From: Rubrobacter calidifluminis
Lineage (GTDB): Bacteria > Actinomycetota > Rubrobacteria > Rubrobacterales > Rubrobacteraceae
Assembly: GCF_028617075.1 (NCBI RefSeq)
Contig: NZ_JAQKGV010000006.1
Location: 62,001 to 126,000 of the forward strand
DNA length: 64,000 bases
Reading direction: 5' to 3'
Position 1 is the stretch's first letter. Each line of letters begins with the position of its first letter. Below are positions 1-64,000 of the stretch, one piece after another. Under the pieces are notes generated by a model. The model made no database searches, was not told the origin of the DNA, and worked only from the letters and a program-made list of their open reading frames with translations. The position numbers and the translations under genes are program-made.

Positions 1-153
1 CGAGCCGAGGTAGAGCGAGAGGTAGGCGGGGAGCATCGCGAACCCGCAGGGGGTCACGGCGGCGACCATCCCGGCGGCGAAGGCGAGACCGAACGGCAGG
101 GCGCCGCCGATCCCCGAGAACCAGTTGGCCACAAGCGACTGCAGCCCGCTCAC
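1..153 (-). CDS. CcdA-like cytochrome c biogenesis/thiol transporter (N-terminal part only)
   Basis: The first 51 codons are present; the rest lies outside the window. The GTG start overlaps the stop of the thioredoxin-like gene as GTGA (150-153), so the two are translationally coupled. The visible peptide has a short amphipathic N-terminus followed by a membrane segment with TPCGFAMLPAYLSLYLG, the conserved first-helix motif of the CcdA/DsbD-beta family; its cysteine carries electrons across the membrane. CcdA passes reductant from cytoplasmic thioredoxin to extracytoplasmic partners, so the neighbouring TlpA-like lipoprotein is the natural partner. Location downstream of mer genes suggests use in periplasm-side thiol redox during mercury exposure (inference). 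Confidence 0.8.
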   Translation of the reverse strand, partial: MSGLQSLVANWFSGIGGALPFGLAFAAGMVAAVTPCGFAMLPAYLSLYLGS

Positions 154-713
154 AGACCCTCCTTCTCGAGCACCTGCTCCAGCTTGCTCTTCGGGGTGGG
201 GGCGGCGTCGCGGTAGACGATCTTACCCTTGCGGTCGATGATGATCGTGGTGTCGAGGGAGCTCACCCCGAGCCGGTGGGCGACCTTACCGCTCCTGTCC
301 ACCGCCCAGGGCAGCGGCCTTATGTTCCCGGCCCGGCGGAAGGCGGCTATAGTCTTCGCGTCGTCCCTGGGGTCGACCGAGATGATGAGGAGGTCGAGTC
401 CCTTCTTGTGGTAGCGGGGGTAGAGTTCGGACCAGGCCTTGCTCTCGGGGATGCACGAACCGCACCAGCCGGCCATGAAGTACAGCGCGACGACCCTGCC
501 CTGCTCCTTCGAGAGTTCGAAGGTCTTGCCGTCCAGGGTCTTTATGCTGAAGTTCGGGGCCTGCCTGCCGGGGGCGGCTTGCGCGGCAGCCGATGCCGGG
601 GGGGCGCTCCGCGGGGCCGGGGCGCCGCCGCTCGCCTGCGCGCCGCAGCCTGCGAGCGTGAGCACGAGGAGCACCAGCCCGGCTGCAAGGAGGGTGCTGC
701 GTCCCATTCTCAC
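150..713 (-). CDS. TlpA/ResA-like thioredoxin-fold lipoprotein
   Basis: 187 aa. Signal peptide of about 20 hydrophobic residues ending in a lipobox (LTLAGC, Cys23), then a Ser/Ala/Pro-rich linker to about residue 50, then a redoxin/thioredoxin fold with the active site GWCGSC (Cys84, Cys87) and the later ILDR-type strand. Such proteins are membrane-tethered, outward-facing disulfide reductants or oxidants fed by CcdA, whose gene follows with a 4-bp overlap. Upstream it overlaps the MerE-like gene (710-713). The sequence cannot tell whether it serves cytochrome maturation or protection of extracytoplasmic thiols from Hg; the operon position favours the second. Confidence 0.85.
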   Translation of the reverse strand: MRMGRSTLLAAGLVLLVLTLAGCGAQASGGAPAPRSAPPASAAAQAAPGRQAPNFSIKTLDGKTFELSKEQGRVVALYFMAGWCGSCIPESKAWSELYPRYHKKGLDLLIISVDPRDDAKTIAAFRRAGNIRPLPWAVDRSGKVAHRLGVSSLDTTIIIDRKGKIVYRDAAPTPKSKLEQVLEKEGL

Positions 714-1033
714 CGCTTCCCGCTCTCCTTAGCGGCGAGGGCGGGATCCTCCCGGCCGTTTATCGGTTGTGCCGGTCGCCGGACCGGACGGCGGCACGCT
801 TCCGTACGCCCCTGCTCCTTCTTGCGTCCCGCGAGGTAGAGGCCCACGGCGAGCGCGGCGACGAAGTACGCGCTCGCCCCGGCGACGACGAGTCCCGTAT
901 GGGCCGCGAGCGCCGCTCCCAGCGCGGTGCCGCCGAGCAGCCCGATCAGGATCGGGAGGGTGATGGCCAGGTGGCAGGGGCAGACGACGATCGCGCTCGC
1001 CGCCAGCACGTAGCCCACGATCTTCCGCTTCAT
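710..1033 (-). CDS. MerE-like mercury transport membrane protein
   Basis: 107 aa from the ATG at 1033, which overlaps the regulator stop as ATGA. Two predicted membrane helices (about residues 7-35 and 45-68) with the motif VVCPCHLAITLPIL (CPCH at 18-21). MerE of Tn21/Tn501 has the same TCPCHLPIL motif in its first helix, where the cysteine pair handles Hg(II) or organomercurials. The C-terminal 35 residues are Arg/Lys-rich and cytoplasmic, longer than the 78-residue enterobacterial MerE. No MerT or MerP is present, so this is the likely uptake component. A longer in-frame reading to 1216 is a shadow over the regulator gene. Confidence 0.75.
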   Translation of the reverse strand: MKRKIVGYVLAASAIVVCPCHLAITLPILIGLLGGTALGAALAAHTGLVVAGASAYFVAALAVGLYLAGRKKEQGRTEACRRPVRRPAQPINGREDPALAAKESGKR

Positions 1034-1365
1034 CGGCCCCGCTCCCCGGTCCAGGTGCACTCGCCGGTGATCTCGCACGCCTCGACGTGCTCGCGGTTGT
1101 CCGCGAGAAGCTCCTCGCTGAGCCTGAGGATCTCGAGCACCCGCTCGTCGGATATCGCGTAGTAGGCCCGCCTCCCCTCGCGCCGCGCCCGCACGTAGCC
1201 GCACCACGAAAGGCACTGCAGGTGTACCGAGACCCGCGGCTGGGTCGCCCCGACGGCCTCGACGATCTCCGAGACGCTCGCCTCGCCGCGGCGTGCCAGG
1301 TACGCGAGAATCGACATCCTCGTCGGGTCGGCGAAGCCGTCGAAGAGCTTGGCTGCGACCTTCAT
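1030..1365 (-). CDS. ArsR/SmtB-family metal-sensing repressor of the mer genes
   Basis: 111 aa from the ATG at 1365, which has AAGGAGAG at good spacing; upstream in-frame codons to 1503 overlap the end of merB and lack a site. Winged helix-turn-helix with FADPTRMSIL start and SVHLQCLSWCGYV recognition helix. The Cys51-x3-Cys55 pair in that helix plus C-terminal Cys97 and Cys103 match the CmtR arrangement of Mycobacterium (recognition-helix Cys pair plus C-terminal Cys), a thiol-coordinating Cd/Pb sensor. Actinobacterial mer operons are known to use an ArsR-type MerR. It probably represses the two promoters carrying the 16-bp palindromes at 3678-3712 and 5119-5134 and releases them when Hg binds. 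Confidence 0.85.
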   Translation of the reverse strand: MKVAAKLFDGFADPTRMSILAYLARRGEASVSEIVEAVGATQPRVSVHLQCLSWCGYVRARREGRRAYYAISDERVLEILRLSEELLADNREHVEACEITGECTWTGERGR

Positions 1366-1453
1366 GTCCGGGCTCTCCTTCCCGATTCTGGCCCCCGCGA
1401 GCGGCGGGCTCTCCTCTATTCTCTCTTCCGGCACTTCGTCTCCACCTCCTCTT

Positions 1454-1999
1454 CTAGCAGCACGCCCCCTCGCCGGACCAGTCCCGGGCGAGGGCGAACG
1501 CATCCTCCAGCGTCAGGGCGAGCGTGATCGCCTCGGGCTCCTTCTCCTTCGCCCACCGTTCATAATCCTCGAGCGAGCGGAAGGCGTTCAGGTACGGGCA
1601 GAGCACCTCCTGGACCGGCCCGGCTCCTCTCCTCGCCACGCCGAAGGAGACGACCGCGCTTTCGGGGTTCGCCTCGACGCCGTCCCCGGTGACGAACGCG
1701 GTGACCTCACCGCCCGCCGGGCTCTGCGAGCGGACCTCGACCGGCTCGCCGCGCAGCGCGAACGGGAGCATCAGCGCGTCCATGAAGCAGTGGGTGTGGA
1801 GGGTCTCGCCGGGCAGGCGCGTCTCGTGGCGGGTCTTCTCCTGCGAGACGAGATCCTCCACCCGCGGGACCGCAAGCTCGCGGGCGAAGGCGCCGCTCAG
1901 GTCGCCGGGCGTCTCGAGCTCCGCGAGATGCGGGAGCCCGAAGACCTCCCGCAACCGCTCCCGCATCTCCTCCGGCAGCCTTGTATCTTCGTAGCCCAT
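1454..1999 (-). CDS. merB: organomercurial lyase MerB
   Basis: 181 aa. Cleaves the C-Hg bond of organomercurials to give Hg(II) for MerA. The catalytic triad of the family is visible: Cys71 and Asp74 in [13 protein letters not shown] (equivalent to Cys96 and Asp99 of R831b MerB) and Cys134 in [10 protein letters not shown] (equivalent to Cys159). Slightly shorter than the 212-aa plasmid enzyme, missing part of the N-terminal helix region. It ends in an extra Cys-Cys pair (180-181) that could hand Hg on. It starts 14 bp after the merA stop in the same operon. Confidence 0.93.
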
Positions 2000-2013
2000 C
2001 GTTCTCCTTCTTC

Positions 2014-3660
2014 CTATGCCGCGCAGCAGGAGAGCTTCGAGACGTCGCGCCCGAAGGACTGGGCGGCGAGCTTTATTCCCTCGGACATCGTCAGGTACGG
2101 CGCCCAGGTGTCGGCGAGGTCCTGCACGGTGAGGCCGAACTTTACCGCGTACACCCCCGCAAGGATGATCTCCCCGGCGTTCTCGCCGACGGCGTGCGCC
2201 CCTAAGACCTTCCCGCTCTCCTTCTCGGCGACGAGCTTGACCATCCCGCGGGTGTCGAGGTTGACGATGGCCCGGGGGACGTTCTCCAGGTCCAGCATCC
2301 GGCACTCGCACGCGTATCCTTCCTCGTGCGCCTGGGCGTCGGTGAGGCCGACGGCGGCGATGTTCGGCGTGGTAAACGTGACCCGCGGCAGTGCTGCGTA
2401 GTCCATCGCGCGTCCGGCGCCGAGGAGGGCGTTCCCGGCGGCGAGGGTGCCCTGCGCGGCGGCGACGTAGACGAACTGCGGGGCCCCGGTTACGTCCCCC
2501 GCCGCGAAGACCCTGGGGTTGGTCGTCCGGAGCTCGTCGTCCAGCACCAGGGCGCCGCGTTCGTCGCGCTCTATCCCGGCCTTCTCCAGCCCGAGCCCGT
2601 CGAGCACCGGGCGGCGGCCGGTGGCGACCAGGATCTCGGAGGCCGCGATCTTTCGCTCCTCGCCGCCCGAGGAGGCGATCACCAGCCTGTTGTTTTCGCC
2701 GCCCTCGACGCGCTCGACCCGCGCGGAGGTGATGACCTCCACGCCCTGCTCCCGCAGGACCTCCTCGATCCAGCGCGAGACCTCCGGCTCCTCGCCGGGG
2801 GCGAGCCGGTCGAGCATCTCCACGATGGTGACCCGGCTCCCGAGGTCGGCGAAGAGCTGGCCCATCTCGAGCCCGATGTAGTTGCCGCCGATGACGACGA
2901 GCGACCCGGGGAGCTCATCGAGCTCCATCGCGCCCTCGTAGGTGAGGTAGCCGGCCTCCTCGAGACCCTCTATCCGGGGAACCCACGGCCTGGCCCCCGT
3001 CGAGATCAGGTAACTCTGCGCCGTGATCCTTCGGCCCCCGACCTCGATGGCCTCCGGCGAGACGAAGCGGGCCTCTCCGCGGACGATCTCGAACCCGTAC
3101 TCCGCGGCGAGATCCTCGTACTTCTCCCTGCGCAGCTTCGAGACCACCTCCGACTTCATCCCGACGAGCGCCCCGAAGTCCACCGCCCCGGCCGTGGTCT
3201 CGACGCCCCGGAACGGGTTGCTCCCCGCCCGATGGTAAGCCTCCGCCGCCGCGAGCAGGTTCTTGGAGGGGATGCACCCGACGTTCACGCACGTCCCCCC
3301 GACAGTCCCGCGCTCGACCATCGCGACGCGCGCCCCCTCGTCCGAGGCCCGGATCGCCGCCGCGAACGCCGCGCTGCCCGAGCCGATCACGGCCAGATCG
3401 TAGTCGTAACCGCCACCTCCGGTCTCCACCCGGACCCGGCGCTCCCGGACGTCCTCCAGCGAACGGGGCTCGTAGCCGGCCTCCCGGACGGCTCCCCGCA
3501 GCCCTTCCTCGTCCACCCCCTCCGGATCCTCGAAGACCGCCTCGCCCCGGCGGAAGTCCGCCGAAACCTCGCGCGCCCCGGCGCCCTCCAGCGCCCGACT
3601 CACCGCAACCTCGCAGTGGGAGCACGTCATGCCACCGATCTTCATCCGCCTCCGGCTCAT
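2014..3660 (-). CDS. merA: mercuric reductase MerA
   Basis: 548 aa. NADPH-dependent flavoenzyme reducing Hg(II) to Hg(0) in the cytoplasm. N-terminal heavy-metal-associated domain with GMTCSHC (Cys13, Cys16), FAD-binding [11 protein letters not shown], redox-active [13 protein letters not shown] (Cys124, Cys129), NAD(P)-binding GGNYIGLE, and the C-terminal Cys-Cys pair (LSCCAA) that distinguishes MerA from lipoamide dehydrogenase. The ATG at 3660 is preceded by GGAGGTGG; a TTG at 3687 lies inside the operator and is less likely. First gene of the operon merA-merB-arsR-merE-tlpA-ccdA. Confidence 0.96.
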
Positions 3661-3677
3661 CGATCCACCTCCATTAA

Positions 3678-3719
3678 ATTCGCTCAAGCAAATAATATTC
3701 GAATGGGCAAATCTTTCAG
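3678..3719 (-). promoter_or_regulatory. merA promoter with two tandem operator half-palindromes
   Basis: Minus strand: -35 CTGAAA (3719-3714), 16 bp, -10 TATTAT (3697-3692). Two related 16-bp sites, ATTTGCCCATTCGAAT (3712-3697) and ATTTGCTTGAGCGAAT (3693-3678), lie between -35 and -10 and across the start of transcription. Both share ATTtGC...CGAAT/GCGAAT ends with the perfect palindrome upstream of the second reductase (5119-5134). Placement is that of a steric repressor, as expected for an ArsR-type regulator. Confidence 0.7.
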
Positions 3720-3750
3720 TGGGAGGGGAGCCACTATCCGACGGGGCGCT

Positions 3751-5097
3751 CTAGAGCTCCAGCTTCTCCAGGGCCTCGAGGTACGCCTCGGAGTAGGTCG
3801 GGAACTGGGCCACCGAATCGAGGAGCTTCTCGATGGGGATCTCCGCCCGGATCGCGAGTGCGGCCTCGTGGATCCACTCACCCGCCAAAGGCGCGACGGC
3901 CCACGCCCCGACGAGCACCCCGCGCTCCCTGTCGGCGACGAGCGAGAGCGTGCCGCGGGGATTCTCCTCGTAGGTGTAGGGGCGGGCGATGGACTCCGCG
4001 AGGTCTATGCTGGCGACGGCGGCGTCGATGCCCCTCTCGCGGGCCTGATCGGCGGTGAGGCCGCAGGCGGCGATCTCCGGCTCGGAGAAGACCACACGGG
4101 GGATGCCCCGGTAGTCCGCCCGCCGCTCTCTGCCAAGGATGTTGTCCGCGACGACGCGGCCCTGGTACTTGGCGACGTGGGTGAAGAGCGCCACCCCCGT
4201 CACGTCCCCCAGGGCCCACACCCCCTCGGCGAGCCGGCAGCGATCGTCTATCGGGAGCCTTCCGCCCTGGAGCTCGATCCCGACGTTCTCCAGGCCTATC
4301 CCCTCCGTGCGCGGGGTGCGCCCGGCGGCGATCACGACCACGTCCGCCTCCACCTGCGTCCCGTCGTCGAGCTCGATGGTCGCCGCCTCCCCGTTTCTCC
4401 GGGCACGGACCGCTTTCCGGCCCGTGAGCACCCGCACGCCCTCCTCCTCGAGGTAGCGCCGGGCGAGCTCGCCGACCTGAGGGTCCTCGCGGTTTATCAG
4501 GTGGTCCGCCGACTGGACGATCGTCACCTCCGAGCCGAAGCGGGTGAGCCACTGGGCGGCCTCTATGCCGTTGGGACCCCCGCCGACGATGAGGGCGCGT
4601 CCGGGGACCTCGCGGCTCGTCGTCACCTCGCGGTTGGTCCAGACGGTGACATCATCGAGACCTTCGATGGGGGGGATGTTGGGGGAGGAGCCGGTCGCGA
4701 CGATGATGTGCCCGGCCTCGATGGTTTCACCGTTCACCTCCACCCGTCCGGGTCCGGCGATGCGTCCCTCGCCCTTGAAGACCCGCGCACCCTTCTCTTC
4801 GTAGCCCTCGACCTGCGCGGCGTCGTCGAGGTGGCGGATCATGTAGTCCCGGTAGTCGAAGACCTCTTCGAGCGTCAGCGCGGGGGTGCCCGTCCCGAAG
4901 GCCCGCCGCGCCTCGTTTCTCACCTCCGGCGGCCTGAGGAGCGTCTTCGAGGGGATGCACGCCCAGTAGGCACACTCGCCCCCGATGAGCTCGCGCTCCA
5001 CCACGGCGACCCTCTTGCCGCTCGAGATCAAACGACCCGCCGCCACCTCGCCACCGGGACCCATCCCGATCACCACGACATCGAACCTCTCCGCCAT
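3751..5097 (-). CDS. mercuric-reductase-like / dihydrolipoamide dehydrogenase-family flavoprotein
   Basis: 448 aa pyridine nucleotide-disulfide oxidoreductase class I: FAD-binding GMGPGGEVAAGRL, redox pair GGECAYWACIPSK (Cys42, Cys47), second Rossmann IVGGGPNGIEAA, and a dimerisation domain. It lacks both the N-terminal metal-binding domain and the C-terminal Cys-Cys pair of MerA, so Hg(II) reduction is not assured. Its promoter carries the same operator as merA, which ties it to metal stress. The adjacent divergent dehydrogenase operon has no E3 gene, so service as E3 is an alternative, although the CAYWAC site differs from the CLNVGC of standard E3. The ATG at 5097 has GGAGGAAG upstream. 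Confidence 0.8.
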   Translation of the reverse strand: MAERFDVVVIGMGPGGEVAAGRLISSGKRVAVVERELIGGECAYWACIPSKTLLRPPEVRNEARRAFGTGTPALTLEEVFDYRDYMIRHLDDAAQVEGYEEKGARVFKGEGRIAGPGRVEVNGETIEAGHIIVATGSSPNIPPIEGLDDVTVWTNREVTTSREVPGRALIVGGGPNGIEAAQWLTRFGSEVTIVQSADHLINREDPQVGELARRYLEEEGVRVLTGRKAVRARRNGEAATIELDDGTQVEADVVVIAAGRTPRTEGIGLENVGIELQGGRLPIDDRCRLAEGVWALGDVTGVALFTHVAKYQGRVVADNILGRERRADYRGIPRVVFSEPEIAACGLTADQARERGIDAAVASIDLAESIARPYTYEENPRGTLSLVADRERGVLVGAWAVAPLAGEWIHEAALAIRAEIPIEKLLDSVAQFPTYSEAYLEALEKLEL

Positions 5098-5117
5098 CCG
5101 CGCTTCCTCCCAAAATT

Positions 5118-5164
5118 GATTCGCTTATGCGAATCGATCTTACAAGTTACGCCCGATATTTCAA
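5118..5164 (-). promoter_or_regulatory. promoter and palindromic operator of the second reductase
   Basis: Minus strand: -35 TTGAAA (5164-5159), 16 bp, -10 TAAGAT (5142-5137), then immediately the palindrome GATTCGCATAAGCGAATC (5135-5118) covering the expected transcription start. It is the best-formed copy of the element seen twice in the merA promoter. An ArsR-family repressor encoded in the merA operon is the likely ligand. Confidence 0.7.
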
Positions 5165-5259
5165 GGAGGGGGAGAGGGCCGGGTGCTCCGGGGCTCTGGT
5201 AGAATCGGAAAAGGGCATCCTGTCCCGCTTGTGTTCAGCGAGAGGTCGAGGCAGGAGGA

Positions 5260-6264
5260 GTGGATGTGGAGAAGACCCGCACCAGGCACGAGGCGCTAGG
5301 TCTCGACGAGGGTGACCTAATCAGGATGTACCGTGCCATGCTCTTGGCGCGGCGGACGGACGAGCGCATGTGGATCCTGAACCGTCAGGGCAGGGCGGCT
5401 TTCGTGATCTCCTGCCAGGGGCATGAAGCCGCGCAGGTAGGGGCGGCGTACAACCTGCGGCCCGGGTACGACTACCTGTATCCGTACTATCGGGATTTTG
5501 CGATGACCACCGTGCTCGGGCAGAGCGCGCGCGACCATCTTCTCAGCCTGCTCGGGAAGAAGGAGGATCCCAACAGTGCGGGTCGGCAGATGCCGGGTCA
5601 CTTCTCCAGCCGCGAGCTGAGGATCGTCACCGCCTCGGCGCCGGTCGGGGTGCAGTATCCGCAGGCGGTCGGGAGTGCCCTGGCGTTCAGGCTGCGCGGG
5701 GAGGACGGTGTGGTGCTCGTCTCCGGCGGCGAGGGGTCGACCAGCGAGGGCGACTGGCATGAGGCGATGAACTTCGCCGGGGTGAGGAAGCTCCCGGTCG
5801 TCTTCCTGGTGCAGAACAACGCCTATGCCATCTCGGTGCCCGAGGAGCTGCAGGTCGCGGGTTCGATCGCGAAGCGCGCCGAAGGGTACGGCTTCCCCGG
5901 CGTGGCGGTGGACGGCAACGACGTGCTCGCCGTCTACGAGGTCGCAAAGGAGGCCTTCGGGCGGGCGCGGCGGGGCGAGGGGCCGACTTTGATCGAGGCG
6001 AAGACCTACCGCCTGACCGCCCACTCCTCCGACGACGACGACCGGCGCTACCGCGAGCGCGAGGAGATCGAAGAGTGGCGGCAGAAGGATCCGATCCTCC
6101 GCTTCGAGCGCTATCTCTTCGAGGTCGGGTTGCTCGACGAGGAGAAGAAGGAGGAGATCTCCGCGCAGATCAAAGCGGAGATCGACGAGGCGGTAGAGTA
6201 CGCCGAGGCCGCGCCCTTCGCCGGGCCGGAGGAGGCGCTCGAGCGCGTCTACGCGGAGGCCTGA
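5260..6264 (+). CDS. 2-oxoacid dehydrogenase E1 alpha (branched-chain type)
   Basis: 334 aa. Thiamine-diphosphate-dependent decarboxylase subunit of a branched-chain 2-oxoacid (or acetoin/pyruvate-like) dehydrogenase complex. The ThDP motif runs from GGEGSTSEGDW (about 156-166, GEG in place of the usual GDG) to VQNNAYAIS (Asn186-Asn187); the SSDDDDRRYR loop is the usual phosphorylation-loop region. GTG start at 5260; a second GTG at 5266 has better spacing from AGGAGGAG and may be the real one. Stop is 4 bp before E1 beta. Leucine dehydrogenase at 29940-31046 could supply its substrates. Confidence 0.92.
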   Translation: MDVEKTRTRHEALGLDEGDLIRMYRAMLLARRTDERMWILNRQGRAAFVISCQGHEAAQVGAAYNLRPGYDYLYPYYRDFAMTTVLGQSARDHLLSLLGKKEDPNSAGRQMPGHFSSRELRIVTASAPVGVQYPQAVGSALAFRLRGEDGVVLVSGGEGSTSEGDWHEAMNFAGVRKLPVVFLVQNNAYAISVPEELQVAGSIAKRAEGYGFPGVAVDGNDVLAVYEVAKEAFGRARRGEGPTLIEAKTYRLTAHSSDDDDRRYREREEIEEWRQKDPILRFERYLFEVGLLDEEKKEEISAQIKAEIDEAVEYAEAAPFAGPEEALERVYAEA

Positions 6265-6268
6265 GGAG

Positions 6269-7255
6269 ATGGCCGTCAGGAACCTGCTGCAGGCCATCCA
6301 CGACGCCCTCGAGGAGGAGATGCGCGCCGACGAGACCGTCATGATCCTGGGCGAGGACGTGGGGAGGGCCGGGGGGGTCTTCCGGGTGACCGAAGGGCTG
6401 CAGGAGGAGTTCGGCCCCGACAGGGCGCTCGACACCCCGCTCGCCGAGAGCCTCATCGTCGGATCCGCGATAGGGCTCTCGGTCAACGGGATGCGGCCGG
6501 TCGCCGAGATACAGTTCGCGGACTTCATCCCGCCGGCCTTCGATCAGATCGTCTCCGAGGCCGCCCGCTTCTACTACCGCTCCAACGGGGCGTGGAACGT
6601 GCCGATCACGATCCGCGCTCCCTACGGCGTGGTGCCCGGCGGGGCGCTCTACCACTCCCAGTCCGTGGAGGCGTACTTCTGCAACACCCCCGGTCTCAAG
6701 GTCGTCGCCCCGACCTTCCCGAAGGAGGCCAAGGGGCTTTTGAAGAGTGCGATCCGGGACCCCAATCCCGTGCTTTTCTTCGAGCACAAGCGCTGTTACC
6801 GGCTGCTCAAGGAGGACGTTCCCGAGGAGGACTACACCGTCCCGATCGGGGAGGCGAAGATACACCGGGAGGGTGAGGACATCACCGTCGTCGCCTACGG
6901 GCTGGTGCTCCACACCGCGCTCGAGGTCGCGAAGAAGCTCTCCGGGGAGCACGGCATCGAGGCCGAGGTCGTGGAGCCCCTGACCCTCTACCCGCTGGAC
7001 AGGGAGACGATCCTTGACTCGGCGCGCAAGACCGGGAAGTTCCTCGCGATCTCCGAGGCCAACATCACCGGCTCGGTGACGGCGGAGATGGCCGCGCTCG
7101 TGGCACGCGAGGCTTTCGAGTGGCTGGACGCGCCGGTGATGCGCCTCGGGGCGCCGGACATACCCGCCGCCGCCTTCGCGCGGCCGATGATGGACGCCTT
7201 CGTGCCCGATGCCGCGCTGATAGAGTCGGCCATGCTCGAGCTGGCCCGCTACTAG
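6269..7255 (+). CDS. 2-oxoacid dehydrogenase E1 beta
   Basis: 328 aa, full length for the family. Transketolase-type pyrimidine-binding domain (EDVGRAGGVFRVTEGL, then DTPLAE and GMRPVAEIQFADF) followed by the C-terminal domain (about 200-328) with GLVLHTALEVAKKL. It forms the alpha2beta2 E1 with the preceding product. ATG start 4 bp after the E1 alpha stop, and the E2 gene follows 12 bp later, so the three are one operon. Confidence 0.93.
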   Translation: MAVRNLLQAIHDALEEEMRADETVMILGEDVGRAGGVFRVTEGLQEEFGPDRALDTPLAESLIVGSAIGLSVNGMRPVAEIQFADFIPPAFDQIVSEAARFYYRSNGAWNVPITIRAPYGVVPGGALYHSQSVEAYFCNTPGLKVVAPTFPKEAKGLLKSAIRDPNPVLFFEHKRCYRLLKEDVPEEDYTVPIGEAKIHREGEDITVVAYGLVLHTALEVAKKLSGEHGIEAEVVEPLTLYPLDRETILDSARKTGKFLAISEANITGSVTAEMAALVAREAFEWLDAPVMRLGAPDIPAAAFARPMMDAFVPDAALIESAMLELARY

Positions 7256-7267
7256 GGAGGGGGAGAG

Positions 7268-8560
7268 TTGGCGAAACCCGTTACCATGCCCCAGCTCGGG
7301 GAGAGCGTGACCGAAGGGACGATAGCCCGCTGGCTCAAGTCCGAGGGGGAGGAGATCGAGAAGGACGAGCCCCTCTGCGAGGTGGACACCGACAAGGTCT
7401 CCAGCGAGCTGCCCTCCCCGATCGCCGGCAGGATAGAGAAGCTTCTCGTCTCCGAGGGCGAGACCGTCGAGGTGGGCACCGAGATCGCGCTCGTCGCCGT
7501 CGAGGGTGAGTCCGAAGGCCCGCCGCGGGAAGACATGCGCTCGGAGGGACCGACGGAGGAGTTCCCGGCCGCCGGAACCGTGGCCCAACCGGCCGTCGCG
7601 CAACGCGTCAGGAGGCCCGGCGCATCCGGCGGGAACGGGCGCGTCGGGGTGCCGGACGCCGGGGAGCTGCGGCTCAGGCGCTCCTCGCCGGTGGTGCGCA
7701 GGATCGCCGCCGAGCACGGGATAGACATCTCCGAGATCAAGGGTACTGGCATCGGCGGCAGGGTCACCAGGAAGGACATCGAGGCCTACGTGCGCGAGCG
7801 GGAGGCCGCGCGCGGGCCCACCCCCACGCCGGAGCCGGCCCGCGCGCGGGTCGAGGTCCACGAAGGAGACCGCATCGTCGAGCTCGACAGCGTCCGGCGG
7901 GCGATCGCGAACCGCATGAGCCTGAGCAAGCGCGAGGCCCCGCACGCCTGGACGATGGTCGAGGTGGACGTCACGGGGCTGGTGGCGCTGCGCGAGCGGA
8001 TCAAGGAAGACTTCGCCCGGCGGGAGGGGGTGAGGCTCACCTACCTGCCGTTCATCGTCAGGGCCGCCGTCGAGAGCCTCAAGGAGCACCCGATCCTCAA
8101 CTCCGTCTGGGATGAGGAGAGGATCGTGCTGAGACGGCGGATAAACGTCGGGATCGCGGTGGACCTGGATGACGCCCTGATCGTGCCCGTGATCCGGGAC
8201 GCGGACGACTACGGCATCGTCGGGCTCGCCCGCAGGATAGACGACCTGGTCAGACGGGCGCGCGAGCGGCGGCTCTCCCCCGAGGACGTCTCCGGCGGGA
8301 CGTTCACGGTCAACAACCCGGGCGCGCTGGGTTCGGTGGTCTCCACCCCGATCATCAACCACCCGCAGGCGGCGATCCTCTCCGCCGAGGCGATCGTGAA
8401 GCGCCCGGTGGTGGTGGGAGACGCGATCGCGATCCGGAGCATCATGAACCTGGAGGTCTCCTTCGACCACCGCATCCTCGACGGAGGGGCTGCGCTGCGG
8501 TTTTTGAACGCGGTGAAGCGTCGGCTGGAGGGCTACACTCCCGAGAGCGAGGTGCTCTAG
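7268..8560 (+). CDS. 2-oxoacid dehydrogenase E2, dihydrolipoamide acyltransferase
   Basis: 430 aa from TTG at 7268 behind GGGAGGGGGAG. One lipoyl domain with the lipoylated Lys43 in EVDTDKVSSE, a linker, a peripheral-subunit-binding domain (about 139-175, SSPVVRRIAAEHGID...GRVTRKDIEAY), and the trimeric catalytic domain ending in FDHRILDGG with catalytic His401 and Asp405. It transfers the acyl group to CoA. No E3 gene follows in the operon; the nearest lipoamide-dehydrogenase-like gene is the divergent one at 3751-5097. Confidence 0.94.
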   Translation: MAKPVTMPQLGESVTEGTIARWLKSEGEEIEKDEPLCEVDTDKVSSELPSPIAGRIEKLLVSEGETVEVGTEIALVAVEGESEGPPREDMRSEGPTEEFPAAGTVAQPAVAQRVRRPGASGGNGRVGVPDAGELRLRRSSPVVRRIAAEHGIDISEIKGTGIGGRVTRKDIEAYVREREAARGPTPTPEPARARVEVHEGDRIVELDSVRRAIANRMSLSKREAPHAWTMVEVDVTGLVALRERIKEDFARREGVRLTYLPFIVRAAVESLKEHPILNSVWDEERIVLRRRINVGIAVDLDDALIVPVIRDADDYGIVGLARRIDDLVRRARERRLSPEDVSGGTFTVNNPGALGSVVSTPIINHPQAAILSAEAIVKRPVVVGDAIAIRSIMNLEVSFDHRILDGGAALRFLNAVKRRLEGYTPESEVL

Positions 8561-8817
8561 CTCCCCGCGAGCACGAGCCGGGCGAGTGCAGCCGAGAGGA
8601 AGGTGCCGAGCGCGACGAGCATGAACAAGAGCCCTGCGTCGAGCACGGTGTCCCTGCCGACGAGTAGCGGGAGGGAGAGCCAGCCCGCCGCCACGACACA
8701 GAGGAAGAGCGATTCACGACCGGCCGCGGCGGAGAAGGCCAGCGCGAGCAGGAGCAGATAGAGGGCCACGTCCTTCGCGAGTTCTCTCCTCCGGCTTTTC
8801 TTCCCGTCCTCCCTCAC
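8557..8817 (-). CDS. small integral membrane protein coupled to the sulfate transporter
   Basis: 86 aa; no family recognised. Charged N-terminus ([13 protein letters not shown]) then three hydrophobic segments (about 16-32, 36-52, 60-84). GTG start overlaps the cysA stop as GTGA (8814-8817), which makes it the last gene of the sulfate transport operon and argues for co-translation with the ATPase. Its own stop overlaps the convergent E2 gene by 4 bp. Confidence 0.6.
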
Positions 8818-9788
8818 GGCTTATGCTGCTCATTCTCGCCGAAGGTTCTCGCGGAGTTCATGCGGGCGTACACCTCCTTTCCGGGGGCCAGCCCGAGGTC
8901 TTCGGCCTCACCGCGGGTGAGCTGGGCCCAGATGTTCCGCCCATCTTCGAGGGTGAGCTCTGCACGCACCTCGAAGCCCAGATAGACCAGATGGTCCACG
9001 CGTGCACCGGTGGTCCCGGTCTCCGGGGAGGACAGCAGTTCTATGTCGTGCGGGCGTACGAAGGTGTCCCCGAGCCGGTTGACGGGGCCGATAAACCCCA
9101 TAACGAACTCGTTGTGGGGATTCTCGTAGAGCTCGCGGGGACTGCCGGTCTGCTCCACCCGGCCGTGGTTCATCACCACGATCCGGTCTGCCACCTCCAT
9201 GGCCTCCTCCTGATCGTGGGTCACCAGGATGGTGGTGACGTTCATCCCCTCGTGCAGCTTCCGGAGCCACGCCCTGAGCTCCTGGCGTACCCGGGCGTCG
9301 AGTGCCCCGAAGGGTTCGTCGAGGAGCAGGACCTCCGGGTCTATGGCCAGCGCGCGGGCGAGGGCCATGCGCTGACGCTGACCGCCCGAGAGCTGGGAGG
9401 GGTAGCGTCCGGCGAACCCCTCGAGCTGGACGAGCTCCAGGAGCTCCTGCACCCTTTCGCGGATGACCTTCCTGGGGAGGCGCCTTATCTTCATCCCGAA
9501 AGCCACGTTGTCGAAGACGGTCATGTGCTTGAACGCCGCGTAGTGCTGGAAGACGAAGCCCACCCCGCGTCTCTGGGGCGGCAGAGCGGTCTTGTCCTCA
9601 CCGTTGATGAAGACCCGGCCCTCGTCCGGTTCCTCGAGCCCGGCGATCACCCTGAGGAGGGTTGACTTGCCGCTCCCGCTGGGCCCGAGCAGCGCGGTGA
9701 GGGAGCCGGATGGGGCCTCGATCGAGACGCCTTCGAGGGCGACGAACTCCCCGAAGCGCTTGGCAACACCCCTCGTTTCGATGCTCAT
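8814..9788 (-). CDS. cysA: sulfate/thiosulfate ABC transporter ATP-binding protein
   Basis: 324 aa. ABC ATPase with Walker A GPSGSGKS (35-42), Q-loop, signature [15 protein letters not shown], Walker [13 protein letters not shown] and the H-loop His; the C-terminal 90 residues form the TOBE-type regulatory extension usual in CysA. It powers sulfate import with CysT and CysW. ATG overlaps the cysW stop as ATGA. Confidence 0.92.
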
Positions 9789-10576
9789 CTCTCCTCCTCT
9801 GGCTTGAAGGCGTTAGTGAGGAGCAGCGTCGCCACCGCGATCAGGGCGAGCACCACCGAGGCGGCGTACGCCCCCGCGAGGTCGAAGTTCTGGAAGCGGT
9901 CCTGGACGTAGACGGTCATCGTCTCGGTGAGGCCGGAGATCCTCCCCGATACCACGCTCACCGCCCCGAACTCGCCGATGGCCCGGGCGGTGGTCAGGAC
10001 CACGCCGTAGGCTACGCCCTGGCGGATGGCGGGCAGCGTCACCAGCAAAAACGTCTGCGTGGGCGAGGCTCCGAGGGTGGCCGCCGCCTGCTCCTGCTCG
10101 GTCCCTATCTCCTGCAGTACGGGCATCACCTCGCGTACGACGAAGGGCAGGGAGATGAAGATCGTGGCGAGCACGATCCCGGGTACGGAGAAGATGATCT
10201 TGATCCCGTGCGCCAAAAGCCAGTCGCCGACGGGTGAACCCTGCCCGTAGAGCGTGTAGAGCGCGAGTCCGACGACGACCGGTGAGATCGCGAGCGGCAG
10301 ATCCAGGATCGCGTTGAGCAACCCCCTGCCCGGGAACCGGTGCCGCACCAGCACGATGGCGCACAGGATGCCGAAGAGGGTGTTCACGACCACCGCGATC
10401 GCGGTGGCCAGCAGGGTGAGCCACAGGGCGTGCAGCGCCGCCGGATTCGTCACGGCCCGCCAGGCCGTGCCCGCCCCCTCCTCGAAGGCCTTCCGGAAGA
10501 CCATCGCCACCGGGAAGACGAGCAGCAGAGCCAGATACCCGAGCGCGACCGCGCGCAGCGCGAGCCTAGAGATCAT
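9785..10576 (-). CDS. cysW: sulfate ABC transporter permease CysW
   Basis: 263 aa, six membrane segments and the cytoplasmic EAA loop ([21 protein letters not shown]) that contacts Cys[13 protein letters not shown] is typical of sulfate/molybdate permeases. Start overlaps the cysT stop by 11 bp and its stop overlaps cysA by 4 bp. Confidence 0.9.
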
Positions 10577-11378
10577 GCCGGGCCCCCCAGCGTCCGATGA
10601 GCCTCATCCCGAGGAGAACCAAAAGCGAGAGCGCGAGCAGCGTGACCGAGACCGCGGCCGCCCCCGAGGGGTTGTCGGACTGTATCTGACCGTAGATGTA
10701 GACGGAGGCGACCTCCGTCTTGTAGGGGATGTTCCCTGTGATGATGACGACCGATCCGAACTCTCCTATCGCCCGCGCGAAGCCGAGCGCCGCGCCGGAG
10801 AGGATGGCAGGCAGGAGGTTCGGCAGGATGACGCGCCGGAAGCTCTGGAGCGGCCCGGCCCCGAGCGAGGCCGCGGCCTCCTCGACCTCGCGGTCGAGCT
10901 CGGCCAGGACCGGCTGCACGGAACGCACGACGAACGGGAGCGTGACGAAGAGCAACGCCATGATTATCGCAGCCCTGGTGTACGCGACGTTGATCCCGAG
11001 CGGGCTCTTCGGCCCGTAGAGGGCGAGCAGCGTGAGCCCGGCGACTATCGTCGGCAGCGCGAAGGGCAGATCTATTAGCGCGTTGACCACCCCCATTCCC
11101 CGGAAACGGTCTCGCACCAGAACCCAGGCTATGAGCGTTCCGCTCACGACGTTCAGGGCCACGACCGCGAGCGAGACCTCGAACGTCAGCCGCAGCGCGG
11201 CGACGGCCTCGGGGTTGGTGACGGCCCGCACGAACCCCGAGACTCCCTCCCCGGTCGCCCTCCACACCACCGCCGCGAGCGGGATCAGGACGATCAGACT
11301 CAGGTAGATCACGACGGTTCCGCGGGCGGCGTGGCCGCGCGGGGGAGCGGCCACGCCTTTGTCCTGCAACACGCTCAT
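10566..11378 (-). CDS. cysT: sulfate ABC transporter permease CysT (CysU)
   Basis: 270 aa, six membrane segments, EAA loop EEAAASLGAGPLQSFRRVILP and the family signature IGEFGSVVIITGNIP. Partner of CysW in the heterodimeric channel. ATG overlaps the stop of the binding-protein gene as ATGA. Confidence 0.9.
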   Translation of the reverse strand: MSVLQDKGVAAPPRGHAARGTVVIYLSLIVLIPLAAVVWRATGEGVSGFVRAVTNPEAVAALRLTFEVSLAVVALNVVSGTLIAWVLVRDRFRGMGVVNALIDLPFALPTIVAGLTLLALYGPKSPLGINVAYTRAAIIMALLFVTLPFVVRSVQPVLAELDREVEEAAASLGAGPLQSFRRVILPNLLPAILSGAALGFARAIGEFGSVVIITGNIPYKTEVASVYIYGQIQSDNPSGAAAVSVTLLALSLLVLLGMRLIGRWGARHDL

Positions 11379-12415
11379 TGGGTCGGCTTCCCGAGCTGGC
11401 GGCTGATCTTCGCGAAGATGCCGCTGTTCGGGTCGAAGAACTTCTTCTGGACTTTGTCCCAGCCGCCGAGTCCGAGGTCGTTTATCGTGAAGAGGCCCTC
11501 AGGCTTTGGGTACTCGTCCTTGAACCGTGCGAGCACGTTCTTGTCCACGGGGCGATATCCCTCCCTGGCGAAGATTTTCTGCCCTTCCGGGCTGTAGAGG
11601 AACCTGACGAACGCCTCGGCCTGCTTCTTGTGCTTGCTGTCCTTGGTGACGGCGATCGGGTTCTGTATGAGTATCGTCTGCTTCGGGATGATGTACTGTA
11701 CGTCCTCGCCTTCGTGCTGGGCGAGTATGGCTTCGTTCTCGTAGCTGATCAGAACGTCCCCCTCGCCCCCCGTGAACGTCTGCAGCGCCTCCCTGCCGCT
11801 CGCGGGTTCGACCGGTACGTGCGAGAAGAGCTTCTTGAGGTAGGCCTCCGCCTCCGCGGGACTCTTGCCCTCCTTGAGCTGCGCTCCATAGGCGGCCATC
11901 ACGTTCCACCGCGCGCTGCCCGAAGAGAACGGGTTCGGGGTTATCACCTTTACGCCGGGTTTGACCAGGTCGTCCCAACCGTGGATGTGCTTGGGATTGC
12001 CCTTCCTGACCACCAGCACGACCACCGAGTCGGTGACCATCCCATGGTAGCGGTTTTTGTCCCAGTCCGGACTCACGGTGCCGGATTGCACCAGCCTCTC
12101 CATGTCCGGCGCCAGCGAGAACTCGACCACGTCCGCCGGCTGTCCCGCCGCCACCGCCCGGCTCTGATCCCCGGAGGCACCATAAGAGGTGTGGAAGTCG
12201 ACCCCCTTACCCACCTCCGTCTTCTGGAACGCCGGGATCAGCTTGTCGTATACCTGTTCCAGGGTGGAGTACCCGACCACGTTTAGCGTCACCTTCCCGC
12301 TCCCGCCCCCGCCGCTCCTCGCAGATCCGGAAGCACTCCCCCCGCACCCCGAGAGCACGATCGCGGCGGCGGCCAGAAGCCCAGCCACCAGCACCAGAAC
12401 CTCGACTTTTCTCAA
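11375..12415 (-). CDS. sulfate-binding lipoprotein of the ABC transporter
   Basis: 346 aa. Lipoprotein signal peptide with lipobox VLSGC near residue 24, then the Sbp/CysP fold; SYGASGDQSRAVAAGQPADVVEFSLAPD and the SGSARWN segment are the sulfate-contacting loops of Sbp. It captures sulfate (or thiosulfate) outside the membrane. TTG start at 12415 with AAGGAGGC. First gene of the operon sbp-cysT-cysW-cysA-small membrane protein; an inverted repeat lies just upstream. Confidence 0.92.
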   Translation of the reverse strand: MRKVEVLVLVAGLLAAAAIVLSGCGGSASGSARSGGGGSGKVTLNVVGYSTLEQVYDKLIPAFQKTEVGKGVDFHTSYGASGDQSRAVAAGQPADVVEFSLAPDMERLVQSGTVSPDWDKNRYHGMVTDSVVVLVVRKGNPKHIHGWDDLVKPGVKVITPNPFSSGSARWNVMAAYGAQLKEGKSPAEAEAYLKKLFSHVPVEPASGREALQTFTGGEGDVLISYENEAILAQHEGEDVQYIIPKQTILIQNPIAVTKDSKHKKQAEAFVRFLYSPEGQKIFAREGYRPVDKNVLARFKDEYPKPEGLFTINDLGLGGWDKVQKKFFDPNSGIFAKISRQLGKPTQ

Positions 12416-12431
12416 CTTTGCCTCCTTTTTC

Positions 12432-12448
12432 TGTTAATTTACTTAACA
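12432..12448. promoter_or_regulatory. inverted repeat upstream of the sulfate transport operon
   Basis: TGTTAATTTACTTAACA is a 6-bp inverted repeat (TGTTAA/TTAACA) with 5-bp spacer, 17-33 bp upstream of the binding-protein start codon, directly before the ribosome binding site. It is an AT-rich island in GC-rich DNA, as expected for an operator. The cognate regulator is not in the window. Confidence 0.5.
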
Positions 12449-12503
12449 ATGTGTGAAAGTATGGCTTCTGGGAGGAAGGCTGTCAAGGACTTTCTGGTGG
12501 GGG

Positions 12504-13808
12504 TCAGGCGGTAATCGTTGGTTCTTTGGGAGAGATCTGGTCGGGGGTGTTCAGTTCGGCGCCAGGAGGAGCGGGGATGGGGCCTTCGAGCAGTGGGTCG
12601 TTCGTCTTTCTCATCCAGGAATCCAGGCGGGAGCGCATCTCTTCGAGGACATCCTGACAGGAGGGTACTTGGGCGAGGTTGTTCGATTCGTTCGGGTCGT
12701 AGAGCAGGTCGTAGAGGCGCTCTTCGGGTATCAGGGTCTCCGCGAGGCCGTGTGCGAGGAGGAGGTCTTTGCTGGGGCTGTCGTCTATGTTGGCGAGGAC
12801 GGGGGTGGGATGGGTCGGGTCGAAGCGCCGGATGTATTTCCAGCGGTGGGTTCGGACGCAGCGTTCGGGCTCGTAGGCGACGTGGTAGGTCTTCTCGGCG
12901 AAGATGGCTTTGCGGATCTCTCTCACCTCTCGGTGTACCAGGGGCAGGAGGGATTCACCCTGCAGGAACGTTGGGTGGTCGATGCCTGCCAGGTCGCAGA
13001 TGGTCGGGTAGACGTCTATGTGCGAGACGAGAGCGTCTATGGCCCGACCACCGGTGAAACCGCCCGGACCGCGCAGGATCAGCATCACGCCGAGACCCCG
13101 GTCGTAGAGGGTCGCCTTTGCGCCGGGGAAAGGGATGCCGTGGTCCGTCGTGCAGATGACGAGCGTGTTTTCGGCGAGGCCGGTCTCGTCGAGTGCATCG
13201 AGCACCGCCCCCACCCCGCGGTCGAGCGAGCTTATGCTCTCGTAGAAGGAGGCCGTGTCCAGGCGGGTCTCCGGGGTATCGGGCAGGTTCGGCGGGGGCA
13301 GGACGTAGTTTGCCTCCTTCGGTGAGGAGGGGTTGAAGAACTCACGGTGGGTTTCGAAGAAGCCGACCGAGAGGAAGAAGGGCCTTCCGTGATCCTGGCG
13401 GAGGAGCCTCAGGGTGACCGGCACCACGTCGTCGGTGCGGGTTGTAGGGATCTTGAATACCTCGTCGTAGCCTATTATGTCCGGCCTCTTGGATATGTGC
13501 TGCTCCCCGATAAGGGCGGACCAGTAGCCGCGCCGGCGCAGGGTGTGGACGATGTGCTGGCTGTAGTCCTTCAGGGAGAAGCCACGGTGGGCGAGCCCGA
13601 CCATCCCGTTTGAGTGGGCGTACTGACCGGTGAGCAGGCACGCCCGGCTGCCCGAGCAGGTCGGGGCGGCGCAGAACGCATTGCGGAAGATGACGCCCTC
13701 CTCCGCGAGGCGCTGGATGTTGGGGGTTCTCACCGGGTGCCCGTAGGGACTCACCCAGCGACCGGTGTCGTGGGAATGTAGGTAGAGTATGTTGGGCGGG
13801 GTCCTCAA
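12504..13808 (-). CDS. sulfatase (alkaline-phosphatase superfamily, Cys-type)
   Basis: 434 aa. Hydrolyses sulfate esters. Metal-binding HSHDTG (Asp14) near the N-terminus and the formylglycine motif PTCSGSRACLLTG (Cys51-Ser-Gly-Ser-Arg55); Cys51 should be oxidised to formylglycine. Gly replaces the Pro/Ala of the textbook CxPSR motif, a variant common in the heparan-N-sulfatase-like branch. No signal peptide, so cytoplasmic. TTG start overlaps the sulfotransferase stop as TTGA (13805-13808). It is the last gene of a five-gene operon and lies just upstream of the sulfate importer. A formylglycine-generating enzyme is not encoded here. Confidence 0.88.
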   Translation of the reverse strand: MRTPPNILYLHSHDTGRWVSPYGHPVRTPNIQRLAEEGVIFRNAFCAAPTCSGSRACLLTGQYAHSNGMVGLAHRGFSLKDYSQHIVHTLRRRGYWSALIGEQHISKRPDIIGYDEVFKIPTTRTDDVVPVTLRLLRQDHGRPFFLSVGFFETHREFFNPSSPKEANYVLPPPNLPDTPETRLDTASFYESISSLDRGVGAVLDALDETGLAENTLVICTTDHGIPFPGAKATLYDRGLGVMLILRGPGGFTGGRAIDALVSHIDVYPTICDLAGIDHPTFLQGESLLPLVHREVREIRKAIFAEKTYHVAYEPERCVRTHRWKYIRRFDPTHPTPVLANIDDSPSKDLLLAHGLAETLIPEERLYDLLYDPNESNNLAQVPSCQDVLEEMRSRLDSWMRKTNDPLLEGPIPAPPGAELNTPDQISPKEPTITA

Positions 13809-14671
13809 GGTGCGTCTCTCACTTTTTTCTCCTCATGATAACGTTTTGCCCATTCCTCGGAGAGCTCGTCGGACTGGCGGCGCATCCCGGGCTCTTTCGG
13901 TGAGAAGTCTTTGGGAAGGGTGATGCCGACCCCCTCGAGCACCCGCCTTACAGTGCCAGCGTAGTCCTGGACGAACTCTTCGTAGACGACCTCCACCGGC
14001 TCGATGCGGCAGCGCTCGAAGAACGCCCGCCAGGCGGCGTTGTGCTCCTCGGCCCGCAGACGCAGGTGGTCGATGGCTGCGAAGCTGTAGCGCAGGGGTA
14101 CTTGTTTGCGGGTCTGATCTCCCTCCCTGCGCCACTCCCAGCTCTGCAGCGCCCTCCAGAGCGAGATCGCCTGCCGGACGGTGTCTTCCCGGCGGATCCA
14201 GACGTATCCCCTCAGGTTCGGGAAGACCGCCGGCGGGATGTCGCAGGGGGCTACGCCCTCACGACCGGCCCGGCGGGCGAGTCGGACGAAGTCCCTGAAG
14301 TAGGCCCACATGATCTTGGTGCCAAAGACCCCGTTGTCGGTGGTCCCCCTTTCGAGCGCATTCCGCAGCAGGGCCTCGAAGTCCGGCGGCCGCCAGTGGG
14401 GGTCTTTCTCCTCCTGTTTCTCCGCGAACCTCCCCCCGTAGTCACCCAGGATGTCGCGGAACGCGGGGTCGTCGAGGAGCGCCCATACGTCGGGGTCGTT
14501 GGAGCGCTGGAAGTAGTCCCGCGGCCGCCGGGGGCGTCCGGTCTCGAGCAGCACCTCGAAGTGCTCCGCCGGCCGACCGGCGATGCCGGTGGAGGTGAGC
14601 GCCTCGCACAGCAGCGTGCTGCCGCTCCGGGGGGTTGCGCAGATCATGTAGGAGAGGACGGGTCTGATCAT
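13805..14671 (-). CDS. Stf0-family sulfotransferase
   Basis: 288 aa. PAPS-binding 5'-phosphosulfate loop TPRSGSTLLCEAL (13-25), a GRPAEHFE segment and the 3'-phosphate-binding R/S region, resembling mycobacterial trehalose 2-sulfotransferase Stf0. Members move a sulfuryl group from PAPS to sugars or small alcohols. The ATG at 14671 overlaps the molybdoenzyme stop as ATGA; the reading frame stays open far upstream to 15643, but that part is a shadow of the molybdoenzyme. A sulfotransferase directly coupled to a sulfatase is unusual. Confidence 0.82.
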   Translation of the reverse strand: MIRPVLSYMICATPRSGSTLLCEALTSTGIAGRPAEHFEVLLETGRPRRPRDYFQRSNDPDVWALLDDPAFRDILGDYGGRFAEKQEEKDPHWRPPDFEALLRNALERGTTDNGVFGTKIMWAYFRDFVRLARRAGREGVAPCDIPPAVFPNLRGYVWIRREDTVRQAISLWRALQSWEWRREGDQTRKQVPLRYSFAAIDHLRLRAEEHNAAWRAFFERCRIEPVEVVYEEFVQDYAGTVRRVLEGVGITLPKDFSPKEPGMRRQSDELSEEWAKRYHEEKKVRDAP

Positions 14672-15798
14672 CACAGCACTTCCACCGGGTGGGAGACGAC
14701 GGCACCGTACAGATAGCCCTGCTCGTTGAAGGGAACCGTCTCCGGCTGCGTCCGGCCGCTCTCGCCGGTAGTGCGTACCCGGATCTCGTGTCGGCCGGGT
14801 GTGGCTTCCCACGGGATCCTGAACCGGGCCCACGCCCCTTCGACGTTCGGGCCGTACAGGGCGGCCTGCTGCCAGCTTTTGCCGTCTATCGAGTACTCGA
14901 CCTTCGCGACCCGCTCTCCCGGCGACCAGGCCCTGCCGGTGATGGTGCGCCGGCCGCGCGGGAGCACGGCGGGCCAGGAGAGCTCCAGGGCGCTCTTGGT
15001 CACCTGGGAGGTGACCGGGATCCTTCCTCTGCCATAGTGTCCTCCGGTGAGGACGTATCGTGAGGTGTTCCACGGCGAGAAGAGGGGCTGCAGAGAGACG
15101 AAGATGCGCCCGAGCCACTTCACGCTCGCCACCGCGGCCCATCCCGGGACCACCGCGCGCAGCGGGAACCCGTGATCCGCGGGCAGGGGGTCTCCGTTCA
15201 TCGCGTAGGCCAGTATGGTGTCCTCTTCCAGCGCCTTCCCGATCGGTATCGGGCGGCGCATTCTCACCGCGTCTAGCCCTTCGAGCATCACCTCGCACGC
15301 CCCGCTCCTGAGCCCGGCTCGCTCCAGCACCTCTCTCAGGGCCACGCCCCGCCACTCCGCGACCCCGATGGCCCCGAGACGCCACTGCGTACCCGGCGCC
15401 TCCCTGCCCTGTTCTTCGGCGAAGAAGACTCGAGCGTTGCCCGCACATTCCAGGGCCCGGACGATGGTCGTCTGGGGCAGGCGCAGCAGGTCGCCGTAGC
15501 CGAGCCGCAGCGTGCGTTCGACTCCGGGGCCCTCCACGACGAGGGTCCACCCGAGGGGGTCTATACGCGGGGTGGGGGCGTGGTTGCGCACGAAGAACAG
15601 ATCGTTCGGGGTGGTATAAGGGCTCTCGGCCATCGCCTCCCACCGGGTCTCGGCGTTGAGCGAGAGATCACCGGTGGGGTCGTCGCCGAGGCGCCTCAGC
15701 AGCGGCCGGTGGTCGACGAAGGATTCCTCCGGAAGAGATTTCGCGATCCCGGAGAACGACGTGCCGGGTTCGTTCTCCTCGCGGGTCCTGCTAAACAT
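14671..15798 (-). CDS. sulfite oxidase-family molybdopterin enzyme
   Basis: 375 aa. Oxidoreductase molybdopterin-binding domain (about 50-240) with the Mo-ligating Cys118 in RALECAGNARVFF and the VPGWAAVASVKWLGRI block, followed by the Mo-co dimerisation domain (about 260-375, ITGRAWSPGERVAKVEYSIDGKSW). This is the SorA/sulfite oxidase layout and predicts sulfite-to-sulfate oxidation or a related reaction. No Tat signal is visible, so it may be cytoplasmic. It overlaps the Rieske gene by 8 bp; the Rieske protein is a plausible electron acceptor. Confidence 0.87.
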   Translation of the reverse strand: MFSRTREENEPGTSFSGIAKSLPEESFVDHRPLLRRLGDDPTGDLSLNAETRWEAMAESPYTTPNDLFFVRNHAPTPRIDPLGWTLVVEGPGVERTLRLGYGDLLRLPQTTIVRALECAGNARVFFAEEQGREAPGTQWRLGAIGVAEWRGVALREVLERAGLRSGACEVMLEGLDAVRMRRPIPIGKALEEDTILAYAMNGDPLPADHGFPLRAVVPGWAAVASVKWLGRIFVSLQPLFSPWNTSRYVLTGGHYGRGRIPVTSQVTKSALELSWPAVLPRGRRTITGRAWSPGERVAKVEYSIDGKSWQQAALYGPNVEGAWARFRIPWEATPGRHEIRVRTTGESGRTQPETVPFNEQGYLYGAVVSHPVEVL

Positions 15799-16180
15799 AT
15801 ACGACCACCTCCTCGCCCTCTAGCGCCACCGGATAGACCCTGAGGCGCATGTCCCGGCGGTGAGGCTCGCACGGAGAGAGGCCGCTGGCCAGGTCGAACT
15901 CGAAGTTGTGCCAGGGACATACGATTACGCACCGCTTCGAGCTTACGTGCTCCCCGGTGCGGCTCGCGGTCCACATCCGTTCGACCCTGCCCTTGGAGAG
16001 GTCTGCGGCCTCGTGCGGGCAGGTGCTCGAGACGGCGCGATAGGAGCCGTCGTCGAGGCGGGCGAGGGTGACGCTGCGGCTGCCGGCCCTGAAGCGTCTC
16101 ATCTCACCGGGTGCGAGCTCTTCCCTCGCGCAGAGAACGTAACGCCGCCTGCGCGGCGCCTCCACGCTTCTATAGTCCAT
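15791..16180 (-). CDS. Rieske [2Fe-2S] ferredoxin
   Basis: 129 aa from the ATG at 16180. One Rieske domain with ligands CPHEAAD (Cys54, His56) and CPWHNFEFD (Cys88, His91). It lacks a catalytic iron domain, so it acts as a soluble electron carrier. The 32-residue gap between the two ligand pairs is of usual size. Start overlaps the hydrolase stop by 11 bp and its stop overlaps the molybdoenzyme start by 8 bp, implying a dedicated partner in this operon. Confidence 0.88.
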   Translation of the reverse strand: MDYRSVEAPRRRRYVLCAREELAPGEMRRFRAGSRSVTLARLDDGSYRAVSSTCPHEAADLSKGRVERMWTASRTGEHVSSKRCVIVCPWHNFEFDLASGLSPCEPHRRDMRLRVYPVALEGEEVVVYV

Positions 16181-17261
16181 AGAACTCCTTCGCGTTGTCG
16201 TAGAGGATCCTGCGCCGGATCTCCTTCGGGAAGCTTCCAGGCAGGACATGATAGGGCGAGTCGAAGTCCCAGTGCGGGTAGTCGCTGGAAAACATCAGGA
16301 AGTCTTCGGAGCCGATCATCTCGAACATCCGCCACAGATCTTCGGGATCTTCCGGGTACTCCATCGGCTGCGTCGAGAAACGCACCCTTTCCCGGATGTA
16401 TTCTGAAGGCATCCTCTTCACCCAGGGAACCTCCCGCCGGAGCGAACGGTAGTTGTGGTCGAACCTCCACATGAGGTGCGGAACCCAGGTCCAGCTCGAC
16501 TCGATCATGGCGACCCTGAGCTCTTCGAAGCGGTCGAAGACGCCGTGGGCGATGAGCCCAATGAGCTGTGACTGCCAGGTCTGAGAGATGGCCGTGTGCC
16601 ACTCGATGTAATACGTGGGCAACCCTATCGCGGTCTCCGTGGCGTTGGACTGGTGGAACGCCACGGCGAGGCCGTTGCGCTCGGCGGCCTCGAAGATCGG
16701 ATGGTAGAAGGACCGGCCGAAATGATGGTGTGGCACCGCCGGCAGAATGACCTGCACGAACCTCCGGTCCGACCCCACCCGGTCTATCTCGCGCGCGGCA
16801 CCCTGCGGGTCCTGCGCCGCGACCGTCACCGACCCGAGCAGCCTCCGGTCCTTGTCCAGCCAGTTCTCTATCAGCCAGTCGTTGTAAGCCGAGGCGAGCG
16901 CCCCGGCGAACTCCGGCTGCACCTTCATGTTGGTAGGATGGAACGAGCTGACCAGTATCGCCCGCTCCACCACATACGGATCGAGAAGCTGGCGCCTCAT
17001 CACCCCCAGATCCGAACCCGCAGGCCTCCCATCGTCCATCACCGCATCAGCCATCGCCACCCCGGCCACCTGCGGATAGGAGTAGGGGAAGGCCGGCTCC
17101 TTCCACCCGTCAACCGCAGCCACCCTGCTCCTCCAGGGCTCCGCCAGATACGGTACCAGATCCCGCTCCGAAACCAGCATCTCGTGTACGTCGGTGTCTA
17201 TCACCGCCGCCTTGCGCGCCCGCCTCCGCTCCTCTAGATCCCTGACCCGGGCCTGCATCAC
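16170..17261 (-). CDS. amidohydrolase-2 family metal-dependent hydrolase/decarboxylase
   Basis: 363 aa TIM-barrel protein of the ACMSD-like amidohydrolase group. The first metal motif is IDTDVHE (Asp24-x-His26), further ligand candidates are PHHHFGRSFYHP and AFHQSN (middle), and the late Asp lies in FSSDYPHWDFDSP. Relatives include decarboxylases and hydrolases acting on aromatic or heterocyclic acids; the substrate is not predictable. First gene of the operon; ATG at 17261 preceded by GAGAGGAGCGTGAGGTG. Confidence 0.8.
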   Translation of the reverse strand: MMQARVRDLEERRRARKAAVIDTDVHEMLVSERDLVPYLAEPWRSRVAAVDGWKEPAFPYSYPQVAGVAMADAVMDDGRPAGSDLGVMRRQLLDPYVVERAILVSSFHPTNMKVQPEFAGALASAYNDWLIENWLDKDRRLLGSVTVAAQDPQGAAREIDRVGSDRRFVQVILPAVPHHHFGRSFYHPIFEAAERNGLAVAFHQSNATETAIGLPTYYIEWHTAISQTWQSQLIGLIAHGVFDRFEELRVAMIESSWTWVPHLMWRFDHNYRSLRREVPWVKRMPSEYIRERVRFSTQPMEYPEDPEDLWRMFEMIGSEDFLMFSSDYPHWDFDSPYHVLPGSFPKEIRRRILYDNAKEFYGL

Positions 17262-17279
17262 CTCACGCTCCTCTCGTGG

Positions 17280-17347
17280 TTTTATATGTTTTGTCGATTA
17301 TAAAAGTTACCAAAGTGGAAAATAAATCAAGGGGTGGGATTTGTCAA
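17280..17347 (-). promoter_or_regulatory. promoter and inverted repeat of the sulfatase operon
   Basis: Minus strand: -35 TTGACA (17347-17342), exactly 17 bp, -10 TATTTT (17324-17319). Downstream of the expected start lies a 7-bp inverted repeat TTTTATA/TATAAAA (17280-17286 and 17299-17305, 12-bp spacer), a repressor-type operator candidate. The block is strongly AT-rich compared with its surroundings. Confidence 0.65.
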
Positions 17348-17362
17348 CTCCCGGGGCTGGGG

Positions 17363-19249
17363 TCAGCCGGAGCGGAGCCAGAGTTGCATGGGACCGGGGG
17401 AGCGGTTGGCCCAGGCGAGGTAGGGGACGAGGGTGAGCCTGTAGGGGCGTCTGTTGGGCGTGGGGAGTCTTCGGGTGCGGTAGAGGCTCCCCCGCCAGCC
17501 GGGGTCGAGGGATTCGATGCTGGCTGGGGCGTGCAGCGCCGGCATCCCGGCGAGTTCTGGGTGGGGACCGACGGAGAAGCCCGCGTCTGGTGTGAGGACG
17601 ACGTCGCGGAGGTCTGCCGCGTCCGGGTTGTCCGCACCTTCAGCGCAGTAGAGGATGGGACCGCGCATGACCGCGACCCTCCCTGTGTTCTCGAGGACGT
17701 AGGGGTGGCTCTCGAGGAGGCGCACGGGCATCGGCAGGTGCAGCCTCACGGTGTCGCCGGGACGCCAGCGGCGTTGTATCCCGGCGTAGGAGCCGGGCTT
17801 CGCCGGGATGTCTGCTTCAGCCCCGTTCACCTCTATGCGCGCTTCTTCGCACCACGCCGGCACGCGCAGCATGAGCGAGAACTCACCCTCGCCGGAGACC
17901 ACCTCGACCTCGACATCCCCGTCCCACGGGTAGCCGGTGCGCTGCCTGAGACGGACCTTCGGGCCCTGGAGGTTCGCCTCGCCTTCGGCGTAGAGGTGCA
18001 CCCATACGGTCCCCTCCGAGGTGCTGTAGAAGTAGCCGGGCAGCGCGGCGAGCGTCCTGGCGATGTTCGGCGGGCAGCAGGCGCACCCGAACCACTCCTG
18101 CCGGCGGTGCGTGCCGTCGTCGGCGAGCGGGTTCTGGTAGAAGTAGCGCCGGCCGTCGAGCGAGACGCCCGGCAATACGGCGTTGTATAAGGTGTGTTCG
18201 ATCAGGTCCGCGTAGCGCGCCTCGCCCGTGATCTGCAGCATCCGCCAGCTCCACATCACGCTGCCTATCGCCGCGCAGCTCTCCGCGTAGGCCCTCTCGT
18301 TCGGAAGCTCGTAGTCCTTCCCGAACGCCTCCCCCTCGTAGCGGGAGCCGATCCCGCCGCTCACGTACATCCGTTTCGTTACCATGTTATGCCACAAACG
18401 CTCAAGAGCATGAAGGATGTCTTCGTCGCCGGTCTCGGCGTAGACGTCGGCTGCTCCTGCGTTCAGGTAGGTGGCGCGGACGGCGTGGCCGGTTATCTTC
18501 TGTTGCTCGCGAAAGGGCAGGTGGTCCTGATGGTATTCACTGCCGCTGACCCTGCCGCGGCCCCGGACGTCGAGGAAGAAGCGGGCCTGTTCGAGGTATC
18601 TGTGCTCGCCCGTCTCTCTGAACAGCTCGACGAGGGCCATCTCGATCTCCTCGTGTCCGTCGGCGGTCTCGAGTTTGCCCTCGCTCTGCGGGCCGAAGGT
18701 CCCGCAGACGAGGTCTGCGAAGCGGCGAGCCACATCGAGGAGGCGTTCGCTTCCGGTCGCGCGGTGGTGGGCTATGGCCGCCTGGATCAGGTGCCCCCCG
18801 CAGTAGAGCTCGTGCAGGTCCCTCAGGTTGGTGAAGCGTTCCCGTTTTCGTTCGAAGGTGAAGTAGGTGTTTATGTAGCCGTCGGGCTCCTGGGCCGCCT
18901 CTACCTCGTCGATCGCGCGCTCGACCATCTCCCCGAGTTCCGGATCTGGGTTCGCGGCCAGCGTCCAGGAGGCTGCTTCGAGCCACTTGTACACGTCGGA
19001 GTCGGCGAAGTACATCCCGCGGAAGGGAGCCTCAATCCTGCCCGATGCCCGCCGGAAGTTGTCCAGCGTGCCGGAGCTCTCCAGGTGCTCGTACTGCTCC
19101 CGCAGCGTCACCTTGCGGTTGATCTCGCGCCGTGGTTCCCAGAATTCGTCCGAGAGACGCACGTCCCCGAGCGGTACGGGGTTGAGGCGGGCGTGTGGGC
19201 TGCCGGAGACGTCCACCGTGAAAGAGAGATCGTATCTGGAGTGGTCCAA
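17363..19249 (-). CDS. GH127 beta-L-arabinofuranosidase
   Basis: 628 aa. Releases beta-linked L-arabinofuranose. Full (alpha/alpha)6 barrel plus beta-sandwich C-terminus. The GH127 zinc site is present: Glu323 and Cys325 in AYAESCA and Cys391-Cys392 in GCACCPPN (equivalent to Glu338, Cys340, Cys417, Cys418 of HypBA1), where one cysteine acts as nucleophile. No signal peptide, so short arabino-oligosaccharides are taken up first. TTG start. Follows the sugar ABC permease genes after a 76-bp gap. Confidence 0.93.
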   Translation of the reverse strand: MDHSRYDLSFTVDVSGSPHARLNPVPLGDVRLSDEFWEPRREINRKVTLREQYEHLESSGTLDNFRRASGRIEAPFRGMYFADSDVYKWLEAASWTLAANPDPELGEMVERAIDEVEAAQEPDGYINTYFTFERKRERFTNLRDLHELYCGGHLIQAAIAHHRATGSERLLDVARRFADLVCGTFGPQSEGKLETADGHEEIEMALVELFRETGEHRYLEQARFFLDVRGRGRVSGSEYHQDHLPFREQQKITGHAVRATYLNAGAADVYAETGDEDILHALERLWHNMVTKRMYVSGGIGSRYEGEAFGKDYELPNERAYAESCAAIGSVMWSWRMLQITGEARYADLIEHTLYNAVLPGVSLDGRRYFYQNPLADDGTHRRQEWFGCACCPPNIARTLAALPGYFYSTSEGTVWVHLYAEGEANLQGPKVRLRQRTGYPWDGDVEVEVVSGEGEFSLMLRVPAWCEEARIEVNGAEADIPAKPGSYAGIQRRWRPGDTVRLHLPMPVRLLESHPYVLENTGRVAVMRGPILYCAEGADNPDAADLRDVVLTPDAGFSVGPHPELAGMPALHAPASIESLDPGWRGSLYRTRRLPTPNRRPYRLTLVPYLAWANRSPGPMQLWLRSG

Positions 19250-19325
19250 TCTGGTTCTCCGATCCAGGAATTTTCTCTTGCCAGCTCTGTTATATGTGCG
19301 AACGGTACCCGGAAGGGCTCTTCTG

Positions 19326-20150
19326 CTACTTCACGGATCCCAGCGAGAGCCCCTCGGCGAGCCTTCGCTGGGTGGCGGCGAAGAGCACGAGCACCGGGAT
19401 CGAGGTAACGGTCGCCAGGGCCATCAGCCCGGGCCAGTCTATGCCGTAGGCGGAGACCTGCTGGCTTATCACCGCGCTTATGGGGTAGGCCTCCGGGTTG
19501 GTGAGGAAGCTTATCGCGTAGAGGAACTCACCCCAGGCGATGATGAAGATCAGGGTGCCCACCGTCGCTATGCCGTTGCGGGCTAGGGGGAGCAAAATCG
19601 TCACGAACGTGCGCAGCCGGCTGGCTCTATCCACCGCCGCGGCTTCCTCCATCACTTCCGGTATCGTCTGGAAGAAGGGCCGCAGGAGGAGGACCGCGAA
19701 GGGTATCAGCATCGCGGAGTCCGCGATTATCACCCCGGCGAGGGTGCCGAGCAGGTTCCAGCCCGCCAGCACCTTGTAGAGCGGGATGACCGAGGCGGTG
19801 GGCGGGATCATCTGCAGCAGGATCAGGGACCCCAGCCCCACGGGCAAAAGGACCGTCCTGGTGCGCGCGAGCCCGTAGGCCGCGGGCACCCCCAGCGCAA
19901 GCGTGAGTGCGGTGGTGCAGACGGCTATGATCCCCGAGTTTAGTGCCGCGTGGGCGAGCGAGGCGTTCAGCACCCGGTGATACGCCGAGGTCGAGGGCGA
20001 GAAGACGATACCCGCCGGGTCTGCGAAGATCTCCACGTTGGTCTTGAAAGAGGTGGCAACCAGCCAGTAGAGGGGGAACCCGTAGACGATCAGGAGCACC
20101 AGGCTCCCCACCCTGGAACCCCAGGCTGGGACGTGCCGCCAGGTAGACAT
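19326..20150 (-). CDS. sugar ABC transporter permease (MalG-type)
   Basis: About 274 aa, six membrane segments, EAA motif EEAAAVDRASRLRTFVTILLPLARNG (begins EEAAAVDRAS). Inner-membrane permease of a CUT1 carbohydrate importer. The ATG at 20150 overlaps the upstream permease stop by one base (TGATG) and sits 7 bp after GGAGG; a TTG one codon earlier is possible. No ATPase gene accompanies the operon, so a shared MsiK-type ATPase is expected elsewhere. Confidence 0.9.
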   Translation of the reverse strand: MSTWRHVPAWGSRVGSLVLLIVYGFPLYWLVATSFKTNVEIFADPAGIVFSPSTSAYHRVLNASLAHAALNSGIIAVCTTALTLALGVPAAYGLARTRTVLLPVGLGSLILLQMIPPTASVIPLYKVLAGWNLLGTLAGVIIADSAMLIPFAVLLLRPFFQTIPEVMEEAAAVDRASRLRTFVTILLPLARNGIATVGTLIFIIAWGEFLYAISFLTNPEAYPISAVISQQVSAYGIDWPGLMALATVTSIPVLVLFAATQRRLAEGLSLGSVK

Positions 20151-21079
20151 CAACCGACCTCCTCTCTGTTGGCCCGGATGTAGAGCAGCGCGGTGGCGAG
20201 CACCATGACTATCGAGATCACCGCCGTAGCCGCCCCCAGCCCGAACTTGTAGTTCTCGAACGAGAGCCGGTAGCTGAGGTAGGGGAGCGTCGTCGTCGCG
20301 GTCCCGGGACCTCCGGAGGTCATCACGTAAATGAAGTCGAAGCTCCTGAAAGCGTAGACAATGGTCAGGACCACGAGTATCAGGAACGTCGAGCGCAACA
20401 TGGGCAGCGTGATGTGCCGGAAGACCTGCAGACGCGTCGCTCCGTCTATCTGCGCCGCGTCGATGGGGTCGGGAGGAATGTCCAGGATCGCTGCCCGGAA
20501 GACCAGCGCCGCGAAGGGTACGACGACCCAGGCGTTGACCACCGCCACGGCCAGAAGCGCCGTGTGGTTCTGCGCCTGCACCAGCCAGGGCACCGGCTGC
20601 GCGATCACGTGGAGGTTGGCCAGGACGTAGCTGACCACACCTTCCTTGTCGAGCAAAAACTTCCAGAGGCTCCCCGCCACCACCGGCGGTAGCATCCAGA
20701 TGAAGACCATCATCCCGAAGACGAAGCGGGAGAACCTCACTTCGAGTCTGCCGGAGCCCCGGGACCGCGGCGTGGAGCTCAGCACGAGTGCCGCCAGAAG
20801 CCCGCCCGCGATCCCCACGATCAGGACGACCGCCGTGTAGATCAGGGTGTTTATCAGCGCCTCGATGAACTGTGCTGAGGATATGAGCTGTTTGAACTCG
20901 GCGAGCCCTACGAACGGCCAGGTGCGCAGTATGTTGGAGACCGTCACCCGGCTCAGGCTCATGCGGATGAGCTCGATCAGGGGGTAGATCGCCGTCGCGA
21001 GTAGAAACAGGGCGGCGGGCACCGCGAAGAGCGTGGGAGAGCTCCTGAGTCTCTGCAGCGGATGTCTTTTGCTTTTCAT
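20150..21079 (-). CDS. sugar ABC transporter permease (MalF/UgpA-type)
   Basis: 309 aa with an N-terminal membrane helix, a large first loop and the CUT1 EAA loop IDAAQIDGATRLQVFRHITLP. Pairs with the following MalG-type permease. It lies 25 bp after the solute-binding protein. Contextual substrate: arabinose-containing oligosaccharides, because GH127 is in the same operon and the promoter shares an element with araBDA. Confidence 0.9.
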   Translation of the reverse strand: MKSKRHPLQRLRSSPTLFAVPAALFLLATAIYPLIELIRMSLSRVTVSNILRTWPFVGLAEFKQLISSAQFIEALINTLIYTAVVLIVGIAGGLLAALVLSSTPRSRGSGRLEVRFSRFVFGMMVFIWMLPPVVAGSLWKFLLDKEGVVSYVLANLHVIAQPVPWLVQAQNHTALLAVAVVNAWVVVPFAALVFRAAILDIPPDPIDAAQIDGATRLQVFRHITLPMLRSTFLILVVLTIVYAFRSFDFIYVMTSGGPGTATTTLPYLSYRLSFENYKFGLGAATAVISIVMVLATALLYIRANREEVG

Positions 21080-21104
21080 AGTCTTGGCCGTAATTCAGGT
21101 CTTC

Positions 21105-22412
21105 CTACCCGAGATCTTTCCTGACCTTGCTTACGACGCTCGAGGCCGCCGCTGCTGCGCTCTTCTGCCCGGCTATCACCGCGCTCCAGCCCTGAGCCAC
21201 GTCGAGCTCGGCGCTGATTATGCCGGCTCCAAACCCGGCTGGCGGGTAGGTCGAACCACCCTTCACCTCGGAGGCAAAGGCTCTGAGGATGGGGTCGTTC
21301 TGAATGGCCGGATCTTTGGCTGCATCGGAGCGTGCTGGTATGCTGCCGACGTCCTTGAGCGCGATGATTTGGCCCTCTTTGCTGAGGTAGGTGGCTTTGA
21401 GGTACTCCCACGCCAGCCTCGGGTTCTTGGAGAACGCCCCGATGGATTCGGTCTCACCACCAAGGTAGACGCTGCCGCCCTTCGGCCCTTTGGGCATCGG
21501 AACCACGCCGTATCTGAACTTCGCACCTTTTATCGTCCCGAGCTGCCAGTTGCCGTTCTCGGCGAACGCCACGTTGCCCACCATGAACCTCTGGAAGGGT
21601 TCCGTCTGGTCCCAGCTCGCAGCCTCCTGCGGAACGTACCCCTTTCTGACCCACGACTGGATGAAGCCGAACGCCCCCTTCAAGGCCTGCGCGCTGGGCT
21701 TGCCATACGAGAACCCGTACCCGCTCAGCCAGGGATACGCCTGCCACTCTCCCTGGTCGTTGGGCTTGCCGGTCAGCGTCAGCCCCACCTCGCTGTGGGA
21801 TTTCGTCTTTTCGAGAGCGGCCCCGAGCTCATCAAACGTCCTCGGTGGCTTGACCCCAGCCTTATCCAGGATGTCCTTGTTGTACCAGAGCCCGAGCAGG
21901 TTCACGTACCCCTGCACCCCGTAGACTTTGCCAGCGGACTTTTTGACCAGGCTGCTCGGGAACTGCCCCTTGTCGGGGTATGAGGCCCAGAACTTGCTCA
22001 TATCGTACAGAACCCCGGACTTTACGAACTGTGGGATGCTCGTGCCGTTGTAGACGACCACATCGGGGCCGGATTTGGCGTTGGCCGCCGCTATGACCTT
22101 GTTCGTTATCTGATCATAGGGTACGTAGACGTAGTTCACCTTGACGTTCGGATACTGTTTGTTGAACAGCTTGGCGAAGTCGTTTAGTTCCTTTACCTGC
22201 GCTTTTACGCTGAAGTAGTGCCAGACGGTCAACGTACCGGACATATTCTTGCTCAGCTTCTGCGAGCTACCCGCGGTGGAACTACTCCCCGACGAACCTC
22301 CACCACACGCAGAGGTCCCGAAGAGCATGGCCCCTGCAAACCCCACTCCTCCCTTCCTCAAAAGGTCCCTGCGGCTGATGGCTACTTTGCCGACACCGTC
22401 ATTGTTCGCCAC
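21105..22412 (-). CDS. extracellular sugar-binding protein of the ABC importer
   Basis: 435 aa, family-1 solute-binding protein. N-terminal twin-arginine signal (SRRDLLRKGGVGFAGAML) combined with a lipobox ending at Cys36 (GTSAC), so a Tat-exported lipoprotein, followed by a Ser/Gly linker. The mature part starts with LTVWHYFSVKAQVKELN, typical of CUT1 binding proteins. GTG start with GGAGGAG. First gene of the operon; its promoter region contains one copy of the 47-bp element (22552-22598). Confidence 0.9.
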   Translation of the reverse strand: MANNDGVGKVAISRRDLLRKGGVGFAGAMLFGTSACGGGSSGSSSTAGSSQKLSKNMSGTLTVWHYFSVKAQVKELNDFAKLFNKQYPNVKVNYVYVPYDQITNKVIAAANAKSGPDVVVYNGTSIPQFVKSGVLYDMSKFWASYPDKGQFPSSLVKKSAGKVYGVQGYVNLLGLWYNKDILDKAGVKPPRTFDELGAALEKTKSHSEVGLTLTGKPNDQGEWQAYPWLSGYGFSYGKPSAQALKGAFGFIQSWVRKGYVPQEAASWDQTEPFQRFMVGNVAFAENGNWQLGTIKGAKFRYGVVPMPKGPKGGSVYLGGETESIGAFSKNPRLAWEYLKATYLSKEGQIIALKDVGSIPARSDAAKDPAIQNDPILRAFASEVKGGSTYPPAGFGAGIISAELDVAQGWSAVIAGQKSAAAAASSVVSKVRKDLG

Positions 22413-22551
22413 GATCTCCTCCTCTCGAGTCCCGCCAGATTACAATGCCAACCGATTCGTCGTAGTCTCTGACCGAATTTCCAGCATAAACACCCGCTGC
22501 CCGTTTTCCCTGAATTCTCTGCCCGTCACAGCTTTGCATGGCCTGGTACAA

Positions 22552-22598
22552 GGGTCAACGTGTCGATTTCGTAGAAAAAGGAAACTATTCCGACTCGG
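22552..22598 (-). promoter_or_regulatory. 47-bp arabinose-regulon element, copy A
   Basis: Identical to copy B (26581-26627) at 37 of 47 positions, with no gaps; two blocks are perfectly conserved, GGGTCAACGTG and GTAGAAAAAGG, 8 bp apart. Read on the minus strand, the element ends in a -35-like TTGACC (22558-22553), about 140 bp before the sugar-binding-protein start, with no good -10. That is the geometry of an activator site abutting a weak promoter. The AraC-type protein at 26627-27457 is the obvious candidate to bind it. Confidence 0.7.
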
Positions 22599-22663
22599 AG
22601 AAGAGACATCTGGTGAGGGCGGTTTTGGGCCGGGAGATGTTTGTGTGGGGCGGTAAAGGTACG

Positions 22664-22692
22664 GGCCGGTGCGCATCATCTGCGCACCGGCC
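22664..22692 (-). terminator. strong hairpin downstream of araA
   Basis: Perfect 12-bp stem GGCCGGTGCGCA / TGCGCACCGGCC with loop TCATC, 24 bp after the araA stop. No uridine tract follows on the minus strand, so it may work as a GC-only terminator or as a 3' stability hairpin. Confidence 0.6.
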
Positions 22693-22715
22693 GCGGAGAG
22701 AGGGATTCTTCTTTT

Positions 22716-24110
22716 CTAAACCTCGCGGTATTCGATCCCGAGGAGTTCGGCGAAGGTGCGCCAGAGGGAGGCGTGGTGGCCGGGGGTCATCACCTCGTGG
22801 TGGGTGCCCCCGGCGGCGAGCCAGCCGTCGAGGCACGCCCTCGCGCCGGTCTTTGGCCGGAAGAAGCCGTAGGGCATCTCCAGGTTGGGGAGGACCTCGC
22901 TGTCTATGACCTCGCCCTCAGAGACGACGAGGCGGAAACGCCCGCCGGAGATCGGGGCGAGCGAGGCGATGGTCGCGGGGCCGGGCTGGATGCGGAAGAG
23001 GACCGTCGGGGGCGGGCCGAGGCGGCCGATCCCGAGCTCCCGGTGGATGAGGCGGGGTTTCTCGTCGTCTCTCGCGATGCGCCAGTTCCCCTCGCCCATG
23101 TGGCTCATCAGGATCGCGTCCCGCTCGTAGTCGAGCGCGTACATCTCGGTGAAGTGGGCGACGTCGGCCAGGATGTGCCCGGCGGAGACGAGCGCCGCGC
23201 TGCATGCGTCCCCCTCGGCCCCGTAGCCGTAGCCCTCGGCCATCAGGTTCGACGCGGCGGCGAGCGGCAGCCGCGAGAAGCGGCCGTCCTCCCCGATCGC
23301 GTCGAAGTGCGTCGAGTAGGCGCCGAAGCCGCCGGAGTCGAGGATGCTCTTTATCGCGAGCTGCATCCGGGCCGAGTCCTCGCGCTCTTCGGGGGTGAGG
23401 TTCTCGTCGATCTCGAAGCGCTCGTCCTCCGCGCGCAGGGCGGCCTTCACCTCCTCCGCCGAAACCCGCTGCATCGCGCGGTGGATGTCGCCGGTGGCGA
23501 GGAAGTTTATCTCCGGCCCGAGCTCCCGCAGCATCGTCGTCTCGTCGACGCGGATGTCGCCCATCCCGTTCATCGCGTATCCGAAGATGGCGACCTTCAG
23601 GCGTCGCCAGGCGGTGACCGCCGCCGCGGCCCGCGCCCACTCCTCGAAGGCCCGCCCGAACTCCGGCGAGCGCCAGTCGCCGCTCGCCACCCGGAAGGGG
23701 ACCCCGGCGCGGACCAGCGCGTTCGCCGTGTCCTGGGCCCCGTGCACCCCCTGGTTGTAGGTCATGTCGCCCATGTCCCACTCCGCCGTCACGTGCGGTT
23801 CGGGCTGGATGTTGGCGAGCATCACCGGCAGGCGCGTGTTCGCCAGGGCGCGGGTCGCGCGCATCGCGGGGCCGTAGGTGAGCATGACTATCATGATCCC
23901 GTCGAGCTTCTCCCGCTCGAAGAGCTCGACTATCTCCTCGATGTCCTCGCGCGAGCGGGCGGGTTTCGGGAAGCGCACATCCGCCGCCCCCGAGAGGTGC
24001 GAGGCAACCTCCTGCGCGTAGTTCGCCTGCCGCTCGGTTATGCCCGGGAGCATCTCGTCGTAGAGGGCCTGCATGATCCCGAGCAGCCCTATCCTGGGTC
24101 TGGATGTCAC
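22716..24110 (-). CDS. araA: L-arabinose isomerase-like protein (AraA/FucI superfamily)
   Basis: 464 aa from a GTG at 24110 with GGAGG 8 bp upstream (a GTG at 24119 would add three residues). L-fucose/L-arabinose isomerase superfamily; residues such as NQGVHGAQDTANALVRAG and the C-terminal GTHHEVMTPG segment resemble the family, but similarity to classical E. coli-type AraA looks low, so it belongs to a divergent branch. Genomic context with ribulokinase and ribulose-phosphate epimerase supports conversion of L-arabinose to L-ribulose. Last gene of araB-araD-araA. Confidence 0.8.
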   Translation of the reverse strand: MTSRPRIGLLGIMQALYDEMLPGITERQANYAQEVASHLSGAADVRFPKPARSREDIEEIVELFEREKLDGIMIVMLTYGPAMRATRALANTRLPVMLANIQPEPHVTAEWDMGDMTYNQGVHGAQDTANALVRAGVPFRVASGDWRSPEFGRAFEEWARAAAAVTAWRRLKVAIFGYAMNGMGDIRVDETTMLRELGPEINFLATGDIHRAMQRVSAEEVKAALRAEDERFEIDENLTPEEREDSARMQLAIKSILDSGGFGAYSTHFDAIGEDGRFSRLPLAAASNLMAEGYGYGAEGDACSAALVSAGHILADVAHFTEMYALDYERDAILMSHMGEGNWRIARDDEKPRLIHRELGIGRLGPPPTVLFRIQPGPATIASLAPISGGRFRLVVSEGEVIDSEVLPNLEMPYGFFRPKTGARACLDGWLAAGGTHHEVMTPGHHASLWRTFAELLGIEYREV

Positions 24111-24125
24111 CTCGTTCACCTCCGT

Positions 24126-24785
24126 CTAACTCTTCTTCTGGCCGTACTGCGTGGTGTAGCGTTCGTGCAGCCTCGCGATGTCCTCCTCGGAGAGGGGGAT
24201 GGGCTCGCCGAGCTGAACAGCGAGGAAGCTCGTCCGGGCCACGTCCTCGCACATGACGGCTGCCTTTATCGCCTCCAGCGGGCTCTTGCCGACGGCGAAG
24301 ACCCCGTGGTTCTGCATCACGACCGCGGGGGACTCCTGCCCCTTCAGCGTCCGGACGACCTCGCGGCCTATCTCCTCGCCGCCGATCGGGGCGAAGCCGC
24401 CGCAGGGGATGGGCCCCCCGAACTCGTCGGCCATCGCGGTCAGGAAGCAGGGGATCTCCCTCCCGACGGCGGCCCAGGCGGTCGCGTAGGGACTGTGGGT
24501 GTGCACCACCCCGCCGACATCGGGCATCTCGCGGTAGATGTAGCAGTGGGAGGCGGTGTCCGACGAGGGGTTGTAGTGTCCCTCGATGACGTTCGCCTCC
24601 TCGTCGACGACGACCATCGACTCCGGGGTGAGCTCCTCGTACCTGAGGCCGCTCGGCTTTATGACGATGAGCCCGGAGTCCGGGTCGCGCCCGCTCAGGT
24701 TGCCGCTCGTCCAGGCGACGAGGCCGTTTCTGGGGAGCTCCTGGTGGAGCCTGGCGACCTCCTCACGCAGTTCTCTCAGCCTCAC
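24126..24785 (-). CDS. araD: L-ribulose-5-phosphate 4-epimerase AraD
   Basis: 219 aa, class II aldolase/epimerase fold. WTSGNLSGRD (phosphate loop), the Zn ligand region VVHTHSPYATAWA and the third His in VVMQNHGVFAVG are all present. Converts L-ribulose 5-phosphate to D-xylulose 5-phosphate. GTG start at 24785 behind GGGAGGAGAGC; the gene overlaps the end of araB by 23 bp. Confidence 0.93.
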   Translation of the reverse strand: MRLRELREEVARLHQELPRNGLVAWTSGNLSGRDPDSGLIVIKPSGLRYEELTPESMVVVDEEANVIEGHYNPSSDTASHCYIYREMPDVGGVVHTHSPYATAWAAVGREIPCFLTAMADEFGGPIPCGGFAPIGGEEIGREVVRTLKGQESPAVVMQNHGVFAVGKSPLEAIKAAVMCEDVARTSFLAVQLGEPIPLSEEDIARLHERYTTQYGQKKS

Positions 24786-26457
24786 GCTCTCCTCCCTTGC
24801 TCTCGCGCTGGATCTTCTTGAGGCGCTTCATGACGTCGTTCTCGCCGCGCCCGAAGTAGTCGTGCAGCGTCTCGTACTCCCGGTAGAGCGCGTCGTAGAC
24901 GCGCCGGTTCTCCTCGATGGGCCGGTAGACGTCCTCGTGCACCCGGCTCATGTGCCGCGAGGCCTCGGCGATGTCCCTGTAGACCCCGGCGGCGACGGCA
25001 GCGTGCATCGCGCTCCCGAGCGCCGGTCCCTGCTCGCTCGCGATGACGTCGAGCGGGTAGCCGGTCACGTCGGCGTAGATCTGCATCAGGAGCCGGTTCT
25101 TCATCAGGCCGCCGGCGATGACCAGCCCGTCCACCGCCACCCCGCTCTGCTTGAAGGTCTCGATGATCTTGCGCGTCCCGTAGGCGGTGGACTCGATGAG
25201 CGCCCGGTAGATGTCCGGGGCCCGGGTGGCGAGCGTCGCCCCGACCAGCACGCCGCTCAACCCGGCGTCGACGAGCACCGAGCGGTTGCCGTTCCACCAG
25301 TCGAGCGCGAGCAGGCCGTGCTCGCCGGGGCGTTGTTTCGCGGCTTCTTCTTCGAGGTGGCCGTGCAGGTCGATCCCTGTTCTGCGGGCGGCCTCGTGGT
25401 ACTCGGGCGGGACGGCGTGCCTCACGAACCAGCCGAAGATGTCCCCGACCCCGCTCTGCCCGGCCTCGTAGCCGTAGTATCCGGGGACTATGCCGTCCTC
25501 GACCACCCCGCACATCCCCGGCACCTCGACCAGACGATCGCCGAGGACCAGGTGGCAGTTGCTCGTCCCGGCGATGATCACCATCTTCCCCGGCTCTACG
25601 ACGCCCGCGGCGGGGGCGCAGACGTGGGCGTCGACGTTGCCGACGGCGACCGCGGTGCCTTCCCTGAGCCCGGTCCACCCCGCGGCCTCCGCCGTGAGCC
25701 CCCCGGCCCGCGACCCGAGCGGCGAGAGCTCGCGCTTCATCTTCTCGTCCACCACGCCCGCGAGCCCGGGGTGCAGCCCGCCGAGAAACTCGTCGTCCGG
25801 GAAGCGCCCGTCCTGGTAGATCGCCTTGTACCCGGCCGTGCAGGTGTTGCGCGTCTCGACCCCGCACAGCCGCCAGACTATCCAGTCGGCCGCCTCGATG
25901 ATCCGGTCGGCCTCCCGGTAGACCTCCGGGGCTTCCTCCAGGATCTGTAACACCTTGGGTAAGAACCACTCCGAGGAGATCTTGCCGCCGTAGCGGGCGA
26001 GCCAGCTCTGACCGGTCCTCCGGGCGAGCTCGTTGACCTCGTCCGCCTGCGGCTGGGAGGCGTGGTGCTTCCAGAGCTTGACCCAGGCGTGGGGCTCGTC
26101 CCTCCACTCCGGCAGCGTGCACAGCGGCGTGCCATCTTCCTTCACCGGCAGGATGGTGCAGGAGGTGAAGTCTATCCCGACCCCGACGATGGACGCCGGG
26201 TCCACCCCGCTCTCGCGCACGGCCTCGGGAACCGCCCGCCTGAGTACCTCGATGTAATCCTCCGGGTCCTGCAGCGCCCACTCCGGGGGGAGCTCCCTGC
26301 CGTCGGGCAGCTCCCGGTCCATCACCCCGTGCGGGTAGGCGCAGACCGCGCTCGCCAGCTCCTCCCCGTCGGAGGTGCGCACCACCACCGCCCGGCCCGA
26401 TTCGGTCCCGAAGTCCACCCCGACCGTGCAGATGTCCGCCCTCTTGCCTTCGCTCAT
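24763..26457 (-). CDS. araB: ribulokinase AraB
   Basis: 564 aa, the size of E. coli AraB. FGGY kinase: N-terminal VDFGTESGRAVVV phosphate-1 motif, GVGIDFTSC, DWWNGNRS and the C-terminal IAGGLMKNRLLMQIYADV and ALGSAMHAA blocks. Phosphorylates L-ribulose. The ATG at 26457 follows GGAGGAGGAG directly; longer in-frame readings to 26556 run into the promoter. First gene of araBDA, divergent from the AraC-type regulator. Confidence 0.94.
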   Translation of the reverse strand: MSEGKRADICTVGVDFGTESGRAVVVRTSDGEELASAVCAYPHGVMDRELPDGRELPPEWALQDPEDYIEVLRRAVPEAVRESGVDPASIVGVGIDFTSCTILPVKEDGTPLCTLPEWRDEPHAWVKLWKHHASQPQADEVNELARRTGQSWLARYGGKISSEWFLPKVLQILEEAPEVYREADRIIEAADWIVWRLCGVETRNTCTAGYKAIYQDGRFPDDEFLGGLHPGLAGVVDEKMKRELSPLGSRAGGLTAEAAGWTGLREGTAVAVGNVDAHVCAPAAGVVEPGKMVIIAGTSNCHLVLGDRLVEVPGMCGVVEDGIVPGYYGYEAGQSGVGDIFGWFVRHAVPPEYHEAARRTGIDLHGHLEEEAAKQRPGEHGLLALDWWNGNRSVLVDAGLSGVLVGATLATRAPDIYRALIESTAYGTRKIIETFKQSGVAVDGLVIAGGLMKNRLLMQIYADVTGYPLDVIASEQGPALGSAMHAAVAAGVYRDIAEASRHMSRVHEDVYRPIEENRRVYDALYREYETLHDYFGRGENDVMKRLKKIQRESKGGEREAERTA

Positions 26458-26580
26458 CTCCTCCTCCTCTCTTCGGCCCCAAGTATACGTGCGGATCGAA
26501 CGTTTTTGATCGCCCGGGGCGTTGGTTTCTGCTGTGCGCCACCCTTCCCGGCACACCCAACCTTCTCACGTCGGCGGCCG

Positions 26581-26627
26581 GGGTCAACGTGAGGATGGTG
26601 TAGAAAAAGGGTACGATTGCGACCCGG
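26581..26627 (-). promoter_or_regulatory. 47-bp arabinose-regulon element, copy B
   Basis: Second copy of the element described at 22552-22598, same orientation relative to its operon, with TTGACC (26587-26582) about 125 bp upstream of araB. Its right end touches the predicted GTG start of the AraC-family gene, so the regulator could control its own expression from the same site. Confidence 0.7.
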
Positions 26628-27457
26628 TGGGAAAGGTGCAGAGGCTCAGGCTGGGATCGGGGCTACCGGTGCGGGCGCAGAACGCGGGGCTCTTCGTCTC
26701 GCGCGGACGCGGGGTGCACCCGGACCGGGTGCTTGGCTCTTACGAGCTCATCTTCGTGCGCGAGGGGACGCTCTCCATATTCGAGGAGGAGCGGCTCTTC
26801 GAGGTGGGGGCGGGACAGTCGCTCGTCCTCTGGCCCGGGAGGCGGCACTACGGGGCCGCACCCTACCCCCCGGATCTCTCCTTCTACTGGATACACTTCG
26901 AGGTCCGCGAGGCGGGAGCGGGTGATGGAGGGCTGGAGGTGCCCCAGCACGCCACGGTCGGACGTCCGAACCACCTCGCGGAGCTCTTCCGGCGCTTCCT
27001 CGACGACCAGGAGTCGCGGTGGCTGGATTCCGTGCGGGCCGCCCTGCTCCTGATGCTGATGCTCTGCGAGGTCTCCGGGGCCGGCCCCTCAACCCGGACC
27101 ACCGATGGGAACGCCACGCTCCTCGCCTGCCGGGCCGATTCCTACATCCGCACCCACTTCCACGACCCGGCGCTCTCCACCTCGACGGTGGCGCGAGAGC
27201 TCGGATACAACCCGGACTATCTGGGCCGGGCCTACCGGGCCGTCTACGGCCAGACGATGACCGAGGCGATCCACTGGCGGAGGACGCGTCACGCCCGCCG
27301 GATGCTCATCGAGAGCGACCACAACGTCGAGGAGATCGCCCGCGAGTGCGGCTTCAAGGACGCGAGGTACTTCCGCAGGATCTTCCGCCGCTACGAGGGG
27401 ATGAACCCGCTCGCCTTCCGGCGGCTCTACGCGCAGGTGCACGTGAACACCGGCTAG
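26627..27457 (+). CDS. AraC-family transcriptional regulator of arabinose genes
   Basis: About 276 aa. N-terminal cupin-like effector domain (YELIFVREGTLSIFEEERLFEVGAG..., begins near residue 30) and a C-terminal pair of helix-turn-helix motifs (about 180-270; GYNPDYLGRAYRAVYGQTM and CGFKDARYFRRIFRRYEGM). The second matches the AraC/XylS signature. Start is uncertain: GTG at 26627 or 26636, both without a good ribosome binding site, possibly leaderless. Divergent from araB and adjacent to copy B of the 47-bp element. Confidence 0.88.
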   Translation: MGKVQRLRLGSGLPVRAQNAGLFVSRGRGVHPDRVLGSYELIFVREGTLSIFEEERLFEVGAGQSLVLWPGRRHYGAAPYPPDLSFYWIHFEVREAGAGDGGLEVPQHATVGRPNHLAELFRRFLDDQESRWLDSVRAALLLMLMLCEVSGAGPSTRTTDGNATLLACRADSYIRTHFHDPALSTSTVARELGYNPDYLGRAYRAVYGQTMTEAIHWRRTRHARRMLIESDHNVEEIARECGFKDARYFRRIFRRYEGMNPLAFRRLYAQVHVNTG

Positions 27458-27495
27458 CCCTCTTGCAACCGGATCCTTTCCGTGAAACCATCCCT

Positions 27496-28992
27496 GTGGT
27501 GACGCCTCGCTTCGACACCCACCTCGAAGAGCCGCTCGTGAAGGAGAATCCCTTCCGCGGGGCCGGCCCGGACCCGGAGCCCATCCGCGCCTTCGAGGAG
27601 GCGCGCTCCGCCCTGCCCGAACCCGTCTGGGAGGGGAGTGAGGACGTCCTCGCCTGCTACCGGCGGGCGTGGGAGCTCGCCTTCTCCAACCTGCGTACCC
27701 CCGAGCCGGCGAGCGGGTTCGTCTCGAGCTTCGTGGACACGGCGTTCAACGAGTGCCTCTTCATGTGGGACTCGGCGTTCATCGTGCTCTTCTGCCGCTA
27801 CGGGAGGCGCGCCTTCGGCTTCCAGCGCACCCTGGACAACCTCTACGCGAAACAGCACCCCGACGGGTTCATCTGCCGCGAGATCGACACCCACACCGGC
27901 GAGGACCGCTTCGAACGTTTCGACCCGGCGAGCACCGGGCCGAACGTGCTGCCGTGGGCCGAGTGGGAGTACTACCGCGACACGGGAGACGTGGAGAGGC
28001 TCGCGTGCGTCTTCCCGGCCCTGCTCGCCTACCACCGCTGGACGCGGCGTTTCCGCACCTGGCGTGACGGCTCCCACTGGACCTCGGGGCTCGGCTCCGG
28101 GATGGACAACCAGCCGCGCTTCGCCGGCACGCGCGAGGAGCGGCTCTTCACCCACGGCCACCTGGTCTGGGCCGACGCCTGCCTGCAGCAGGCCTTCGCC
28201 GCCGGCATCCTGACGGAGATGGCCCGCATCCTCGGTCGTGAAGCCCCGGATCTGCCGGCCGAGAGGGAGCGCCTCGTCCGCTACGCGAACGAGAGGCTCT
28301 GGGACGAGCGCAGCGCCTTCTACCACGACGCGCTGCCGGACGGTTCGCTCTCCAATATGAAGAGCGTGGGGGCGTACTGGGCGCTTCTCGCCGGCGCGGT
28401 ACCGCGGGAGAGGCTGGAGCGGTTCGTCGGACACCTGGAGAACCCGGGAGAGTTCTCGAGGCCGCACCGGGTGCCCTCGCTCTCCGCGGACCACCCGGAG
28501 TACCGCGCGGACGGCGGGTACTGGCTCGGCGGGGTCTGGCCTCCGACGAACTACATGCTGCTGCGCGGGCTCGAGAGGGTGGGCCGTTGGGATCTCGCGC
28601 ACGAGATCGGACGCAACCACCTCGAGAACGTCACCCGCGTCTTCGAGCGCACCGGGACCCTCTGGGAGAACTACGCCCCGGAGCGCGAGGAGCCTGGAAA
28701 CCCGGCCCGCGACGACTTCGTCGGCTGGAGCGGGCTCGGGCCGGTGGCGGTGCTGCTGGAGCAGGTGCTCGGGCTGCACCCCGACGCCCCCGCGGGGCGT
28801 CTTCTCTGGGACGTGCGATTGCTCGAAGAGCACGGCGTACTGCGCTACCCGTTCGGGGCGCGGGGTACGCTAGATCTGCTGTGCAGGGCCCGCTCCTCGC
28901 CCCTGGAGGAGCCGCGGATAGAGGCCTCATCCAGCACGCCGCTCGAGCTCGTGGTCCGCTGGGAGGGTAAAGAGAAGACGCTGCACCTCTGA
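27496..28992 (+). CDS. GH63/trehalase-like glycoside hydrolase ((alpha/alpha)6 barrel)
   Basis: About 498 aa. Recognisable MGH1/GH63-type features: FNECLFMWDSAF, KQHPDGFICREID, the WTSGLGSGMDNQPRF loop carrying a likely catalytic Asp, YWLGGVWPPTNYM and GTLWENYAPE with the likely catalytic Glu. No signal peptide, so intracellular. Adjacent GTG codons at 27496 and 27499 are the likeliest starts; longer readings overlap the AraC gene. Lying 38 bp after the regulator, it probably trims an oligosaccharide taken up with arabinosides; the linkage is unknown. Confidence 0.78.
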   Translation: MVTPRFDTHLEEPLVKENPFRGAGPDPEPIRAFEEARSALPEPVWEGSEDVLACYRRAWELAFSNLRTPEPASGFVSSFVDTAFNECLFMWDSAFIVLFCRYGRRAFGFQRTLDNLYAKQHPDGFICREIDTHTGEDRFERFDPASTGPNVLPWAEWEYYRDTGDVERLACVFPALLAYHRWTRRFRTWRDGSHWTSGLGSGMDNQPRFAGTREERLFTHGHLVWADACLQQAFAAGILTEMARILGREAPDLPAERERLVRYANERLWDERSAFYHDALPDGSLSNMKSVGAYWALLAGAVPRERLERFVGHLENPGEFSRPHRVPSLSADHPEYRADGGYWLGGVWPPTNYMLLRGLERVGRWDLAHEIGRNHLENVTRVFERTGTLWENYAPEREEPGNPARDDFVGWSGLGPVAVLLEQVLGLHPDAPAGRLLWDVRLLEEHGVLRYPFGARGTLDLLCRARSSPLEEPRIEASSSTPLELVVRWEGKEKTLHL

Positions 28993-29041
28993 AAAACGCG
29001 GTTCGTGAACGGAGGGAGTGCTTTCGAGAGGAGGTTTTGCT

Positions 29042-29932
29042 GTGGGCGTTCTCCGTGGAGGCGGGAACGACAGGAGGCGGAGGCTGCGCGAGCTGCTCGA
29101 GAGCGGCGGGTTGGTGGCGGCGCCGGGGGTGTACGACGCGCTCGGCGCCCGGCTCGTCGAGGAGGCGGGGTTCCCCGCGGTCTACATGACGGGGTTCGGG
29201 AGCGCGGCCGCGCTCGGCGGGATGCCGGACGTGGGGCTCCTCACGATGAGCGAGATGGTCGAGAACGCCCGCAGGATCGCGCAGGCCGTGGACATCCCGC
29301 TGATCGCTGACGCGGACACCGGGTACGGGAACCCGCTGAACGTCATCCGGGCGGTCAAAAGCTACGAGTCCTCAGGCGTTGCCGCGATCCACATCGAGGA
29401 TCAGGTCTTCCCCAAGAAGTGCGGGCATCTCTCCGGCAAGCAGGTCGTCCCGGTGGAGGAGATGGTACAGAAAGTCCGGGCCGCAATCTACGCGAGGGAG
29501 GATCAGGACTTCGTCATCATCGCGCGTACCGACGCGCGGGCCGTCGAGGGGCTCGGGAGGGCGATTGAACGTGCCCGCGCCTACCGGGAGGCCGGGGCCG
29601 ACGTGCTGTTCGTCGAGGCGGTCGAGAGCGAGGAGGAGGCTGAGACCGTCGCGCGGGAGCTCGCCGGTACGCCACTGCTCTTCAACTGGGTCGAAGGGGG
29701 CAAGACCCCGCCGGTATCCGCGGAATGCCTGGAGGAGATGGGCTACTCGCTCGTCATCTTCCCCATAAGCACCCTGCTCGGGGCGACCCGGGAGATGAGG
29801 CGGGTCCTGCGGGAGATCCGGGAGAGGGGGACCCCCAGGGCGCTCTCCGGGGAGTCCCCCTCGTTCTCCGGGTTCGTCGAGTTCATCGGGCTCCCCGAGG
29901 TGAGGGAGCTCGAGGGGCGCTTCGGCGGCTAG
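29042..29932 (+). CDS. isocitrate lyase / PEP mutase family enzyme
   Basis: 296 aa from the GTG at 29042 (GGAGG 7 bp upstream). TIM barrel with ADADTGYGNPLNV (metal-binding Asp) and the lyase-type loop KKCGHLSGK, which places it with methylisocitrate lyase, oxaloacetate hydrolase or carboxyPEP mutase relatives. Those enzymes cleave or form C-C or C-P bonds in 2- to 4-carbon acids. No methylcitrate-cycle genes are nearby, so the exact reaction is open. It converges on leucine dehydrogenase. Confidence 0.82.
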   Translation: MGVLRGGGNDRRRRLRELLESGGLVAAPGVYDALGARLVEEAGFPAVYMTGFGSAAALGGMPDVGLLTMSEMVENARRIAQAVDIPLIADADTGYGNPLNVIRAVKSYESSGVAAIHIEDQVFPKKCGHLSGKQVVPVEEMVQKVRAAIYAREDQDFVIIARTDARAVEGLGRAIERARAYREAGADVLFVEAVESEEEAETVARELAGTPLLFNWVEGGKTPPVSAECLEEMGYSLVIFPISTLLGATREMRRVLREIRERGTPRALSGESPSFSGFVEFIGLPEVRELEGRFGG

Positions 29933-29939
29933 GGAATCC

Positions 29940-31046
29940 TCAGAGGACCTCGCGCTGGCGCGGCCTCTCCCCGTAGGGGTGTCCGGTGTGCAGGCGCTCT
30001 ATCGAGCTTATCGCCTGGATGCGCTCCAGGGCTAAGGTGTCGGCGGCGACGTTAGTCGGGACGCCGTCCCGCCTGGATATGGCGATTATGCTCTTCATCG
30101 AGTCGTAGATGCGCTTCACGCGCTGGGTCGCCCGGGCCCGGTTGTAGCCTTCGAGCTCGTCGGCGACGTTTATCAGGCCGCCGGCGTTTATGACGTAGTC
30201 GGGGGCGTAGAGGATGCCCCGCCCGGCCAGCTCTTCCCCGTGACGCGGCTCGAGGAGGACGTTGTTCGCGCTCCCGGCGACGATGCGGCAGCGGAGGCGT
30301 GGGAGCGTCTCGTCGTTGATCACGGCGCCGAGCGCGCAGGGGGCGAGGATGTCGCAGGGGACCGAGAGGATCTCATCCGGCTCCACCGGCTTGGCGGAGA
30401 ACTCGGAGATCGCACGCTCTATCGCCGCGTCCTCCACGTCGGTGACGATGAGGTTCGCGCCCTCCTCGTGCAGCAGCCGGCAGAGGTTGTAGCCCACGTG
30501 CCCGAGGCCCTGCACGGCGACCGTCAGCCCTTCGAGCGAGGACGATCCGAAGACCTCCTCGGCGCAGGCACGCATCCCCTGCAGCACGCCGAGCGCGGTG
30601 AACGGCGAGGGGTCGCCCGAGCCGCCGTGGGTCACGTCCGCGCCGACCACGTGTGAGGTCTCGACCCGGATGTGCGCCATGTCCTCGGTCGATGTGCCCA
30701 CGTCCTCTGCGACGATGTAGCGGCCGCCGAGCGTCTCTACGTAGCGCCCGAAGGAGCGGAAGAGCGCCTCGGACTTGTCGGTGTGGGGATCCCCGATGAT
30801 CACGGACTTCCCGCCCCCGAGGTTGAGGCCGCTCGCGGCGGCCTTGTAGGTCATCCCCCTGGCTAGTCGCAGTACGTCTACCAGCGCCTCGTCCTCGCTC
30901 GCGTAGGGGTACATCCGGCAGCCGCCGAGCGCGGGTCCGAGCGTCGTGTCGTGTATGGCTATGATCGCCCGCAGCCCCGTCTGCCTGTCGTGGCAGAAGA
31001 CGACCTGCTCGTAGCGGTGTTCGGAGAGCTCCGCGAAGATCTCCAT
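29940..31046 (-). CDS. leucine/valine dehydrogenase (Glu/Leu/Phe/Val family)
   Basis: 368 aa from ATG 31046 with AAAGGAGG. NAD-dependent oxidative deamination of branched-chain amino acids to 2-oxoacids. Lys68, Lys80 (in [10 protein letters not shown]) and Asp115 (in VAEDVGTS) fall at the numbers of the catalytic residues of Bacillus leucine dehydrogenase; the Rossmann motif is [10 protein letters not shown]. It would feed the branched-chain 2-oxoacid dehydrogenase at 5260-8560. A TAGAAT -10 (31086-31081, minus strand) lies upstream. Confidence 0.93.
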
Positions 31047-31126
31047 CTTTCCTCCTTTCCCGAACGCTGTCCGGGAAGAGATTCTACTATCGGCGGGGGA
31101 GGGTCGGGCGCGCGGCGCGACGCCTT

Positions 31127-31162
31127 GCATGCTATCATGCCCGCTCGGATGCATGAGCATGC
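31127..31162. promoter_or_regulatory. two tandem GCATG palindromes between divergent genes
   Basis: GCATGctatCATGC (31127-31140) and GCATGagCATGC (31151-31162) are two inverted repeats with the same arms and different spacers, in the 140-bp region between leucine dehydrogenase and the divergent unknown gene. They look like paired operator sites; no regulator gene is adjacent. Confidence 0.45.
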
Positions 31163-31186
31163 TCCTTGGATGCGTCGAGGGAGGAG

Positions 31187-32257
31187 ATGGCCGAGCGGGC
31201 TTCTGAATTCGAGTGGCGGCTGGAAGGGGAGGAAGCCGAGATCGTCCTCTACGCCCCGGACGATTCGGCGGCCGGGAGGGTACTCCCCGCTGCATCTCTG
31301 GAGGGGGGCGAGAGCCCCGTCTACGCGGTCCACTCGGGGGAGGGTTTCGGCTGGGTCCTCGCCGCGCGCTTCGCCGCGCCGGACCTCTTCTCCGCGCCCT
31401 CCTGCGGGCTCCTTCTGCGCACCGGCGTGCGCTCCGACAGCCTCGACGTGTCGCCCGGGGATCTCGTGCCCGTGATCCTGCGCCGCCTCTCCGAAGTCGT
31501 CCCGCCGCCGCTGAACGCCTCCGCCGCGGGGAGGCTCTGCGAGGCGGGGGCCGCCTTCGCCGCCGAGGAGGGGTTGATCGAGGAGGAGGATCTCGAGGTG
31601 TTCGGGCGTTCTGGAGGGGCCCCTGACGCGTTGGGCCGGCGCGCCCTCGCTGCCGCGGAACGGGACTGGGAGGAACCCGCAGCGGTCGACGTCCGGGTGG
31701 TCGGGGATGTCTTCGACGCCGAAAGGGCCGAAGAAGTCGGGATCGAGAGGGGAGAGATCATCGTGGTGGTGCGCGCCGGGAGCGGGGACCTCGGGCGTCT
31801 CGCCGTTGAAGCGCATCGCGGGCGGATACTGAGCCGCGTGAGGAGCGGCGTCTTCGACGGGCGCGAGGACCTGCCCGCCGCTCCCGCGGACGGGGAGGAG
31901 ACGTGCGACCTGCTCGCGGCGGTCGGAGCCGCCACCGCCTTCGCCGGGGGACGCGCCGCGCTACGGCTCTGGGCCCTGCGCAGAGCCCTGCGGGAGGATC
32001 TGCCGGAGCTGGTGCCCGTCGCCTCGTGGGGCGTTGGGGGGCTGAGAGAGGAAGAGGGCCATCTGGTGCACCGGCGTCATCTCGCCGTCGCAGGCGAGGG
32101 GCAGATACTCTGCACCGGCAGGTTCGCGACCGCCTCTCTCGGGGCTATGTTGCGAAGCGCGCCTCCCTTCGGCGTCGCGGAGCGAGAAGGAAAGTGGCCC
32201 TGGGAGGAGGCCGGTCTCGTGCAGAGGATCGCGGACCTTGAGCCTACTTCTCCCTGA
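31187..32257 (+). CDS. conserved-looking protein of unknown function
   Basis: 356 aa from ATG 31187 (GGGAGG close upstream; a TTG at 31166 is an alternative). No family recognised. It is acidic, soluble, Ala/Glu/Gly-rich, with no signal peptide or membrane helix. Segments such as [24 protein letters not shown] and [22 protein letters not shown] suggest alternating beta strands and helices. GC-rich third positions argue for real coding. Its 3' end overlaps the convergent bifunctional-nuclease gene by 14 bp. Confidence 0.7.
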
Positions 32258-32750
32258 AGTCTTCCGGGGAGACCCGCTCGACCCACTCCTTGAACTTGTC
32301 CACGATCTCCTCTTCTGCGGTCTCCTCCATCGACTCCTCGAAGACCACGGCCGCCTCCTCTATCACCTCGTCTGCCGCGAAGATCTCTGCCCCCGAGCGT
32401 ACGGCGAGGGCTATGGCGTCCGAAGGCCTGGAGTCTACCTCGACGGTCCGGCCGTCGATCTCGAGCGTGATCGTGGCGTAGAAGGTCGAGTCCTCGAGCT
32501 TGGTGACCGTGACGCGCTCCATCCGGGCACCGAGCTCGTTCACGAGGTTGACCGTCAGGTCGTGGGTGAGCGGGCGCGGGAACTCCTGGTTCTGGAGCTT
32601 CATGAGGATTGCACGGGCTATGTCCTGCCCGATCCAGATCGGAAGGTAGCGGTTGTCGTTCTCGACCTTGAGGATGACGATCGGAGTGGAGCTGAAAAGG
32701 TCCATGTTTATGCCGTAGATGGACATCCTGGTGAAGCCGTCGGCGCTCAC
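32244..32750 (-). CDS. bifunctional nuclease-domain (BFN/DUF151) protein
   Basis: 168 aa. BFN domain (about 10-135) with LPIWIGQDIARAI and the conserved VDSRPSDAIALAVR block, followed by an acidic C-terminal tail. Relatives are ascribed RNase/DNase activity in plants and are universal in actinobacteria; the bacterial role is poorly known. GTG start at 32750 with AGAGGAG 8 bp upstream; an internal ATG at MSIYGINMD is a weaker option. Confidence 0.85.
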   Translation of the reverse strand: MSADGFTRMSIYGINMDLFSSTPIVILKVENDNRYLPIWIGQDIARAILMKLQNQEFPRPLTHDLTVNLVNELGARMERVTVTKLEDSTFYATITLEIDGRTVEVDSRPSDAIALAVRSGAEIFAADEVIEEAAVVFEESMEETAEEEIVDKFKEWVERVSPEDFREK

Positions 32751-32885
32751 TGGCTATGCTCCTCTCAAGCTGCGAAGCCTTGATCTCACACCCAACATCG
32801 AGCAGATTTTACTTCCGGCCCCCTTTCTCTTCAATCAGCTTGTCAGCAGGGCCGGGGTGTTGTACATTAGTTGCGCCGATCCTTC

Positions 32886-32959
<74 letters not shown>

Positions 32960-33042
32960 CCCCTGAAGTTCCCCGCCCGCGGGTGGCACGGTCTGCGGAG
33001 GGCACGGACACGCTCCGTAGCCCCCGTACTTCTGTCGCACAA

Positions 33043-33068
33043 CTCCTCCAGCAGGAGGGGCGCTTTTT
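33043..33068 (+). terminator. intrinsic terminator after tRNA-Ile
   Basis: CTCCTCC AGCA GGAGGGG stem (7 bp, one G-U) followed by CGC and TTTTT (33064-33068), about 85 bp after the tRNA on the same strand. No gene is seen between the two. Confidence 0.6.
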
Positions 33069-33163
33069 AAGGACGAGTTATCCCTCTTTTAACCCGGGTT
33101 TCACCTGCTGTCTCCGGCTCAGGCCTATACTCGGTGAGGCCGTTGCGAGGACGAGGAGGGTTA

Positions 33164-34093
33164 ATGAGGGCCGTAGGCGTAAACCTCGAGGGCGTGTTCA
33201 TGGTGGGATGTGAGGAACTCTCGGATGCCGCGAGAGAGCTCTGGAAGACCGGTCCGGACTTCATCGAGGTCGCGCCGCACCTGCTCGGGGTTATTCTCGG
33301 CGGTCGGCTGGATGGGGCCAGGGTAAGAGAGGTGCACCGGGTGCTCCTCGAGGCGGGGCCGTCCTATACCGTGCACGCTCCGCACAGGATCAACCTCATG
33401 ACCCCCGACCCGGCGGAGCGCGGGCTTTACCTTGAGGTTTTGAAATCCAGCGTGAGGTTCGCCTCCGAGATCGGAGCCCGGGTCGTGGTGTGCCACGCCG
33501 GGTTGCGCAGGAACGCGCGCGACGCCGGCGTGGGCATCGAGGAACAGCTCGAAGGCGAGCGGCGCGCGCTCGCCGAAGCTGGAGATCTAGCCCAGAGTCT
33601 CCGGGTCAACATAGCTGTCGAGAATTCTTATCCGGAGCCTTCGGTGCTGCGCGGTGAGCTCTACGCCTACGCGGCGCGTCCCTCCGCGCTCGCGGCCCAG
33701 CTGGCCGTCCTCGATCACCCGGCTGTTGGCATGTGCCTGGACGTCGGGCACGCCGCGATCGCCGCGGGTGCCTGCGGATTCGACCTCGTGGAGGAGTGCC
33801 GGGCCGCCGCACCGGTCGTACGCCACGTACACCTGCACGACAACCTCGGTGTGCCCGATTACCACGCCGAACCCCTCGTCTCGGAGCGCTGGGCCATGGG
33901 GTGCGGGGATCTCCACCTTCCGCCGGGCATGGGTGGGTTGCCGCTCGCGGAGATCTTGCGTGCTCTGGAACCGTGCGGGGGAGGCGCCGCTTGCTGCCTC
34001 GAACTCTCACCGCCCGTACGCCGGGGCATACCGCAGGCGCTCGACCGCGCACGCAAGCTCCTGGAGGGCATGGCCGTACCTGCCGCCGGCTGA
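33164..34093 (+). CDS. sugar phosphate isomerase/epimerase-like TIM-barrel protein
   Basis: 309 aa from ATG 33164 (GAGGAGGG). Xylose isomerase-like (AP endonuclease 2) fold: FIEVAPHLLG, YTVHAPHRINL, VVCHAG, NIAVENSYP (metal Glu), GMCLDVGHAAI (Asp/His) and VRHVHLHDNLG are the usual metal-site strands. Members isomerise keto sugars, inositols or hydroxypyruvate, or cut AP sites; the substrate is not predictable. Precedes the membrane glycosyltransferase by 94 bp. Confidence 0.82.
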   Translation: MRAVGVNLEGVFMVGCEELSDAARELWKTGPDFIEVAPHLLGVILGGRLDGARVREVHRVLLEAGPSYTVHAPHRINLMTPDPAERGLYLEVLKSSVRFASEIGARVVVCHAGLRRNARDAGVGIEEQLEGERRALAEAGDLAQSLRVNIAVENSYPEPSVLRGELYAYAARPSALAAQLAVLDHPAVGMCLDVGHAAIAAGACGFDLVEECRAAAPVVRHVHLHDNLGVPDYHAEPLVSERWAMGCGDLHLPPGMGGLPLAEILRALEPCGGGAACCLELSPPVRRGIPQALDRARKLLEGMAVPAAG

Positions 34094-34187
34094 GGGCGGA
34101 CCCGGGGTTTCTCCTCCGGGGTTACGAAACGGCCCCGCTGGTTGAAGAACGTTAAAGAACGGTGCCGCGTCGACCGACAAACGGTAT

Positions 34188-35846
34188 GTGACCGAACGCG
34201 ACGCTTCTGCAGAGACAGCAGTAAAGAGAACCGGGAAGAGGCGGCGCGGGCTCGTCCACGTCCTGGCGGCCTTCACGCTTGTATCCGCGCTGCAGTTTGC
34301 CTTCGGGATGTGGATGGATGGCCGGGGATTTCTTTGGGGGGACGCCCTCAGCCGGGCTACGAGCGCGCTACTGGCGCTCTACGGCACGGATCCTCACCTG
34401 GCCGCCATAGGCTTCGTCTGGATGCCACTGCCCACGCTCGTGGAGCTCGCCTGGGTCTCGATATATCCGCTGTGGCCCGGGGTCGTCTCGAGTGGTTTCG
34501 CCTCCACCCTGACGACGGCGCTGTGTGGAGGGTGTACGGCGGCGCTGCTCATGGCGGCCTCCCGGAGGTTTGGGATCCGTCCATTCATCGGGTGGGCGTT
34601 CGTGCTCGTGGTCTGCCTGGATCCCATGCTCTTCCTTTTCGCCTCCAACGGTATGAGCGAGGGGGTCGCCGCCCCTTTTCTGATCGGCGCCACCGTCTGT
34701 ATCGCGCTGTTCTGGCATACCGGGCAGCGCAGGTATGTGGCGATGGCCGCGCTCGCGCTCGCCCTGGGCTTCGCCTCCCTCTACCAGGCGGTACAGTATG
34801 GCGGCGCCCTTCTGTTGGTGCTGGCGCTCGGCATCCTGTACGGCGACGAGGCCAGACCCTCGACCCCGCAGGGGCGGTGGCGGGCGCTGGAGGCGCTGGG
34901 GTTGCTTCTCATCGTCCCGAGCGTCTACGTGGGCTTTGTGTGGGTGGTGGCGAACTGGACGATAATGGGCGACCCATTATATTTCGCGCACAGCCAGTAC
35001 TCGAATCAGGGGGTGGTGAGCGCATACGCGGGGGCCCGGCTCGCAGCCAGGGCCTCCGGGGACCTCTGGTCGTCTGTGCTCTACGTCGGGGAGCGTACCG
35101 CTCCCTTCCTGATCCCCGCTGTTTTCCTCGTTGTGATCCGGGTACTCGAGGGAAGGTTCAGGGGCCCGGGCACCCTCGCAATAATCCTGCTCGCGCTGAG
35201 CGTGCCGCTCGGAATGATGGTGCCGCAGGTCTACTCTGGCAGTTCTTTCGGGTGGCTGCGCTACTTCATGTATCCGCTGTTCGCGGCGGCTGGATGGGGC
35301 CTGTACGAAATCGCATCCGGGAGGAAGAGGCTGCTGAGCTGCGTGCTGGTCCTTGCGGGGTGGGTCGCCGCCTTCCCGGCTGTGCTGTGGGCGATGGAAA
35401 CCCCTTCCATCGGTCAGGACGAACATCCGGTCATCCGCGCCCTGACTACCGGGGAGGACGCCTCTCAGGTGGGGTTCACGAACTACCTGGAGGATGAGGC
35501 TCCCGTCGCACGCTACGTCGAGGATCGAGTCATGCGGAGGGGAGCCGTTGTCGCCGTGGATGCGTTGCAGGGATGGCCCCTGGCCGCCCAGATGGATCCT
35601 GCAGACCTGGGTCACCTGCTGATCCTCACCCCGGACAGGAGGTTCCAGCGGGCGGTAGCCGAACCGGAGAGGTACCACGTCTCCTATCTCCTCGTGCCCG
35701 ACCCCCGGAAATACCGGGGGGATCTCATAAACCAGACCTACCCGAGCCTTTGGGAGGGGAGACAGCCGGGGTTCGAGCTGGTTGAGAAGTTCCCCGAGAC
35801 GATGCAGGGCTGGCGGCTGTACCGGGTTGAGGAGGGTGGGGCGTGA
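34188..35846 (+). CDS. GT-C type membrane glycosyltransferase (GT39/ArnT-like)
   Basis: 552 aa. About 10-11 membrane helices, with an extracytoplasmic first loop (GRGFLWGDALSRATSALLALY) resembling the Asp-containing loop of polyprenyl-phosphate-sugar transferases, then a C-terminal soluble domain (about 410-552). Such proteins transfer mannose or other sugars from a lipid carrier to proteins or polymers outside. GTG start at 34188 lacks a clear ribosome binding site. Converges on the MshEN glycosyltransferase. Confidence 0.75.
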   Translation: MTERDASAETAVKRTGKRRRGLVHVLAAFTLVSALQFAFGMWMDGRGFLWGDALSRATSALLALYGTDPHLAAIGFVWMPLPTLVELAWVSIYPLWPGVVSSGFASTLTTALCGGCTAALLMAASRRFGIRPFIGWAFVLVVCLDPMLFLFASNGMSEGVAAPFLIGATVCIALFWHTGQRRYVAMAALALALGFASLYQAVQYGGALLLVLALGILYGDEARPSTPQGRWRALEALGLLLIVPSVYVGFVWVVANWTIMGDPLYFAHSQYSNQGVVSAYAGARLAARASGDLWSSVLYVGERTAPFLIPAVFLVVIRVLEGRFRGPGTLAIILLALSVPLGMMVPQVYSGSSFGWLRYFMYPLFAAAGWGLYEIASGRKRLLSCVLVLAGWVAAFPAVLWAMETPSIGQDEHPVIRALTTGEDASQVGFTNYLEDEAPVARYVEDRVMRRGAVVAVDALQGWPLAAQMDPADLGHLLILTPDRRFQRAVAEPERYHVSYLLVPDPRKYRGDLINQTYPSLWEGRQPGFELVEKFPETMQGWRLYRVEEGGA

Positions 35847-35861
35847 TCCGGACGGGCTTCT

Positions 35862-38180
35862 CTAGGAGGGCTGCTCCCCGACGTTCTCAAAGTGCAGCCC
35901 GTGTTCGGTCTTCTGCCAGTAGTGCGGGCGGACGATCAGCTCATAGAGCGCCATATACCCCGCAATGCTCATGAGCAACCAGTAGATCGGGATCAGCAGC
36001 GTGTAGGGCGAGAGGTCGTCCTCTCCCTTGGCCACTGTTCCCATAAGGCCCAGGAAGATGAAGAAGAAGTTCCCGATGAGGAGGCTCGCGAGTGCCAGAT
36101 AGTAGACCGGACCGGGGAACAGCGCGGGAATCCAGCCTGGCCTGAGTAGTATCCAGAGCGCGAGAAGGAGCCAGAAAACGGGCGAGACCAGGACGGTGTA
36201 GATCAGGCCACCCACCGTCGCGAGCAGGTGCAGGGTGTTCTTCGCACCGACTTCCCGGCAGAGCCTGACCGGATGTCGGGTGTGGACGAGGAAGGTCTGC
36301 ATGTAGCCCTTGATCCAGCGCGAACGCTGCCGGAGCCAGTTCTTCAGCTTGCTGTTGGCCTCCTCGTAGGTGGTGGAGTCGAGCATCCTGGTGGTTTTAC
36401 CCATCCTGGCGAGTCGGATGCCGAGGTCGGCGTCCTCGGTGACGTTGTAGGGGTCCCAGCTCATCGTGTCTTTGAGCACGTCCGCCCGGAAGTGATTCGA
36501 GGTGCCGCCCAGCGGTATGGGTGCCTCCATCCTGTGCAAACCGGGCAGGAACATCTCGAACCATGCGGCGTACTCCAGCGAGAACCACCGGGTCAGGATG
36601 TTCTGGCGTGGGTTGTAGTAGTTGAGCTTGGCCTGTATACAGGCCACCTCTTCGCCGCAGTGTTCGAATCCCCACGCCGCCGCCTTGAGTTGTTTCGGGT
36701 CCGGCTGGTCCTCGGCGTCGTAGATGGTGATGAGCTCACCCCGGGCGTACAGCAGACCGTAGAGCATCGCCTTGGGTTTGGTTCTGGGTTCGCCCGGTGG
36801 TACCTTGAGGACCCGCAGCCAGCCCGGCCGCGCACCCTTTTTCGGGACCGCGACCGGCCCGGACGACTCCGGAACCTGGAGCATCCTGAGCCACCCCGGT
36901 TTGTCAACCTCTTCGACTGCCGAGAGGGTCTGTTCGTCGTCCTCCTCGACCAGCAGCAACCCGTCGAGCTTGTGTTTTGGATAGTCCAGCCGAGAGAGTG
37001 CCTCGAAGAGCGAGCGCAGCGTGGAGGGCTTCTCTTTGTAGACCGGCAGTAGCAGCGTGTAGACAGGGAGTGTACGTTCGTCCAGGGAAGCGAGATCCTC
37101 TTCGGTAGGGCTCAGGCTCGATCCGGAACGCCAGCCCTGCCAGGCCGTGTACATCCGATAGGCGCCGTAGGCGACGTAGAGCAGGGTGCCGATCGCCGCG
37201 AGCGTCGCGGCCACGGTGGCGGGGAGCAGGATGATACAGCCCACCAGCGCGGCGAGGATCAGGACCGCCCCCGCCAGCTGGAATCGAGAGAGTCGGTTGC
37301 CGAAGGCGGAGAAATGGGGCGTGCGCTCGAGCAGGCTGGCGACGACCTCGTCCACGTCGCTCCTCGCGTACAGGGCGCTCAGCAACGCCTCTATGGTCTC
37401 CGTGTCGGCGAGCTTCGGCTCGATGGGCCTCCGGAGATAATCCCTTACCGCCGCGACCTTCTCTGACGACGGATCCGCAAAAGCGACGGGGATGGAGCCC
37501 CGGGCTTCGCCGCGGAGAGCCACCGCACGATTCCTGCGTGCCAGTTCCGGGGGGAGCAGGGGAGCGGGACGCTCGGCTGGCGATGTGGAGGGCAGGCCGA
37601 GCTGCTCTGAGAGGACATCTATCAGGGTCCTCGAATCGATAGCACCCTCCGCGAGCAGTATCTCCCCGAGTCTTCCTCCGCTGCGGCGCTGTTCTCGTAG
37701 TGCCAGCAGCAGGTCTTCCTCCCCGATTGCCCCCCGGTCGATAAGCAGCCTCCCCAGACGGCGAAACTTCCGGGCTTCGTCTTCGGCGGGGGGGAAGGCC
37801 GCCGTGAGCAGGGCGTCTATCTCCCTGCCGGGGGCGAGTCGGAGGGGCCTGCTGGAGAGCGCGCCTCCCGGGAGCGGGCCGAATGGATCCGCTAGGACCA
37901 CCTCACCGGACGCGAGCGGGGCCCAGCGCCGGGCTTTGAGCAGCTCCGGTCCCGCGAGACGTGCTGCTTCCAGGTCGAGTTCGCCCCCCTCAAGCGGCCT
38001 GCCAAGCGGGGGAATCCCCGAGGCTTCCGAGAGCACTTCCACCGCGCCGGCGGGACCCAGCTCCTCGATTACCAGCCAGGAAGGATATCCGAGCTCCAGC
38101 CTCCTCCTGGCCCGCTCCACGTCACGTATGATCCCACGTTCGATGAGTCCCTCGATTAGCTCCCGCACGCTCTCCCTCAA
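35862..38180 (-). CDS. MshEN (cyclic-di-GMP receptor) domain fused to membrane GT2 glycosyltransferase
   Basis: 772 aa. Residues 1-140 form a degenerate GspE-N-like region. Residues 141-164 and 170-193 are two 24-residue motifs of the pattern RLGx6Gx6Lx3Lx2Q separated by exactly 5 residues, the published MshEN signature that binds cyclic-di-GMP. Membrane helices at about 300-345 precede the GT2 catalytic domain with DAEDQPD (485-500 region), TEDADLG and QRSRW (QxxRW), then four C-terminal helices forming the polymer channel. The layout resembles NfrB/BcsA-type synthases, so cyclic-di-GMP-activated secretion of a polysaccharide is predicted. TTG start. An internal repeat lies at 427-466. Confidence 0.88.
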   Translation of the reverse strand: MRESVRELIEGLIERGIIRDVERARRRLELGYPSWLVIEELGPAGAVEVLSEASGIPPLGRPLEGGELDLEAARLAGPELLKARRWAPLASGEVVLADPFGPLPGGALSSRPLRLAPGREIDALLTAAFPPAEDEARKFRRLGRLLIDRGAIGEEDLLLALREQRRSGGRLGEILLAEGAIDSRTLIDVLSEQLGLPSTSPAERPAPLLPPELARRNRAVALRGEARGSIPVAFADPSSEKVAAVRDYLRRPIEPKLADTETIEALLSALYARSDVDEVVASLLERTPHFSAFGNRLSRFQLAGAVLILAALVGCIILLPATVAATLAAIGTLLYVAYGAYRMYTAWQGWRSGSSLSPTEEDLASLDERTLPVYTLLLPVYKEKPSTLRSLFEALSRLDYPKHKLDGLLLVEEDDEQTLSAVEEVDKPGWLRMLQVPESSGPVAVPKKGARPGWLRVLKVPPGEPRTKPKAMLYGLLYARGELITIYDAEDQPDPKQLKAAAWGFEHCGEEVACIQAKLNYYNPRQNILTRWFSLEYAAWFEMFLPGLHRMEAPIPLGGTSNHFRADVLKDTMSWDPYNVTEDADLGIRLARMGKTTRMLDSTTYEEANSKLKNWLRQRSRWIKGYMQTFLVHTRHPVRLCREVGAKNTLHLLATVGGLIYTVLVSPVFWLLLALWILLRPGWIPALFPGPVYYLALASLLIGNFFFIFLGLMGTVAKGEDDLSPYTLLIPIYWLLMSIAGYMALYELIVRPHYWQKTEHGLHFENVGEQPS

Positions 38181-38270
38181 GACCTGCTTCAGCTCCTTCT
38201 CGAAGATCTGGAATGGTTGTTCCTTTGATCGGCACGGAGGGCGAAAACTTTAGTGATGAGGGTTATGGAA

Positions 38271-38298
38271 AAGCCCCTCCTCTGAATGGGAGGGGCTT
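38271..38298 (-). terminator. intrinsic terminator of the Asp23 cluster
   Basis: 10-bp perfect stem AAGCCCCTCC / GGAGGGGCTT with an 8-nt loop; on the minus strand it is followed by TTTT. It lies 61 bp after the DUF2273 gene stop and about 90 bp before the glycosyltransferase start, separating the two minus-strand units. Confidence 0.75.
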
Positions 38299-38358
38299 GG
38301 ATGCAATGGTGACGCGGATGGTACGAAAAGAAAGGGTTTGCCGGCCCGGATGCCGGCT

Positions 38359-38559
38359 TCAGAGGCGGTTGCTGCGCCCGCGCACCCGCTCCTGGATCTC
38401 TTCAACGTCGAGCTCACCTTCGAGGAACCTGCCCACTAGATATCCCACTATGCCCAGGATGATCGCCACCACGGTGATCCCGACCCCGAGCGTGCTGCCT
38501 ACTATCACGAGCCCCACACCGATTATCGCTCCCCACTCCCTGTAGCTGAAGGAACTCAA
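38359..38559 (-). CDS. DUF2273-type small membrane protein
   Basis: 66 aa, two hydrophobic helices (about 8-26 and 28-46) with many glycines and an acidic/basic tail (GELDVEEIQERVRGR). Small proteins of this type regularly accompany Asp23 and AmaP in actinobacteria and firmicutes. Last gene of the cluster. Confidence 0.75.
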   Translation of the reverse strand: MSSFSYREWGAIIGVGLVIVGSTLGVGITVVAIILGIVGYLVGRFLEGELDVEEIQERVRGRSNRL

Positions 38560-38598
38560 AGTCTCGTTCTCCTTTCTCTTTAGCTGGTCTTCCGGCTT

Positions 38599-39180
38599 CT
38601 ACCTGACAGAGCGTTTCTCGGAAGGCTCGAGCGTCCGCTTCACTATCACCTCTACCTCGTCCGCCCGCACCCTCTGTTTCTGGTACTCCTGCCTGATCTT
38701 CTCCTTTACTTTCTGCGCCAGGTTGGAGAGGTTCGTTCCGGAGGGAGCTTCTATGACGCAGCGTACCCGGTTGACTTCGTCCCCGCTTCGCAGGGTGATG
38801 TTTGCCGAAAGGGCTCCGGCCTCCAGTGCGGCACCCTCGGCGAGCGCCCTCAGGGCACGTGGTTGGATGCGCACCTCTTTGCCTGGGGTATCTTCTATTA
38901 TCACGTCGTCGGGACGCTTTATCCTGGGCAGGATCTCGGCCAGAAACAGCACGAAGAAGATCACCGCGGCCACGATTCCCCCCACTCCGTAGGCGCTCTT
39001 CGCGCTCTGTATGGACGAGATGGAGAGCTTCCCCAAAGCGTTGACCGCCGCCTGGTAGTCGAAGTAGGAGCTTATCTGACTCTGAGGTATCACACCATAG
39101 CCGATGAGGAGCAGGAGCACGGGGATGATTATGATTATCAGGGCGAATATGATCAGAACCAGCCGGTTGAAGAAGTTCAC
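38599..39180 (-). CDS. AmaP-like alkaline-shock membrane anchor protein
   Basis: 193 aa. N-terminal MNFFNRLVLIIFAL membrane hairpin (helices about 5-28 and 62-84), then an Asp23-like cytoplasmic domain with repeated beta/alpha pattern (ITLRSGDEVNRVRCVIEAP..., begins ITLRSGDEVNR). AmaP in Staphylococcus tethers Asp23 to the membrane. A Gls24-like fold near the C-terminus supports interaction with the two Asp23 paralogues upstream. Confidence 0.78.
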   Translation of the reverse strand: MNFFNRLVLIIFALIIIIIPVLLLLIGYGVIPQSQISSYFDYQAAVNALGKLSISSIQSAKSAYGVGGIVAAVIFFVLFLAEILPRIKRPDDVIIEDTPGKEVRIQPRALRALAEGAALEAGALSANITLRSGDEVNRVRCVIEAPSGTNLSNLAQKVKEKIRQEYQKQRVRADEVEVIVKRTLEPSEKRSVR

Positions 39181-39184
39181 CGCC

Positions 39185-39781
39185 CTACCTCACCCTCCTT
39201 CTCACGCTACGGGGGTCGGTCTCCTTGAGGTCGATCTTCACCCCGTTCGCCACCTTCTGTGGGTAGCCGAGCGCACGGATCTTCTCCCTGACCTTCCTCC
39301 CGAGCGTGTTCTTGAGCTCAGTGGGATTCGCCGCGCCTTCACGCATCTTAGCCTCCACCCTGACCTTCGCGCCGCCTCCGCGCCTGGGCTTCACGCTCGC
39401 GGAGGACTCGAGCACCCTGCCGTCTTCTTCGACGGCTTCGACCAGCTCATCTTCCAGAGCGGAGCGGCTGGTGTAGAGTCCCTGCCCCACCCTCAGGTAG
39501 CGCGGTCTCGGCGGCTTGAGCTCGGCGAAGAGCAGCAGCAGCCCTATAAGGGCGATGACCACGAGTACGACCGTCTCGAGCACCGTGGGACTCTGCCCGC
39601 CCACGTCTCGGACGAAAGCCTTCAGCCCGGAGTAGAAGGGTGTCCCGGAGAGGGGCCCCTTCAGCGGTATCTCGGAGAGGTTGTACCCGAAGAGCCCGAA
39701 GCAGTAGATGAAGAGGAAGGCGCCGCAGAACGTGAGTGCCGCGAAGACTAGTGCCATGAGGACGCGGTTGAATATTCTCAT
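39185..39781 (-). CDS. AmaP/DUF6286-like membrane protein of the Asp23 cluster
   Basis: 198 aa. Two N-terminal helices (about 5-30 and 65-88) with MRIFNRVLMAL, similar in layout to the next gene, then a basic soluble domain ending in RRVR. ATG overlaps the upstream Asp23 stop as ATGA. Probably a duplicated AmaP-type anchor; the similarity is mainly in architecture. Confidence 0.68.
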   Translation of the reverse strand: MRIFNRVLMALVFAALTFCGAFLFIYCFGLFGYNLSEIPLKGPLSGTPFYSGLKAFVRDVGGQSPTVLETVVLVVIALIGLLLLFAELKPPRPRYLRVGQGLYTSRSALEDELVEAVEEDGRVLESSASVKPRRGGGAKVRVEAKMREGAANPTELKNTLGRKVREKIRALGYPQKVANGVKIDLKETDPRSVRRRVR

Positions 39782-40134
39782 CCCTCCACGACCTCCTCCA
39801 CGTCGTCTATGACGACGCTCACCTCGCGGCGGCCGTTCCCGACCCGCCGGGATACCTCGTCCTTGACCTCTCGCCCGAGTTCGGGTAGGGACTTCGGCGG
39901 CGGGTAACCGGCGACCACGTGTACTTCTAGCTCCCCACCGCTGCCGACTACGACGCCGACGACTTTGTCGTTGGCCCCGTAGGTCGCCGCCTCGGCATAG
40001 ACTCCGCTACCGAGGCGCACGACGCCCTCCACGGCGAGGGCGGCCTCCGAGGCCGCCCTCGCCACACGAAGGGCATCATCTCCGGCAGGAAACGCTCCCC
40101 CGTGTCGCTCTTCGTTGTTCGTTGTCTCGGACAC
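39778..40134 (-). CDS. Asp23/Gls24-family protein (divergent)
   Basis: 118 aa, GTG start. Contains the Asp23 core pattern (AALAVEGVVRLGSGVYAEAATYG, then ELEVHVVAGYPPPKSLPELGREVKDEVSRRVG) and ends with VSVVIDDVEEVVEG. Cytoplasmic envelope-associated stress protein. It lies 10 bp after the canonical paralogue. Confidence 0.75.
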   Translation of the reverse strand: MSETTNNEERHGGAFPAGDDALRVARAASEAALAVEGVVRLGSGVYAEAATYGANDKVVGVVVGSGGELEVHVVAGYPPPKSLPELGREVKDEVSRRVGNGRREVSVVIDDVEEVVEG

Positions 40135-40144
40135 CCTGGAGAAC

Positions 40145-40609
40145 CTACTGCACTCTGCCGCCGCGGCCCTGCTCTATCTGACGGCGATCCTCCTCGCCTT
40201 CGTCCTCACCCGGGAAGTAGATGTCGTCAACCTCTATGTTGACCTCCTTGACCTTAAGCCCAACAAGGCTCTCTATGCGGCTTATGACGTTCCTTCTCAC
40301 AGCCTCGGCAAGCTGCGGTATCGGCTTGCCATACTCGGTGGTCATCTTCAGATCCACCGCCGTCTCCTCCTGGCCCACCTCAACGGAAACCCCCCGCGTC
40401 TGACCGCTGACTCCAGGGACGTTGCCGATGAGGTTGCCAACGGCTCCTGCAGCACCACCACTGCCCATCCTCACGCCGTCTATCTCCTGGGCGGCGATGC
40501 CGGCTATCCTGGCTACCACGTTGTCCTCTATCCTGGTCGAGCCCCGGCCGCTCTGCAGCCCACCCGACTGCTGCTGGCTCTGCCTGTTCCTCTCTCGCTG
40601 CTCGGTCAT
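40145..40609 (-). CDS. Asp23/Gls24-family alkaline shock protein
   Basis: 154 aa. Canonical Asp23: RIEDNVVARIAGIAAQEIDGVRMG, VSVEVGQEETAVDLKMTTEYG and VIGLKVKEVNIEVDDIYF-like C-terminus, with a Gln/Arg-rich N-terminal tail. Abundant membrane-proximal protein linked to cell-wall stress. ATG with GGAGGGAAG. First gene of the Asp23 operon, following csbD by 53 bp. Confidence 0.88.
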   Translation of the reverse strand: MTEQRERNRQSQQQSGGLQSGRGSTRIEDNVVARIAGIAAQEIDGVRMGSGGAAGAVGNLIGNVPGVSGQTRGVSVEVGQEETAVDLKMTTEYGKPIPQLAEAVRRNVISRIESLVGLKVKEVNIEVDDIYFPGEDEGEEDRRQIEQGRGGRVQ

Positions 40610-40662
40610 CTTCCCTCCTTGTGAGCTTTTTCTTTCCGCCGGATTCGTCTCTTTGTACGGTG

Positions 40663-40845
40663 CTACTTCCCGAACTTCTCCTTTACGTCGCCCTTCTTCT
40701 CCTTGAGCTCACCTTCCTTCTGCTCGGCCTTGCCCTCGCTCTTCTTGGCCTCGTCGCCCGTCACGGCCCCGGCCGCCTCCTTGAGCTTGCCCTTGGCCTT
40801 GTCCACAAGACCCTCCACCTTGTCGCGCTGGCTGTCGCTGGCCAT
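40663..40845 (-). CDS. CsbD-family general stress protein
   Basis: 60 aa, highly charged (MASDSQRDKVEGLVDKAKGK..., then repeats of GxxxEKxGE type), no tryptophan or cysteine. Matches the CsbD-like family, whose Bacillus member is induced by general-stress sigma factor SigB; biochemical function unknown. ATG 40845 with AAAGGAGAG. A SigB/SigF-type promoter is visible upstream. Confidence 0.85.
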   Translation of the reverse strand: MASDSQRDKVEGLVDKAKGKLKEAAGAVTGDEAKKSEGKAEQKEGELKEKKGDVKEKFGK

Positions 40846-40914
40846 CAGTCTCTCCTTTCGTTGCTCTATCGGCAAATTTTTATATCCTCAACCGTTTCAA
40901 GGATGAAGCAGTAT

Positions 40915-40939
40915 ATACCCCGACATTGTTTTTACTAAC
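40915..40939 (-). promoter_or_regulatory. SigB/SigF-type promoter upstream of csbD and the Asp23 cluster
   Basis: Minus strand GTTAGT (40939-40934), 13 bp, GGGTAT (40920-40915), close to the GTTTnn-N12-15-GGGTAT consensus of general-stress sigma factors. It lies 70 bp upstream of the CsbD start. The gene it serves is a SigB-regulon type, which supports the reading. Confidence 0.6.
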
Positions 40940-41012
40940 TTCTTGGATGTCACTTCATTTTAAAAGTGTCTTCTTGTCACCCCCATCATCTCGCTGTCGT
41001 CGTTCGGAGGTA

Positions 41013-41330
41013 TCAGCGCCTGCGGCTGGAATAGCCCCTGTTGCCGGCCACCAGCCGGTAGATCACGAGCAGTACCACCGCTCCTATCACCGAGACGATC
41101 ACCGAGGCCACGTTCACCCCGCTCACCCCGGGACCGCCCAGAGCACCGACTATCGCCCCTCCTACGATCGCCCCGACGATGCCGATCACGACAGTAACCA
41201 CCAGCCCGCCGGGATCCCTGCCGGGCATGATCCACTTCGCTATGGCGCCGGCTATGAGCCCCAGCACTATCCAGGATATGATGCCCAAGAGAAGTTCTGC
41301 ACCTCCTCGTCTTTCGTTTTCGTTTTCCAT
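41013..41330 (-). CDS. GlsB/YeaQ/YmgE-family stress membrane protein
   Basis: 105 aa from ATG 41330. Three glycine-rich membrane helices with the family pattern ISWIVLGLIAGAIAKWIMPG, GIVGAIVGGAIVGALGG and VIGAVVLLVIYRLV. Also annotated as transglycosylase-associated protein, though no enzyme activity is likely. It belongs with the Asp23/CsbD stress genes. The upstream reading to 41375 adds residues without a better start; no good ribosome binding site is seen. Confidence 0.85.
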   Translation of the reverse strand: MENENERRGGAELLLGIISWIVLGLIAGAIAKWIMPGRDPGGLVVTVVIGIVGAIVGGAIVGALGGPGVSGVNVASVIVSVIGAVVLLVIYRLVAGNRGYSSRRR

Positions 41331-41504
41331 CCCATATGACAGGGCATCTCCGGCTGGCGTTACACCTGGGAGCAAAATTTCGTTTGCGGGTTTGATCCAG
41401 ACGCCGGTCCGGGCGTAATGAAATGTGTGTGATGGTTGTCATCTCCAGAAGAGGGATTCTGTCACCGGGATCTCCCGGCCGGTTCACAGGCGAATCTTTC
41501 TGGA

Positions 41505-41735
41505 ATGGAAGGGGTGTTCTGTTTGGAGTTACCTCATGGTTACAGAGCCGACATGAGCGACCCGGACGTCATCCTGCTCCTGGCGGAGGATGGGCATGTC
41601 GTCGGGCGGTTCTCCGCGCTCGGTGCCAGCATGGAAGAGATAGGGCGCGCCGCTTGGGAGGATTTCTTTATGCGCTCCGACGAGATAGGGTGCAGCAACG
41701 AAAGCTCTCCGCACGACGAGCATGGAGGAGGGTGA
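41505..41735 (+). CDS. small hypothetical protein
   Basis: 76 aa; no family recognised. The core DPDVILLLAEDGHVVGRFSALGAS is beta-strand-like with a following helix (EEIGRAAWEDFF). Codons are GC-rich at third positions from about 41545 onward, which favours coding. Start is uncertain (ATG 41505 or 41553), with no obvious ribosome binding site. Confidence 0.45.
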   Translation: MEGVFCLELPHGYRADMSDPDVILLLAEDGHVVGRFSALGASMEEIGRAAWEDFFMRSDEIGCSNESSPHDEHGGG

Positions 41736-41772
41736 TGGAGGGAGGATTTGGGCACCTTTACAGAGGCCTGAC

Positions 41773-41790
41773 GTTGCCGCATGTGGCAAC
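41773..41790. promoter_or_regulatory. inverted repeat upstream of the ECF sigma factor
   Basis: GTTGCC GCATGT GGCAAC, perfect 6-bp arms, about 100 bp before the sigma-factor gene in its non-coding leader. Could be an operator or a small hairpin. Confidence 0.35.
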
Positions 41791-41888
41791 ATACCGCCAG
41801 CCGATCGGGAAACGTTCGTCATCCGGTAACGTGAGAAGGGTCAGAGCTGTCTAATACCGGTGATACAAAGTTAAGTGACCATGCACTT

Positions 41889-42407
41889 GTGGCGCGCACG
41901 CTCTCTGGAGACAGAGGGGCTTTCACCCGGCTCCTCAGGCGCCACGAGAAGGCGGTTTACAGGGTCTGCTACAGGGTGCTCGGAGACCCGGAGGATGCAA
42001 AAGACGCGACCCAGGAGGCTTTCATCCGGGCGTACGAGAAACTGGACAGCTTCGAGGGGCGCAGCGCTTTCCGCACGTGGCTGCTGCGCGTGGCATTGAA
42101 CGTGAGCCTGAACATTAACAAGAAAAACAGGAGAGAGCGGGCGCAGCAGCTGCCATCGGAAGAGCGGCTGCTCGGGGTGGATCCCGCCCCCGGACCCGAG
42201 CAGAGTGCGGTGAGCTCCGAGCAACTCGAGCAGCTGCACCAGGCTCTATCCCACCTCGATGACAACCACCGGGCTGCCGTGGTTCTGAGAGATCTCGAAG
42301 GGCTCTCGTACGCCGAGATCTCGCAGGTGCTCGACGTGGCGGAGGGCACGGCGCGGGTCTGGGCCTTCAGGGGTCGGGCGAAGCTGAAGGATCTCATAAG
42401 CCCATGA
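41889..42407 (+). CDS. ECF-type RNA polymerase sigma factor
   Basis: 172 aa from GTG 41889. Region 2 (RLLRRHEKAVYRVCYRVLGDPEDAKDATQEAF, shown in part) and region 4 (LSYAEISQVLDVAEGTARVWAFRGRAKL) are complete. The frame stays open upstream to a TGA at 41832, and the codons before 41889 read LSNTGDTKLSDHAL, which extends the usual DxxLVxRxxxGD N-terminus. A CTG at 41847 with AGAAGGG 6 bp upstream may be the true start. Its stop overlaps the next gene as ATGA, the usual sigma/anti-sigma coupling. Confidence 0.92.
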   Translation: MARTLSGDRGAFTRLLRRHEKAVYRVCYRVLGDPEDAKDATQEAFIRAYEKLDSFEGRSAFRTWLLRVALNVSLNINKKNRRERAQQLPSEERLLGVDPAPGPEQSAVSSEQLEQLHQALSHLDDNHRAAVVLRDLEGLSYAEISQVLDVAEGTARVWAFRGRAKLKDLISP

Positions 42408-42715
42408 AAGAGGAGGAAATCTACGAGATGATCCCTTCATATCTCGCTGGGGAGCTCTCGGAGGAGGAGGCCAGGATGGTCGAGCGGGCGCTCGAGAGTT
42501 CCCGGTGGCTCAGGCATGAACTGGAACGCTACGAGAGGCTGTTCGTTCTGCTCTCTGCAGCGGCGGCGCAGGAGATAGAGCCTCCCTGGGACCTGGAGGT
42601 GCGCATCAGGGCCCAGGTGGCCATGAGAGCCTACCTCAAGGCAGCCTTCGAGATAGTCGAAGGACTTGCAGGAAACTACGGACGTGCACTTATCTATTAC
42701 CTTGGGCTCTCATGA
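42404..42715 (+). CDS. probable anti-sigma factor
   Basis: 103 aa, ATG inside the sigma-factor stop (ATGA). N-terminal MKEEEIYEMIPSYLAGELSEEEARMVERAL resembles the zinc-finger anti-sigma domain (only part quoted), but the His-x3-Cys-x2-Cys zinc ligands are absent. There is no clear membrane helix, so it would be a soluble, zinc-free anti-sigma domain. Assignment rests on position and on the helix pattern. Confidence 0.65.
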   Translation: MKEEEIYEMIPSYLAGELSEEEARMVERALESSRWLRHELERYERLFVLLSAAAAQEIEPPWDLEVRIRAQVAMRAYLKAAFEIVEGLAGNYGRALIYYLGLS

Positions 42716-42730
42716 GATGAGGAGGTAAAG

Positions 42731-43555
42731 TTGAACGAAGCGGGATCTACCCTTCTGGCCTACATACCGCACGTCCTCGGTGCGCTGGCGATCCTCGTGG
42801 CCGGGATCGTGCTCGGCACCCTGGCGAGGGGTGGCTCGAGGGTGGTGCTCGAAAAGCTGAGCTTCGATGACGCCTGTGAACGGGTCGGTATAAGCTCGAT
42901 CATGCGCGAGGGCGGCGTAAGGCGTACTCCCAGCCAGCTCGTCGCCCTGATCATCTTCTACGCCATAATCCTCATAGCGGTCCTCGCTGCCCTTGGGCCG
43001 CTCGGTTTGGACTTCCTCGCCACCACGCTCAACAAACTGCTCCTGTACGCACCGAAGGCACTCGCTGCGGTCCTGATACTCTTCCTGGGAACCTCCGCCT
43101 CGGGGCTTCTGGCCGAGCTCACCGCCCGGGGACTGCAGAGCGCGGGGGTGAGGCGTACCGGGGCGCTCTCCGGCATAGTGCGCGTCGGGGTGGTGACGGT
43201 CGCAGTAATCCTGGCCGCCGCGATGCTCGGGATAAACGTTTCCATCCTCATAGCCATAGCCGTGGTCGTCCTCGGCAGCGTGGGGCTTACTGCGTCTCTG
43301 GCCTTCGGACTTGGGCTGAGAGACCTGTCTCGCAACATAGCGGCAAGCCGCTACATCTCCGAGAGGATCGCAGAGGGAGAGGAGGTGGTCTTGGATACCG
43401 TCCGCGGCAGGGTCGAGAGCATAGGGTTCGCGACTACCACCATACGCAACGTCAGAGAGGGGGTCGTGTACGTCATACCCAACGCCCGATTCATGGAACA
43501 CGTCGTGCTCAAGCGGATCGAAGCTCCCGACGGCGAGAGTGAGCAGGAGATATGA
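42731..43555 (+). CDS. MscS-like small-conductance mechanosensitive channel
   Basis: 274 aa. Five membrane segments; two copies of the TM-helix repeat (about 8-30 and 105-130), then the MscS pore and beta domain (VLGSVGLTASLAFGLGLRDLSRNIAASRYI, quoted for its GxxxG pattern only in part), ending in VVYVIPNARFMEHVVLKRIE. TTG start with GAGGAGGTAAAG. Lies 15 bp after the anti-sigma gene; the trio looks like an envelope/osmotic stress unit. Confidence 0.85.
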   Translation: MNEAGSTLLAYIPHVLGALAILVAGIVLGTLARGGSRVVLEKLSFDDACERVGISSIMREGGVRRTPSQLVALIIFYAIILIAVLAALGPLGLDFLATTLNKLLLYAPKALAAVLILFLGTSASGLLAELTARGLQSAGVRRTGALSGIVRVGVVTVAVILAAAMLGINVSILIAIAVVVLGSVGLTASLAFGLGLRDLSRNIAASRYISERIAEGEEVVLDTVRGRVESIGFATTTIRNVREGVVYVIPNARFMEHVVLKRIEAPDGESEQEI

Positions 43556-43670
43556 CACCGACCCGTGATTTGTCCACCTGGACAGTTGAAACATTCCGTT
43601 TTTTGCACCTAAAATTCAAACAAAGAAAAACCAGATACGAGGGGGCCGCCTGGCTCGGGTCGGATGGTCC
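43556..43670. other. intergenic stretch with one short hairpin
   Basis: First part of the 361-bp gap between the MscS-like gene and the secreted-protein gene. It holds TGTCC-ACCT-GGACA (43570-43583) and, 18 bp later, a T6 run, but too far away for a classic terminator. An open frame over 43552-43875 has poor composition and is not accepted as a gene. Confidence 0.4.
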
Positions 43671-43790
43671 CCGGATTGCAGGTAGAGGCGTAGAGCCCCG
43701 CTTCCCGTACGTGGGCACCTGGGACGGGGGGAGCCAGTGGTGCAACCGGCTACCTGGAACGTGCGGTGTGGTTCCAGGTGGTCTTTGTTT
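43671..43790 (+). promoter_or_regulatory. structured 5' leader with terminator-like hairpin (riboswitch-like, unassigned)
   Basis: CCGGATTGCA (43671-43680) can pair with TGCAACCGG (43741-43749), closing a 60-nt GC-rich loop that has its own CCCCG/CGGGG and CCC/GGG helices. Directly downstream, ACCTGGAAC (43752-43760) and GTTCCAGGT (43771-43779) form a 9-bp hairpin followed by GGTCTTTGTTTT. Aptamer-plus-terminator spacing resembles a riboswitch, but it fits none of the classes I know. It sits about 130 bp before the secreted protein gene. Confidence 0.4.
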
Positions 43791-43916
43791 TGGACGAAGA
43801 GGGGGAGGTGATCGGATAGCGCGTGGAGCGATCATGCCGGTGAGAGACTGGGTCGCAATGGCATATCCCGGGTAAATCGGAGACGGCAAGAGTATGCGAA
43901 GGGAGGGGAGATCCTC

Positions 43917-44522
43917 GTGTCCGTAACCAGAGGGATGCATGTGAAGGTTTTGTGCGTGGCGGTTCTGGCCGGGCTACTGGTACTCGGGCTGTGGGCCAGG
44001 GGGGCTTATGCTGACTCGGGTAGCGTGACCGTCACCGCATCGAACGCCGCCAAATTCAGCCTCTCGCTCTCGACCAACTCGGTCGACTTTGGGAACGTGG
44101 ACCCGAGCGGTGCGCCCTCCAACCAGCAGGATGTCACCGCCTATGTCGATGGGGCTAACGGAGCCTACTACGTGAAGTCGATCTCGGGGTACGCAGAGAC
44201 GGTGAAGGTGAGCTCCAACGCACCCTGGAGCGGGTCGGTCTCCGCAGCGGAGAACACCGGAACCTCCGGGATGAAGATAGCCAGCGGGAGCCTGAGGTGG
44301 GCTCTTGGGGACATAAGCAGCCTGGCTCAGGCGCAGGGTGCGACGCCCTTCAGCACCACGCCGGACACCAGTGTTTTCAACACGGCGAGCTCCTGCTCGA
44401 GCGGGGCGACGCTGCAGGCGGGCAGCTGCACCTACAACTTTGACTATGCGCTGAGGGTTCTGTGGACCAACGCTCCCGGCACCTTCAGTTCCGTCGTTAC
44501 CTACACTGTGACGACCAGATAG
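43917..44522 (+). CDS. secreted protein of unknown function
   Basis: 201 aa, GTG start with GGAGGGGAG. Sec signal peptide (hydrophobic about 9-28, cleavage after AYA near residue 32). The mature part is Ser/Thr/Ala/Gly-rich and beta-strand-like, with SVTVTASNAAKFSLSLS, VDFGNVDPSG and a late C-x14-C-type cysteine pair (SSCSSG...GSCTYNF). It resembles surface or spore-coat beta-sandwich proteins in style only. No sortase or membrane anchor. No family assigned. Confidence 0.7.
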   Translation: MSVTRGMHVKVLCVAVLAGLLVLGLWARGAYADSGSVTVTASNAAKFSLSLSTNSVDFGNVDPSGAPSNQQDVTAYVDGANGAYYVKSISGYAETVKVSSNAPWSGSVSAAENTGTSGMKIASGSLRWALGDISSLAQAQGATPFSTTPDTSVFNTASSCSSGATLQAGSCTYNFDYALRVLWTNAPGTFSSVVTYTVTTR

Positions 44523-44534
44523 GCAGACCTCCTC

Positions 44535-45818
44535 TCAGATCGCCCTTCGCCGGGCGGAGGGCACTATGCGTTGCGAGAGCAGCGCCATCGTCCCGAGCAG
44601 GGCTATGACCAGACCCATGGGCAGCGCCGTGTGTGCGCCGCCTATACCCACGAGCGGTGCCGCGAGTGCCCCCACCGCGAACTGAAAGACGCCGAGCAGG
44701 GCAGATGCCGTTCCCGCCTCGTGCGGGTGGTTGGTGAGGGCGAGCGCCGTGGCGTTGGGCATCACGAATCCCAGGCTGCAAACGACCACGAAGAGGCATG
44801 CGAGCACGGCCACCATCCCCAGCCTCCCCGAGGCCACCACCGCGAGCAGCCCGACACCTCCAGACGCGGCGGCCGAGAGCCCGAATGTCAACAGCCGCTC
44901 CGGAGCCACCCTCCCGACTATCCTGCCGTTGAGCTGGTTGGTCAGCGCGAGACCGAGGGCGTTGATGCCGAAGAGCAGGCTGAAGGTCTGGGGAGAAACC
45001 CCGTAGATGTCCTGCAGCACGAAGGGGGAGCCGGAGATGTAGGCGAACATCGCGGCGAAACCGAGCCCACACCCCATGGCTCTACCAACGAAGGCGCGGT
45101 CTGAGACCAGGGTACGCAGAGCACCGACCGTCTCCGTCCTGATGCTCCCTGGTCTGCGCCTCTCAGCCGGAAGCGTCTCCGGTAGGCGGCTCGCCGCGGC
45201 GAGCAACGCGAATCCTATCCCGGCCAGAACGACGAAGACCAGCCGCCAGCTGGCGATGCGCAGTATCTGCCCCCCGATCAGAGGGGCCAGTATGGGGGCC
45301 AACCCGTTGACGAGCATCAGCGTGGAGAACATCCTCGCCGCCTCGACCCCGGACCTCAGATCCCGCACCATCGCACGGGCGATCACGATGCCCGCGGCTC
45401 CTCCTATCCCCTGCACGAACCTCATGGCTATCAACACATACACCGAAGGCGCCACCAGACACAGCACAGAGGCGACGGCGTAGAGTGCAACCCCGAAGAG
45501 AAGCGGCCGCTTGCGTCCCAGGGCGTCGCTCGCAGGCCCCGCATACATCTGCCCCAACGCCAGACCGGCCAGACACGCCGTAAGCGTGAGCTGGGTGAGC
45601 GAAGCGGTGCTCCCAAACGAACGTGTCATCGAGGGCAGGGCGGGCAGGTACATGTCGATCGAAAGCGGACCGAAGGCTGAGAGTGCCCCGAGCGTCACCA
45701 CGATGCCGCCCGCCCTCGGACTCAGCCCTCCCTTGCCTCCTGACCGTCTTCCTGACACGAAAGGGATTTTGCTCCGGTACTCCTCCGGTGCGCAAGCTCG
45801 GAGAGAGGCATCTTTCAC
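44535..45818 (-). CDS. Bcr/CflA-type MFS drug exporter
   Basis: About 427 aa from GTG 45818, 12 membrane helices. MFS signatures: GPLSIDMYLPALPSM (helix 1), GPASDALGRKRPLL (loop 2-3) and RFVQGIGGAAGIVIARAMVRD (helix 4/5) typical of Bcr/CflA multidrug exporters. The frame is open to a TTG at 45905, but that codon lies in an inverted repeat and a -35-like TTGACA. The GTG at 45818 overlaps as GTGA the stop of an 11-codon ORF (45850-45815, MVRYKMMSSLR), which could act as a leader. Confidence 0.88.
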   Translation of the reverse strand: MKDASLRACAPEEYRSKIPFVSGRRSGGKGGLSPRAGGIVVTLGALSAFGPLSIDMYLPALPSMTRSFGSTASLTQLTLTACLAGLALGQMYAGPASDALGRKRPLLFGVALYAVASVLCLVAPSVYVLIAMRFVQGIGGAAGIVIARAMVRDLRSGVEAARMFSTLMLVNGLAPILAPLIGGQILRIASWRLVFVVLAGIGFALLAAASRLPETLPAERRRPGSIRTETVGALRTLVSDRAFVGRAMGCGLGFAAMFAYISGSPFVLQDIYGVSPQTFSLLFGINALGLALTNQLNGRIVGRVAPERLLTFGLSAAASGGVGLLAVVASGRLGMVAVLACLFVVVCSLGFVMPNATALALTNHPHEAGTASALLGVFQFAVGALAAPLVGIGGAHTALPMGLVIALLGTMALLSQRIVPSARRRAI

Positions 45819-45889
45819 CGCAGAGACGACATCATCTTGTACCGAACCATGATCGTAGTTGACAACCTCCCCAACCCGGAGTAAGATCT

Positions 45890-45905
45890 TTGACGATTTT
45901 GTCAA
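45890..45905. promoter_or_regulatory. operator-like inverted repeat upstream of the MFS exporter
   Basis: TTGAC GATTTT GTCAA, perfect 5-bp arms; on the minus strand it also contains TTGACA, a possible -35 for the exporter. A second short palindrome GTTGACAAC lies at 45858-45866. Typical of repressor control of a drug exporter, but no regulator gene is next to it. Confidence 0.5.
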
Positions 45906-46140
45906 TCTAAAAAGTAGATTTAATGGCCAACGCTGACGAGGAGGTTTGCGGCAAGGCTGGAGGAAGAAGGGAGTGGCCTGAGCCGATTTGCCGGGTTCGG
46001 GCAGGCCACTCTAGAGCGAGACAAAGGAGGTATCCCCTGTCTGCAACGAAGATTATATACGGGCTCTGGTCCGACCGGCAAGATGTATGCCGGGACGGGG
46101 GGGCGCAGTTGGGCTCTCTTGTGATCCCGGGAGGTGTTTC

Positions 46141-46323
46141 GTGAGCCGGGGTGGGGAGCGTGAGGCGGTCACGGCGTCTGACATCAGGCTGGTAAGGAAG
46201 AAGACCGGTGCCGGGACCATTGATTGCAGGAAGGCGCTCGAGGCTATGGGAGGAGACGTCGAAAAGGCCGTCGAGTACCTGAAGGAGCGAGGTATCGGGG
46301 GACCGAAGAGGATCTGGACCTGA
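46141..46323 (+). CDS. free-standing EF-Ts N-terminal (UBA-like) domain protein
   Basis: 60 aa from GTG 46141 (GGGAGGTG upstream). Residues about 10-52 (TASDIRLVRKKTGAGTIDCR then KALEAMGGDVEKAVEYLKERGI) reproduce the N-terminal domain of elongation factor Ts, including TGAGxxDCxKAL and GDxEKAxxxLxxxG; the rest of EF-Ts is absent. In EF-Ts this part touches EF-Tu. Here it is complete with its own start and stop and heads an organosulfur operon. Role unknown. Confidence 0.8.
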   Translation: MSRGGEREAVTASDIRLVRKKTGAGTIDCRKALEAMGGDVEKAVEYLKERGIGGPKRIWT

Positions 46324-46357
46324 GCCTCGTTCAGTGGATACGAGGAGGGAGGAATCA

Positions 46358-47539
46358 ATGCCGCCTGTCTATCCCAGGCTTTTGCCCAACGACGAGAATC
46401 CGCTGCCCGAGGCGGAATGGTGGCGGAAGAGCGATGAGGGAGAGGTGCAGTTCGCTTACTGGGTTCCCAACGTCTCGGGTGGGCTCGTGATCACCACGCT
46501 GCCCATGCAGACCGAGTGGGACAGAGATGCCAATGTCAGATATGCGAGGGTGGCGGAGCGGAACGGGTTTGCGGCCGCGCTGGCGCAGACCCGCTGGTTC
46601 GCCAGTTATGGTGCCGACCACCAGCACGAGGCTTTCGTCATCTCCTCGCAGATCCTCGCGCATACCGAGCGGCTGCATTTGATCACCGCGGTACATCCCG
46701 GGCTCTGGCATCCGGCGGTCGTGGCGAAGATGCAGGCCTCGCTGGACGTAGTGAGCGAGGGGCGCACCGCTATCAACGTGGTAAGCGGGTGGTTCAAGAG
46801 TGAGTTCACCGGTTATGGGGAGCCCTGGCTCGAGCACGACGAGCGCTACCGGCGTTCGGAGGAGTTCGTCCGGGTGGTGAAGGGCATGTGGGCTGAGGAG
46901 ACGTTCAGCTTCTATGGAGCCTTTTACACGATAGACGAGGCGCCGCTGTTGCCCAAGCCTGTGCATCGCATCCCCGTTTTCCAGGGGGGCAACTCTAAGG
47001 CCGCGAGAGAGATGGCCGGGCGTGTCTCCGACGTTCTGTTCATGAACGGCAACACCAACCAGGGCTTTCGGCAGATCATCTCCGATGCCAGAGAGGCGGC
47101 ACGGCGCGCCGGGCGGAACCCGGGCGAGCTGAAGTTCGGGGCCAACGGGTTCGCGATCGTGCGGGACACCGAGGAGGAAGCCGTCGAGACGCTGCGCGAG
47201 ATCATCGAGAACGCCGACGTGGAGGCGGTCAAGGGGTTCGGTGAGGCCACCAAGGCTGCCGGGAGATCGAGCAAGGAGGGGGAGGGGATGTGGGCCGACT
47301 CCTCCTTCGAGGATCTCGTCCAGTACAACGACGGATTCAAGACCGGCCTCATCGGCACGCCTGAGCAGGTAGCCGACCGTATCATCGAGCTCAAGGATCT
47401 CGGGGTGGACGTCGTCCTGTGCGGCTTTCTGCATTACGACTGGGAGCTCGAGGAGTTCGGAAAGCGTGTGATCCCGCTGGTGCGTGAGCGAGAAGCGGCA
47501 CGAAGGAGCAAGAGAAAGACCTTCGCCGTCGGCGGTTGA
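46358..47539 (+). CDS. sfnG: FMNH2-dependent dimethylsulfone monooxygenase-like protein (SfnG)
   Basis: 393 aa from ATG 46358 with GGAGGGAGGAA. Bacterial luciferase-like (LLM) TIM barrel. FAYWVPNVSGGLVI, YGADHQHE, INVVSGWFKSEF and GEPWLEHDERYRRSEEF match the SfnG group, which converts dimethylsulfone to methanesulfinate with FMNH2 and O2. A reductase gene follows. It belongs to a sulfur-scavenging operon ending with SsuD. Confidence 0.9.
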   Translation: MPPVYPRLLPNDENPLPEAEWWRKSDEGEVQFAYWVPNVSGGLVITTLPMQTEWDRDANVRYARVAERNGFAAALAQTRWFASYGADHQHEAFVISSQILAHTERLHLITAVHPGLWHPAVVAKMQASLDVVSEGRTAINVVSGWFKSEFTGYGEPWLEHDERYRRSEEFVRVVKGMWAEETFSFYGAFYTIDEAPLLPKPVHRIPVFQGGNSKAAREMAGRVSDVLFMNGNTNQGFRQIISDAREAARRAGRNPGELKFGANGFAIVRDTEEEAVETLREIIENADVEAVKGFGEATKAAGRSSKEGEGMWADSSFEDLVQYNDGFKTGLIGTPEQVADRIIELKDLGVDVVLCGFLHYDWELEEFGKRVIPLVREREAARRSKRKTFAVGG

Positions 47540-47565
47540 GGGCGAAGGAAGGAGGAGGTGGGTTC

Positions 47566-48174
47566 ATGAGCGTCAGGCTTGTCGGGCTTTCCGGCAGCCC
47601 CACGGCGAGATCGAAGACACTTATCGCGGTCGAGACCGCGATCGAGCACGCGTCACGCGAGCATCCTGCGGTCGAGGCAGAGGTGATCAACGTCCGCGAC
47701 CACGACATACGATTTTGCGATGGGCGTGACCCTTCCCTCTATGAGGGGGATACCCGCTGGCTCATAGACAGGATGATCGAGGCTGACGCCTTGATCGTGG
47801 GGACCCCGATCTACCGGGCTTCGTATACCGGAATCCTGAAGAACGTATTCGACCTGATCCCGAACGACGCCCTGTACGGTAAGCCGGTCGGGCTGGTGGC
47901 CACCGCGGGCAGCGATCATCACTTCCTGGCCATTGAGCACGAGCTCAAACCACTGCTCGGGTTCTTTCAGGCCCACGTGGTGCCGGGGGCAGTCTATGCC
48001 AGGAACGAACACTTCTCCGAAGGGCGGCTGGTCGACGAAGGGATCATCGAGTCCCTGAAAAGGCTCGCAGACGCCGTGGTCGACTTCTGTGAGAGGGGGC
48101 GCGTAGGTGTCGGGGCGCCAGTCCCGCGGATCGAAAGGCAGTCTCTGGAGGATACCTTCCGGAAGGGAGGATGA
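47566..48174 (+). CDS. NAD(P)H-dependent FMN reductase (SsuE/MsuE-type)
   Basis: 202 aa from ATG 47566 behind GGAGGAGGTG. Flavodoxin-like fold: GLSGSPTARSKT phosphate loop, GTPIYRASYTGILKNVFDLIP and LVATAGSDHHFLAIEHELKPLLGFF. It delivers FMNH2 to the SfnG- and SsuD-like monooxygenases. Stop overlaps the next small gene. Confidence 0.9.
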   Translation: MSVRLVGLSGSPTARSKTLIAVETAIEHASREHPAVEAEVINVRDHDIRFCDGRDPSLYEGDTRWLIDRMIEADALIVGTPIYRASYTGILKNVFDLIPNDALYGKPVGLVATAGSDHHFLAIEHELKPLLGFFQAHVVPGAVYARNEHFSEGRLVDEGIIESLKRLADAVVDFCERGRVGVGAPVPRIERQSLEDTFRKGG

Positions 48175-48476
48175 GAGCTTTGGCTGGACCGAAGAACATG
48201 GACGTGGTGGTCGACGGTGAGCGCTACAGGACGGCGCTGGCCCGACTTCTGGCATCGGACGAGGAGAACGGGGTGTTCCTCTTCCGGGCGCACAGCTCTG
48301 GCTACTTCGTTCAGCGTCATGCAGAGCGGGACGAGATACGGGCGCTCTCTGCCGGAGAGGCACGGAACCTCTACGAAGCTTTGCCCGAGAAACACCAGGG
48401 GATCGTCAACGCCTTCCCCAGGGAGATGGGGGGCGTGGGGTTCGATACCGAGACCCCCTACGACGGGCTGGCGTGA
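48171..48476 (+). CDS. small protein of unknown function in the organosulfur operon
   Basis: About 101 aa from ATG 48171 (ATGA overlap with the reductase stop); a TTG at 48180 has better spacing from GGGAGG. No family recognised. Soluble, with a VDGERYRTALARLL start and an FLFRAHSSGYFVQRHAERDEIRALSAGEA core. Operon position suggests a role with the FMN enzymes or a regulatory role. Confidence 0.65.
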   Translation: MRALAGPKNMDVVVDGERYRTALARLLASDEENGVFLFRAHSSGYFVQRHAERDEIRALSAGEARNLYEALPEKHQGIVNAFPREMGGVGFDTETPYDGLA

Positions 48477-48509
48477 GATCGGAGAAAGTAGAGGAGGTGC
48501 GAAGAGATC

Positions 48510-49043
48510 ATGCCCCAAGAAGGGTTCAGGACCGGGGAGTTGCCGCAGGAGGAGTTTCGCGAGATCATGTCTCGCTTCCCGGCCGGGGTCACGGTCGTCA
48601 CGGCCTACGACGGTGCGGGGTTTCCGAGGGGGCTCACGGTGAGTGCGTTCTGCTCGGTCTCTCTCAGCCCGCCGCTGGTTCTGGTGTGCCTGGACAGGGG
48701 ATCCGACACGCTTGCGGCCATCAGGGAGCGTGGAGCCTACACGGTGAACTTTCTCTCCGCGGATGGCGAGGATATGGCGTTGCGTTTCGCATCCAAGGGA
48801 GACGGTAAGTTCGAAGGAGTTTCCCACCGCCCCCCGGGATCGGATGGAGGCCCGGTGCTCGAGGAGGGTAGCGCGGCTTATGTTGTCTGCCGCGTGTGGC
48901 GTACCATCGAGGCCGGAGACCACTGGGTGCTCCTGGGACGGGTGCAGGGAGGGGCACGCAGGGACGGGGAGCATACGCTGGTTTACGGGGAGCGGCGCTT
49001 CGCCGGCTGGCACGAACTGCTCGAGAGAGCCTCCTCCTGGTGA
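48510..49043 (+). CDS. flavin reductase-domain protein (DIM6/NTAB family)
   Basis: 177 aa. Split-barrel flavin-binding domain: FPAGVTVVTA, GLTVSAFCSVSLSPPLVLVCL, YTVNFLSADGEDMALRFASK and the late HWVLLGRV strand. Provides reduced FMN or FAD, so the operon carries two different flavin reductases. The stop overlaps the next ATG (TGATG). Confidence 0.88.
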   Translation: MPQEGFRTGELPQEEFREIMSRFPAGVTVVTAYDGAGFPRGLTVSAFCSVSLSPPLVLVCLDRGSDTLAAIRERGAYTVNFLSADGEDMALRFASKGDGKFEGVSHRPPGSDGGPVLEEGSAAYVVCRVWRTIEAGDHWVLLGRVQGGARRDGEHTLVYGERRFAGWHELLERASSW

Positions 49044-50503
49044 TGGATATATCCCGGAGTAAAGGCGGAGACGTTCGCGAGACGAACGTCAGGAGTGAGG
49101 TCGCCGTGATTGGGGGAGGAGCGAGCGGCACGCTCGTAGCCTCGCATCTGTTGCGGCGGGCGCGGGGAGGGAGGATCGCCCTCATAGAGCGCCGCGCCGA
49201 GATCGGCTGCGGCGTGGCCTACTCGACACGCTCGCCGGAGCACCTGCTGAACGTCCCGGCGGGCAACATGAGCGCGTTGCCCGAAGACCTTTCGCACTTC
49301 GTCCGCTGGCTGAGGGGCGGTCACATGCCGGAGGCAAACGAGAAGACGTTCGCTCCCAGGTTTCTCTTCGCGCGCTACCTGCAGAAGGTGCTGGAGGAGG
49401 CAGAGCGTGCCTCTGGGGCGGAGCTTGTCCGGCTGCGGGGAGAGGCTACCGGCGTAGATGTCGGGTCCGGGTGGGTGCGCGTGCGCCTCGGGGACAGGCG
49501 CGAGGTGCGGGCGAGGCGAGCCGTCCTCGCGCTCGGGAACTTCCCTCCGCGCCGGCTTCCTTTCGCCCCGCATGACCCGCGCCATGTCCCCGACGCCTGG
49601 GAAGATGGAGCCCTGGACGGCATCCCTGATGAAGCCCCGATCCTGCTGGTGGGGACGAGCCTCACCGCCATAGACGTCGCGATGAGCCTCAGAGCGCGCG
49701 GGCACACCGGCAGGATCTACGCGGTCTCGCGGCGCGGGCTGGTCCCGAATCCCTACGCGGACCGGGTGAGCTCGCCCCCGTACCCGCCGTTTCTGAGCCC
49801 CGCGGACTCGCATGACCTTACGGGGTTGATCCGGAAGGTGCGCTCCGAGGTGCGCCGGGCGACCGGGCTGGGCACCGACTGGCACCCGGTAATCGAGGCG
49901 ATCCGGCCCCTAGCGCAACGGCTGTGGGAGTCGATGCCCGTCAATGAGCGCCGCCGGTTCCTCAGACACCTGCAGCCTTACTGGGAGGTGCACCGCCACC
50001 GTGTGGCGCCTCAGGTCGGAGAGGTCGTGCGTCGCATGCGCCGGAGTGGAGAGTTCGTCGTGATCGCCGGCAGGATCAGGCGTCTTCGGAAGGTGCCGGG
50101 TGGGGTGGAGATCGAGATCACGCTGCGTGGCGGTGGGAAGTGGGTGCTGCGGGCTTTCTGCACGGTCAACTGTACGGCGCCGGAGATGGACCTGCGGCGC
50201 GTCGGGCATCCCCTGATCGCGGGCCTGCTCCGCGACGGGCGTGCGAGGCCCGGCCCGCTCGGGATCGGGCTGGAGACCGACGGCGAGGGGGCTCTGGTGG
50301 AGGCCGATGGTTCGGTTTCCAGGATCCTCTACACGCTCGGGCCGCTGCGCAAGGGGGATCTCTGGGAGACCATAGCCATCCCCGAGATCCGTGAGCAGGC
50401 CGCCCGGCTGGCGGCTGAATTACTGCGAACGGAGCGTGGGGTGACTTCTGGGTTGCGCGATGTCCCCTATGCAGACCTGCTGGAGAGCGGAGGTGGATCT
50501 TGA
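49043..50503 (+). CDS. FAD/NAD(P)-binding protein of the YdhS/COG4529 type
   Basis: 486 aa. N-terminal FAD motif [16 protein letters not shown], then [27 protein letters not shown], which is typical of the COG4529 group, and a second Rossmann [22 protein letters not shown]. Substrate unknown; the group is often found in sulfur or redox operons. ATG 49043 overlaps the reductase stop by one base; its stop overlaps the next start as TTGA. Confidence 0.85.
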
Positions 50504-51669
50504 GCTTCGAGCACAACGGTGACGGAGAGGAGCTGAAAGTCCTGTGGTTTCTGCCGACCCACGGTGACGGAAGATATCTCGGCACCGGCGAGGGAGGGCG
50601 CGCCGTGGATCTCGGCTACCTCGCCCAGATCGCCCAGGCTGCGGACAACCTGGGTTACTATGGCGTGTTGCTCCCTACGGGGAAGAGCTGCGAGGATGCC
50701 TGGGTCGTGGCCTCGGCGATGATCCCGCTCACGCGTCGGCTCCGCTATCTGGTGGCCGTGCGCCCGGCGCTCCAGCCGCCGAGCCTCGCCGCCCGCATGA
50801 CGGCCACCTTCGACAGGCTCTCAGGGGGGCGTCTGATGATCAACGTCGTGACCGGTGGTGACCCGGTGGAGAACAGGGGGGACGGAATCTTCCTCGATCA
50901 CGGGGAGCGCTATGAGGCCACCCGGGAGTTCCTCGAGGTCTATCGCAGGATGCTCTCCGGCCAGCGGGTGGATTTCGTTGGAAGGCACGTGAACGTCGAG
51001 GGGGCGCAGCTCCTATTCCCGCCGGTGCAGACAGGGGGGCCCCCGCTCTGGTTCGGCGGCTCTTCGAGGGATGCCATCGACGTGGCTGCGAAGACCATAG
51101 ACAAATACCTCACCTGGGGCGAGCCTCCAGACCTCGTAGCCGAGAAGATCGGCAACGTAAGGGCTGCCGCCGAGGGGGAGGGACGCCGGGTTTCGTTCGG
51201 GATCCGGCTGCACGTCATCGTGCGGCCCACGAACGAAGAGGCCTGGGCCGCGGCGGAGGATCTCATCTCTCGCCTTGACGACGAGACGATAGCCTCGGCT
51301 CAGAAGGTCTTCTCCCGCATGGACTCCGAGGGGCAACGCCGGATGAGCGCGCTGCACGGCGGCAGACGGGACCGTCTCGAGGTGAGCCCCAACCTCTGGG
51401 CCGGGGTGGGCCTGGTGCGCGGCGGTGCCGGAACCGCGCTGGTCGGCGATCCGGAGACGGTTGCCGAAAGGATGCGGGAGTACATGCAGCTCGGCATAGA
51501 TAGTTTTATCCTCTCGGGATATCCCCACCTCGAAGAGGCCTACCGGTTCGCGGAGCTGGTGATGCCGCTGCTCCCGTTGCGGCGCGAGGGGTCGCCGCTG
51601 GAGGTCCGCCCGGCCAACACCGGCCCGTTCGGTGAGACCATAGCCAACGACCACAGGCCCGCGCGTTAG
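50500..51669 (+). CDS. ssuD: FMNH2-dependent alkanesulfonate monooxygenase-like protein (SsuD)
   Basis: 389 aa, LLM-class luciferase-like barrel with [37 protein letters not shown] and [19 protein letters not shown]-like segments ([20 protein letters not shown]). These match SsuD, which releases sulfite from alkanesulfonates. TTG start overlaps the FAD-protein stop (TTGA). Last gene of the operon; the stop codon lies inside a perfect hairpin. No SsuABC transporter is next to it. Confidence 0.88.
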
Positions 51670-51690
51670 CCTCCCCGGAGGCTAACGCGC
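51661..51690 (+). terminator. perfect 14-bp hairpin at the ssuD stop
   Basis: GCGCGTTAGCCTCC CC GGAGGCTAACGCGC, no mismatch, with the ssuD stop codon inside the left arm. No uridine tract follows, so it may be a GC-type terminator or an mRNA 3' end stabiliser. Confidence 0.7.
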
Positions 51691-51739
51691 GGGCTGCTCG
51701 GGAAGAAAGCCCATTTTGTTGGAGGGTTCACCAACCCGG

Positions 51740-51758
51740 CCCGCCTGTGGCGGGTTTT
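51740..51758 (+). terminator. intrinsic terminator of the organosulfur operon
   Basis: CCCGCC TGT GGCGGG followed by TTTT. It lies about 50 bp after the first hairpin, giving a two-stage end to the operon. Confidence 0.8.
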
Positions 51759-51762
51759 CGCC

Positions 51763-51790
51763 TTGATCGTCCCCGATGCGTGTGTAGAAT
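51763..51790 (+). promoter_or_regulatory. promoter upstream of the 188-aa membrane protein
   Basis: TTGATC (51763-51768), 16 bp, TAGAAT (51785-51790) preceded by TGTG (extended -10). The remaining 148 bp to the gene show no other feature. Confidence 0.5.
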
Positions 51791-51938
51791 GCATATAGTC
51801 TTGAGAATCCGAAACGAGCCTTTTACGGAGGCGGTTGCCGGTGTGGTCGATAGCGAAGAGCGGGAGCCTGGACAAAGGGTACGTATGGTGTTGTAGTTCC
51901 GGTGTACCTGCCGGTATGGTACGTGAGAGGTTTGCTGG

Positions 51939-52505
51939 TTGAGCCCTATGTTCGCCGCGGGCTCTGCGCTTCATTCCTACGGTTATGGAGGGTATCTTTT
52001 CGACCCGTCGAGCAGCTCCGGATCACAGATCCAGCGTGAGGCCAACTATTTCGGATATGCGCTCGGGGTGACGGCCTTCGCTATCTTCGTCCTCCTCGGT
52101 GCCCTCTACGGATTCTACAGGCGCCACGCGATACTGCGCCGGTTGAGGGAGGGATACCTTTCGCTCCTCGCGCACGGTTTCGCCCGTGGTAGCGAGTCTT
52201 CGGGTAGGGAGGGGCCCGGAGAGCTCTGCCGGAAGATAGTGTGGCGGGCCAGATACATCCGGGTGGTCCTGCGCATTCCCGAACGTGCCGGCTCTCCGGA
52301 GGAGATCGAAATGTGTCGTCTGGGCTACAGCAACTGTCTGGACGACCTGCTGGAGCTGATGCGCATGACCGAAAAAGAGCTTCCTCATTGCGGCAGGCTC
52401 AGGAGGCTCGAGATCGAGTTCATCAGATGGCGTGTGCACAGAGCCCTCGCCCGGGCACGTGAAGCCTTCCCCGGTGAGCGGGCACCGGCCTGCTCTGGTC
52501 GCTGA
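51939..52505 (+). CDS. single-pass membrane protein of unknown function
   Basis: 188 aa, TTG start (ATG at 51948 possible). Tyr/Gly/Ser-rich outside segment (HSYGYGGYLFDPSSSSG), one membrane helix (about 38-60), then a basic helical cytoplasmic domain of about 125 residues with three cysteines. No family recognised. It stands between the organosulfur operon and an APC permease without a coupled partner. Confidence 0.65.
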   Translation: MSPMFAAGSALHSYGYGGYLFDPSSSSGSQIQREANYFGYALGVTAFAIFVLLGALYGFYRRHAILRRLREGYLSLLAHGFARGSESSGREGPGELCRKIVWRARYIRVVLRIPERAGSPEEIEMCRLGYSNCLDDLLELMRMTEKELPHCGRLRRLEIEFIRWRVHRALARAREAFPGERAPACSGR

Positions 52506-52649
52506 ACCGGGGTGGGAGGCCCTCAGGGCGCCTTGTTTTCGGATGTTGGTTCGGCTGAAAGGAGTTGAGCGGACATAAGCGACGATCGGACGGAGTCGAG
52601 AAGCGGAGAGCGGGCCTCTTTTCGTAAGGATCTCGGACGCTGGTCCCTG

Positions 52650-54182
52650 ATGGCTGCTTCGATGGGAGGTGTGATCGGCAGCGGCTGGCTCTTCGCCGGC
52701 ATGTACGCCGCGCGCGCCAGCGGACCCGCCGCGATCCTTTCCTGGCTCATAGGCGGGGCCTCGATTCTGGTGATAGCCCTGATCTACGCGGAGCTCTCCG
52801 CAGCCAGGCCGGAGGCCGGTGGGACAATACGCTATCCAGCCTACACCAACGGCACTCTGGCGGCGTCTCTGGTCTCGTGGAGCACCTGGCTCCTCTACAC
52901 CGCCAACCCCCCGACTGAGGCCTCGGCCGCCGTGCAGTACCTGAGCTACTTCTGGCCCGGTCTCTACGTGGATGGTGCGCTCTCCGGGGCGGGTGTGGCC
53001 GTGGCCATTGGGCTCATGGTGCTCTTCGTCGTCGTCAACTACTTCGGCGTGCGCTGGTTTGCCCGGCTTAACAACGGCATCACGGCGATAAAGGTCTTCG
53101 TTCCGCTCCTGACCGTGTTGGCCCTGATCTTCACATCCTTCCACCCCGCGAACTTTACTGGAGAGGAATCGGGAGGGTTCGCACCGTACGGGATAAGCGG
53201 GGCGCTGGGTGCTATCACCACCGCGGGGATACTCTTCGCCTACACCGGTTTCGAACAGGCGATAGCGCTCGGCGAGGAGGGAAGCTCGCCGGTGCGGGAC
53301 GTCCCGAGGGCCGTGCTGACGGTCATGGGGGCGTCAATCGTGATCTACGTGGGATTGCAGGTCGCGTTCCTGGGTGGCGTCACCCCGCGCATGCTCTCGA
53401 GGGGCTGGGATCACGTCTCACTCAACTCGCCGTTCGCGGACCTCGCCGTGGCGGCGAATCTTACCTGGCTCTCCTGGCTGCTCTTCGTCGATTCCGTGAT
53501 CTCTCCCTCGGGCTCCAGCCTCTCCTTTACTGCCTCCAGCGCCCGGCTGGTCTATGCCATGGGAGAGAATGGGTTCTTCCCGGGGATCTTCCGCAGGCTG
53601 CATCCCCGATTCGGCGTCCCGCACTACGCTCTGCTACTCAACTTCCTGGTGGGGCTCGCATTCTTGCTGCCTCTGCCCAGCTGGCAGTCTCTTGTCTCGG
53701 TCATGGGCGTCCTGGTGGGCTTCGCTTACGCGACCGGTGCAGTCTCCATCACCGTGTTCCGCCACCAGGGTATCGTCGGCGGAATACGCATACCGGCGAT
53801 GCGCATGCTCGCACCCGCGGGTTTCATCATCTCTACCCTCATCAGCTACTGGGCCGGATGGCAGCGGTTGCACATCGCAATACCAATGCTGCTGGCCGGC
53901 GCTGTAGTCTACGCGATATCCTGCATTCACTACCCGAAACCCAGAGAAGATCTCCGGGGCGGTGTATGGCTGGTCATGCTGATCCTGTCCATGCTGATCG
54001 TAAGCTACCTGGGCTCCTTCGGCGGCCGGGGGCTCCTCAATGCTCCCTGGGATAGCGTCGTTATGGGCGCGATCTCCTTGCTCGTCTACCTCCTGGGTAC
54101 CCGCAGCGGATTCTGGTATACCAGCCGGCCCTTCTGGCAGAAGGAGATCCTCCCACAACTCCAGAGAGACCACCGCAGATAG
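52650..54182 (+). CDS. APC-family amino acid permease
   Basis: 510 aa from ATG 52650, 12 membrane helices. First helix ASMGGVIGSGWLFAGMYAA carries the unwound GSG motif of APC transporters; later IKVFVPLLTVLALI and AYTGFEQAIALGEE are typical. The usual cytoplasmic N-terminal tail is missing with this start, yet the in-frame codons upstream (SFRKDLGRWSL and before, back to a TGA) look coding. An ATA at 52575 with AAAGGAG upstream could be a non-standard start. Imports amino acids or polyamines with protons. Confidence 0.88.
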   Translation: MAASMGGVIGSGWLFAGMYAARASGPAAILSWLIGGASILVIALIYAELSAARPEAGGTIRYPAYTNGTLAASLVSWSTWLLYTANPPTEASAAVQYLSYFWPGLYVDGALSGAGVAVAIGLMVLFVVVNYFGVRWFARLNNGITAIKVFVPLLTVLALIFTSFHPANFTGEESGGFAPYGISGALGAITTAGILFAYTGFEQAIALGEEGSSPVRDVPRAVLTVMGASIVIYVGLQVAFLGGVTPRMLSRGWDHVSLNSPFADLAVAANLTWLSWLLFVDSVISPSGSSLSFTASSARLVYAMGENGFFPGIFRRLHPRFGVPHYALLLNFLVGLAFLLPLPSWQSLVSVMGVLVGFAYATGAVSITVFRHQGIVGGIRIPAMRMLAPAGFIISTLISYWAGWQRLHIAIPMLLAGAVVYAISCIHYPKPREDLRGGVWLVMLILSMLIVSYLGSFGGRGLLNAPWDSVVMGAISLLVYLLGTRSGFWYTSRPFWQKEILPQLQRDHRR

Positions 54183-54209
54183 CCCGTTCCCCAGAATCCC
54201 CAGCCTCCC

Positions 54210-54268
54210 TTGACATCCGGCGAGCTGGATTGTATTTTCTACTTACCCTATTAATTGAGTAGAAAATA
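54210..54268 (+). promoter_or_regulatory. promoter and long inverted repeat of the MHS transporter gene
   Basis: TTGACA (54210-54215), 17 bp, TATTTT (54233-54238). The -10 is the start of an 11-bp perfect inverted repeat TATTTTCTACT / AGTAGAAAATA (54233-54243 and 54258-54268, 14-bp spacer), so a repressor bound here would block transcription. Confidence 0.7.
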
Positions 54269-54286
54269 TTTGAAGGAGGGCTTCTC

Positions 54287-55645
54287 TTGGGTGTTTTTCG
54301 GGAAGATTCCGCAGGGGTGGAGGCTGGTGGCTCTCTGGTGAGGAGGGTTGCGCTGGCGAGCTTCATAGGCACTGCGGTGGAGTGGTATGACTTTTTCCTT
54401 TTCGGGACGGCTTCTGCGCTGGTCTTCGGGAGGCTTTTCTTTCCGAACGTGGATCCGGCGCTCGGCACGCTGGCGTCCTTCGGCACGCTTGCCGTAGGGT
54501 TCGTTGCCCGGCCCGTGGGTGGAGTTCTGTTCGGGCACTATGGTGACAGGATCGGGCGCAAGGCCATGCTGGTGATGACGCTGCTCATAATGGGTGTGGC
54601 CACGCTGGGTGTTGGATTGTTGCCGACTTACCAACAGGTTGGGATATGGGCGCCGGTTCTCCTGCTCTTGCTGCGTGTGCTGCAGAGCATAGGCGTCGGT
54701 GGTGAATGGGGTGGGGGGATCCTGATGGCCGTCGAGCACGCTGGCGGGAGGCGGCGCGGTTTTTATGGGGGATGGCAGGCGCTCGGGTCTCCCGTGGGGC
54801 TCGGTTTGGGGACGGCGGTGTTCATGGCTTTCTCCCTGCTGCCGGACAGGCAGTTTTTCGAGTGGGGGTGGCGGGTGCCGTTCCTGCTGAGCGTGGTACT
54901 GGTGGGCATAGGCCTTTATATAAGGCTAAGGGTCGCCGAGTCTCCTGTCTTCGCCGGGATGGAGAGGAGGGGTATCATCTCTGCCCGGCCGGTCGCCGAT
55001 CTCTGGCGTTATCATCGCAGAAGCTTGCTGTTCGCGATGGGGGCCCGGTTGGCGGAAGGTCTTACGTTCAACCTCTATGCCATCTGGTCGCTGGACTACA
55101 TCAGCGGGGATCTCGGGATCGACAGGAACGTGGCACTCGGTGCCATAGTCGCTGCGTCTGCGGTGGCGGTGGGTGTCATACCCGCTTTCGCCAGCCTCTC
55201 CGATAGGGTGGGGCGCCGTCCAGTGTACATGCTCGGGGCGGCCTTCAGCGCCCTGTTCTCGTTTCCATTCTTCCTGCTGGTCGATTCTGGAGAGCAGCTG
55301 CTCATAACCCTGGCGATAGTTCTGGGGCTCGCCTTCGGCACCTACGTGATGGGTTCTGTTGAGGGGTGTTTCTTCTCCGAGATGTTTGATCCCAGGGTAC
55401 GCTACAGTGGGGCTTCGATCGCCTTTCAGCTCTCGGGGGTTGTCGCCAGCGGGCCCGCCCCACTCGTGGCGGCGGGATTACTCGCCTGGTCCGGAGGCAG
55501 TCCCTGGCCTGTAGCTCTCCTGGTCGCCGTCGTTTCGACCGTCAGCCTCGTTTCGGCCTGGCTGGCCGGGGAGACCTATCGCAGGGACATCTCCGGGAGC
55601 ATCATCGCCGGGCAGGAGGTGCGGGATGACGAGCAGGCGGCTTGA
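54287..55645 (+). CDS. MFS transporter of the metabolite:H+ symporter (MHS) family
   Basis: 452 aa, 12 helices. Helix 1-2 signature IGTAVEWYDFFLFGTASALVF, loop FGHYGDRIGRKAMLV, and RVLQSIGVGGEWGGGILMAVEH characterise the MHS family (citrate, shikimate, alpha-ketoglutarate, proline/betaine). Substrate unknown. TTG start with AAGGAGG. Strong promoter with operator upstream. Confidence 0.9.
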   Translation: MGVFREDSAGVEAGGSLVRRVALASFIGTAVEWYDFFLFGTASALVFGRLFFPNVDPALGTLASFGTLAVGFVARPVGGVLFGHYGDRIGRKAMLVMTLLIMGVATLGVGLLPTYQQVGIWAPVLLLLLRVLQSIGVGGEWGGGILMAVEHAGGRRRGFYGGWQALGSPVGLGLGTAVFMAFSLLPDRQFFEWGWRVPFLLSVVLVGIGLYIRLRVAESPVFAGMERRGIISARPVADLWRYHRRSLLFAMGARLAEGLTFNLYAIWSLDYISGDLGIDRNVALGAIVAASAVAVGVIPAFASLSDRVGRRPVYMLGAAFSALFSFPFFLLVDSGEQLLITLAIVLGLAFGTYVMGSVEGCFFSEMFDPRVRYSGASIAFQLSGVVASGPAPLVAAGLLAWSGGSPWPVALLVAVVSTVSLVSAWLAGETYRRDISGSIIAGQEVRDDEQAA

Positions 55646-55660
55646 AAGTCGGGGCGTATC

Positions 55661-56068
55661 TCAGGAGTCTTGTTGTCGGATCATGGCCGACCCGAGCGCC
55701 AGCAGGATCATGCTGGAAGCCGCGTGCTGGGCGACCTGCCAGGGTTTTCCACCCTCCAGCAGAACCAGTGTGGCGTCGAGTGCCGGTATCACCGCCCCGG
55801 TAACCCAGAGTATGCCCAGTGGCCGGCGCATCCCGAGCTTCAGCATCGTGAGCGTGGAGAGCCCCAGCCCCAGGTCCCTCGCCGCGGCCACCCGCACGAA
55901 CCCCCCATCCTCAGGAGGGCGGTCGGAAGTGAGTCCGAACCAGCGCGCCATGTAGCCGGGCCGCAGCATACCCGCCACCCCGATCCCGGCGAGCCCCGCA
56001 CCGCCGAGGGCCGAGAGCAGATGGTAGACGCCCCCTGGTCCCCAGCCTTCCCTGCTTCCGGACGACAT
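55661..56068 (-). CDS. DUF4267-type small membrane protein
   Basis: 135 aa, four hydrophobic segments. GVAGMLRPGYMARWFGL and FVRVAAARDLGLGLSTL resemble the DUF4267 family of unknown function. Convergent with the MHS gene, ending 15 bp from it. Confidence 0.65.
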   Translation of the reverse strand: MSSGSREGWGPGGVYHLLSALGGAGLAGIGVAGMLRPGYMARWFGLTSDRPPEDGGFVRVAAARDLGLGLSTLTMLKLGMRRPLGILWVTGAVIPALDATLVLLEGGKPWQVAQHAASSMILLALGSAMIRQQDS

Positions 56069-56299
56069 CCCCCGGGCTCCTTTCTTGGTTCTTTGGATCT
56101 CGAGGGAAGTTTACACGCAGCGCTTGACCGGCTCTGGTTGTTGTACCTACACTTCTGTCCGCGTGATTTCCCGGGGCTTCGGGTCCGGGCGGCGTCGGAT
56201 GCCGCGAGGTGAGCGCCCGGGGATTCCCGGCTGGGAGCTTATATTCTTCCGGAAGTCACACGTCCCGCCGGGTGCGGGTTATCCAGGGGAGGAGAAGAG

Positions 56300-57058
56300 A
56301 TGACCAGATACGACCTGCAGGACCGCGCGGCGATAGTGACCGGGGCGGGAGCCGGTATAGGGGAAGCCTGTGCGCGGGCCCTCGCCGCTAGTGGCGCCCG
56401 AGTGCTCGTGGCCGACCTCGACGGAGAGCGCGCACGGCGGGTCGCAGGCGACATCTCCGATGGAGGTGGCGTTGCGATCGCCCACGTGGTCGACGTGAGC
56501 CGCCCGGAGGATGTGGAGGCGATGGTCGCGCGAGCGGAGGCCGAGTTCGGCCCGCTGCGCATAGCTGTGAACAACGCCGGCATCGGTGGAACCTCTCAGC
56601 CGACCGGCGAGTATGATCTCGAGGCCTGGCGCCGGGTGATGTCCGTCAACCTCGACGGCGTCTTCTATTGCATGCGGGCAGAGATCGGGCCGATGGCCAG
56701 AGCCGGGGGCGGTTCGATCATCAACATGTCCTCCGTGTTGGGTAGCGTGGGCATAGCCAACTCTCCTGCCTACGTGGCGGCCAAGCATGGTGTGGTGGGG
56801 CTCACCAGGTCTGCTGCCCTCGAGCACGCCGCTCAGGGCGTACGCGTCAACGCGGTCGGCCCGGGCTTCATCTCCACCCCCCTGCTGGAGCAGAACCTTT
56901 CCGCCGAAGCCCGGGCGCAGGTGGCCGCGCTGCACGCCCTCAACCGGCTCGGCTCACCCGAGGAGGTGGCCGGTCTGGTGGCGTTCCTCGCCTCCGACGA
57001 CGCCTCGTTTATCACAGGCAGTTACCATCTGGTGGATGGGGGGTATGCCACGCGCTGA
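56300..57058 (+). CDS. short-chain dehydrogenase/reductase
   Basis: 252 aa classical SDR: TGAGAGIG (14-21), NNAG (91-94), catalytic Ser144/145, Tyr158 and Lys162 (YVAAK), and the C-terminal DGGYATR. The acidic residue after beta-2 (VADLDGERA) favours NAD(H). Oxidises or reduces an alcohol/ketone; substrate not predictable. ATG with GGGGAGGAGAAG. The 230 bp upstream show a TATATT-like -10 near 56239 and no gene. Confidence 0.9.
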   Translation: MTRYDLQDRAAIVTGAGAGIGEACARALAASGARVLVADLDGERARRVAGDISDGGGVAIAHVVDVSRPEDVEAMVARAEAEFGPLRIAVNNAGIGGTSQPTGEYDLEAWRRVMSVNLDGVFYCMRAEIGPMARAGGGSIINMSSVLGSVGIANSPAYVAAKHGVVGLTRSAALEHAAQGVRVNAVGPGFISTPLLEQNLSAEARAQVAALHALNRLGSPEEVAGLVAFLASDDASFITGSYHLVDGGYATR

Positions 57059-57171
57059 GTCCCCATCTCCGAGCCGTGCTAAGATCGAGGAAAGGTATAC
57101 TAAGATCGTCTGACATGCCAGGATTCGTCTGATCTCGACCGGACGGGTCCGGGTGCGCTGAGAAGGGGCGA

Positions 57172-57873
57172 ATGGGCAGCTCTGGCGAGAAGAGTGGGGC
57201 CACGATAAGGGTCCTGGTGGCGGACGACCACGACATCGTCAGGTTCGGGCTCAGGAAGATGCTTGAGGCCGAGCCGGGGATCGAGGTAGTGGGGGAGGCG
57301 TCGAGCGGCGTGGAGGCGCTCGAACTCTGCCGCTCCCTGAAGCCGGATATTGTGGTGATGGACATCAGGCTCCCCGGCGTGGACGGGATCACCGCGACCC
57401 GCCTCATCAAGCGCGAGTTTCCCAACACCGCCGTCCTGATACTGACGGCTTATGAGAGTACCGAGTATCTTGTCGAGTCCGTACGCGCCGGGGCTGCCGG
57501 CTATCTCCTCAAGGAGAAGGCGGTCCAGCGCCTTCCCGGGGCCGTGAGGCGGGTTATGAACGGGGAGTCTCCGCTCGACCAGGAGCTCGCCATGCGGGTT
57601 CTGAAGGGCATCTCGGAGAAGAGAGGGGCGCACTCACCGGACGGGGATGAGGTTGTCCGTACCGGCTTTCTGCTGGAGAAACTAACCGACAGGGAACGGG
57701 AGATACTCACGCTGGTAGCGATGGGCCTGAGCAACCAGGAGATCGCCGAGAGGTTGTACCTGAGCGTCGGCACCGTCAAATCCCACGTGCACCGCATAAT
57801 CTCCAAGCTCGGCGTCTCCGACAGAACCCAGGCCGCCGTGCTCGCCGTCCAGCTCGGTATGGTCTCTACGTAG
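57172..57873 (+). CDS. NarL/FixJ-type response regulator (orphan)
   Basis: 233 aa. Receiver with acidic ADDHD, phosphoacceptor Asp64 (VVMDIRLPG), Thr in ILTAYES and Lys in YLLKEKA; C-terminal LuxR HTH (LTDREREILTLVAMGLSNQEIAERL...KSHVHRI, quoted in part). All receiver residues are intact, so phosphorylation is expected. No histidine kinase is adjacent. ATG start. Confidence 0.92.
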   Translation: MGSSGEKSGATIRVLVADDHDIVRFGLRKMLEAEPGIEVVGEASSGVEALELCRSLKPDIVVMDIRLPGVDGITATRLIKREFPNTAVLILTAYESTEYLVESVRAGAAGYLLKEKAVQRLPGAVRRVMNGESPLDQELAMRVLKGISEKRGAHSPDGDEVVRTGFLLEKLTDREREILTLVAMGLSNQEIAERLYLSVGTVKSHVHRIISKLGVSDRTQAAVLAVQLGMVST

Positions 57874-57907
57874 TCCGGTGGATCTGGCTTCCCTTCCGGA
57901 GGGCTGG

Positions 57908-58090
57908 CTACTTCTCCTGCCAGGGGATGATCCTCAGGATGGCGAGCCCCGCAGATATGAGGGTGAACGCCGCCACGAACAGCAACACCGCCATCCAGAT
58001 CGACCCGAGGTGCAGGAAACCACCCGTCTCCGGCAGTACAGAGGCGGCTCCTCCTGCCACAGCGCTTCCCGACGCAAGCTTACCGTACAT
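57908..58090 (-). CDS. tiny LPETG sortase-substrate-like membrane protein
   Basis: 60 aa from ATG 58090 with AAAGGAGGT 5 bp upstream. Short Ala/Ser/Gly N-terminus, then LPETGG at about 21-26, a membrane helix (about 32-54) and a short tail RIIPWQEK. This is the order of a cell-wall sorting signal (LPxTG, helix, charged tail), but there is no recognisable Sec signal peptide and almost no protein before the motif. Possibly a minimal sortase substrate; no sortase gene is seen in the window. Confidence 0.7.
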   Translation of the reverse strand: MYGKLASGSAVAGGAASVLPETGGFLHLGSIWMAVLLFVAAFTLISAGLAILRIIPWQEK

Positions 58091-58141
58091 CAAGACCTCC
58101 TTTGAAAGACTTCCTATTGCCCTCGTGTGCTGCCCGGGCCC

Positions 58142-59275
58142 CTAGATGGGGTCTTCCTCGAAAAGGTGCGTACCCCAGCTTTCAGGCTTCCGGAAGAGCA
58201 TGTCCCAGAGACACTTCACGTAGATGACCTGTTGGAAAAGATCGTAGGCGAATTCGATCACGAGCACCGAGGCAATGGCCACCTCCACATACCCGGCCCG
58301 CCACACGGTCACGATCCTCTCCAATAGGAATATCCCTGCCAGGCCCACCCAGAACGGGCGGAAGCTGACCTCACCAACCGCGATGGAGAGGGCCGTAACC
58401 AGGACGAGGAGAAAGACCGCCAGCGTTCCCACACCCATGAAAGCCTGCCGCAGGATGTACGGCAGCGTGGTGGGCGTGATCCCGTATGCGCGGAGGTTTT
58501 CGAAGGCACCCCGCTGCCATCTTACGCGCTGTCGCCAGAGCCTGCTCCAGCTTGGCATCACGTCGGTCATCACGGTGCACTCTCTGGGCGACACACAGCG
58601 CCAGCCGAGGGACTTCAGGGCCAGCGTGAGCTCGTTGTCCTCGGTCAGGGCAAGGGTGTCGTACACCTGCCTGATCCCCCCCGGTATCCTGCCTTCGGCC
58701 CTGGCTGAGGCGACCTCTCTCAGGGCCTCGGCCCTGAACAGGGCTCCGGTCCCGGTTATCACCTTGGCCTTCGCCCCACCACGGGCGATCTCACGCGCGT
58801 ACCTGACGTACTCGGCGTGTTGTAACCTCTCCACCAGGCTGGAGCGGCGTGCGGCGAGGAAGATTCCCCCGACCGCCCCGATCCTGTCGTCCTCAGCCAT
58901 TCTGGCGAGCGCCACCTCCACGAAGCGCTCACCCAGCTCCGAGTCTCCGTCCATGACCAGGACGAAATCCGCCTCGCCAAGGGATGGCAGTACCTTCGCG
59001 AGCGCCTGGTTGAGGGCTCCGGCCTTCTTCTGCGTGTTGCCGGAGGTGAAGAAGACCTCGGCTCCCTCCTCAAGCGCGATCTCCGGGGTGCGGTCCGTGC
59101 AGTTGTCAGCGATGACCACGATCCTGTCCGGAACCCGGCTCTGGTTCTTCAGAGAGGCGACCGCCCGGGCTATGAGCTCCTCCTCGTCGTGGGCCGGTAT
59201 GAGGGCGACGACAGAGGCTTCAGCCTCTTCGATCGCAGGATAATCTGTCTCTTGTGGATGAATCTCTAGTCTCAC
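58142..59275 (-). CDS. membrane GT2 glycosyltransferase
   Basis: 377 aa. GT-A domain with VVALIPAHDEE, VLVMDGDSELG (DxD), TEDNELTLALKSLG and QRVRW (QxxRW, processive-synthase motif), then three to four membrane helices. Resembles N-acetylglucosaminyl- or glucan-synthase-like GT2 enzymes that make and export a polymer. GTG start without clear ribosome binding site. Divergent from the cyclic-di-GMP riboswitch and the GH26-like hydrolase, which makes a joint exopolysaccharide function likely. Confidence 0.87.
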   Translation of the reverse strand: MRLEIHPQETDYPAIEEAEASVVALIPAHDEEELIARAVASLKNQSRVPDRIVVIADNCTDRTPEIALEEGAEVFFTSGNTQKKAGALNQALAKVLPSLGEADFVLVMDGDSELGERFVEVALARMAEDDRIGAVGGIFLAARRSSLVERLQHAEYVRYAREIARGGAKAKVITGTGALFRAEALREVASARAEGRIPGGIRQVYDTLALTEDNELTLALKSLGWRCVSPRECTVMTDVMPSWSRLWRQRVRWQRGAFENLRAYGITPTTLPYILRQAFMGVGTLAVFLLVLVTALSIAVGEVSFRPFWVGLAGIFLLERIVTVWRAGYVEVAIASVLVIEFAYDLFQQVIYVKCLWDMLFRKPESWGTHLFEEDPI

Positions 59276-59379
59276 GGGAATTCAAGGTTAGTCGAGGGCC
59301 GGCCGTCTGCCATCTATCGATGGTTTATTCGCCTTCTATCCAGGGATTAAAGTTCGCGATTCCCCGGGCCGAAAACACC

Positions 59380-59465
59380 TTTGCAACCGAAAAGGCAAAC
59401 CCGTCGCGAGGCGGGGACGCAAAGCCACGGGTCTCCCCCGGGAGTCAGCCGGGCTGCCGAAGTGA
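59380..59465 (+). ncRNA. cyclic-di-GMP-I (GEMM-I) riboswitch aptamer
   Basis: Contains the invariant parts of the class in order: GGCAAACC (59394-59401), a P2 hairpin CCCGTC-GCGA-GGCGGG with GNRA tetraloop, GGGACGCAAAGCC (59414-59426), the P3 arm ACGGG..., and the closing GCCGGGCTGCCGA (59448-59460). GNRA loop plus GACGCAAAGCC is diagnostic of GEMM-I. It lies 66 bp before the GH26-like start codon on the same strand. Confidence 0.92.
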
Positions 59466-59485
59466 GCCTGTACGGCGCGGGCCTG

Positions 59486-59525
59486 CGCGTTCCTCCTCTG
59501 GGCGGGTTCTGTTAGAGGAGGCGCG
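59486..59525 (+). promoter_or_regulatory. expression platform hiding the ribosome binding site
   Basis: CGCG-TT-CCTCCTCT (59486-59499) pairs with AGAGGAGG-CGCG (59514-59525), 12 bp with a TT bulge. The right arm is the Shine-Dalgarno sequence of the gene starting at 59531. This suggests translational control by the upstream aptamer; the sign (on or off) cannot be read from sequence. Confidence 0.75.
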
Positions 59526-59530
59526 GAGAG

Positions 59531-60583
59531 GTGGAGGGTACAGGGAGAGTTGCCGGTGCATCCTGCGATAACGCCTGGGGTATATACTGCCGGGACAGCA
59601 GGCTGGACCGACGGGAGTTTGTGAGGTTGGGGACCGGGATGCTGATGGCTGGCATTCTATCGATGACCTCTTTCGGGTTTCTGGCCGACGGGGATGCCGA
59701 GGCCGGGGGCCTCAGCCCCCGCATAAAGCTCGGCGCCTTCACAGCGGGTCTGCCATGGGGCTTCGAAAACATCGATTCATACGCCGCTCTCACCGGGCAC
59801 GCCCCCGCCATAATCCACTGGTTCCAGGATTGGAAGATGGACTTCGACCCTTCCTACCTGGATCAGGCATCTTCGAGGGGCGCGATGCCGCTCATCACCT
59901 GGGAACCGTGGGATTGGGACGGGAGCGAGAAGAACCAGCCTCGCTATTCTCTGAGGCGCATACTTTCCGGTGCACACGACGCTTACATCATGAGCTGGGC
60001 GCGGGGAGCTGCGGCCTGGGGCAGGAGGTTCTACCTGCGCTTCGCGCCAGAGATGAATGGCGACTGGCGTCCCTGGAGTCCGGGGGTCAACGGTAACACC
60101 GCGCGCCAGTATGTGGAGGTCTGGAGAAAGCTCCACTCCATGTTCCGCCGCGCCGGTGCGACGAACGTACGCTGGGTGTGGTGTCCGATAGTACACTACG
60201 CGGGCTCCACGCCGTTCGAGAAGGTCTTCCCCGGCGACTCCTACGTCGACTGGATCGGGCTCGACGGCTACAACTGGGGCAGCCTGCACCCCTGGTCGGG
60301 ATGGCAGAGCGCGGGTGAGATCTTCTCGTGCTCCTACCGGATGGCAGCCAGACTGAGCAGTAAACCCATCATGATCCCTGAGGTAGCCTCGACCGAGCTT
60401 GGCGGGAACAAGGCACGCTGGATTGAGAGGGCGCTTCTCGAGGAGATCCCATCGCGTTTCCCGAGGGTGAAGGCCATCGTGTGGTTCGACGCGGACAAGG
60501 AGACTGACTGGCGCGTGAACTCGTCCTCCGCCTCCCTGGAGGCCTGGCGTCGGGCCGCATCCAGCCCTCTTTACCGCCGTTAG
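59531..60583 (+). CDS. Tat-exported GH26-like glycoside hydrolase
   Basis: 350 aa, GTG start 9 bp after AGAGGAGG. Twin-arginine signal (RLDRREFVRLGTGMLMAGIL, 24-43), then a TIM barrel with LRFAPEMNGDW (acid/base Glu174) and IPEVAST (nucleophile Glu284), the pattern of GH26 endo-mannanase/glucanase relatives. Under control of a cyclic-di-GMP riboswitch and next to a membrane GT2, so it most likely edits or releases the secreted polysaccharide. Confidence 0.87.
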   Translation: MEGTGRVAGASCDNAWGIYCRDSRLDRREFVRLGTGMLMAGILSMTSFGFLADGDAEAGGLSPRIKLGAFTAGLPWGFENIDSYAALTGHAPAIIHWFQDWKMDFDPSYLDQASSRGAMPLITWEPWDWDGSEKNQPRYSLRRILSGAHDAYIMSWARGAAAWGRRFYLRFAPEMNGDWRPWSPGVNGNTARQYVEVWRKLHSMFRRAGATNVRWVWCPIVHYAGSTPFEKVFPGDSYVDWIGLDGYNWGSLHPWSGWQSAGEIFSCSYRMAARLSSKPIMIPEVASTELGGNKARWIERALLEEIPSRFPRVKAIVWFDADKETDWRVNSSSASLEAWRRAASSPLYRR

Positions 60584-60784
60584 ACCCCCTTGAAACCTGC
60601 CGCAGAGCACCCGATGGAGGGACCAGCGCTCCGGGAGGTTCGAGCCGGACCCTCGGGGAGCCGGACGGATGGCATCACCCGTGTCATCCGGATCTCTTGC
60701 CGGGGAGTGTTCGTCTACTGCCAGGGCGCCGGCCAGCCCAGAAGATATCGATATCGTCGCATTGCGTTTGGCAGGGCAGCCCTT
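60584..60784. other. intergenic stretch without recognised genes
   Basis: Part of the 567-bp region between the GH26-like gene and tRNA-Arg. Frames that cross it have poor codon use and no ribosome binding sites. The ATCGATATCG-type palindrome near 60740-60760 is the only short symmetry seen. Nothing else is recognised; the small ORF at 60785-60967 is listed separately. Confidence 0.4.
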
Positions 60785-60967
60785 TCACACCCCTGCTTGC
60801 ATGGGGCTGCTCTCTTCCATGTATATCCTCGCCAGGGTGTTGGCGAGCGGCTGTTCCTGGCCGGCGAGCTTCGGAGCCATCTCGGCCAGGAGCCCTCTCC
60901 CGTTCACCATCTCGTAGCAGAGATGGCGGGGCACTCCGAGGGCCTTCACGGGATGGTTGGTGTTCAC
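60785..60967 (-). CDS. small ORF, hypothetical
   Basis: 60 aa from GTG 60967. Codons are GC-rich at third positions and the peptide is protein-like (HPVKALGVPRHLCYEMVNGR, then an amphipathic LLAEMAPKLAG and TLARIYMEES helix). No ribosome binding site and no family. It could be a real small gene or a fragment of a decayed one. Confidence 0.35.
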   Translation of the reverse strand: MNTNHPVKALGVPRHLCYEMVNGRGLLAEMAPKLAGQEQPLANTLARIYMEESSPMQAGV

Positions 60968-61150
60968 CCCCGGCGGAACCGGCCATTCCCCGTGCGCCTC
61001 TCGACGAGTGCAACGGCGTACAGACCCCGGGTTGCTTTTCTGTCTCCTTGCTTCAGCTTCCCATCTTTCAGCAAAAACCGCCGGGTGAAGGAGGGGAAGC
61101 CCCGAGAGTTGCCCTGAAAAGCAAAGCGCACTGCAAATAGGGGATAGGAG

Positions 61151-61224
<74 letters not shown>

Positions 61225-61318
61225 ACGTCCCCAATGATAACCTCCGATCCACAATTGCTCAAGGTGGGTGTTTCTTTGGGGAGGGGGTTGCGGGTATACT
61301 TGAGGGAGCGGTTGGAGG

Positions 61319-62047
61319 ATGGACGAAGGAGAGGGCTGCTCTAGTATCTTGGACGCCTCAGTTTTGTTGGTTATCGGCGATGATGAGGAGAGGCTGCGGT
61401 TGCGGCGGGCTCTTGCGGGTGAGGGCTGGAGGGTTCTTCCGGCCGGGAGCGGGGCGCAGGCGCGCCAGCTGGCCGAAAACCAGAGTTTCGACGTTGCGGT
61501 CGTGGACAACCGGCTCCCTGATGAGCGGGGCTTTCGCGTGATATCCGCGGTCCAGAAGCCCGGAGTGTCGACGGTGGCCCTGTTGCGGGACGAGGACACG
61601 ATGGAGCGCATAGTCGGGATAGAGCTCGGCGCCGACTACTACATGCGCTCACCGGTGAACCCGAGGGAGCTGGTGGCGCGCGTCAAGCAGATCTTCCGCA
61701 AGCGGGAGCTGGCGAGCAGCATCTCGGAGATCTCCGGCCGGGTAAGGGTCGGAGATCTCGAGATCGATCCCGAGCGGGTGGAGGTGCGCAAGGGGGGCAG
61801 GGAGATCCTGCTCTCCCCCAGGGAGTTCAAGCTGCTGCACACGCTGGCGCAGAGTCCGGGGAGGGTTTTTCCGCGCGATGCTTTGCTGCGCCAGGTGTGG
61901 GGCGAGGACGAGTACATAGACGAGCGCACGGTCAACGTCTACATCCAGAGGCTCAGAACCAAGCTCGGGGACAACCCGAACAACCCCAAGCTCATCGAGA
62001 CCGTGCGCGGCTTCGGCTACCGCTTCATCTCCCCGCCTCCTTCCTGA
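61319..62047 (+). CDS. OmpR/PhoB-type response regulator with atypical receiver
   Basis: 242 aa. Receiver (about 14-125) keeps the acidic pair (IGDDEE) and phosphoacceptor Asp63 (VVDNRLP), but the Thr/Ser switch position reads Leu (VALLRDED) and the invariant Lys before Pro is replaced (YYMRSPV). The C-terminal winged helix (about 140-238) is intact, ending LIETVRGFGYRF. It may act without phosphorylation or bind a small ligand. ATG directly follows GGAGG, so the true start may lie a little downstream. Next gene 11 bp away. Confidence 0.9.
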   Translation: MDEGEGCSSILDASVLLVIGDDEERLRLRRALAGEGWRVLPAGSGAQARQLAENQSFDVAVVDNRLPDERGFRVISAVQKPGVSTVALLRDEDTMERIVGIELGADYYMRSPVNPRELVARVKQIFRKRELASSISEISGRVRVGDLEIDPERVEVRKGGREILLSPREFKLLHTLAQSPGRVFPRDALLRQVWGEDEYIDERTVNVYIQRLRTKLGDNPNNPKLIETVRGFGYRFISPPPS

Positions 62048-62058
62048 GGAGGATTCAT

Positions 62059-62694
62059 GTGATCAGGTTCCGCGACCGGTCAGAGGCGGGCCAGAGGCTC
62101 GCGGAGGCTCTGGAGGCGGAATACTCCGGGCGTGCGGATGTTGTGGTCCTCGGGCTTCCGCGGGGCGGGATCGTGGTGGCGGCGGAGATCTCCTGTCGGC
62201 TGGGAGTTCCGCTGGACATGGTCGCGGTACGCAAGCTCGGCGCCCCGATGCAACCGGAGCTCGCGATAGGAGCCGTCTCGGAGGGAGGGAAGGTGCTGCT
62301 CGACAGGGACCTCATCGAGCGCCTGCGGGTCCCCGAAGAGTACGTGGAGGGCGAGGTGAAGCGCCAGAGGCGTACCCTGGAGGAGAGGCTGAGGCTATAT
62401 CGGGGGGGAAGGGAGCCAGTCCCCGTCGATGGGATGGTGTGCATCCTGGTCGACGACGGGCTCGCGACCGGGAGCACGGCGGCGGCGGCGGCCGCTTCTC
62501 TCCGAGAGAGGAACCCCGGGAAGATCGTCTTCGCGGTGCCGGTGGCGAGCGATCAGGGTTGCCTGAGGCTCAGGGGCATGGTGGACGAGATCGTCTGTCC
62601 TCAGGTGGTCCAGGATATGGGGGCGGTGGGCTACTACTACGAGCGTTTCGACCCGGTGGAGGACGAGGAGGTGATTGAGCTCCTCTCCGGCTAG
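62059..62694 (+). CDS. phosphoribosyltransferase-domain protein
   Basis: 211 aa from GTG 62059 (GAGGAGG, 6 bp). Type I PRTase fold with the PRPP loop CILVDDGLATGST, VLGLPRGGIVVAAEI and VAVRKLGAP; this variant is widespread as a stand-alone protein, sometimes fused to an alpha/beta hydrolase. Substrate unknown. In an operon with the atypical response regulator; its stop overlaps the convergent NDP-sugar synthase by 4 bp. Confidence 0.85.
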   Translation: MIRFRDRSEAGQRLAEALEAEYSGRADVVVLGLPRGGIVVAAEISCRLGVPLDMVAVRKLGAPMQPELAIGAVSEGGKVLLDRDLIERLRVPEEYVEGEVKRQRRTLEERLRLYRGGREPVPVDGMVCILVDDGLATGSTAAAAAASLRERNPGKIVFAVPVASDQGCLRLRGMVDEIVCPQVVQDMGAVGYYYERFDPVEDEEVIELLSG

Positions 62695-63725
62695 CGGGCC
62701 GCCCGGATCAGGGCGCCTCCCCGGATCGTCTCGCCCGGGCGCACGTCGTAGCTGTGCCCGACGATGCAGTCCTCGAGGTATGCTCCCTCGCCCACGCTCG
62801 AGCCCGGAAGCAGGATGCTGCTCTTTATCGTCGCGTTCGGACGGATCCAGCAGTCCGTACCCACGGTCACGTCCCCGGAGAGGGTGACGCCGCGTCCGAT
62901 CACGGCGTCCTTGCCCACGACCACGTAGCCCTCGAGCTTCGCCGTCGGGTGGATCTGGGCGTCCTCCCCGACCCAGAGGGTGCCGTTTATCTTCCTGCCC
63001 GGGATGTTCACCCGCACCTTGCCCGAGAGCACGTCGTACTGAGCCTCCCGGTAGGCCTGCAGCGTCCCGATGTCCGACCAGTAGAAGTTGCCCTGGTAGC
63101 CGACGAACCTCTCCCTGGCCTCGAGCAGCTTGGGGAAGACGTCTTTCGCGAAGTCGTAGAAGGTATCCTCGGGGATGTAGTCCAGCACCTCGGGCTCGAA
63201 GACGTAGATGCCGGTGTTGGCCAGCGTGCTTATCGCCTCTTCGGGCTCAGGTTTCTCCTGGAAGCCCAGTATGTTGCCCTCCTCGTCGATCTCCACGACC
63301 CCGAACTCCGAGGTGTCGAAGACGCGCCTGAGCGCAATGGTGGCGAGCGCTCCCTTCTCGCGGTGGAAGGCGACGAGCTCCCCGAGGTCTATGTCGGTCA
63401 GGGCGTCCCCGGAGATCACGATGAAGGTCTCCTCGAAGTGCTCCTCGAGGCGCTTGACGCCCCCCGCCGTACCGAGCAGCCTCTCCTCGCGCGAGAGGTG
63501 TATCTCCATGCCGTTTATGCGCGAGTGCTCGCCGTAGGCCCTGAGCAGCTCGTCCGCCAGGTAGTGTACGTTCGCGTAGACCTCCTCAACGCCGTGGCGG
63601 GCCAGCAGGTCGAAGATGTGCTCTATTATCGGGCGGTCCACGACCGGGGCCATCGGTTTGGGGGTCTCACCCGTGAGGGGGAACAGCCGGGTACCTTTGC
63701 CGGCAGCCAGCGCCATCGCCTTCAT
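62691..63725 (-). CDS. NDP-sugar synthase (nucleotidyltransferase plus left-handed beta-helix)
   Basis: 344 aa. Nucleotidyltransferase domain with AAGKGTRLFPLT (7-18), KPMAPV and GDALTDID, then a hexapeptide-repeat beta-helix from about 255 on (WVGEDAQIHPTAKLEGYVVVG). Sugar-1-phosphate uridylyl-, guanylyl- or thymidylyltransferase; KPMAPVVDRPIIEHI leans to mannose-1-phosphate guanylyltransferase-like. It could supply activated sugar for the glycosyltransferases in the window. Confidence 0.9.
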   Translation of the reverse strand: MKAMALAAGKGTRLFPLTGETPKPMAPVVDRPIIEHIFDLLARHGVEEVYANVHYLADELLRAYGEHSRINGMEIHLSREERLLGTAGGVKRLEEHFEETFIVISGDALTDIDLGELVAFHREKGALATIALRRVFDTSEFGVVEIDEEGNILGFQEKPEPEEAISTLANTGIYVFEPEVLDYIPEDTFYDFAKDVFPKLLEARERFVGYQGNFYWSDIGTLQAYREAQYDVLSGKVRVNIPGRKINGTLWVGEDAQIHPTAKLEGYVVVGKDAVIGRGVTLSGDVTVGTDCWIRPNATIKSSILLPGSSVGEGAYLEDCIVGHSYDVRPGETIRGGALIRAAR

Positions 63726-63794
63726 GTGTCGGGGCTCCTCTTGATCCTGACTCTAAACATGCAGTCTTTCATCGCGTGATCTAATATTCCCTCC

Positions 63795-64000
63795 GTGCAT
63801 AGCGGAACTTTACAACGGCTCTTCCCCGCGGCCAAGCTCGACGAGCCACTGAGCCGGTACACCGCCTGGAAGATAGGCGGACCGGCCGATGCCCTCCTCG
63901 AGCCGCGCAGCGTCGAGGAGTTCCTGGAGGCGCTCGAGAGGGCGCGCGAACACGGCATCCCGGTGACGGTCCTCGGCGGCGGCACGAACGTCCTGGTGCG
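63795..64000 (+). CDS. murB: UDP-N-acetylenolpyruvoylglucosamine reductase MurB (N-terminal part)
   Basis: 68 codons visible, cut by the window end. SRYTAWKIGGPADALLEP and VTVLGGGTNVLVR are the conserved FAD-binding blocks at the MurB N-terminus. Second committed step of peptidoglycan precursor synthesis. GTG start at 63795; divergent from the NDP-sugar synthase. Confidence 0.93.
   Translation, partial: MHSGTLQRLFPAAKLDEPLSRYTAWKIGGPADALLEPRSVEEFLEALERAREHGIPVTVLGGGTNVLV

Follow-up and report, generated by a model that had tools for sequence, protein, structure and literature searches.

Introduction

In Clostridioides difficile, a c-di-GMP riboswitch lies upstream of the flagellar/SigD operon, and c-di-GMP is repressing there, which brings a c-di-GMP riboswitch and a sigma-28-type factor together in a single circuit. 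In Rubrobacter radiotolerans, the structure of the (RsiG)2-(c-di-GMP)2-WhiG complex has been solved, and there is experimental support for the RsiG-c-di-GMP-WhiG lock and for promoters of the form TAAA/GCCGATAA (PMC8325347). WhiG uses the sigma-28 promoter sequence, and WhiG-type promoters with mapped starts precede pilus and c-di-GMP turnover genes in that organism (PMC8325347). The word riboswitch is absent from that paper. In the open literature that we searched, no paper joining the RsiG-WhiG and riboswitch layers was found; a review treats them apart, and searches for a c-di-GMP riboswitch together with a glycoside hydrolase, Rubrobacter or WhiG returned nothing linking the layers.

Here we analyzed a 64,000-nucleotide stretch of Rubrobacter calidifluminis DNA, referred to as the window, in which a GH26 glucanase gene appears to be a double-gated c-di-GMP target, controlled by WhiG/RsiG at transcription and by an OFF riboswitch at translation; on the sequence evidence, we consider this reading somewhat better than even. 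Like the circuit of C. difficile, it would combine a c-di-GMP riboswitch with a sigma-28-type factor. There, however, it is the sigma factor operon that is under riboswitch control, whereas here the sigma factor would transcribe the riboswitch and would itself be under separate control by c-di-GMP. With the RsiG-(c-di-GMP)-WhiG systems of R. radiotolerans and Streptomyces, the genome shares the sigma/anti-sigma pair and the promoter sequence, and the targets include pilins and GGDEF genes here as in R. radiotolerans (PMC8325347). What the window would add to that system is an action of c-di-GMP on the transcript, and secreted glucanases would join the targets.

Results

The GH26 leader contains a c-di-GMP-I-GGC aptamer

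The features of the locus are as follows.

57172-57873, plus strand: LuxR-type response regulator, a conserved neighbor (60-64% identical neighbor in L086, L087 and L088)
58142-59275, minus strand: divergent GT2 glycosyltransferase with TED and QxxRW motifs (PF13641/PF00535; homologues in relatives)
59348-59375, plus strand: putative sigma-28/WhiG-type promoter (-35 TAAAG at 59348-59352, 16-nt spacer, -10 CCGAAAA at 59369-59375)
59385-59462, plus strand: c-di-GMP-I-GGC riboswitch aptamer (RF03167; Rfam covariance model, 69.2 bits)
59408-59420, plus strand: aptamer strand GAGGCGGGGACGC (3' side of P2 and core), which can pair with the anti-Shine-Dalgarno arm
59486-59499, plus strand: anti-Shine-Dalgarno arm, the putative switching strand, CGCGUUCCUCCUCU (from leader sequences and folding energies)
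59514-59525, plus strand: Shine-Dalgarno arm AGAGGAGGCGCG (Shine-Dalgarno AGGAGG at 59516-59521; equivalents in L086, L087 and L088)
59531-60583, plus strand: predicted Lic26A-like GH26 glucanase with a putative Tat signal; starts at GTG, with Glu174 and Glu284 predicted to be catalytic (PF02156; Lic26A 2bv9)

The aptamer matches RF03167 over the full length of the Rfam covariance model (model positions 1-80; E 2.7e-14), with its score above the gathering score of 59, and a covariance-model search of the whole genome found no other c-di-GMP-I-GGC copy. The window sequence contains the aptamer parts GGCAAACC (59394-59401) and GACGCAAAGCC (59416-59426), the closing part GCTGCCGA (59453-59460) and the P2 loop GCGA (59406-59409). 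An earlier note on this DNA had called a cyclic-di-GMP riboswitch, and all the sequence parts that it quoted, as well as its GNRA-type loop, were found. The identity of the aptamer as RF03167 and the protein families of the locus are firm. The aptamer is sense-oriented in the leader, with the GTG of the GH26 gene 68 nt downstream of its end, and this layout is repeated in L086, L087 and L088. Whereas the RF03167 model describes the aptamer only, the window adds a putative WhiG promoter in front of it and an anti-Shine-Dalgarno linker that may invade its core.

One possibility is that the aptamer binds a different ligand, for example 3',3'-cGAMP, in which case the two layers would answer different signals. 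Rare c-di-GMP-I relatives with a specificity changed to c-AMP-GMP are known (PMC7266159). Experimental work on RF03167, including ligand-binding data, was not found in the open literature searched. However, the G at the guanine-contacting position, which by alignment we take to be G20 of Vc2, is retained in the window aptamer together with the core A and the closing C, and the genome encodes nine GGDEF domains. We therefore regard a different ligand as very improbable.

The window also contains the sole c-di-GMP-II riboswitch of the genome (RF01786, 69.8 bits; 43675-43760, plus strand), separated by about 16 kb from the genome's one c-di-GMP-I-GGC aptamer. The gene after it (43917-44522) encodes a secreted 201-aa protein without a Pfam match, and no WhiG-type promoter was found for this riboswitch at up to two mismatches.

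The aptamer is preceded by a probable WhiG-type promoter

The sequence TAAAGTTCGCGATTCCCCGGGCCGAAAA at 59348-59375 ends ten bases before the aptamer. It conforms to the WhiG consensus form that we tested, TAAA(G)-N16-(G)CCGATAA, with one mismatch; scored against TAAAG-N16-CCGATAA, this is one mismatch in 12 with a spacer of 16, a T-to-A change in the -10 element. The earlier note assigned control to the aptamer and a hairpin and missed the main feature, a probable WhiG-type promoter with a sigma factor that is predicted to be controlled by c-di-GMP.

To place this site in context, we used a comparative set of about 120 aptamers with their upstream regions from relatives, for which several genomes are fragmented assemblies and start codons were picked by rule. 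Within the Rubrobacteraceae, 27 of 34 distinct upstream regions from genera g1, g2, g3, g9 and g11 carried a site with at most one mismatch in 12; no such site occurred in 1700 dinucleotide shuffles, on the opposite strand or in 35 downstream regions. Half were exact. Other families of the phylum had sites with at most one mismatch in 9 of 36 cases versus 4 of 1800 shuffles, and with at most two mismatches in 22 of 36 versus 25 of 1800. The presence of a WhiG-type promoter before the aptamer is thus strongly supported by comparison. The distance from the -10 box to the aptamer had a median of 12 nt. In the majority of cases, 23 of 40, the -10 box ends 7-13 nt upstream of the aptamer, so that transcripts are expected to begin with the aptamer or only a few bases away from it, and the transcript of the window gene is predicted to start at the first bases of the aptamer.

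Genus g12 of the same family behaved differently: a WhiG promoter preceded the riboswitch in only 1 of 46 cases, and a TAnnnT box was present before the aptamer in 32 of 46, with about 21% expected. The single exception, L152, is situated just past a WhiG-type gene that is encoded on the opposite strand.

Elsewhere in the window, a second WhiG-like promoter (34153-34180, plus strand; TAAAG-N16-CCGACAA, one mismatch) is directly followed by a gene for a 552-aa membrane protein without a Pfam match (34188-35846).

The riboswitch looks like an added layer on the WhiG regulon

WhiG is encoded in the genome (TIGR02479, 225 bits against a cut-off of 189.6) in the gene order dprA-whiG-rpsB, its neighbors being dprA- and rpsB-like. 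The genome also encodes RsiG, an 81-aa protein with an exact single c-di-GMP motif, E-x3-S-x2-R-x3-Q-x3-D, which matches the RsiG structure of R. radiotolerans (7lq4) with an E value of 1.3e-17; RsiG is present in 34 of 39 genomes of the family. Exact WhiG promoters were found nine times in the genome and not at all with a reversed-pattern control. They precede pilin-like genes (L131, L132 and L139), a GGDEF gene on contig C7 and, at L136, the gene of a beta-helix protein that is 50% identical to the protein of L091. In two congeners (L091 and L092) the beta-helix gene has both promoter and aptamer, while in the window genome it has the promoter without the aptamer, which suggests that the riboswitch layer was gained or lost recently. 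Because L136 has its WhiG promoter without an aptamer, the riboswitch looks like an added layer on the WhiG regulon.

These data bear on the possibility that the RNA alone senses c-di-GMP and that the WhiG-like motif is coincidental or used by another sigma factor. Such a reading could draw on the T-to-A change in the window -10 (CCGAAAA) and on the use of TAnnnT-type -10 boxes by g12 as a whole genus; that single departure from the consensus, and a genus that keeps the riboswitch without the WhiG promoter, also count against our model. The reading is difficult to reconcile, however, with the frequency of the motif before homologous aptamers against its absence from shuffles and flanking controls, or with its exact copies before pilins and a GGDEF protein in this genome, and we consider it improbable.

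At least one RF03167 copy was found in 65 of 119 genomes searched, with a maximum of 18 in one genome. WhiG and RsiG occur without RF03167 in G005, G009, G017 and G020, four nearly complete genomes from related genera. The first genes after the aptamers encode GH26, GH16, right-handed beta-helix, subtilase, RTX-repeat and CAP-domain proteins, and type IV pilins follow RF03167 aptamers in other families; the recognizable genes served by the aptamers code mostly for exported or surface proteins. We think it likely that basal Actinomycetota have a conserved double lock, in which WhiG promoters drive transcripts with c-di-GMP riboswitches and the regulon comprises secreted glycanases, proteases, adhesive proteins and pilins.

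In g12, RF03167 has greatly expanded in G025, G029 and G035, each of which carries between 11 and 18 copies. These lie before subtilases and other exported proteins, and most have TAnnnT-type promoters. By eye, aptamers at four g12 loci (L106, L157, L167 and L183) precede genes for sigma-factor-like proteins; in G021 and G025, the distance between aptamers and whiG-type genes is about 2 kb or less.

The anti-Shine-Dalgarno arm has two predicted partners

Downstream of the aptamer, CGCG-UU-CCUCCUCU (59486-59499) pairs with the Shine-Dalgarno arm to form a hairpin of 12 bp, interrupted by a UU bulge, with a computed energy of -21.4 kcal/mol, and the Shine-Dalgarno sequence lies inside the stem, 9 nt before the GTG at 59531. 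This confirms the 12-bp masking hairpin of the earlier note at 59486-59525, and the hairpin recurs in orthologues. As the regulator that the earlier note took it for, it does hold the Shine-Dalgarno, but it would not be the switch alone, since its 5' arm has a second potential partner in the aptamer core. We regard the hairpin as real on the evidence of its recurrence in orthologues, not of its energy: whole-leader free-energy z-scores were not unusual because the region is very G+C-rich, and whole-leader folding energy was rejected as evidence since it was not significant. We also rejected a terminator as the expression platform, as there is no U-tract and the single weak terminator-like match was at chance level. 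An anti-Shine-Dalgarno strand upstream of the aptamer, acting through an extended P1 (by eye in L094 and L097), reached p ≤ 0.05 in 6 of 71, which is no enrichment, and was dropped.

The sequence GCGUUCC is invariant in all four GH26 leaders of the family, although their Shine-Dalgarno arms differ; its UU is bulged out of the window hairpin, with a G-U pair in L086, and it is conserved as if held by a second partner. In the window, the anti-Shine-Dalgarno arm can form a 12-bp switch helix with GAGGCGGGGACGC (-19.4 kcal/mol). Dual partners of the arm were found in four leaders (window, L088, L086 and L095), in which the helix with the Shine-Dalgarno arm has -20.4 to -21.4 kcal/mol and the mutually exclusive helix with the GGCGGGGACGC strand of the aptamer has 11-13 bp and -17.5 to -26.8 kcal/mol. 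When the RNA is ended after the arm, the switch helix is favored over the native aptamer fold by 2.0, 1.6, 4.0 and 13.2 kcal/mol, respectively. In the full-length ligand-free RNA, the window and L088 favor the Shine-Dalgarno hairpin over the switch helix by about 6-8 kcal/mol, with L086 close to balance and L095 on the side of the invading helix. Since the full-length hairpin is favored without ligand, the ON state would need kinetic control or help from the ribosome.

A dual-complement test over all 34 long-linker loci, not hand-picked, gave p ≤ 0.05 for 7 of 34 (binomial p 0.0013). The window reached p = 0.02, with only p = 0.09 for complementarity to the aptamer core in a one-sided test, and L086 p = 0.13-0.15; the Fisher p of 6e-6 for five loci chosen after inspection carries selection bias. 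Many sister riboswitches are without such a linker. No more than 20 nt separate the aptamer from the predicted start codon at 14 of the 37 loci from WhiG-type genera and at 25 of the 46 from g12; with so short a leader, ligand folding could hide the Shine-Dalgarno directly. A sequence copy of the core is present in L095: between about 100 and 145 nt from the start of the aptamer, the Shine-Dalgarno arm GGGGACGCAUG duplicates GGGGACGCAAAG of the aptamer core, and a single linker strand, UUUGCGUCCCUGCC, is complementary to both.

That the arm could form either helix, the one closing the ribosome site or the one in the aptamer core, favors an OFF switch. The opposite RNA sign would keep both layers but have the ligand open the Shine-Dalgarno (ON); as WhiG would need low c-di-GMP and the riboswitch some of it, the gene would be expressed only in a transient or intermediate window of c-di-GMP and the circuit would become an incoherent feed-forward pulse. 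Without ligand, the Shine-Dalgarno of the full-length RNA is already closed (0.02 unpaired in the window, 0.0 in L088), and the ligand would therefore have to open it to matter thermodynamically. Yet enforcing the native aptamer leaves it closed (0.12 and 0.0 unpaired), and in the window and L086 a clear opening was computed for the switch helix only, a state incompatible with the folded aptamer. We hold an ON switch to be rather doubtful. Most simply, the RNA would act as a co-transcriptional OFF switch, in which the ligand-locked aptamer would free the arm to close the Shine-Dalgarno, and OFF is probably the sign of this riboswitch.

The gene encodes a predicted Lic26A-like glucanase

The open reading frame at 59531-60583 matches PF02156 (33.6 bits against a cut-off of 20.2) and thus belongs to GH26. 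Residues 63-344 of its product align to the GH26 lichenase Lic26A of Clostridium thermocellum (CelH; 2bv9) with an E value of 7.7e-57, and Glu174 and Glu284 align with Glu109 and Glu222, the catalytic residues of Lic26A. Based on this alignment, a beta-1,3-1,4-glucanase is more likely than a mannanase. The GH26-like hydrolase of the earlier note keeps its family, with the glucanase Lic26A rather than a mannanase as its closest likeness. In contrast to Lic26A, the window protein has a putative Tat signal, no further domain and a riboswitch leader; its glucanase activity is predicted. The twin-arginine motif DRREFVRLG is visible at the N-terminus, which would fit a Tat-type glycosidase with predicted export, as had been claimed; the motif was recognized by eye, and Pfam TAT_signal was above cut-off only in the orthologue L088. 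The closest named relatives of the protein include a Rubrobacteraceae bacterium and an unclassified actinobacterium. The GH26 gene was found in only four genomes of the family, in all of which an RF03167 aptamer lies ahead of it. In two more distant families (L089 and L090), an RF03167 aptamer also precedes a GH26 gene, at about 37% identity.

The divergent synthase gene proposed earlier was confirmed as a conserved GT2 gene whose synthase role is predicted: a homologue adjoins GH26 in L086, L087 and L088 at 36-38% identity, and its TED and QxxRW motifs, found by eye, suggest a processive synthase. We dropped the naming of its polymer, as the PDB match, to a chondroitin synthase, was weak (E 0.00067). 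The proposed choice between keeping and trimming the matrix by c-di-GMP is plausible.

Further upstream in the window, a 772-aa GT2 synthase (35862-38180, minus strand) has an N-terminal MshEN domain, a domain that binds c-di-GMP, and two RLGxxL..G....Lx..Q motifs are visible in it. It is likely a c-di-GMP-activated polymer synthase. High c-di-GMP favoring polymer synthesis and low c-di-GMP favoring trimming would fit this arrangement.

Discussion

In our working model, c-di-GMP would act on the GH26 gene at two gates. At the first, the promoter would be read by WhiG, which RsiG would keep inactive at high c-di-GMP. At the second, the aptamer would stand at the very 5' end of the transcript or a few bases from it. 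With c-di-GMP bound, P2 and the core would be locked, the linker arm GCGUUCCUCCU would pair with the Shine-Dalgarno and translation would be off; without ligand, the same arm, made before the Shine-Dalgarno, could instead invade the core of the aptamer at GAGGCGGGGACGC, so that ribosomes keep access to their site. The glucanase would thereby be silenced twice at high c-di-GMP, and when the messenger drops, WhiG would be set free and the message opened, along with the pilin genes. If the riboswitch is OFF, the two gates would form a coherent double lock in which the riboswitch could stop messages that have already been made. We infer the start site, ligand binding, OFF direction, kinetic order and substrate in this model.

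The double-gate circuit would assign RF03167 a likely function. The RsiG-WhiG lock and class I riboswitches, both well-studied c-di-GMP receptors, appear here in series on shared genes in many actinobacteria. If true, this would provide a circuit for asking whether double reading sharpens the response, speeds shut-off or makes a pulse, and the WhiG targets of the Rubrobacteraceae, known as pili and c-di-GMP enzymes, would widen to secreted glucanases and other surface proteins.
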